Source: Oscillatoriales cyanobacterium
GTDB lineage: Bacteria > Cyanobacteriota > Cyanobacteriia > CACIAM-69d
Assembly: GCA_004292515.1 (NCBI GenBank)
Contig: RDXB01000064.1
Coordinates: 1 to 32,737, forward strand
Length of the DNA: 32,737 nucleotides
Reading direction: 5' to 3'
The notes below the pieces were generated by a model that was not told the origin of the DNA, did no database searches, and saw only the letters and a list, made by a program, of their open reading frames with translations. The position numbers and the translations under genes are program-made. Positions 1-32,737 of the stretch are shown here, one piece after another. Numbering within the stretch: the stretch's first letter is position 1; each line of letters starts with the position of its first letter.

Positions 1-47
1 AGGGTAGCCTCCCGCGAAAATAGCTCGATGCCAGGTTAAGTATCACG

Positions 48-95
48 AAGAAGCCCTTGGACGCACTACTCAACGTAGCTCGCCAAGGGCTTCTT
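48..95. repeat. 13-bp inverted repeat (hairpin) upstream of the tnpB relic
   Basis: Arms at 48-60 and 83-95 are perfect complements (AAGAAGCCCTTGG and its reverse complement), separated by a 22-nt loop. Only a short imperfect T-rich stretch follows, so it is not a convincing terminator. It could end a gene lying left of the window or be debris of the insertion sequence. The window edge prevents a decision. Confidence 0.5.
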
Positions 96-112
96 GGTTT
101 TGGGATAGCTAG

Positions 113-932
113 GTGTTTTTGGCTAAGTCAGACCAACCCTTGAAGATTCGCTGGTCACGACAACTGCCTGATGGTGTTGAACCCTCTACAGTCACGGTGC
201 GATTGAGTCCTAGTGGGCATTGGCATCTATGATTTGAGGATCCATGTGATTTAACCCTGCCAAGATCCCCCAGTGCGGTGGGACTGGATATGAGCATTAC
301 AAGCTTAGTCACCATCAGTACGGGTGAAAAAGTTGCCAATCCTACCCATCTCAAGTGTCATCACAAGCGACTGAGAATGGCTCAAAAATCCCTAAGCCGC
401 AAGGTCAAGGGGTCTCGCAATCGAGACAAAGCCAGATGCAAAGTTGTGCGTATCCATCAGCAGATCACGGATTCCAGAAAAGACCATTTGCATAAGCTGA
501 CCATTCGCCTGATTCGTGAAAACCAAACGATCACGGTGGAGTCGTTGTCAGTTGTCAATATGGTTAAGAATCACCAGCTTGCTCGTGCCATTAGTGATAG
601 TGATGCGGAATGGGGTGAACTGGTTCAATAACTAGAGTACAAAGCTCAATGGTGTGGGCGATCTGTGGTCAAGATTGATAAATGGTTTTCCAGTTCTAAG
701 CGCTGTGGAAATTGTGGGCATATTGTTGAAAAGCTGTCGCTCAGAGAAGCTGCCGCTCAACATCCGAGAGTGGGATTGTCCTAATTGCGGGGTGCACCAC
801 GATCGGGATGTGAATGCAGCTCGTAGTATTTTGGCCGCTGGGCTAGCGGTTTCAGTCTGTGGAGCGACCGTCAGACCCGAAGAGAGTAAGTCTCGGCAGG
901 CAGGCGCGATTAAGCAGAAACCTAGATCGTGA
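113..932 (+). pseudogene. tnpB: tnpB (OrfB, RuvC-like RNA-guided nuclease of IS200/IS605), broken
   Basis: TnpB proteins are the RNA-guided endonucleases of IS200/IS605 elements. The motifs can be read through in pieces: the KIRWSRQLPDGVEPST region (from about 140), the first RuvC aspartate in GLDMSITS (about 281), the glutamate in VESLSVVNMVKN (about 538), zinc-finger cysteines CGNCG (about 703) and CPNCG (about 777), and the last aspartate in HHDRDVNAA (about 797). The lesions are loss of the N-terminal third, an in-frame TGA at 230-232 with a small deletion after it, an in-frame TAA at 629-631, and a frameshift near 730-760 where AAGCTG(T/C)CGCTCA is imperfectly duplicated (net +16). Catalytic residues survive in separate fragments, so no functional nuclease is made. 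Confidence 0.9.
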
Positions 933-974
933 GGTCTGGGAATCCCTACGCCTTTAGGCTGGGGAGGATGTCAA
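113..974 (+). mobile_element. Decayed IS200/IS605-type element, right end preserved
   Basis: The element contains a broken tnpB (113-932) followed by a typical cyanobacterial IS605-group right end. A hairpin at 944-964 pairs CCC..GCCT with AGGC..GGGG, then GGATG and a terminal TCAA at 971-974. TCAA is the right cleavage tetranucleotide known for IS608, so the right boundary is probably 974. No tnpA and no recognisable left end are present: similarity begins at about 113, just after an in-frame stop at 110-112. It is a relic that cannot move by itself. The family assignment is firm; the exact left edge is not. Confidence 0.75.
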
Positions 975-1376
975 TTAGCGATTTCCCAACACACGCTGGG
1001 CACATGTGCGGGCAACCTGCACCATTTCGGGTGGAAATCCATCACCACTCGGTTGACGGATTCGTTGGAAGATCTGCCTCATTTGCTGCAAAGTGTAACG
1101 AGCTTGTAACTCATCCAAAGAGCACTGACAATGTTGGGTTGCTTGTTGCTGAGTCAGCCTACTGGATTCTTGAGCTGACCGCACGCATTGTTGCATAAAC
1201 GACCTTGCTATTTCGGGTGGGTAAGCGTTTCGCTGGGTAAGTTCCCAGCTTGAGGCGCTGTCGGTTTCGCTCGGTTCGGCCGCCGACAATGCCGCCGCCG
1301 GAGCCAACCCCAAGGCCAAGCAGCTACCGGCGATCGTCAAAGATTGTCGCGCCCAAGTTGGAAAGTTGTGTTTCAT
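975..1376 (-). CDS. Small secreted protein of unknown function
   Basis: 133 residues. The N-terminus is a signal peptide: a short charged start (MKHNFPTWARQ), then a hydrophobic Leu/Ala-rich stretch and a likely AxA cleavage site near residues 28-33. The mature part has four cysteines (QQCVRS, HCQCSL, ARTC) and a segment YPPEIARSFMQQC repeated in style as FPPEMVQVARTC near the end, suggesting two related helices each closed by a cysteine. I do not recognise a named family. It lies downstream of pntB on the same strand after a 257-bp gap, so co-transcription is uncertain. Its stop codon (complement of 975-977) directly touches the right end of the IS relic at 974. No clear ribosome binding site precedes the chosen ATG. 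Confidence 0.7.
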   Translation of the reverse strand: MKHNFPTWARQSLTIAGSCLALGLAPAAALSAAEPSETDSASSWELTQRNAYPPEIARSFMQQCVRSAQESSRLTQQQATQHCQCSLDELQARYTLQQMRQIFQRIRQPSGDGFPPEMVQVARTCAQRVLGNR

Positions 1377-1633
1377 GGTGTCTTGTTGTGTGAAATCAGC
1401 AGTTCGCAGTCAAGTCCTGTCCCCGACTAATGCTGACTGACGATCTGCATAGTGAACGATAAACTGCTCGCGATCGATTTCAACCTTTGCACACGATCAG
1501 CCGGGCGATCGGGATAAATCAACCCCAACCAAGTGGGGTGATGTTCCATTCGCACCGGCCGATCGCTTAAAGCGTGCGCCGATCGAGTGAACCCTTTTCG
1601 ACGACCGTGGTCGATCGAGGGTTCCCTCAACTT

Positions 1634-3076
1634 CTAGCTCAAGTCTTTGACGCTCGTCACGAGTTCGGACACTTTTTCCTTTGCACCGCCGAACAGCATC
1701 ATGGTTTTGTCGTCGTAGAACAGCGCATTGTCCAAGCCGGCAAACCCCGGATTCATGCTGCGTTTGATCACGATCGTATGCTTAGCGCGATCGACTTCCA
1801 AAATCGGCATGCCATAGATCGGGCTGTGGGGATTGTCCCGCGCATCGGGGTTCACCACGTCGTTGGCCCCAATCACCAGTGCCACATCTACCTGGTCGAA
1901 GTCGGGATTGATGTCATCCAGGTCGCACAGTTGCGAGTAAGGCACATTGGCTTCGGCTAGCAACACGTTCATGTGGCCCGGCATTCGACCCGCCACCGGG
2001 TGGATTGCATAGCGCACTTCCACACCCATGCGCTGGAGCTGATCCGCCAGCTCTCGGACGGCGTGTTGGGCTTGGGCTACGGCCATGCCATAGCCGGGAA
2101 CGATCGCCACTGATCGCGCATAGCCCAGCATCATCGCCCCTTCTTCCGGGTCGATCGAGCGCACCACTTGGTTGCCATTGGCCTCGCCCGTTGCCCCTTC
2201 CCCGGCGGTCGTGGCCCCGCTGCCAAACGCGCCAAACAGCACGTTGGTCAGCGATCGGTTCATCGCCTTACACATAATTTGGGTCAAAATCAGGCCCGAT
2301 GCACCCACCAGCGCCCCGGCAATCACCAGCATCTCGTTGCCCAGCACAAAACCCGCCGCGCTGGCCGCCAAGCCCGAGAGAGAGTTGAGCACCGAAATCA
2401 CCACGGGCGTATCTGCACCACCGATCGGCAGCACCACCATTACCCCTTGCACTAGGGCGATCGCCGTCAAGACCCACATCATGGTCAAGTCCCCGGGATG
2501 CATCAGCAGGTAGGCGCTACCGCCGATGAAAGCCGCTAGCAGCCCCAAGTTCACCGGCTGTTGCAGGGGGAAGGTAATCGGCGCGCCCGTCACCAGCCCT
2601 TGCAGCTTGGCAAAGGCCATGAAGCTGCCCGTGAGGGTAATCCCACCGATCAGCAACCCAGCAATCACCGTCACAGCCGTGTCGGCGGCCACGGGTTCAC
2701 CCAGGTTGGTAATTCGCCAATATTCCGCCGCTGCTACTAGGGCAGAAGCCGCGCCGCCCAAGCCGTTTAGCAAACCGACCATCTGGGGCATATCGGTCAT
2801 GGCCACCCGCTTGGCGGCCACCAGGCCGATCACGGAGCCGATCGCCAGGGTCAGCACTAGGGCTCCGTAGTTCACGGCTGACCGATCGAGCAGCGTCACG
2901 CCGATCGCCATGGCCATGCCCACCGCTGCCAGCCAGTTGCCCCGACGAGCCGTGGCGGGCGATCCCAGCATTTTGATGCCAACAATGAACAGCGCTGCTG
3001 CTGCCAAGTTGCTCAACCGGGCGATCGTCGCCCACCATTCATCGGGCAAAATCCCCGACACCACCGTATCGATCAT
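1634..3076 (-). CDS. pntB: NAD(P) transhydrogenase subunit beta PntB
   Basis: 480 residues, the usual length for the family. PntB carries transmembrane helices of the proton channel (about residues 15-270 here, a series of Gly/Ala/Val-rich helices) and the NADP(H)-binding domain III (about 300-480). Domain III shows the family hallmarks: GYGMAVAQAQHAV, then VAGRMPGHMNVLLAEA, GANDVVNPDA and KRSMNPGFAG near the end, which contact NADP. With the two PntA polypeptides it couples proton re-entry to hydride transfer from NADH to NADP+. It is last in the pntA-pntA2-pntB order, 245 bp after pntA2, a gap large enough for its own promoter although none stands out. The start is MIDTVVSGILPDEW, the typical N-terminus. 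Confidence 0.97.
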   Translation of the reverse strand: MIDTVVSGILPDEWWATIARLSNLAAAALFIVGIKMLGSPATARRGNWLAAVGMAMAIGVTLLDRSAVNYGALVLTLAIGSVIGLVAAKRVAMTDMPQMVGLLNGLGGAASALVAAAEYWRITNLGEPVAADTAVTVIAGLLIGGITLTGSFMAFAKLQGLVTGAPITFPLQQPVNLGLLAAFIGGSAYLLMHPGDLTMMWVLTAIALVQGVMVVLPIGGADTPVVISVLNSLSGLAASAAGFVLGNEMLVIAGALVGASGLILTQIMCKAMNRSLTNVLFGAFGSGATTAGEGATGEANGNQVVRSIDPEEGAMMLGYARSVAIVPGYGMAVAQAQHAVRELADQLQRMGVEVRYAIHPVAGRMPGHMNVLLAEANVPYSQLCDLDDINPDFDQVDVALVIGANDVVNPDARDNPHSPIYGMPILEVDRAKHTIVIKRSMNPGFAGLDNALFYDDKTMMLFGGAKEKVSELVTSVKDLS

Positions 3077-3321
3077 GGCTACCCTTTAGCTCCCAAGTAA
3101 TTCTGAAAATTGGCGATCGATGACTTTGATCGGTCTACTTTGATCGGTCGATCGGTCTTTGGTTCGCGCTGTCGTGGGAGCAGGTTTCAAACCTACCTCC
3201 ACTAGAAGCCCCGACAACAAGAAATTGCGAGGACTCAAGCAATCGATTCAGCCTATTTCACCCATCCTATTGAAGTGCAGTGCTGATGGCTGAAATGGGT
3301 GATGGCGACTGAACAGCAATG

Positions 3322-3600
3322 CTATTTCTTGAACATTTGCAGCATCCGATCGGTCACCCAAAAGCCACCAACCACGTTGACCATAGCCAACACGATCGCC
3401 ACCAAACCCAAGATGGTCGGCCCGTTCAGATGAGCCGCACCGCCCGCCAAAATTGCCCCCACCACGGCGATTCCCGAGATCGCGTTTGCCCCCGACATCA
3501 AGGGTGTGTGCAGCGTGGGGGGCACTTTGTTGATGATTTCAAACCCCACAAAGGAGGCCAACACAAACACCACTAGACCCGTAACCAGCGTTTCGCTCAT
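3322..3600 (-). CDS. NAD(P) transhydrogenase subunit alpha, membrane part (PntA2/PntAB)
   Basis: 92 residues starting MSETLVTGLVVF. This is the membrane domain that in enterobacteria is fused to the C-terminus of PntA and in cyanobacteria is a separate polypeptide. Three hydrophobic helices are visible (about 4-22, 36-52 and 60-82), with the conserved VPPTLHTPLMSGANAISGI loop between the first two. The frame is open further upstream, but translation should begin at 3600: the ATG overlaps the pntA stop codon by four bases (ATGA), giving translational coupling, and the family begins at this residue. Essential partner of PntA and PntB. Confidence 0.96.
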   Translation of the reverse strand: MSETLVTGLVVFVLASFVGFEIINKVPPTLHTPLMSGANAISGIAVVGAILAGGAAHLNGPTILGLVAIVLAMVNVVGGFWVTDRMLQMFKK

Positions 3601-4775
3601 GACACTAAGACCATTGATTCTGGAGAAGATTGGGATTCGTTCAAGGTGGCAATTAGTCCTCGAACGCGATCGTTGCGTACGTTGCCCTCGTGGGTCACAC
3701 AAACTGCGCTCAAAATGTCGTCGTCAAAATTCAAATTGGCTTCGCCATTTTGAATCAGCCAATCCATTAGGGCCGAGCAATTCTTGGCATATTGCAAGCT
3801 GGCATGGGTGGCGACGGTGTTGGCCAAGTGCATCGGAGCCAGGATGTGGACACCGTTGTCGGTCACGATGTCGTGGCCCGGGTGGCTGCGCTCACAGTTG
3901 CCGCCCTGTTCGGCGGCCAAATCGACGATTACCGAACCGGGCTTCATTTGATCGACCGTTTCGGCGGTGATCATGATCGGGGCGCGGCGGCCGGGAATCT
4001 TGGCGGTGGTAATCACCACGTCAGCTCCGATCGCCCGTTCAGCCACGGTGGCTTGAATCCGCGCTTGCAAGTTGTCTGAAACTGCTTTGGCGTAGCCGTT
4101 TTGGCCGCTGGTTTCCTCTTCGATCGCCATTTCCACAAACCGCGCGCCGAGACTTTGCACGTCATCGCGCGTTTCCGGACGGATATCGAAGGCTTCGACC
4201 ACGGCTCCAAGGCGGCGGGCCGTGGCGATCGCCTGCAAACCCGCCACACCCACACCCAAAATCAGCACCTTGGCCGGCGGAATCGTGCCCGCCGCCGTGG
4301 TCAACATCGGGAAATATTTCGGCAGGGTTGCCGCCGCCAGCAACACGGCTTTGTAGCCTGCCGCGCTAGCCTGGGACGACAGGGCATCGGCCACCTGAGC
4401 ACGGGTGCTGCGCGGCACAAACTCCATGGCCAAGGCCGTCACACCGCGATCGGCCAGGGTTTGCATTCGTAGGGGGCAATCGAGCGGCTCCAAAAAGCCC
4501 ATGATCATCGCGCCCGATCGCATCGAACCAATCTCATCGTGGGTGGGGGGCGTGACCGCAACGACGAGATCGGCGGTTTGCCACAGGTGGGAGCGATCGG
4601 GGGTTACCTCCGCTCCTGCTGCCCGATACGCATCGTCGTTAAAGCCTGCACGATCACCAGCACCCGCTTCGATCGCGATCGTCACGCCTTTTTTCACCCA
4701 ACGAGCTACCACGTCGGGAACCAAGGCCACGCGCCGCTCATCGGGGATTCCTTCCTTAAAAACCGCAACTTTCAT
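3597..4775 (-). CDS. pntA: NAD(P) transhydrogenase subunit alpha, NAD-binding part (PntA1)
   Basis: 392 residues. PntA binds NAD(H) and delivers hydride to PntB. The N-terminal alanine-dehydrogenase/PNT domain begins MKVAVFKEGIPDERRVAL; the Rossmann core has VLILGVGVAGLQAIATARRLGAVV (about 170-193) followed by EAFDIRPE; the RQD-type loop region appears as EETSGQNGYAKAVSD. The C-terminal membrane helices of the E. coli protein are absent and supplied by the next gene. GGGAG lies about six bases before the ATG. First gene of the minus-strand pnt operon; a 975-bp intergenic region lies upstream. A paralogous alanine dehydrogenase is excluded by the adjoining pntA2 and pntB. Confidence 0.95.
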   Translation of the reverse strand: MKVAVFKEGIPDERRVALVPDVVARWVKKGVTIAIEAGAGDRAGFNDDAYRAAGAEVTPDRSHLWQTADLVVAVTPPTHDEIGSMRSGAMIMGFLEPLDCPLRMQTLADRGVTALAMEFVPRSTRAQVADALSSQASAAGYKAVLLAAATLPKYFPMLTTAAGTIPPAKVLILGVGVAGLQAIATARRLGAVVEAFDIRPETRDDVQSLGARFVEMAIEEETSGQNGYAKAVSDNLQARIQATVAERAIGADVVITTAKIPGRRAPIMITAETVDQMKPGSVIVDLAAEQGGNCERSHPGHDIVTDNGVHILAPMHLANTVATHASLQYAKNCSALMDWLIQNGEANLNFDDDILSAVCVTHEGNVRNDRVRGLIATLNESQSSPESMVLVS

Positions 4776-5278
4776 ATCGGCTCCCGCGTAACTGTTTGCA
4801 TCCTAGGCCGATCCCCAAATAGCGATCGATATTTTCAACTTGTCTTATCGATCGAGCGATCGACTGATGACATTGTTTGAGTTTGTAGAAGCAAAAAACG
4901 GCAGGCGGGGGCTAGATTTGCTGTGCTTTTGTAAAGAGAATCTGACAATCACTGCAATTTTAAATCATCATCGATTGGGCTGGTGATTGGGTGAAAAATA
5001 TGAACCCAACATCGACGGGGTAAGGTTTGTAAGCTTTAGTCCATTCAAGAAACTCTGGAAAAATCTCAAACACCTATAGATTTTTTTGTCACAGAATCAG
5101 AAAAATCACTCAATCATTTTTCGATGCTTGAGTATTTTTGCTATGAACTTTTACAAGAGAAACTTTATGAAGAAAATCAAAATCTTAATCGATTTTTGTA
5201 AAGATGCGGATGGTCAGCGATATGGACAGGATTTTGCTAAAACCTCGCGCTTGGTTGTGACTCCCCTGCGTCGCGCCA
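4776..5278. other. AT-rich intergenic region upstream of pntA, no supported gene
   Basis: About 500 bp, clearly more AT-rich than the flanking genes. It must hold the minus-strand pnt promoter, but I could not assign -35/-10 boxes with confidence. A weak hairpin with arms AAAAATCT (5059-5066) and AGATTTTT (5078-5085) runs into a T tract and could act as a terminator. An open frame beginning MKKIKILIDFCKDADG at 5167 runs into the left arm of the miniature element, has no recognisable homology, and I do not call it a gene. Confidence 0.5.
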
Positions 5279-5678
5279 TCATGGCTCGGTGGGGATCACT
5301 ACCCTGCAATCGCCTATGGGGACAAGACCGCAGCCAGTCATCCAATCCCGCATCACCCAGGGATCTAGGGCGTGTCATCAAATGAGCTTGATTGGGGCTG
5401 GAACGACCAATTTTCCTGGCCCAACCGCCCTAGACAATTGGCTCAAGCCCCTTGCCCCTCACAATCAAGCAACGCCAGAATCAGGGTCTCGGGGATTTGA
5501 TGATAGTCCCTAGCGCGGAAAGTGCTAAAGCCCCCACGAGATGGGCAAAGTTTTGATACTCTTTGTTTAGAAAATGTCGATGCCCGACCAACAGCTCAAT
5601 CAAGACGATTGGCATACTGTCAGTAATCTGCTGGTAATCCGCTAGTTCTTCAGCTCGTTTGCACCCTAACAGCCCCAC
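5279..5678 (-). pseudogene. Unidentified reading frame split by a miniature transposable element
   Basis: On the minus strand a frame runs from a GTG at 5676-5678 (VGLLGCKRAEELADYQQ...) to ...LVGALALSAL at 5511, then enters the miniature element and stops inside it. If the element (5368-5510) and one copy of its flanking TA are removed, the frame continues as DPWVMRDWMTGCGLVP... for 28 more codons to a TGA at 5279-5281, giving about 84 residues. The element plus TA is 145 bp, not a multiple of three, so the insertion shifts the frame. I recognise no family. A continuation of 28 codons is only modestly better than chance. The upstream frame is closed by a TAA 24 bp before the GTG, so this may itself be a remnant. 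Confidence 0.35.
5365..5513. mobile_element. Miniature inverted-repeat transposable element (MITE-like)
   Basis: The ends are CTAGGGCGTGTCATCAAAT (5365-5383) and, on the other strand, CTAGGGACTATCATCAAAT (5513-5495): 16 of 19 positions match. Just inside is a second inverted pair, GCTTGATTG (5385-5393) and CAATCAAGC (5462-5470). The core GGG...CCC (5368-5510) is 143 bp with no plausible transposase frame. It is flanked by TA on both sides (5366-5367 and 5511-5512), as expected of a TA target duplication. TA duplication plus GGG-type ends is the pattern of IS630/Tc1-mariner-derived MITEs, but the parent is inferred; IS5-group ends also resemble GGGCGTGTCATCAA. Confidence 0.7.
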
Positions 5679-5750
5679 AGAGACCCGAGCATCGGCTGTT
5701 TAGTCTATTCGTCGCTTCATTTGTTTGGCTCCAAACAGGAGACCTGATTC

Positions 5751-6341
5751 ATGCAACTCATGCCCTTGAAGTCTTTGTCCTTGCCTGCTCGATCGCCCGC
5801 TGCGAATCAGCCCCGCTCGCAGTCCCAGCGCTGGCTACGTCGTGGGCTGGCAGCCTTGGCCGCGCTGAGTTGCAGTGTGGCGGTCGTGCCGGCAGTCGTG
5901 GCCCAGGAGTTGCCTGGATTCACCCTGTTTGGCGGCCCGCGGCGCGAAAACCAACTGAATTTCCGGCTCGATCGCGGTCGCGAAAGCTCCTGGGATCGCT
6001 ACCGGCTGCGGATTCCGCCCCAAAATCTAGCGATCGCCCAAATCGCGATCGACTACCCGGACTACTACAAAGGCCGCTTCGACTCGGAGCGGATCGATGT
6101 GCGCTACAAGCAAAGCGGCGAAAAAATCCTGATCGATCGCGTGGTCTGGAACCCGGACAACTACACAATCGAGATCTATCCCAAAGAGCCGATCCCGGCG
6201 GGCAAGCAACTTGAAGTGGTGCTCAGTAATGTTCGCAACCCGGACTCAGGCGGTATGTATTACTTCAACTGCCGCATCCTGACCCCCGGTGACACGCCCT
6301 TGCTGCGCTACATTGGCACCTGGCTGATTCAAATCACCTAA
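5751..6341 (+). CDS. DUF2808 family secreted protein
   Basis: 196 residues. A long arginine-containing N-region (to about 37) precedes a hydrophobic signal core, ending at an Ala-rich site (VVPAVVAQE, near residue 51). The mature part matches the cyanobacterial DUF2808 pattern: DRYRLRIPPQNLAIAQIAIDYPDYYKGRF, ERIDVRY, NYTIEIYPKEPIPAG and KQLEVVLSNVRNPDSGGMYYFNC, a compact beta-rich extracytoplasmic domain. Function is unknown for the family. AGGAG sits about eight bases before the ATG. It lies 70 bp upstream of the HhoA protease gene on the same strand, so the two are probably co-transcribed. Confidence 0.88.
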   Translation: MQLMPLKSLSLPARSPAANQPRSQSQRWLRRGLAALAALSCSVAVVPAVVAQELPGFTLFGGPRRENQLNFRLDRGRESSWDRYRLRIPPQNLAIAQIAIDYPDYYKGRFDSERIDVRYKQSGEKILIDRVVWNPDNYTIEIYPKEPIPAGKQLEVVLSNVRNPDSGGMYYFNCRILTPGDTPLLRYIGTWLIQIT

Positions 6342-6411
6342 CCCTTCTTAAACTTTGTACAACTGGCGACTTGTGGTTCAGCGTTCGATTCAACGTTCAG
6401 TTCAACGGGCA

Positions 6412-7617
6412 ATGCAGCAGTTGTGGCAATGGTGGAGCCGATCGCGGCGATCGCTCAGGGCGATCGCGATCAGTTCATTGGTTTTGGGGGTCGTGAGCTT
6501 GGCACTGATTTGGCCGGCTCCCGCGATCGCCCTAGTGGATGAGGTGGCCCAGCGCCCCAGCGCCCCCGCCTTCAGCACTAGTTTTGTCACCGCCGCCGTC
6601 AACCGGGTCGGCCCCGCCGTCGTGCGGATCGACACGGAGCGCACCGTCACCCGCCGGGTTGATCCATTCCTCAACGATCCGATGTTTGAGCGGTTCTTTG
6701 GGGATGAGTTTTTTCGACAAATGCCCCGCGAGCAACGCCAACGGATTGCCGGCCAAGGCTCGGGCTTCATCATCGAAGGCAACGGCCTCCTGTTGACCAA
6801 TGCCCATGTGGTTAACCGGGCCGATCGCGTGACCGTGACGCTCAAGGACGGGCGCGAGTTTGATGGGCGCGTGTTAGGAGCCGATGAAGTGACCGATTTG
6901 GCTGTGGTCAAAATCGATCCGGGTCGCGAGCAATTGCCCGTTGCGCCCCTGGGCAACTCAGAGGCGGTGCAGGTAGGCGACTGGGCGATCGCCGTGGGTA
7001 ACCCCCTCGGCCTCGACAACACCGTGACCCTGGGCATTGTCAGCACCCTGAAGCGATCGAGCGTCCAAGCGGGCATTCCCGACAAGCGCCTGGACTTCAT
7101 CCAAACCGACGCAGCGATCAACCCCGGCAACTCCGGCGGCCCGCTGCTGAACGATCGCGGCGAAGTGATCGGCATCAACACTGCCATTCGGGCCGATGCG
7201 ATGGGGATTGGGTTTGCGATCCCGATCGATAAGGTCAAGAGCATTTTGCCGCTGCTGAGTAAGGGCCAAGCCGTGCCCCACCCGTTCTTGGGAATTCAGA
7301 TGCGGACGCTGACCCCCGAGCTGGCCCGCAAAAACAACGCTGACCCGAACGCGGCGATCGAGCTGCCCGAGGTGAATGGTGTGTTGGTGGTGAACGTGAT
7401 TCCCGAGTCTCCCGCAGCCCTCGGTGGCTTGCGGCGCGGTGATGCAATCACCCAAATCGATGGCGCACCCGTGACCAGTGCCGAACAGTTCCAGTCAATT
7501 GTTGAGCGCAGTCGCGTGGGTCAAGCCCTGAGCCTGACGGTGCAACGGGGCGATCGCGGCACCCAAAAGCTGTCGGTACGTACAGGCCAGATGCAGGACT
7601 TTGCCAACGATCGCTAG
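6412..7617 (+). CDS. hhoA: HhoA-type Deg/HtrA serine protease
   Basis: 401 residues from ATG 6412. Periplasmic or thylakoid-lumen quality-control protease of the trypsin-like DegP family. From this start the triad is His132 (TNAHVV), Asp162 (TDLAVVKI) and Ser241 (NPGNSGGP). One PDZ domain follows (about 270-385, with [22 protein letters not shown]). The single PDZ and the overall sequence fit cyanobacterial HhoA rather than two-PDZ DegP. A signal peptide spans about residues 1-40 (hydrophobic core [12 protein letters not shown], cleavage near PAIA). The frame is open back to a TTG at 6355, but those 19 codons consist largely of a 12-bp tandem duplication (6382-6405) coding for QRSIQRSVQ, so the ATG is preferred. 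No strong ribosome binding site precedes either start. Confidence 0.93.
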
Positions 7618-7662
7618 GGGCCGGTGGTCATCCATCACCAGCATCGGCCCAAGCCCGGCTCA

Positions 7663-9375
7663 CTAGCTGAATAATTCGGGCACACGTCGCCGCAGGGCCG
7701 CGTTCAACTCCGGTAGCCGATCGCGCAGGTCTCGATACCAGCGATCGCGCTGCCGGTAATGCTGGCCCATCAGCCGGTTCTGAGCCACCCACTGGTAGGC
7801 GTTTTGGGCCAGGGTTTGGCGCAGTTGGGGATATTGCACCAGCGCCACCAGCTTTTGTTCAAAATCAGCGGGGCTGTAGTACAACAGTCCCGTTTCCCCG
7901 TCCACCAGGGTTTGGTTGTAGACCACCGGGCCGGCCAGGGCCACCGTGCCATTGCCCGCACATTCAATGAATTTCAGATCGGACTTCATGTTGTTAAAGC
8001 GGTTGTGCTCCAAGGGCAACAGGGCAATATCGCTTTGGCGCAACAGTGCCGCATATTCCTCATAGGGACAGAAAGGGCGGAAGGTTTTGTGGGGCGTTTG
8101 CAGGGCTTCAAAAAAGCGGCGATCGTGGATCACATGCACCAACACGCGATCGCCCAGGGCATTCACCACCCGGTTAATCCCATCGATCAAGGGTCGCCAA
8201 TCGTTCTCGCGGTTCAGCGCCCCAAAAAAGAGGGTGACGGGCTGCTGGGGATCGGACTGGCACGGTGGCGGCAACTCCGCGAGCTGGTTGGGAAACACAC
8301 CCACGTAGGGATTCACCTGCCGCAAAAAGGCTGCCAGCGGTTCCGTGGAGGTTTGGATCGCATGGACGCTGCGATAGGCAAAAAAGTTGGTCTTTTCGGT
8401 GCGGGCCCAGCGGTAGGGGTCGTCATCGATTTCGAGGATGATCACGTATCCTCGGGCCAGCAAGCGCCGCTGTTGTTCGAGGTCGGTTTCGGGGCTGAGG
8501 ATTGCCCGTTGCCAAATAAACACCGGTTCTTCGTGGGGTTGGAACGCGCCCGCGTTGGCGTTGCGATCGCCCGAAATCGCTCGCACGCCGGGAATCCGAT
8601 TCAAAAACTGATTGGGTTCCGTGACGCGCACCCGCTTGCAGACCTTCGCTTCCATCACTAGGGTTTGCACAAATAAATGACGCTGGGGACTTTCGCCTGG
8701 CCGCACGGCCCGCACCAGGTATTGGACGGCGGCGCTTTGCTGGTTGAACTCGGCTCGATCGACCCCTAGCCGATCGAGTAGGGGCCCGATCGCTTCCTGA
8801 AACTTGTCGCGCATCTCGTCGGGACGGGTGCGGCCGCGAATTTCCGCCACCTCTAGCCCTGCTGATTGGAACAGATGCTCGATCGACTCCCGAGTAAAAA
8901 AGCGCAGATGGCCGCGATCGAGCAGCCCATGATCCGCGTAGTGCCAGTGGCCGGCCAGTAGGTCGGCGATCGCTGTCCAATATTGGATATTCGGCACACA
9001 GGCGATGATCTGCCCGCCCGGAGCCAGCCAACGCGCATGGTGGGCCAGGGTTTGCCAAGGATCGATAAAGTGCTCCAGCACATCGCCATAGATCAGACAA
9101 TCGACGCTCTCAGGTGGGATGTCAGCGGCCAATGCCGGGTCTTCCGCATTGCCCACATAGACGCGATCGAGCCGGGTTGCCGCAATTTGAGCCGCCGCCG
9201 GATCTTGCTCCAAGCCCACATAAAAACCGTGGGGGTTAATCCGCTTGTAAGCCTGGGCCAAGGCCCCCGTGAAACAGCCCACCTCGACAATCGATCGCGC
9301 ATCACCCGGCAGCAGTTTCAACAAATCTGCATTGTGAATGTCGCTGTAGGCCAGCGGGGCGGCTTCAGAAGTCAT
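7663..9375 (-). CDS. Fusion of SAM methyltransferase and GT4-like glycosyltransferase
   Basis: 570 residues in two parts. Residues about 1-225 are a class I methyltransferase: SAM motif [14 protein letters not shown] (about 30-43), acidic residue in YVGLEQD, then [16 protein letters not shown] and [13 protein letters not shown], as in the Methyltransf_11/23 group. Residues about 235-560 resemble the C-terminal half of a GT-B glycosyltransferase: [51 protein letters not shown] and [16 protein letters not shown], the usual donor-nucleotide region. It probably decorates a surface polysaccharide or glycoprotein; acceptor and sugar are unknown. It converges on hhoA and stands alone. The start ATG is at the divergent border with the repeat-rich gap. 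Confidence 0.85.
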
Positions 9376-9518
9376 CGGGGGCAGGGTTCCGCATCAATTC
9401 GCATCAAGTCTCAGTGCTTTGGCCAATGGCCGCGGCTCCTTTAGGCTACCGCGCTCGATCGCCCCACACAAGGGAACCCGGCCCCTGGGTACTGTGGGGC
9501 ACTGTCCCCCTGCTGATT

Positions 9519-9550
9519 GCGCCCGGAACCTTGCGCCCGGAACCTTGCGC
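9519..9550. repeat. 14-bp tandem repeat, two units plus a partial third
   Basis: GCGCCCGGAACCTT occurs at 9519-9532 and 9533-9546 without mismatch, followed by GCGC at 9547-9550. Origin by slippage or local duplication is likely; no function is evident. Confidence 0.85.
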
Positions 9551-9584
9551 GATGGGCCTGCGTCCACCTCCCCAGCGGTTCATG

Positions 9585-9636
9585 GGCCATCACCTGTGGC
9601 GATCACCTCTGGCGATCACCCTTGGCCATCAACGCC
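9585..9636. repeat. 13-bp tandem repeat, four degenerate units
   Basis: Units at 9585, 9598, 9611 and 9624 share GGC(C/G)ATCA(C/A)C followed by a variable tail. The second and third units contain GGCGATCAC, close to the HIP1 core. They lie between divergent genes and could be a spaced binding array, but slippage alone would also explain them. Confidence 0.75.
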
Positions 9637-9980
9637 TCAGCCCCCGTGCTGGGGATCGGGCCACCAACCAAATTCGGGGCATCAGGCTCGATCGCAACCG
9701 CTTCCGGCTGAGTTTCAACCGCGATGGTATTCTTTGGAAGATTCGGCCCCTGCCACCCCCTTCCCTCGACTAACCACCCCCTCCGTTCCCCACTTAGGGT
9801 CTGATCAGGATGCCTATAGTCCCTGTGGCAGTCTCGATCGCAACGGTGCTGAGGCTAGCACCCAAGGCAGTTCCACCCAATTCAACAATCGCTTAGGCAA
9901 GTGATGCTTGAGCGGTTGAAACAGGTTGAAACAGTTGATCATTCTTGCTCCACCTGCAACTCGCTGTTACTGAATCCACC

Positions 9981-10739
9981 ATGGCAGGTCTCTTCCAAAT
10001 TGGCTCCAATGTCATCCAAGCGCATGAAATGCTGTCGCTGCTGAGTCGATATCATCTCATGCCTCAGTTTCTGCGTGGCTTGGTGATCGATAGCGCGATC
10101 GCAGAAGTGGACTTTACCGAAGAAGAACGTCAGCAAGCTATCTACAACTTTCGGATGCAACACCGCATCGTTTCCGATGAGGATGTTCAACGATGGATGC
10201 AAGAAAATAACCTCTCGGTCGAAGGGCTTGAGGAGCTGGCGATTCGGCCCATGCGCCTCGAAAAGTTTAAAGAAGCTAAGTTTTCGCGTAAGGTCGAAAA
10301 CTATTTCGTCAGCCAAAAAAGCCGGCTCGATAAGGTGGTTTACTCCCTGATTCGTGTGCAAGATGAAGGCTTGGCCCACGAAATCTATTACCGAATTGAA
10401 GAGGGTGAATCCAGCTTTGCAGAGATGGCCCGCACCTATTCCCAGGGGCCAGAAGCCCAAACCAATGGACTACTTGGCCCCGTTCCGCTCAACCAACCCC
10501 ACCCGTTCATTGCCCGGATGTTGGAAGTGAGCCAACCGGGCCAGCTTTGGCCCCCTCGGGCCCTAGTTGAATGGTTTATTATTGTGCGGCTGGAGCAACT
10601 GATGCCGTCGCAATTGGATGAGGCGATGCGCCGACAACTGCTCGATGAAATGTTTGAAAACTGGATGCGAGAACAAATCCAACAGATGGGAACACCTCAG
10701 CTGCTTTGGGCTGCGTCGGAACCCGGTGCTCAGGGGTGA
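9981..10739 (+). CDS. Parvulin-type peptidylprolyl isomerase (PpiC/SurA-like)
   Basis: 252 residues from ATG 9981; a TTG at 9945 would add 12 residues with no family support. An N-terminal SurA-like helical region (about 1-115, e.g. QFLRGLVIDSAIAEVDFTEEER) precedes a parvulin domain (about 118-215): IEEGESSFAEMARTYSQGPEAQTNGLLGPVPLNQPHPFIARML, then PPRALVEWFIIVRLE. No signal peptide is visible, so it is probably cytoplasmic. It lies 240 bp upstream of the HlyB-like exporter and its HlyD partner on the same strand. A PPIase of this kind next to such exporters suggests a chaperone that keeps the export substrate foldable; that role is inferred. Isomerase activity is likely but not certain from the sequence. 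Confidence 0.87.
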   Translation: MAGLFQIGSNVIQAHEMLSLLSRYHLMPQFLRGLVIDSAIAEVDFTEEERQQAIYNFRMQHRIVSDEDVQRWMQENNLSVEGLEELAIRPMRLEKFKEAKFSRKVENYFVSQKSRLDKVVYSLIRVQDEGLAHEIYYRIEEGESSFAEMARTYSQGPEAQTNGLLGPVPLNQPHPFIARMLEVSQPGQLWPPRALVEWFIIVRLEQLMPSQLDEAMRRQLLDEMFENWMREQIQQMGTPQLLWAASEPGAQG

Positions 10740-10981
10740 GGATGAATCCAACTCATCTAGTTGTGCGGTTTGTGCTGCCCTTTGTCTTAGCGCGGGGCCA
10801 CGCTCCAACGGGTCGGATGGTTCCCTGGCAAGGATGCGATCGCGCTAGGGGGTGGGGAGTCCGATTCCCTTGCCGATCGCGTCCCGATCGCCTTCGATCA
10901 TAAAATCCTGCCTGCCCCCAGTTCGCCTCCGCCTCACCTCCGATTCATTGCCGTACGCCGTTTTTGCCTTTGCCTGGAGTT

Positions 10982-13900
10982 ATGACTCAAGCCGCTAGCC
11001 TTCAGCAAATCCAAGGGTTTCTGGCGGAGACCGATCCATTCGATCGCCTCAGCCCCGCCAGTATCGAACGCTTGCTCCAGGGGGCCCAGTTTCTGCGGTA
11101 CCGAGTTGGCCAACCCCTACTCGATCGCCAAACCCTGCCCGCCCAAGTGGCCGTGCTGTTTCAGGGCCAGGTGCGCGTTCTGGGGTTCGATGAGCGATCG
11201 CAGCGGCCTGTGAGTCTGAAGCTGGCCACGCCCGGCGAAGTTTTCGGCTGGGGCAGCTTGATGCGCGGCATTGCTTGCGAAACGGCGATCGCCTCCACCG
11301 AAGTCACCTGCATCAGCATTCCCGCCACCGATTTCATCGCCGTCCTGGCTGAGGATGCGACCTTCCGCCAGGTCTGGGAGTCGCGCTGTAGCTTGTGCGA
11401 ACTGTTTGGCCTCCTGAGCCAAGAACTCCAACGCCAAGCCGATCGCCGAGGCAACCTCAAAGACATCACCCTGCGGATGCTGGACTCGGTGCAAACCCTG
11501 CACCTGAAGTTGGGCCCCGTAAATGAAGCCACCCTGGAGCGGTTAATTGACCCCCAGATGATGTGGCTGTTGAGTGGCGGGCAAGTGGAAACGGCCAGCG
11601 GCAAAATTGTGGCGGGCGATCGCTTGATTTGGGGTGGCAGCGGCACGATCACCGTCACGGGCGACGGCCCCGCCCGCGTGGTTGGCCTGACCCAAGAATG
11701 GCTGCGACAACGCACCCCCCAAACGGAAACGGCGATCGCCCCGCCAACCCCGCCCGTAGACATCGTGACCGGCGATGCCAGTGCCGCTGCCCCAGAAGCC
11801 GCCGCCCCCGAGACTCCCAGCAGCGCGCCCCAGCCCGTCGCCATCCCGGAAATTCCCTTTGCACCCGAAAAGCCACCGGAACTGCCCCGCGAAGCCCTGC
11901 TCACCACCCCCGCCACCTACCCCCACGTGCGCGGCCGCGGCCCCATTGCTGGAACCCTGGCTTGCTTCCAAATGATCAACGAGTTCATTCCGGGGCTGCA
12001 ATTCCGCAAGGATCGGATTCGCCGCCTGCTGGAAGACCAGATGCAAGCCACGGGACAAGTTTCGATGCAGGTTTGCGGGGCGATCGCCCAGAGCATCGGT
12101 CTGCGTCCTCAATTGATCCAAATCTCCGGCGTACTGATCAACCGGCTGAAGGCCCCGGCGATCGTCCCCTGGAAAGACGGCTTTGCCGTAATCTACGACA
12201 TCTCCGAAACCCGCCTAATCATGGCCAGCCCCGAGGAAGGGGTGATGCGCAAAACCCCCCAGGAATTTCTTGAAACCTGGGGCGAATCGGGCATGATCCT
12301 GTTGCTGGAAGCCCCCGTTGAAGACCTTCCCGAAAAATTTGGTCTCAGTTGGTTTATTCCTTGGATCTTGCCTTACAAGCGCGCCTTGATCGAGGTGGTC
12401 GTCGCCTCCTTCTTCGTGCAGACCTTTGGGCTAGTGCAGCCGATCATCACCCAGGTGATCATCGACAAGGTGTTGGGCCAGGGCAGCATCGAAACCATGG
12501 ATGCCCTCGGCTTCTTCATGCTGGGCGTGGCAGTGTTTGAAGGGGTGCTCAACATCCTGCGCACCTACCTGTTCATTGACGCGATGAACCGGATCGACAT
12601 GAACGTCGGTTCCGCGATCATCAGCCACCTGATGCGCTTGCCCCTGGGCTACTTCGACATCCGCCGGGTCGGTGAATTGGCCGGTCGGGTCAACGAACGC
12701 GACAGCATTCGGAACTTCCTGACCGGCACGGCCCTGACCGTCTTTTTGAACGCCATCTTCTCGGTGATTTATATCGTCGTGATGGTGGTCTACAGTTGGC
12801 TGCTAACCCTGGTGGCCCTGGCCGTCGTGCCGATTTTGGCGGGGATTATCGTCTTTGCTGCGCCGATCATCCGTCAGTTAATTCGTAAGCAGGCCGAGCG
12901 GCGCGCCGATGTGGACTCCTACATGGTGGAGGTGATTTCCGGGTCACAAACGGTGAAGGCCCAAAACATCGAAACCAAGGTGCTGTGGCAGTGGCAAGAG
13001 CGCTATGCCCGGATGATCCAGGCCAACTTCAAAACGATCATGACTGGCACGACGATCGGGGGGGCCACGTCCTTCCTGAATAGTCTGTCCACCTTGGCTC
13101 TGCTCTGGGCGGGAGCCTACCTGGTGATTGGGGGGCAAATTACCCTCGGGCAGTTGATCGCCTTCAAGATTTTGGCGGGGAATGTGACCGGCTCCCTGTT
13201 GAGCTTGGTCGGGGCTTGGCAGCAGGTGCAGGAAATTTCGATTTCGGTGGAACGTCTGGCGGATATTGTCGATAGCCAGCCGGAGTCGAGCGATGCCGAT
13301 CGCAACAACATTCCAATGCCGGAAGTGACCGGTTCGGTGAAGTTCACGGATCTGTCGTTCCGTTTTGCAGAGTCGGGGCCCCTGCAACTGGCCAACGTCA
13401 ATCTGGAGTTTCCGCCGGGCACCTTTGTGGGGATTGTGGGCGAGTCCGGTTCGGGTAAATCCACCCTGATGAAGTTATTGCAACGGCTTTATGCGCCCAC
13501 GGCCGGCTACATCCAAATCGATGGTTACGACATCAGCAAGGTGGAACTCTATTCCTTGCGTCGCCAAATTGGGATGGTGCTGCAAGATACGTTGCTGTTT
13601 ACGGGCACGGTGCAAGAAAACATCATGCTGGCCAACCCGGATGCTACCACCGAAGAAGTGATTCATGCGGCAAAGGTGGCGGCGGCCCACGACTTCATCA
13701 TGCAGCTCCCCAACGGGTACAACACGGTGGTGGGGGAACGTGGCACGGGTCTGTCGGGGGGACAAAAACAGCGGATTGCGATCGCCCGAACGGTGTTGCA
13801 ACAACCCAAACTGCTGATTTTGGACGAAGCCACCAGCGCCCTGGACTACAACTCCGAGCGACAGGTGTGCAACAACCTGGCGGTGGAGTTCCGCAACCGT

Positions 13901-14065
13901 ACGGTGTTCTTCATTACGCACCGCCTGAACACGGTGCTGAATGCGGATTGCATCATCCTGATGGATAAGGGCGCTGTGGTGGAACAGGGCACCCACGAAG
14001 ATCTCATGGCCCTGAAGGGACGCTACTACTGCTTGTTCCAGCAGCAAGAAGGATCGTTTAGCTAG
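10982..14065 (+). CDS. HlyB-like type I secretion ABC transporter with cNMP-binding-like and C39-like domains
   Basis: 1,027 residues from ATG 10982 (an upstream TTG at 10964 would add six). Order: a cyclic-nucleotide-binding-like domain (about 15-135: PLLDRQTLPAQVAVLFQGQVRVLG, TPGEVFGWGSLM); a Pro/Ala-rich linker (about 245-305); a C39 peptidase-like domain (about 312-445); six transmembrane helices (about 465-745); and an ABC ATPase (about 785-1025) with Walker A GESGSGKST, Q-loop VLQDTLLFTG, signature LSGGQKQR, Walker B LLILDEATSALD and H-loop ITHRL. The C39 catalytic Cys is replaced by Gly (AGTLACFQMI where DCGxAALxMI is usual) and the catalytic His by Gly (WKDGFAVIY), so this should be a docking, not a cleaving, domain, as in HlyB. 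The ATPase is intact. Exports an unidentified protein with HlyD and, presumably, TolC. Confidence 0.93.
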   Translation: MTQAASLQQIQGFLAETDPFDRLSPASIERLLQGAQFLRYRVGQPLLDRQTLPAQVAVLFQGQVRVLGFDERSQRPVSLKLATPGEVFGWGSLMRGIACETAIASTEVTCISIPATDFIAVLAEDATFRQVWESRCSLCELFGLLSQELQRQADRRGNLKDITLRMLDSVQTLHLKLGPVNEATLERLIDPQMMWLLSGGQVETASGKIVAGDRLIWGGSGTITVTGDGPARVVGLTQEWLRQRTPQTETAIAPPTPPVDIVTGDASAAAPEAAAPETPSSAPQPVAIPEIPFAPEKPPELPREALLTTPATYPHVRGRGPIAGTLACFQMINEFIPGLQFRKDRIRRLLEDQMQATGQVSMQVCGAIAQSIGLRPQLIQISGVLINRLKAPAIVPWKDGFAVIYDISETRLIMASPEEGVMRKTPQEFLETWGESGMILLLEAPVEDLPEKFGLSWFIPWILPYKRALIEVVVASFFVQTFGLVQPIITQVIIDKVLGQGSIETMDALGFFMLGVAVFEGVLNILRTYLFIDAMNRIDMNVGSAIISHLMRLPLGYFDIRRVGELAGRVNERDSIRNFLTGTALTVFLNAIFSVIYIVVMVVYSWLLTLVALAVVPILAGIIVFAAPIIRQLIRKQAERRADVDSYMVEVISGSQTVKAQNIETKVLWQWQERYARMIQANFKTIMTGTTIGGATSFLNSLSTLALLWAGAYLVIGGQITLGQLIAFKILAGNVTGSLLSLVGAWQQVQEISISVERLADIVDSQPESSDADRNNIPMPEVTGSVKFTDLSFRFAESGPLQLANVNLEFPPGTFVGIVGESGSGKSTLMKLLQRLYAPTAGYIQIDGYDISKVELYSLRRQIGMVLQDTLLFTGTVQENIMLANPDATTEEVIHAAKVAAAHDFIMQLPNGYNTVVGERGTGLSGGQKQRIAIARTVLQQPKLLILDEATSALDYNSERQVCNNLAVEFRNRTVFFITHRLNTVLNADCIILMDKGAVVEQGTHEDLMALKGRYYCLFQQQEGSFS

Positions 14066-14145
14066 GCAGCCGGTTGCTGGGGTGCTAGTGGGCTGGGGCG
14101 ATCGATGGCTGGGAATTCGTTCTGTTGAATGGTGGGTGAGGTTCC

Positions 14146-15684
14146 ATGCTGAAAGCATTTATTGAGAAAGAAGAACAGCCCGTTTTGTTGCAGCGGCCGG
14201 CGGTGCTGGCTAGCTCATTTATTTGGGTGATTGTGACCTTTGTGGTGGGTGGCATCACCTGGGCGGCGGTGGCCCAAATTGACCAATCGGTGCCTGCTGC
14301 CGGTAAGTTGCAGCCTAAGGATGCGACCAAACCGATTAAGGCCCCGGCCGGCGGTGTCGTGCGCGAAATCGTGGTGAAAGACGGTGAGCGTGTGGAAAAG
14401 GGGCAACTCCTGGCTACGTTTGATCCCACGGGCCAAGCGGCTGATGTCCAGTCTCTCAAGGCCAATCGGGCGGCCCTGGTGCGCCAAAAAGACTTGGTGC
14501 GCGCCGAAGCGGCGGGCCTGGGGCTGACCCCAGAAAATCGCACTACTCTTCTGGATTTGCAGCGCAACCGGGCTGTGCGAATTGCGGAAAATGCTTATTT
14601 GCGGGCCCTCCTGCGGGGCGATCGGGCGGCTCCGGCTGGTCAGGCAGGGCGCTTGGCAGAAAACCGGGCGGCCCAAGCATCCCGGCTGTCGCAGTTGCGA
14701 TCGCGCGTGTCGGAGCTGGCTTCCCAAATCAACGAACTGCGCAGCGATGTGGCCAACACCCGTGCCCAGCGGCGAGCCATCCAAATTCGCTTGGGTCAGG
14801 CCCAAGAGCGCTTGAACATTAACCAGGGCATCATTGCGGATTTGCAGCCCCTAGTGGAAGAGGGAGCCGTAGCCCGCCTGCAATTCAAAAACCAGCAGCA
14901 GGCAGTGCTCTCCAACGCTGATGCGGTGGCCACGCTCGAAGGGCAAATTGCCAGCCTCACTGAACAGGAAGCCCGCTTAATGGCTTCGATTCAAACCAAG
15001 CAAGCGGAAATTGCCACGCAACAGGCTGAAATTCGCACGTCACAAACCGGCTGGGCGGCCGACATCGAAAACCGAATTGCCGAAAACGAGCGTACCATAG
15101 CGGATCTCGACACCCAGTTGGCTAAGTCCCGCCTGGATAATCGCCGCCAGGATGCCAACGTGGTGGGGCAACTGGCCCAAGTGGATGGTCAGCTGGTCAA
15201 AGCCGAGCAAGCTGTGCGCTACCAAGAACTGCGCGCCCCGATCGCCGGCACGGTGTTTGACATCAAAGCCAGCGGCCTGGGCTATGTGGCCAGTCCCACG
15301 GAGCCGATTTTGAGCATTGTGCCCGATGGTGAGTTGGTGGCATCGGTTTATGTGACCAACAAGGATATTGGGTTTGTGGAAGTGGGAATGCCGGTGGAAC
15401 TCAGTGTGGACACGTTCCCGTCGTTGGAATTTGGCAGCATCAAAGGCAAGCTGGTGTCGATCGGCTCCGATGCCCTGCCCCCCACTCAGGAGCGCCCCAC
15501 CTACACCTTCCCGATCAGGATTGAACTTGATCGCCAAACCCTAAAAACCAATCGCGGGATTGAACTAAAGATCCAAGCGGGGATGTCGGTGTCAGCGCGG
15601 ATCAAAACCCGCAAGCGATCGGTACTGGATATCTTCCTGGGTCAGTTCAAGTCCCGCGCCGATAGTTTTGAAACGGTTCGTTAA
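14146..15684 (+). CDS. HlyD-family periplasmic adaptor of type I secretion
   Basis: 512 residues. A short cytoplasmic N-terminus, one transmembrane helix (about 22-45, LASSFIWVIVTFVVGGITWAAVA), a half lipoyl motif (KPIKAPAGGVVREIVVKDGERVEKGQLLATFDPTG, about 63-97), a long coiled-coil hairpin (about 105-350, rich in Gln/Ala/Leu/Glu, including ELASQINELRSDVANTRAQRR), the second lipoyl half (ELRAPIAGTVFDIKASGLGYVASPTEPILSIVP) and a beta-barrel region to about 490. It bridges the ABC exporter to an outer-membrane TolC channel. It begins 80 bp after the exporter gene with GAGGT ahead of the ATG, so the two form one operon. The long hairpin is typical of protein exporters rather than small-molecule pumps. 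Confidence 0.94.
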   Translation: MLKAFIEKEEQPVLLQRPAVLASSFIWVIVTFVVGGITWAAVAQIDQSVPAAGKLQPKDATKPIKAPAGGVVREIVVKDGERVEKGQLLATFDPTGQAADVQSLKANRAALVRQKDLVRAEAAGLGLTPENRTTLLDLQRNRAVRIAENAYLRALLRGDRAAPAGQAGRLAENRAAQASRLSQLRSRVSELASQINELRSDVANTRAQRRAIQIRLGQAQERLNINQGIIADLQPLVEEGAVARLQFKNQQQAVLSNADAVATLEGQIASLTEQEARLMASIQTKQAEIATQQAEIRTSQTGWAADIENRIAENERTIADLDTQLAKSRLDNRRQDANVVGQLAQVDGQLVKAEQAVRYQELRAPIAGTVFDIKASGLGYVASPTEPILSIVPDGELVASVYVTNKDIGFVEVGMPVELSVDTFPSLEFGSIKGKLVSIGSDALPPTQERPTYTFPIRIELDRQTLKTNRGIELKIQAGMSVSARIKTRKRSVLDIFLGQFKSRADSFETVR

Positions 15685-15753
15685 TCATCCCCCTGGGATA
15701 ATTGACTGTCTACCAAAGCCAGTCACAAAAGCCGACCATAAAAAACACCCTGC

Positions 15754-15782
15754 AAAAAACACCCTGCCGGAGCAAGGTGTTT
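15754..15782 (-). terminator. Rho-independent terminator of the porin gene
   Basis: Read on the minus strand, AACACCTTG pairs with CAGGGTGTT (15781-15773 with 15766-15758, one mismatch) around a CTCCGG loop, followed by a run of T. It lies 60-90 bp beyond the porin stop. An adjoining second copy of AAAAACACCCTGC (15741-15753) suggests a local duplication. Confidence 0.75.
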
Positions 15783-15840
15783 GAGGATCGGTATTGAGGA
15801 AACGAGATGAAAGATTCTGGGGTTGAACCCCTGTCAGAAC

Positions 15841-17427
15841 CTAGAACTTGAATTCGGTACGCAGCACGCCCATCACAGCCGTGTCGCCTTCGTCGTTTGC
15901 GTCAAAGACGGCCACAACGCCCGGAGTCAGGTAAATGTTGTCATTGAGGGCAAACTTGTACATGGCTTCCACCAAGATCGGTGTGTTGTCGTCTTCTTCG
16001 ACCCCATCACCATTCACGACCGTCGGCGGTTGCCCAACAGTCAGCGCGCCCAAGCTGCCTTCCTTGCCCAGGTCGGGGAAGGTAAAGCCCACGGCCCAGG
16101 TCAGGATATCAGCGCTGGCATCGTCATTGTTCAGGCTGTCGGCCCAGCTATAGCCAAAGAAGCCATGCATCCCAAAGTTCTCTGAGAAGCGATATTGGGT
16201 TTGGAAGCCGATGTTGTCGCTGTCGAAGGAATCACCACCAAACAGGTTGAAGGTGGCATCAGTACCCGAGCCGCCCAACACGTTGAAGGGACGATCGACG
16301 CGCGAATAGTAGGAATGGGCGTAGAGCAAACCAGCGGTGAAACGGCGATCGTCGCTGTTGTAGTTCAAGCTGACGCTGCCGCTGTAGCTGCCATCAAACA
16401 AGCCGCGACCGGGATCGGGGCTGGGCGAGTTGCCGGCCGAGTACAGACCCGCCACCGTGAAGTTGTCGCTGAGTTTCCAGCGAATCCCCGCACCACCGTA
16501 GCTGGGCTGACGGTAAATCGGGTTGAGGTTGGCGAAGCTGGTCAATGCGCCGCTACCGTTGCCATGGAGCGGGTTGTGGACGGGGTGAGCATCTTCCAAG
16601 ATCAAGTCTTGACCCACAATTGCCGTGGCGCGATCGCTCAGGGGGAATTCGTAGGCCAAGAAGGTGAGGCGGAAGTTGGTGTCATTGCCGTTGCCGTAGC
16701 TCAGGCGGGTCAAACCTGTCACATCATTCAGCGGGCTTTGGGCGTTTTTAGACTCCAAACGAGTCATCAGCTTATCTTTGCCGGTAAAGCTGGTGACAAA
16801 GACTAGGCGCGTTCGCTGACCAAAGGTGACATTTTCGGCATTGCTGTCTTCGTTTTCGTCATCACCCGTGAAAGTACCACCCTGCATCCCGAAGATGACT
16901 TGACCCGACAGCTTGGTGGTGGTGGAGAACTGATTAGCTTCGAGTTCTGAGGTGCGGGCTTCGAGGGCATCGACGCGACCGCGCAGGGCTGCCAACTCAG
17001 CGGCGAATTCTTCTTGCAGCTTTTGCAGCTTGCGCAGATCTTCCTTGGTGGCCAAGGGATCGGTGGCGGCCTTGATCAGGTCGTTGATGCGATCGAGGCA
17101 GGCATTCAAACCGGCAGCAAATTCGTAGCGGCTCAAGGGGCGGTTGCCCTTGAAGGTGCCATCGGGATAACCCGCAATACAGCCGTAGCGCTCAACTAAC
17201 GATTGCAATGCCTGGAATGCCCAATCCGTGGGCTGTACGTCAGACAGTTGCGACACCGAGGTGACTTGATCAAAGGCAGCAGCATCCGCCTCGATCGCAT
17301 CCAAGGCCGATGCATTTGCGGTCAAATCAGCGGTCGGCTCGGCGGCAGCTCGATCGACTGTTCCCAACAATGCAGCACTGGAGGCAGCCAACGCAGCCAT
17401 CCAGAGTCCATAGCGACTTTTCAACAC
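15841..17427 (-). CDS. SLH-domain OprB-family porin
   Basis: 528 residues. A signal peptide (hydrophobic LWMAALAASSAALLG, cleavage near RAAAE) leads into an SLH domain (about 55-120: LSDVQPTDWAFQALQSLVERYGCIAGYPDGTFKGNRPLSRYEFAAGLNACL), a coiled coil (about 130-165, LRKLQKLQEEFAAELAALRGRVDALEARTSELE) and an OprB/carbohydrate-porin beta barrel ending ...VLRTEFKF with the terminal Phe of outer-membrane proteins. The SLH and coiled coil anchor the protein to the wall. The start is GTG 17427, seven bases after GAGGT; an ATG further upstream (17466) lacks a ribosome binding site and would weaken the signal peptide. Cyanobacterial members are often described as iron or inorganic-ion porins; the solute here is not known. 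TTGACA (17505-17500, minus) may be its -35 box. Confidence 0.92.
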   Translation of the reverse strand: MLKSRYGLWMAALAASSAALLGTVDRAAAEPTADLTANASALDAIEADAAAFDQVTSVSQLSDVQPTDWAFQALQSLVERYGCIAGYPDGTFKGNRPLSRYEFAAGLNACLDRINDLIKAATDPLATKEDLRKLQKLQEEFAAELAALRGRVDALEARTSELEANQFSTTTKLSGQVIFGMQGGTFTGDDENEDSNAENVTFGQRTRLVFVTSFTGKDKLMTRLESKNAQSPLNDVTGLTRLSYGNGNDTNFRLTFLAYEFPLSDRATAIVGQDLILEDAHPVHNPLHGNGSGALTSFANLNPIYRQPSYGGAGIRWKLSDNFTVAGLYSAGNSPSPDPGRGLFDGSYSGSVSLNYNSDDRRFTAGLLYAHSYYSRVDRPFNVLGGSGTDATFNLFGGDSFDSDNIGFQTQYRFSENFGMHGFFGYSWADSLNNDDASADILTWAVGFTFPDLGKEGSLGALTVGQPPTVVNGDGVEEDDNTPILVEAMYKFALNDNIYLTPGVVAVFDANDEGDTAVMGVLRTEFKF

Positions 17428-17837
17428 GATCTTTACCTCACACCAAAAACAGATAAACATCCTCACGCCCTAGCGATCAAGATTGTGGCTCGTCGCAGGT
17501 GTCAAGCTAATAGTAAAAGCTGGTTTAGAACATGATTAAGTATCGTTCATAACTTTTTTTTGGAACTACTAATTCTATGGAGTCAAGAACTACGGACAAT
17601 TCATGGGTCAACGACCGTCAATTCAGCCAAAAGTCGATCTGGCATGAATTTGACAAATAGGGAGAAAGGATTTTTCTGTAGCCTGGTATACAACAAGCCA
17701 GAATTGCCCGCCCTAGGATGACCTTTAAAATCGCGTCAAACCAAGCTTTTTTTATTTATTCTTAAGAGTTTCCTAAGAATTCATTGAAGCTGGTGCAACC
17801 GATTTTTAAGCCAAGCTGAGGAGTGTAAATTACTACA
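17428..17837. other. Divergent control region between porin and urtA
   Basis: About 410 bp carrying the NtcA-dependent urt promoter (separate entry). A weak AT hairpin in the urtA leader has arms ATTCTTA (17758-17764) and TAAGAAT (17774-17780). On the minus strand there is a consensus TTGACA for the porin at 17505-17500, but the matching -10 is poor. No gene is supported here. Confidence 0.7.
17678..17719 (+). promoter_or_regulatory. NtcA-activated promoter of the urt operon
   Basis: GTAGCCTGGTATAC at 17678-17691 is an exact GTA-N8-TAC NtcA box. Exactly 22 bases later is TAGGAT (17714-17719), which fits the TAN3T -10 element of class II NtcA promoters. Transcription should begin near 17726, leaving a leader of about 110 nt to the urtA ATG. 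This predicts urea uptake induced when combined nitrogen is low (high 2-oxoglutarate). Confidence 0.88.
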
Positions 17838-19160
17838 ATGTCCGGTCAATTCAACCGCCGTAAATTTCTGTTTTACGGATCTGCCGCTTTCGGCACCAGC
17901 ATTCTCCTGAAGGCTTGCGGTCAAGCCCCCACAGCAGAATCCTCCCCCGCTGGGAGCAGTCCTGCTGGCAGCCCCGCCGCATCGCCCGCTGCGGGTGGCG
18001 ACACGATTAAAGTTGGCATCCTGCATTCCCAAAGCGGCACGATGGCCATCAGCGAAAAGAGCGTCGTTGATGCGGAACTGCTGGCGATCGAAGAAATCAA
18101 CAAGGCCGGCGGCGTGCTGGGCAAGCAAATCGAGCCGGTAATTGAAGACGGTGCTTCTGATTGGCCCACCTTCGCTGAAAAGGCCAAGAAGCTGATTGAT
18201 CAAGACAAAGTGGTCAGCATCTTCGGGTGCTGGACTTCTGCCAGCCGCAAAGCAGTGCTACCGGTCTTTGAAGAGAAGAAGCACATGCTTTGGTATCCGG
18301 TGCAGTACGAAGGGCAAGAATGCTCGCAGAATATTTTCTACACGGGTGCAGCCCCCAACCAACAAATCGAGCCGGCTGTGGATTGGCTTTTCAAGAACAA
18401 GGGTAAAGAGTTCTTCCTGGTTGGGTCGGACTACGTGTTCCCCCGCACGGCCAACACGATCATCAAGGCCCAAGTTGCCAAGCTGGGTGGCAAAGTCGTT
18501 GGGGAAGACTACATCCCCCTCGGTGGCACGGAAGTCACGCCGATCATCTCCAAGATCAAAGCTGCTTTGCCGAAGGGCGGGGTGATTTTCAACTCCCTGA
18601 ACGGTGACAGCAATGTGGCGTTCTTCAAGCAGCTCCAAGGGGCAGGTCTGGATCCGAAGAAGTACCCGTCGATGTCGGTGAGTATCGCCGAAGAAGAAGT
18701 GAAGGCGATCGGGGTGGAGTACCTCGAGGGCCACTACGCTGCTTGGAACTACTTCATGTCGGTTGATTCACCGGCGAACAAGAAGTTCGTGGATGCCTTC
18801 AAGGCGAAGTATGGTGCCGATCGGGTGACGAACGACCCGATGGAAGCGGCTTACATTGGGGTTTACCTGTGGAAGCAAGCCGTTGAGAAAGCCAAAACCG
18901 CTGACGATCTTGAAAAGGTGCGCGCAGCCGCTTATGGTCAAACCTTCGATGCACCGGAAGGGATGGTGACCATGAACACCAACCACCACTTGTCAAAGGT
19001 GGTGCGGATTGGCGAAATCATGAAGGATGGTCAATTCAAGGTGGTGTTCTCGACCGATAAGGCGGTCAGCCCCGTGCCTTGGAACCAGTTCGTGGCGGAA
19101 ACCAAGGGCTTTGCTTGCGACTGGTCTGACGCGAAGAAGGGCGGCAAGTACAAGATGTAG
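17838..19160 (+). CDS. urtA: Urea ABC transporter substrate-binding protein UrtA
   Basis: 440 residues. The N-terminus has a twin-arginine-like motif (NRRKFLFYG) and a lipobox ending LLKAC (Cys27), then a Ser/Pro/Ala/Gly-rich tether to about 53: a lipoprotein held on the outer face of the inner membrane. The body is a periplasmic-binding-protein type I fold (Peripla_BP_5): [19 protein letters not shown], then [35 protein letters not shown] and [20 protein letters not shown], the last three typical of urea/short-amide binders. It captures urea for UrtBC. It is first in urtABCDE under an NtcA promoter and is followed by a terminator-like hairpin that should leave urtA transcripts more abundant than the rest. 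Confidence 0.96.
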
Positions 19161-19230
19161 AGCGGCATTGGTCTGAGTTGTTCATGGGTGACAAAAACCT
19201 CAGCATCAAACCGTAACCATGGTTGAAATT

Positions 19231-19265
19231 GGGGCAGGCGGCGGTTCAGTCGCTGCCCCTTCTTT
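19231..19265 (+). terminator. Terminator-like hairpin between urtA and urtB
   Basis: GGGGCAGGCG (19231-19240) pairs with CGCTGCCCC (19251-19259) with one bulged G, loop GCGGTTCAGT, followed by TTCTTT. It sits 70 bp after the urtA stop and 123 bp before urtB. A partial terminator here would make extra urtA message. Confidence 0.7.
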
Positions 19266-19388
19266 ATGGCGATCGCAATTCTGGTAATGGGCCAGCGGCG
19301 GCGCGGCTATGGCTCATGACTGGCGATCGCGATCGACACCCTTGTGGGGTTGAAATGCAGCAGACCCACGATTGTTTGGTGAAGTGAA

Positions 19389-20540
19389 ATGCTACTAGAT
19401 GCGATTTTCAGCGGAATTAGTATCGGGTCAGTGCTGCTAGTGGCGGCATTGGGTCTGGCGATTGTGTTTGGGTTGATGGGGGTCATTAATATGGCTCACG
19501 GCGAGCTGATGATGCTCGGCGCTTACACGACGTTTTTAGTGCAAAACCTGTTTAAGTCCTGGGGAGAGGGGGCTTTTGAGGTTTATATTTTTCCAGCCCT
19601 GATTGTGGCGTTCATTGTGACGGCGATCGCGGGGGTGATCTTGGAACGGGGGGTGGTGCGATTTTTGTATGGTCGTCCCCTGGAAACCCTGCTCGCCACC
19701 TGGGGCGTGAGCTTGATTTTGCAGCAGTTTGTACGCAGCGTGAATTGGGTGTTGGTTGCCAGTTTGGGGCTGTTTTGCCTGCTGTTTTTTGGGGCTTGGG
19801 CCGTGCTGGGCAAGCGGGCGAACTGGGTGGCTCTGAAGGCGAAGGCCCTGACGATTTTGCTGCCGGTTTCGGCGGGAATTTCGATCGCCACAGGGGTGTT
19901 GATGGCCCAAAGCTTTAAGTTGGCCGTGACCAAACCCTGGTTTGGGGCCCAAAACGTGGACGTGACTGCGCCCAAATGGTTGCGGGGCGGGATTCCTTTG
20001 GGTGATTTTCAGCTCCCCTCCACGCGGATTTTCATTATTGTGCTGACGATCGCCTGTCTGCTGGGCGTTTATTGGTTCCTGAACAAGTCCCTCTGGGGCC
20101 TACGGATTCGCGCCGTCACCCAAAACCGCAGCATGAGCGCTTGTTTGGGGATTCCCACCAATACGGTGGATTCGCTGACCTTTGCCCTCGGGTCGGGCCT
20201 GGCCGGTGTGGCGGGTTGTGCGATCGCCCTGCTGGGTTCCGTGGGGCCAAACACGGGTCAGAACTACATTGTGGACACCTTCATGGTGGTGGTAGTTGGC
20301 GGTGTGGGCAAACTGGTGGGTTCGATCGTGGCGGCCTTAGCCATTGGCACCGCCAGCTTTTTGATCGGTTCGGGCGCGTTTATCGAACTGTTTAACCAAG
20401 TGCCGCCCCTGAAAGAGTTTTTCACCTTTTTTGCGACTGCCAGCATGGCCAAAGTGATGGTCTTTGCGGCGATCGTCGTGTTTTTGCAGGTGCGACCCGG
20501 CGGCCTCTTTCCGCAAAAAGGGCGCACGGTGGAGTCCTAG
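19389..20540 (+). CDS. urtB: Urea ABC transporter permease UrtB
   Basis: 383 residues. One of two inner-membrane permeases of the branched-chain-amino-acid (LivH) class. Hydrophobic helices run throughout; the N-terminus SGISIGSVLLVAALGLAIVFGLMGVINMAHGELMMLGAY is the family hallmark, with the further markers LERGVVRFLYGRPLETLLATWGVSLILQQ, WGLRIRAVTQNRSMSACLGI (the EAA-like loop contacting the ATPases) and VDTFMVVVVGGVGKLVGS. It pairs with UrtC to form the urea pore. The gap to urtA is 228 bp (hairpin inside) and to urtC 31 bp. Only a weak purine stretch precedes the ATG. Confidence 0.96.
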   Translation: MLLDAIFSGISIGSVLLVAALGLAIVFGLMGVINMAHGELMMLGAYTTFLVQNLFKSWGEGAFEVYIFPALIVAFIVTAIAGVILERGVVRFLYGRPLETLLATWGVSLILQQFVRSVNWVLVASLGLFCLLFFGAWAVLGKRANWVALKAKALTILLPVSAGISIATGVLMAQSFKLAVTKPWFGAQNVDVTAPKWLRGGIPLGDFQLPSTRIFIIVLTIACLLGVYWFLNKSLWGLRIRAVTQNRSMSACLGIPTNTVDSLTFALGSGLAGVAGCAIALLGSVGPNTGQNYIVDTFMVVVVGGVGKLVGSIVAALAIGTASFLIGSGAFIELFNQVPPLKEFFTFFATASMAKVMVFAAIVVFLQVRPGGLFPQKGRTVES

Positions 20541-20571
20541 ATAGCTCAGTGTCTTAGTTGAGGTGATCCGC

Positions 20572-21741
20572 ATGGAAAGTGCCATTCCCAAACCACGCCG
20601 CCGCTTCCCCAAACTCACCCAGGAAGATTGGGTGGCGATCGGACTGTTCGTGATCGCGATGCTCATTCCCCTGGTGCTGTCGGACTTTCGCCTCAACCTG
20701 ATTGGTCGGTTTCTGGCCTTGGCGATCGTCGCCCTCGGCATCGACCTAATTTGGGGCTATACCGGTCTGCTCAGTTTGGGGCATGGGGTCTTTTTTACCC
20801 TGGGGGGCTATGCCCTGGCCATGCACCTCAAGCTGGCCCAAATTCCCGCCGATGCGACTGTCAAACTCCCTGAGTTTATGTCGCTGTATGGCGTAACGGA
20901 ACTGCCCTGTTTTTGGCAGCCCTTTAATAGTTTTCCGATGGCCCTCGTGGGGCTGATTGCCATTCCCGCGATCGCTGGTGGACTGCTGGGCTACTTGGTG
21001 TTTCGCAATCGTATTCGCGGCGTTTATTTTTCGATTCTGACCCAAGCCGCCACGATCGTTTTCTTTAACTTCTTCAACGGTCAACAGAAGCTGATCAACG
21101 GCACTAATGGTCTAACTAACTTCGGGAAATTTCTGGGCTTTGATATTTCCTCCCCCAACACCCAAAAGATTATTTACTTTATTACTTTGGGTGGATTAGT
21201 CATTGCCTACGTGATCTGCCGTTGGCTGATTTCGGGGCGGTTTGGTCGCTTGCTGATTGCCATTCGTGATGATGAGCCGCGCGTTCGGTTTTCGGGCTAT
21301 AACCCCACTGGGTTTAAGGTGGTTGTGTTTGCCGCTTCTGCGGCCTTGGCGGGATTAGCTGGAGCCTTGGTTACCCTGCAAACGGGGATTGTTTCGCCCA
21401 AAACCATGGATATTCCCTTCTCGATCGAGATGGTAATTTGGGTAGCCGTTGGCGGTCGAGCCACGTTGCTCGGAGCTGTGGTTGGCGCAGTGTTAGTCAA
21501 CCTGGGCAAGAGCCTTTTAAGCGAAAAGTTTCCTGAAATTTGGCTATTTTTCCAAGGCGGCTTGTTCTTGCTGGTGGTGATGGTGTTGCCCGATGGAATT
21601 GTGGGTTGGGTCAAGGTGCAAGGGGTGGAATTGTTTAATCGCCTCACGGGTCGATCGCCCCGTCCCATCGCCACTTATCCCAGCCTAGAAACCGATCCCG
21701 AAGTGCAAGTTGAGCGCGAACAGCTCCAAGATAAATCCTAG
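20572..21741 (+). CDS. urtC: Urea ABC transporter permease UrtC
   Basis: 389 residues. LivM-type permease partner of UrtB. A cytoplasmic basic N-terminus (PKPRRRFPKLTQEDW) is followed by multiple helices with the family segments FLALAIVALGIDLIWGYTGLLSLGHGVFFTLGGYA, then FFNGQQKLINGTNGLTNF (a urea-type signature), LIAIRDDEPRVRFSGYNPTGFKVVVFAASAALAGLAGAL and SIEMVIWVAVGGRATLLGAV. ATG 20572 is chosen because GAGG at 20560-20563 lies eight bases before it; a GTG at 20563 overlaps that ribosome binding site. The C-terminal tail is acidic (ETDPEVQVEREQLQDKS). Confidence 0.96.
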   Translation: MESAIPKPRRRFPKLTQEDWVAIGLFVIAMLIPLVLSDFRLNLIGRFLALAIVALGIDLIWGYTGLLSLGHGVFFTLGGYALAMHLKLAQIPADATVKLPEFMSLYGVTELPCFWQPFNSFPMALVGLIAIPAIAGGLLGYLVFRNRIRGVYFSILTQAATIVFFNFFNGQQKLINGTNGLTNFGKFLGFDISSPNTQKIIYFITLGGLVIAYVICRWLISGRFGRLLIAIRDDEPRVRFSGYNPTGFKVVVFAASAALAGLAGALVTLQTGIVSPKTMDIPFSIEMVIWVAVGGRATLLGAVVGAVLVNLGKSLLSEKFPEIWLFFQGGLFLLVVMVLPDGIVGWVKVQGVELFNRLTGRSPRPIATYPSLETDPEVQVEREQLQDKS

Positions 21742-21812
21742 GAATCAGCCCCAGCACAACCCCTGACCATGCCATCAGGACTGCCTCCACCATCCATTTG
21801 AGGGCGTAAGCA

Positions 21813-22586
21813 ATGAACGCACCAGCACCAACCACAGAACCAATCCTCTCGATTGAAAACCTGACCGTGAATTTTGATGGCTTTAAGGCCCTCAACAATT
21901 TGACCTTCAGCATGGAGCCAGGCGAACTGCGCGTGGTAATCGGCCCCAACGGTGCGGGCAAAACCACCTTTTTGGATTCGATCACCGGCAAGGTTCGCCC
22001 CACCCAAGGTGATCTATTTTTTAAAGGTCGCAGCCTTAAGGGCCTCGCTGAATATGAAATTTCCCGCTTAGGCATTGGGCGCAAGTTCCAAACACCGCGC
22101 GTTTACCAAAACCTGACGGTGCGCCAAAACCTGGATCTGTCGGGCAACCAACGCAAGGGTGTGATGCATACTCTATTCCGCAAGCCCCTGCGGGTTGAGC
22201 GCCAATCGATCGACCAACTCTTGGAGATTGTGGGTTTGATGCCCAAGGCTCATCTGCCCGCTGCTTTGTTGTCGCACGGAGAAAAACAACGGCTCGAAAT
22301 TGGGATGCTTGTGGCTCAATCTCCCGATTTATTGTTGGTGGATGAACCGGCGGCTGGCCTAACAGATGAGGAAACCTATCAATTGGGTGAACTGTTGATT
22401 TCCTTGGCCGAAGCCCATTCGATCATTGTGATTGAACATGATATGGAATTTGTGCGCCAAATTGCCCGCAAAGTGACAGTGCTCCATGAGGGTTCTTTGC
22501 TGTGTGAAGGCACGATGGATGAGGTGCAAAACGACGATCGCGTGATTGAAGTCTACTTGGGCAAGGGCGAAGGCGATGAGCATTAG
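21813..22586 (+). CDS. urtD: Urea ABC transporter ATPase UrtD
   Basis: 257 residues. LivG-type ATPase subunit: Walker A GPNGAGKTT (about 48-56), Q-loop region RKFQTPRVYQNLTVRQNL, signature LSHGEKQRLEIGM, Walker B LLLVDEPAAGLTD and H-loop VIEHDMEFVRQIA. The LSHGEKQ signature and the RKGVMHTLF insertion before it are usual in UrtD. It forms a heterodimer with UrtE to power urea import through UrtBC. The gap after urtC is 71 bp; the gap to urtE is 215 bp and contains the repeat array described separately. Confidence 0.96.
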   Translation: MNAPAPTTEPILSIENLTVNFDGFKALNNLTFSMEPGELRVVIGPNGAGKTTFLDSITGKVRPTQGDLFFKGRSLKGLAEYEISRLGIGRKFQTPRVYQNLTVRQNLDLSGNQRKGVMHTLFRKPLRVERQSIDQLLEIVGLMPKAHLPAALLSHGEKQRLEIGMLVAQSPDLLLVDEPAAGLTDEETYQLGELLISLAEAHSIIVIEHDMEFVRQIARKVTVLHEGSLLCEGTMDEVQNDDRVIEVYLGKGEGDEH

Positions 22587-22724
22587 GTGATCAATATCAG
22601 GTGATCAACATCAAGTGATCAACATTAATGGTCATTGTTAACAGCCACATCAGGTGATCAACATCAAGTGATCAACATTAATGGTCATTGTTAACAGCCA
22701 TTAATAAGATGGTGATCAACCGTG
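22584..22724. repeat. 53-bp-period perfect tandem repeat with TGATCA boxes, urtD-urtE gap
   Basis: Two identical 52-bp copies occupy 22596-22647 and 22649-22700 (period 53). Each holds two units of the form GTGATCAACATYAA and ends in GGTCATTGTTAACAGCCA, which contains the palindrome GTTAAC. A related unit GTGATCAATATCAG lies just before copy 1, and GTGATCAACC plus GTGATCACGATCA follow copy 2, so the palindrome TGATCA recurs about six times within 140 bp. No reading frame crosses it. Confidence 0.9.
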
Positions 22725-22801
22725 ATCACGATCAATTGCTCAGGCGTTATTAGCATTCATTTATTAGCATTCATTAGCCTTCTCGGGAGTCAGCAAAAGC
22801 C

Positions 22802-23518
22802 ATGCTAAAAGTTGCCGAATTAAACGTCTACTACGGCGAAAGTCACATTTTGCGTAATGTGGATATGACGGTGCGATCGGGTGAAATGACTTGCTTAATT
22901 GGTCGCAACGGCGTGGGCAAAACGACACTCCTCAAAACGATTGTGGGGCTGCTGCCACCCCGGAGTGGATCGATTTTGATTGAAGACCGGCCGATCGCCC
23001 AGCTCTCGCCCGATCGCCGCGCCAAACTAGGCATTGGCTATGTGCCCCAAGGCCGTGACATCATTCCCCGATTGACCGTGCGCGAAAATTTGCTGTTGGG
23101 TCTCGAAGCCTGTCGCGGCACTGATCGCGCCGGTGCTAATGCTCGCGACCTGACGATTCCCGAAGAAATTTTCGACCTATTTCCTGTCCTCAAAACCATG
23201 CTGAATCGGATGGGGGGCGACCTCTCCGGTGGACAGCAACAGCAACTGGCGATCGGGCGGGCCTTGATGGGTAAACCCAAACTCTTGGTGTTAGATGAAC
23301 CCACCGAAGGGATTCAGCCTTCGATCGTGTTGCAAATTGAAGAAGCCGTGCAACATATCATTCGATCGACCGGCATTGCGGTGTTATTGGTCGAGCAACA
23401 TTTGCACTTTGTCCGCAAAGCCAACTATTACTACGCCATGCAAAAAGGCTCAATGGTAGCCTCCGGTGACACGGGCGAACTCAGCAACGAAACTATTCAA
23501 CAATTCCTGGCGGTTTAA
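22802..23518 (+). CDS. urtE: Urea ABC transporter ATPase UrtE
   Basis: 238 residues. LivF-type ATPase: Walker A GRNGVGKTT (about 34-42), Q-loop GYVPQGRDIIPRLTVRENL, signature LSGGQQQQLAIGRAL, Walker B LLVLDEPTEGIQPS and H-loop LVEQHLHFV. The GVGKTT variant and the QGRDIIPRLTV segment are typical of UrtE. It works as a dimer with UrtD and closes the urtABCDE operon. It is set apart from urtD by 215 bp of tandem repeats and followed by a terminator. Confidence 0.96.
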   Translation: MLKVAELNVYYGESHILRNVDMTVRSGEMTCLIGRNGVGKTTLLKTIVGLLPPRSGSILIEDRPIAQLSPDRRAKLGIGYVPQGRDIIPRLTVRENLLLGLEACRGTDRAGANARDLTIPEEIFDLFPVLKTMLNRMGGDLSGGQQQQLAIGRALMGKPKLLVLDEPTEGIQPSIVLQIEEAVQHIIRSTGIAVLLVEQHLHFVRKANYYYAMQKGSMVASGDTGELSNETIQQFLAV

Positions 23519-23564
23519 CCCGCGATCGGCAGGCCATCACCCTAGCAACTGGGCTAAAATCTGA

Positions 23565-23615
23565 CTCCCGATCGCGAGCGCATCCAAGGGAAGCGGTAGG
23601 ATCGGGAGGTTTTTT
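23565..23615 (+). terminator. Terminator after urtE, immediately ahead of trmB
   Basis: CTCCCGATC (23565-23573) and GATCGGGAG (23600-23608) are perfect complements around a 26-nt loop, followed by GTTTTTT. It ends only 20 bases before the trmB GTG, so it is either the urt terminator with a trmB promoter upstream of or within it, or a leader attenuator for trmB. Confidence 0.7.
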
Positions 23616-23634
23616 GCTGAAAGGACTTTGACCC

Positions 23635-24273
23635 GTGGCCCTGGTGCGCGTTCGCGAACACGTTAACCCGTTAAGTCGTCATTACGATCGCGCGATCGAG
23701 CCGCCGGATTGGTCGCAACTGTTTATCCAGGGCGATCGCCCCCTGCATTTAGATATTGGTTGTGCCAAAGGTCACTTCGCCCTGGCCATGGGCGAACAAG
23801 CACCCAACTGGAATTTTTTGGGTCTCGAAATTCGCGAACCCCTGGTGCACCAAGCCAACCGCTGGGCTGAGGAACGCGGCTTAGATAATGTGCGGTATTT
23901 GCCCTGTAATGCCAATCGATCGATCCGCCCCCTATTGAGTTCCTTGCCAGCAGGTATCGTGCAATATGTCACCATTCAATTTCCCGATCCCTGGTTCAAA
24001 AAGCGCCACCAAAAACGCCGCGTGGTGCAGCCCAGTTTAGTCAGCGATTTGGCGGAGTTTTTGCCGGTTGGGGCGCAGGTTTTTGTGCAGTCGGACATCG
24101 AAGAAGTGGCGATCGAAATGCGCGATCGCTTCTCTGAACACCCAGCATTTTCATTGACCCATCCGCTACCTTGGCTAGCCCAAAACCCGTTACCTATCCC
24201 TACCGAGCGGGAAAAATCTGTGTTAGAGCAAGGCTTACTGGTCTATCGAGCCTTGTTCGATCGGCTTGGCTAA
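23635..24273 (+). CDS. trmB: tRNA (guanine-N7-)-methyltransferase TrmB
   Basis: 212 residues from a GTG start. The enzyme makes m7G46 in the variable loop of tRNA using SAM. Motifs are LHLDIGCAKGHFALAMG (SAM binding, about 40-56), FLGLEIREPLVHQA, LPCNANRS, the family signature IQFPDPWFKKRHQKRRVVQP (about 115-134) and a C-terminal PTEREKSVLEQG. AAGGAC lies about nine bases before the GTG, and the sequence upstream is the terminator, which rules out a longer protein. Cytoplasmic, single-gene unit. Confidence 0.96.
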   Translation: MALVRVREHVNPLSRHYDRAIEPPDWSQLFIQGDRPLHLDIGCAKGHFALAMGEQAPNWNFLGLEIREPLVHQANRWAEERGLDNVRYLPCNANRSIRPLLSSLPAGIVQYVTIQFPDPWFKKRHQKRRVVQPSLVSDLAEFLPVGAQVFVQSDIEEVAIEMRDRFSEHPAFSLTHPLPWLAQNPLPIPTEREKSVLEQGLLVYRALFDRLG

Positions 24274-24411
24274 AGCGGCGATCGTATTTCCTGAGCCACT
24301 TTAGGGCATCTTGTTGATTCGGTGAGATAAAAACGTCATATCTTGATTTGCCACTCGAAAAACGTTACAGTCCTCTGGTTTATGCAATCACTAAAGTTTT
24401 ATTGCTAATCC

Positions 24412-24801
24412 ATGAATCCTGCAAAGCCACTGCTGCTGTGTTTAGCAACCATGACCTTGGCTATCTCAGCAACCAAAACAGCCTTGGCCTATCCACGTTT
24501 AGACTGGCGCAGTGCAGACTTTGAGAGTCGCCGCGTCATTGCTGAATCTGCTTGGCAAACAGAAGCCGAAGCCCAACAACGTGGTGAAGAACTGCACTAT
24601 GAATACGGCTTCCGCAATCTAGGCGTACTTTGGATTCCTTACTATCGCAATCTTTCGGGTAAGCGACTCTACCAAACCATCATTATCCCCGAAGGAAATT
24701 GCGATCGGTTTCTCCGACAACATATCCGCCGATTAGATCGCAATGCCTATTGCTTCACGCCCAGCAACCGTGGCCTAGCTCCCAACCGCCGGGGCGCATA
24801 G
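24412..24801 (+). CDS. Secreted protein of unknown function
   Basis: 129 residues. A clear signal peptide (MNPAKPLLLCLATMTLAISA, cleavage near ALAYP, residue 26) is followed by a small basic, aromatic-rich domain: SAWQTEAEAQQRGEELHYEYGFRNLGVLWIPYYRNLSGKRLYQT, two cysteines (GNCD and YCF) that may form a disulphide, and an Arg-rich tail. I recognise no named family. It lies 21 bp upstream of the peptidoglycan-binding-domain gene on the same strand, so the two are probably expressed together; both products are exported. No strong ribosome binding site. Confidence 0.72.
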   Translation: MNPAKPLLLCLATMTLAISATKTALAYPRLDWRSADFESRRVIAESAWQTEAEAQQRGEELHYEYGFRNLGVLWIPYYRNLSGKRLYQTIIIPEGNCDRFLRQHIRRLDRNAYCFTPSNRGLAPNRRGA

Positions 24802-24822
24802 ATTTGTCGATACCCACAAGTA

Positions 24823-25839
24823 ATGCGTGAATTGCTGATGTTAAAAAAACGATCTGCCCTGGTTTTGGCATTGGGTTTGGCGATCGCAGTAAATGCGATC
24901 GCAGGGGCAGTCAGTCTAGCGCAACCCCCCAATCGGTATAGCCATTGCCCCAATTTCCACAGTGATCAATCAAATCATCGCAGTGCATTTTGTTATCGCC
25001 GGGGCGATCGTGGTGGGAACATTACCATGATCCAGCAACGGTTGAGTCCTCAGTACTATCGGGGACGTGAGGATGGGATTTTTGGGTCAGTTTTGGAACA
25101 GGCCGTCAAGCAGTTTCAGCGTCGCCATGGACTCACACCTGATGGCATTGTTGGTAGCTCAACAATTGCTACACTATGCGACTTATCCCTTAGAGATCCT
25201 TCTCTAAGCACACCACAGCGAGACACTTCATCGCAAGTTTGCCATGTAGGACTAACTTCTATCGATGAAGATGGTAATTCTGTTGACTTCAAGCATTATC
25301 AATCAGATCACTCCAAAACACAGACTAAACAATCTGTCATTCCACGTGCTTTGATTCGGGCAATGCAGCAGGATCTATCACAGCATATCTATGAGCATGA
25401 GCCTGGTAACTATAATTCTTTTTCAGGCTATATCTTCTTTAGAGATTTGAATAGCGATCGCCGCCCTGAAGCGATTGTCTATCCTGAAATTGGCATTCCT
25501 TGCAGCAATCGCAGTTGCGCCATTTTTATCTATACCCCTAGTGGCAGAGACTACCGCAGGATTTCAGCCGATCGCCCTAATGGCTATTCTGGCGTTTTCG
25601 GATCGCGAAATCAGCCATCGGTGGGCTTGCTACCAACCCGTAACCGGGGATGGCAAGACCTAGCAACGCGGCTTTTCAATTACGACACAAGAACGGAGGA
25701 ATGGGTGAGAATCCGTTACGACCGACAGGGATATCGCCTGCTAGATTCTGCGACTGTACCGGAACCCTCTACTAAGCTTGAGAGCGCATCCCTCCGAGTG
25801 ATTAATTTCAATATTCTGCTGCGATCGAGACATCCTTAG
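24823..25839 (+). CDS. Secreted protein with peptidoglycan-binding domain
   Basis: 338 residues (333 if translation begins at the second ATG, 24838). A signal peptide with hydrophobic SALVLALGLAIAVNAIAGAVS ends near AQPPN. A PG_binding_1 domain follows (about 68-123: NITMIQQRLSPQYYRGREDGIFGSVLEQAVKQFQRRHGLTPDGIVGSSTIATL). The remaining 200 residues are unassigned; they contain QDLSQHIYEHEPGNYNSFSGYIFFRDLNSDRRPEAIVYPE and GCSNRSCAIFIYTPSGRDY-like text, reminiscent of an extracytoplasmic beta fold that reads out a quantity, but I assign no function. No catalytic residues of a hydrolase are seen. The middle of the gene (about 25200-25450) is noticeably AT-richer than neighbours. Confidence 0.82.
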   Translation: MRELLMLKKRSALVLALGLAIAVNAIAGAVSLAQPPNRYSHCPNFHSDQSNHRSAFCYRRGDRGGNITMIQQRLSPQYYRGREDGIFGSVLEQAVKQFQRRHGLTPDGIVGSSTIATLCDLSLRDPSLSTPQRDTSSQVCHVGLTSIDEDGNSVDFKHYQSDHSKTQTKQSVIPRALIRAMQQDLSQHIYEHEPGNYNSFSGYIFFRDLNSDRRPEAIVYPEIGIPCSNRSCAIFIYTPSGRDYRRISADRPNGYSGVFGSRNQPSVGLLPTRNRGWQDLATRLFNYDTRTEEWVRIRYDRQGYRLLDSATVPEPSTKLESASLRVINFNILLRSRHP

Positions 25840-25896
25840 TTAGGAAGTGGGTATAACTTACGTTACCAAGCCTGATCGTTCCTGATCGTTTCTGAG

Positions 25897-25920
25897 CAAA
25901 AACAAAGGGTGATCGCCCTT
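25897..25920 (-). terminator. Rho-independent terminator of acpP-fabF
   Basis: On the minus strand AAGGG (25920-25916) pairs with CCCTT (25909-25905) around a 6-nt loop, followed by TGTTTTT. It lies about 45 bp past the fabF stop. Confidence 0.6.
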
Positions 25921-25961
25921 CATGCGATCGCCCCTCATTTCATGCAATAAATTGGTTTGTT

Positions 25962-27272
25962 CTAGCCGTGATATTTACGGAACACCAGTGTCACATTGTG
26001 ACCACCAAACCCGAACGAGTTGGAGAGGGCCACGTCCACCGGTATCTTCCGCGCCACATTGGGCACATAATCTAGGTCGCAAGCCGGGTCAGGATCTTCG
26101 AGGTTAATCGTCGGCGGAACCCTATCATGGGTGATCGACAGCACCGCCGCCACCGCCTCAATTCCACCAGATCCCCCCAACAGGTGGCCCGTCATCGATT
26201 TGGTAGAGCTGATCGCCACCTTGCGGGCAACATCCTCGCCCAGTGCCGTCTTGATGGCTGCTGTCTCCGTTGAGTCGTTGGCCGGCGTGCTAGTGCCGTG
26301 AGCATTGATGTAGCTCACCATATCAGGCGTGATTTGGGCATCCTTCATGGCCAGGCGGATGGCCCGGGCTGCTCCTTCACCACCCGGCACAGGAGCCGTC
26401 ATGTGGTGCGCATCGCAGGTCATGCCGTAACCGATAATTTCTGCGTAGATTTTGGCCCCGCGACTCAGGGCGTGCTCCAGCTCTTCGAGCATCAAAATCC
26501 CGGCCCCTTCGCCCATCACGAAACCATCCCGGCCACTATCAAAGGGTCGGCTCGCGCGAGTTGGGTCGTCGTTGCGCGTGGACATGGCCTTCATGGCTGC
26601 AAATCCAGCAATGCCGAGGGGCGTAATCGCTGCTTCGGTACCGCCACAGACGATCGCCTGAGCATAGCCGCGCTGCACGAGGCGGAACGCATCACCGATC
26701 GAATTGGAGCCAGCCGCACAGGCCGTCACCGAACAGGAGTTGGGCCCCTTAGCACCAATTTGAATCGCCGTCAGACCCGCTGCCATGTTGGCAATCATGG
26801 TCGGGATCATGAACGGACTACACCGATCGGGCCCACGATGGAGCAGCACTTCCACCTGGTCTTCAAGCACCTTCAAACCGCCAATCCCAGTTCCAATTAA
26901 CACCCCAACCTGTTCGGCATTGAGGTCATTAATGACGAACTGTGCATCCGCAACGGCTTGCTTGCTGGCACAGACCGCAATTTGCGTAAAGCGATCCATG
27001 CGCTTGGCATCTTTGCGATCCATGTATTGCAGCGGATCAAAGCCTTTGATCTCGCCGGCAATGCGGCAGTCGTGTTTGGATGCATCGAATAGCGTAATCG
27101 GCCCAATGCCGCTACGCCCTGCCATTAGCCCTTCCCAGTACTCACTGGGGGTGTTGCCAACGGGAGTAATCGCGCCGAGTCCAGTAACGACAACGCGCCG
27201 ACGGGGTTCGTCAGCGGGGGCCGCACCGGCAGCGCTTGCCACAGGGGTGTCAACGCGGTTGGAACTGGTCAT
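25962..27272 (-). CDS. fabF: 3-oxoacyl-ACP synthase II FabF (KAS II)
   Basis: 436 residues. Condenses malonyl-ACP with a growing acyl-ACP in fatty-acid elongation. The thiolase-fold catalytic triad is Cys185 ([10 protein letters not shown]), His325 (INAHGTSTP) and His363 ([13 protein letters not shown]) with Lys358. The N-terminal 24 residues are a Ser/Ala/Pro-rich extension before [16 protein letters not shown], where most FabF proteins begin; the extension may be real or the start may lie further in. Otherwise full length to the usual [12 protein letters not shown] end. It lies 77 bp after acpP, the conserved acpP-fabF pair. Confidence 0.96.
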
Positions 27273-27349
27273 GGTGATAACGGTCTGGAGGTCTGCAAAC
27301 CCAGCATGAGAGGTCTACGAGCCGTCAGTGGACGATCGGGCTGCAATAA

Positions 27350-27592
27350 CTAATCAGATTGTTGAGCAAGGATGTAATCAACGGCTGATTGCACCGTGGA
27401 GATACTTTCAGCCGCTTCGTCGGGAATTTCAATGTCAAATTCTTCTTCGAGGGCCATGACCAATTCAACGGTGTCTAGGGAATCAGCGCCTAGATCGTTG
27501 TTGAAGCTGGCTTCCGGCACGACTTTTTCGAGGTCAACACTCAGTTGCTCGGATACGATCTTTTGAACTTTTTCGAGAATTTTTTCGCTCAT
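27350..27592 (-). CDS. acpP: Acyl carrier protein
   Basis: 80 residues beginning [17 protein letters not shown]. Carries acyl chains on a 4'-phosphopantetheine attached to Ser38 in the motif [10 protein letters not shown]. Acidic, four-helix pattern ([16 protein letters not shown]). The frame is open a further 28 codons upstream, but ATG 27592 is right: AGGAG precedes it and the family starts here. First gene of the acpP-fabF operon. Confidence 0.97.
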
Positions 27593-28182
27593 GATGGCTC
27601 CTATTAAACATGCCCCCAGACCGCTTGAGCGCGAGACTGACGGGGTGAGGGTTATCGTCGCACAATGAGGGTGCAATGAGTTGATCGGTGGCTGTTGCGA
27701 TCGCCCTAGGGCTGTGGCACGGTTCGCGATTCGATCCTGCTGTGGGTGCGGCGGAGCGCTCCGGCGGGATGAATGGCACCGACGAACAATCCGTTCACGA
27801 GGGTTCCGTCAGTCAGCGAGGATCGAGCCGATCGCTGACGAGGGCGCATTCAAGCATCCCTTCATTCTATCGGAAAGCGGCCGTTGCAACCGTGATTGCC
27901 CTGGGATTACCGGAAACCTGCGCTCTGGATAGTCTAGGCAGCACAGCGACCTCTAAACCGTCACCGTCACTTCATGGAGTTTGGGCTTATACCAATAGCG
28001 ATCGGAATGCGATCGAACTGCTGGGCCGAACGATGAGGGTCGATACAATCGAAGGAGTCAGCCTACCCGCAAAAGCCACCTTTGCCGAACATCCGTCGAT
28101 CACGGTGTTGGGGCAAGGGGGGATTGGGCAGGGTGTGACGCTGCCAGACGGAACGGACATACGGAGTGAGGAGCTAGGAACA
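27593..28182. other. Long intergenic region between divergent acpP and the HdrB-like gene
   Basis: About 590 bp. The frame of the HdrB-like gene is open back to 27688, but that stretch codes for a sequence with no resemblance to any family I know, so I treat it as non-coding. It contains a strong hairpin at 27812-27839: GTCAGCGA and TCGCTGAC, extended inward by GATCG/CGATC with a 3-nt bulge. A TACAAT at 28044-28049 could be a -10 box, with a poor -35. Confidence 0.5.
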
Positions 28183-29596
<1,414 letters not shown>

Positions 29597-29599
<3 letters not shown>

Positions 29600-29629
29600 G
29601 TCTGGACTTATTTTTTAAGTCTGGACTTA
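29597..29629. repeat. Duplicated 14-nt palindrome including the psaC stop codon
   Basis: TAAGTCTGGACTTA (a TAAGTC/GACTTA palindrome) occurs at 29597-29610 and 29616-29629, separated by five T. The first three bases are the psaC stop codon. Either copy could fold alone followed by a T run, or the copies could pair with each other. Confidence 0.85.
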
Positions 29630-29782
29630 CGCAGTCACTGCCTAATGATGTTGGTTGAAGTTGGCTTGGCCTGATTAGCGTATTTTTGCGTTTTTGCTAA
29701 GTCTGTCTTGCCGGGAGTCTCGATCGCTTCCCATTTAATTGGGTGAGGTTGGGACAATGTTGCAGGAATTTTAGATGATTCT

Positions 29783-29816
29783 AAAGAGTACGCATCCCTT
29801 GCGTGCTCTTTATTTT
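29783..29816 (+). terminator. Strong terminator downstream of psaC
   Basis: AAAGAGTACGCA (29783-29794) pairs with TGCGTGCTCTTT (29800-29811) with one mismatch and a 5-nt loop, then TATTTT-type tail. It is A-rich on the left and T-rich on the right, so it may work on both strands. Confidence 0.75.
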
Positions 29817-30153
29817 GGCGATTTTTATTAATCAACAATTGAATATGAACAAACTGGAGGCAAGGGGTTTAAACCCCCTATTTGTGTCGAGCGATGGGGT
29901 GTGCAGAGTAGCCATTTTGGCTTTTCAGACATCCTCTTAAGTGCAGCTTCAGCACAGGGGGTTGGTGGATAGTGCCCACCCTACCTTCTACCTTCTCGTT
30001 CCCCGGAGCGATCGATCTGCCCGTCGGCGATCGCCCGACCCGCCGCGCTATCATGCCCAACATCGCTTCAACCCAGTGCCCCCCCGATCGCGCCGGGATG
30101 TTTCCCGTCGCATCGATGAGGCGTTTTTCTGGTCTTTTCAAGGAGTAGCAACC
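29817..30153. other. Upstream region of glmS with a perfect GGGGTTTAAACCCC palindrome
   Basis: About 340 bp. A 14-bp perfect palindrome lies at 29864-29877. The glmS frame stays open back to 29941 and could be misread as a 71-residue extension, but it has no GlmS homology. Promoter elements were not assigned. A related GGGGTTGAACCCC occurs at 15819-15831 beyond the porin stop. Confidence 0.55.
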
Positions 30154-32067
<1,914 letters not shown>

Positions 32068-32137
32068 GGGCGATCGGCGCAACAGTGCCACCCCAGCAAG
32101 CCCCTCTCCCAGCTTGAAAAAGGGGTTGGGGCGCGGG

Positions 32138-32560
32138 TTACCGTTCCCACCGAAATTTGCGATCGGCTTCGGCGATCGGCACATCATTAATGCTGGCTTC
32201 TCGGCGCTGCATCAACCCATTGGGTGCAAATTCCCATTGCTCATTGCCATAGGCGCGATACCACTGGCCCGAGTCCGTGTGGTATTCATACTCAAACTTG
32301 ACCGAGATGCGATGGTCTGTGAAGCTCCACAACTCTTTTTTGAGTCGATAATCCAGTTCGTGGCTCCACTTTCGGGTCAAGAATTCGCAGATTTTTGTCC
32401 GTCCTGAAAAGAATTCCGATCGGTTGCGCCAAACGGAATCTTCGGTGTAGGCCAGCGAGACGCGCTCCGGGTCACGGGTGTTCCAAGCATCTTCGGCGGC
32501 TTGGACTTTGGCGATCGCACTTTCGCGGGTAAAGGGCGGCAGGGGCGGACGACTTTCCAT
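32138..32560 (-). CDS. DUF1348 family protein (NTF2-like fold)
   Basis: 140 residues. Matches the DUF1348 pattern: [39 protein letters not shown], then [53 protein letters not shown] and [13 protein letters not shown]. The family belongs to the NTF2/SnoaL-like superfamily, small alpha-beta cone proteins; its biochemical function is not established. AAGGAGG lies about eight bases before the ATG, a strong ribosome binding site. Cytoplasmic, monocistronic as far as can be seen. Confidence 0.92.
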
Positions 32561-32737
32561 GGTTCAACCCTCCTTGGAGGATGTTTGAGAGGTATCTTTG
32601 GGCACGGGCCAAGCACCAATCATCGGGGAGAAAAGGGATTAATCAACAGTGATTGATTTCCTGTCATTTCCTCACATTCTCTGAAAAACGCGAATCCATC
32701 CTAGGGGCTGTCATACACTGAACAGATGCTGCTCGGA

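What the first reader, a model, noticed from the sequence alone, without database searches (positions are those of the whole stretch)
9981..15684. PPIase, HlyB-like exporter and HlyD adaptor as one secretion cassette with a sensor domain
The exporter carries a cyclic-nucleotide-binding-like N-terminal domain, a C39-type domain lacking both catalytic Cys and His, and an intact ABC motor. An adjoining cytoplasmic parvulin and a HlyD adaptor complete it. This implies ligand-gated export of an uncleaved protein substrate with a folding helper. No substrate gene is nearby, so the cargo is orphaned. Whether the N-terminal domain still binds a nucleotide is unclear because the usual phosphate-binding Arg is not obvious.
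Basis: partly seen in the sequence, partly recalled or inferred. Interest (0 to 1): 0.6.

Follow-up and report, generated by a model that had tools for sequence, protein, structure and literature searches.

The report
Cyanobacterial type I protein-secretion operon
These three genes are most likely the general pump by which cyanobacteria push calcium-binding surface proteins out of the cell; the pump is a known type, but its built-in 'sensor' domain and its helper protein lack their expected active sites throughout the group, so what they do is open.

Summary
The three genes are real: a parvulin-like protein (9981-10739), an HlyB-type exporter (start 10964 or 10982, to 14065) and an HlyD adaptor (14146-15684). 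The closest named genome is Limnothrix. The order is not strain-specific: 50 of 60 sampled cyanobacterial loci keep all three in order, and the exporter is in 117 of 139 genomes of the class. Synteny matches the Synechocystis locus of Sll1180/Sll1181, the published exporter and adaptor of the S-layer protein Sll1951. The cargo is not orphaned: this genome has one exporter of this type, one HlyD, one TolC gene and about 20 dispersed RTX proteins. At least eight share a C-terminal module, the usual place of a type I signal. Exporter and RTX proteins co-occur (112/117 with exporter, 3/22 without). 'Ligand-gated' by a cyclic nucleotide is not supported: the fold is a CNBD, but the phosphate-binding Arg is absent in all 60 proteins compared. 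The 'PPIase' is a cytosolic SurA/PrsA-like protein lacking parvulin catalytic residues in all 47 compared; it co-occurs with the exporter (115/117). Best reading: the housekeeping type I secretion system, with a pseudo-CNBD and a putative chaperone.

The parts
9981..10739 (+). Cytosolic SurA/PrsA-like protein with a parvulin (PpiC) fold; no signal peptide; catalytic positions replaced (S122, G156, F199)
   Evidence: PF00639; AF2 model pLDDT 93; SurA/PrsA fold matches; residue conservation
10964..14065 (+). HlyB-type (PCAT-family) ABC exporter, 1033 aa from TTG (1027 aa if ATG at 10982)
10994..11392 (+). CNBD-like domain of the exporter (residues 11-143) with a degenerate phosphate-binding cassette; family signature R-G-x-[PA]-C-E-T-A-I-A-S (residues 101-111)
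   Evidence: PF00027 in 54/54 relatives; fold Z about 17 to PKG CNB-B; residue counts
11456..11695 (+). Second, unnamed beta-rich segment (residues 165-244), modelled with high confidence; may be a reduced second CNBD-like barrel
   Evidence: AF2 model; Foldseek alignments of 245-285 columns to tandem CNB or CNBD + beta-CTD proteins; profile comparison inconclusive
11915..12322 (+). C39-like domain (CLD; residues 318-453) lacking catalytic Cys, His and Asp
   Evidence: PF03412; fold Z 15.3 to PCAT1; alignments to 7n87
12389..13195 (+). ABC transmembrane domain (residues 476-744)
   Evidence: PF00664
13388..13837 (+). ABC nucleotide-binding domain (residues 809-958), motifs intact
   Evidence: PF00005; sequence
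14146..15684 (+). HlyD-type periplasmic adaptor, 512 aa; the only one found in this genome apart from one weak partial match
   Evidence: TIGR01843 above cut-off; own-genome search

Best explanation
This is the housekeeping type I secretion system (T1SS) of cyanobacteria. The exporter dimer and HlyD span the inner membrane and periplasm and dock on the single TolC, encoded elsewhere. Together they export RTX-type, calcium-binding proteins, also encoded elsewhere, in one step without cleavage, using a C-terminal signal. The C39-like domain probably tethers unfolded cargo, as in HlyB. The co-conserved SurA/PrsA-like cytosolic protein probably keeps cargo unfolded or hands it over, as a chaperone and not as a catalytic isomerase. 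The N-terminal CNBD-like domain is most likely a structural or protein-docking domain rather than a cyclic-nucleotide switch. Shown here: the domains, loss of the active sites, conserved gene order, single-copy status, co-occurrence, and the shared C-terminal module. Inferred: transport of these particular cargos and the roles of the chaperone and the CNBD-like domain.
For: Exporter in 117 of 139 genomes of the class at E<1e-9; PPI-exporter-HlyD order in 50 of 60 loci, with PPI and exporter overlapping or abutting in 20 of 56. This genome has one C39-type exporter, one HlyD, one OEP/TolC gene and RTX repeats on about 20 dispersed ORFs. Eight of those ORFs share a C-terminal module: held-out scores 28-49 bits against 6.6 or less for 113 decoy C-termini; all 13 genome-wide matches lie on RTX ORFs. 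RTX co-occurrence 112/117 vs 3/22. PPI co-occurrence 115/117 vs 5/22. Two genomes of one genus carry carbamoyltransferase - rpoC1 - exporter - HlyD - 133-aa Rieske, matching sll1178/slr1265/sll1180/sll1181/sll1182 of Synechocystis 6803 (gene numbers from my own knowledge); that exporter is 48% identical to the window's over its length. Sll1180/Sll1181 are reported as T1SS components for the S-layer protein Sll1951 (PMC11594277, citing Agarwal 2018). A review states that CLD-type exporters pair with uncleaved RTX cargo (PMC8277102).
Against: No secretion data for this organism. The exporter scores just below the curated HlyB cut-off (700 vs 725.6 bits). Five exporter-bearing genomes have no detectable RTX protein and three with RTX have no detected exporter, so some cargo may be non-RTX or some repeats missed. 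Co-occurrence tests ignore phylogeny; many double-negative genomes are small and related. Internal RTX windows also score up to 29 bits with the C-terminal profile, so part of that signal is RTX homology. The Synechocystis identity rests on synteny with gene numbers from memory.
Confidence: 0.85

Rival explanations
1. The CNBD-like domain is a true sensor of cAMP, cGMP or c-di-GMP that gates export.
For: The CNBD fold is confidently modelled and closest to cGMP-kinase CNB-B domains; the domain is kept in 54/54 scanned relatives; eight relatives keep the cassette Glu at position 96.
Against: No Arg at the phosphate position in any of 60 proteins under any plausible register (104 P/A, 105 C, 106 E); the Glu is mostly replaced by Trp; the nearly invariant E106 would repel a phosphate. 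c-di-GMP binding by some CRP-family proteins does not need this motif and was not tested.
Confidence: 0.06
2. The CNBD-like domain binds another small ligand or a redox or protein partner through its conserved R101-G-x-[PA]-C105-E106-T-A-I-A-S loop and modulates export.
For: The loop is strongly conserved: R101 57/60, E106 59/60, C105 53/60. Conservation of a lost site as a new signature suggests a retained role. The DNR sensor domain, a CNBD fold that senses something else (general knowledge), is a Z 16.1 match.
Against: Conserved residues may serve packing or dimer contacts only; no ligand or partner is known; coordinates of the model could not be inspected here.
Confidence: 0.3
3. The exporter is a bacteriocin/peptide exporter (NHLP or PCAT type) with the PpiC-like protein as a peptide-maturation factor, rather than an RTX exporter.
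For: The PPI protein's best NCBIfam hit is TIGR04500, a putative peptide maturation protein (E 4e-15), and NHLM exporter and HlyD models rank among the matches.
Against: TIGR04500 reaches 55.8 of 180 bits; NHLM models are far below cut-off; the C39 domain is catalytically dead in the whole family; HlyB is the best exporter match and RTX genes co-occur strongly.
Confidence: 0.04

Closest known systems
Synechocystis PCC 6803 Sll1180 (HlyB-like) / Sll1181 (HlyD-like) / Slr1270 (TolC) T1SS
   Same: Same exporter architecture and adaptor; orthology supported by synteny in two genomes of one genus (48% identity over the full exporter)
   Different: In those genomes the PPI gene lies elsewhere; cargo of the window's organism is untested
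E. coli HlyB/HlyD/TolC (haemolysin T1SS)
   Same: ABC exporter with inactive C39-like domain, HlyD adaptor, single TolC, RTX cargo with C-terminal signal
   Different: HlyB has no CNBD-like domain, its CLD keeps His83 (PMC8277102), cargo is in the same operon, and no PPIase-like gene is attached
PCAT1 (C39 peptidase-containing ABC transporter)
   Same: Same C39/TMD/NBD order; closest solved C39 domain (Z 15.3)
   Different: PCAT1 cleaves leader peptides; the catalytic residues are replaced here
SurA / PrsA chaperone-foldases
   Same: Same helical chaperone domain plus parvulin fold
   Different: No signal peptide or lipobox, so cytosolic; parvulin catalytic residues absent; genetically tied to a T1SS

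Membership tests
[quoted passage not shown]
   Best curated match is TIGR01846 (700 bits; formal cut-off 725.6 just missed); Walker A/B, signature and H-loop present
[quoted passage not shown]
   TIGR01843 above cut-off
[quoted passage not shown]
   One OEP gene with two OEP repeats, contig C70
[quoted passage not shown]
   Candidates present and share a C-terminal module; secretion not shown
C39 peptidase transporters (PCAT, active) | Catalytic Cys-His-Asp triad | tested here: not met
   G330, G406, S422 at these positions; Cys and His absent in the whole family
CLD-type (inactive C39-like) exporters | C39 fold without catalytic Cys | tested here: met
Cyclic-nucleotide-binding domains (functional) | CNBD fold | tested here: met
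   PF00027; Z about 17
Cyclic-nucleotide-binding domains (functional) | Phosphate-binding cassette with Glu and Arg | tested here: not met
   Arg absent in 60/60; Glu in 8/60, Trp in 37/60
Parvulin peptidyl-prolyl isomerases (active) | Parvulin fold | tested here: met
   PF00639 and fold matches
Parvulin peptidyl-prolyl isomerases (active) | Catalytic His / Cys-or-Asp / His positions | tested here: not met
   S122 invariant 47/47, G156 46/47, no His at position 199 among the common residues; alignments to PrsA and SurA
Synechocystis Sll1180 orthologue group | Orthology by synteny and full-length similarity | tested here: met
   gene numbers of the 6803 locus are from my own knowledge
NHLP bacteriocin export system | Curated NHLM exporter/HlyD model scores | tested here: not met
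   432 of 853 and 424 of 709 bits; HlyD 61 of 156

The most novel reading that the evidence does not exclude
The phylum-wide cyanobacterial T1SS carries a repurposed CNBD that senses a non-cyclic-nucleotide cue, or docks its dedicated cytosolic SurA-like chaperone or cargo, through a conserved R-G-x-P-C-E-T-A-I-A-S loop, making it a regulated or chaperone-coupled variant of type I secretion with an extra core component.
Probability: 0.4. Interest if true: 0.6.

Novelty: new member of a known kind. Interest (0 to 1): 0.35.

Why it matters
It ties a puzzling 'sensor exporter' to the system that builds cyanobacterial surfaces (S-layers and other RTX proteins), gives it a candidate cargo list with a shared C-terminal module, and points to two untested parts, a pseudo-CNBD and a cytosolic SurA/PrsA-like partner, that set the cyanobacterial version apart from HlyBD. 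Both can be tested by knock-outs in Synechocystis.

Tried and rejected
A genome-collection scan with the N-terminal alignment failed for lack of conserved stretches; the TMD alignment worked. I first took L074, L100 and L070 for the Synechocystis neighbourhood; their flanks did not fit; L196/L197 did. Profile comparison of residues 11-143 with 144-252 gave no significant relation (probability 5.6%), so a tandem CNBD is only suggested by the model and Foldseek. No promoter or terminator between the genes beyond chance and no Rfam match. A paper search for parvulin + cyanobacteria + type I secretion found none, in open-access papers only. The NHLP/bacteriocin reading was rejected on scores.

Full report
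What is there. The coordinates and domains are correct. A 252-residue parvulin-like protein (9981-10739), a 1033-residue exporter (10964-14065; an ATG at 10982 may be the true start, since most relatives align from residue 7 or later) and a 512-residue HlyD (14146-15684) lie on the + strand. The closest named relative in a genome-collection scan is Limnothrix sp. (96% identity over the TMD), so this is a Limnothrix-like cyanobacterium.

Conservation. A search of 292 genomes of the phylum found the exporter's N-terminal half in 123 of 139 genomes of the class, 117 of them at E below 1e-9. In 60 fetched neighbourhoods, 50 keep PPI-exporter-HlyD in order and on one strand, six lack HlyD next door, three lack the PPI and one lacks both. 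PPI and exporter overlap or abut in 20 of 56 linked cases, often by the 4-base overlap typical of translational coupling. Eight genomes were searched separately for PPI, six of them with no PPI next to the exporter; all eight have a PPI gene. Phylum-wide, PPI occurs in 115 of 117 exporter genomes of the class and in 5 of 22 without. So the helper belongs with the system, not merely with the neighbourhood.

Active sites. The C39-like domain aligns to PCAT1 (solved as 7n87) so that the catalytic Cys, His and Asp fall on G330, G406 and S422. Cys and His are absent at these positions in the whole family, Asp in all but seven. The conserved C334 aligns to the second, non-catalytic Cys. The CNBD-like domain has a confident fold, but the cassette Glu is W96 here (W 37/60, E 8/60) and no relative has Arg at 104-106; instead a signature R101-G-x-[PA]-C105-E106-T-A-I-A-S is conserved. 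The parvulin domain has S122 (47/47), G156 (46/47) and mostly a hydrophobic residue at 199 where active parvulins have His, Asp/Cys and His (the identity of the catalytic residues is general knowledge). It models as a SurA/PrsA-like chaperone that starts where secreted members begin after their signal peptide. Thus three catalytic or ligand-binding folds are all retained without their active sites.

Cargo. In the window's own genome there is one C39-type exporter; the other exporter paralogues match only the TMD-NBD half, and their ORFs begin directly with membrane helices. There is one HlyD and one TolC-type gene. RTX repeats lie on about 20 ORFs on other contigs. Eight of these ORFs end in a shared module, roughly D..I.DFS.G.DRI.L.GGLT...L......I......LA.V.G..P. 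Each held-out member scored 28-49 bits against at most 6.6 for 113 unrelated C-termini, though internal RTX windows reach 29 bits. A genome-wide search with this module hit 13 places, all on RTX ORFs. Exporter and RTX co-occur in 112 of 117 genomes against 3 of 22 (Fisher p about 5e-16, not corrected for relatedness).

Comparison with the known. In two genomes of one genus the exporter sits between rpoC1 and HlyD, near a NodU-type carbamoyltransferase and followed by a 133-residue Rieske protein. From my own knowledge this is the sll1178 / slr1265 / sll1180 / sll1181 / sll1182 neighbourhood of Synechocystis. Sll1180 and Sll1181 are reported as the ABC and membrane-fusion components exporting the S-layer protein via TolC Slr1270 (PMC11594277; references also in PMC7727718). 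A review states that CLD-type exporters go with large uncleaved RTX cargo with a C-terminal signal, and that the HlyB CLD tethers unfolded cargo (PMC8277102). RTX proteins are most abundant in cyanobacteria (PMC3034196). I therefore file the locus as a member of the T1SS, cyanobacterial Sll1180 type.

What stays open. The roles of the CNBD-like domain and of the SurA-like protein are inferred. A beta-rich segment at residues 165-244 may be a second reduced barrel, unproven. I found no paper describing either feature in the open-access library, which does not hold most subscription journals.

Noticed in passing
window 15841-17466 (-): OprB/SLH porin gene convergent with the HlyD gene: typical cyanobacterial outer membrane porin, not part of the T1SS.
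   Followed up: partly
window 17838-23518 (+): Peripla_BP_5 binding protein, branched-chain-type permease and two ABC ATPases in a row: looks like a urea-type (Urt) transporter operon.
   Followed up: partly
window 7663-9375 (-): Protein fusing an N-terminal methyltransferase with a C-terminal glycosyltransferase-like domain, divergent to the T1SS operon.
   Followed up: no
window 11456-11695 (exporter residues 165-244): High-confidence beta-rich segment between the CNBD-like and C39-like domains without a Pfam name; Foldseek aligns the whole 1-250 region with tandem CNB proteins and with SLC9C1/SOS1 (CNBD plus beta-CTD).
   Followed up: partly
L130 and L162 (Fischerella thermalis), L142 and L171 (Westiellopsis): Some heterocystous cyanobacteria carry two exporter paralogues of this family, which may be cargo-specific copies.
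   Followed up: no
genomes G147, G183, G268 (one genus, 2.8-3.1 Mb): In a genus with small genomes the system seems to decay: G268 has a PPI match with three stops and no exporter, G183 has none of the parts.
   Followed up: partly
L083 9958-12078 (-): A second ABC exporter (706 aa, 33% identity to the TMD-NBD part) directly upstream of the operon in one relative.
   Followed up: no
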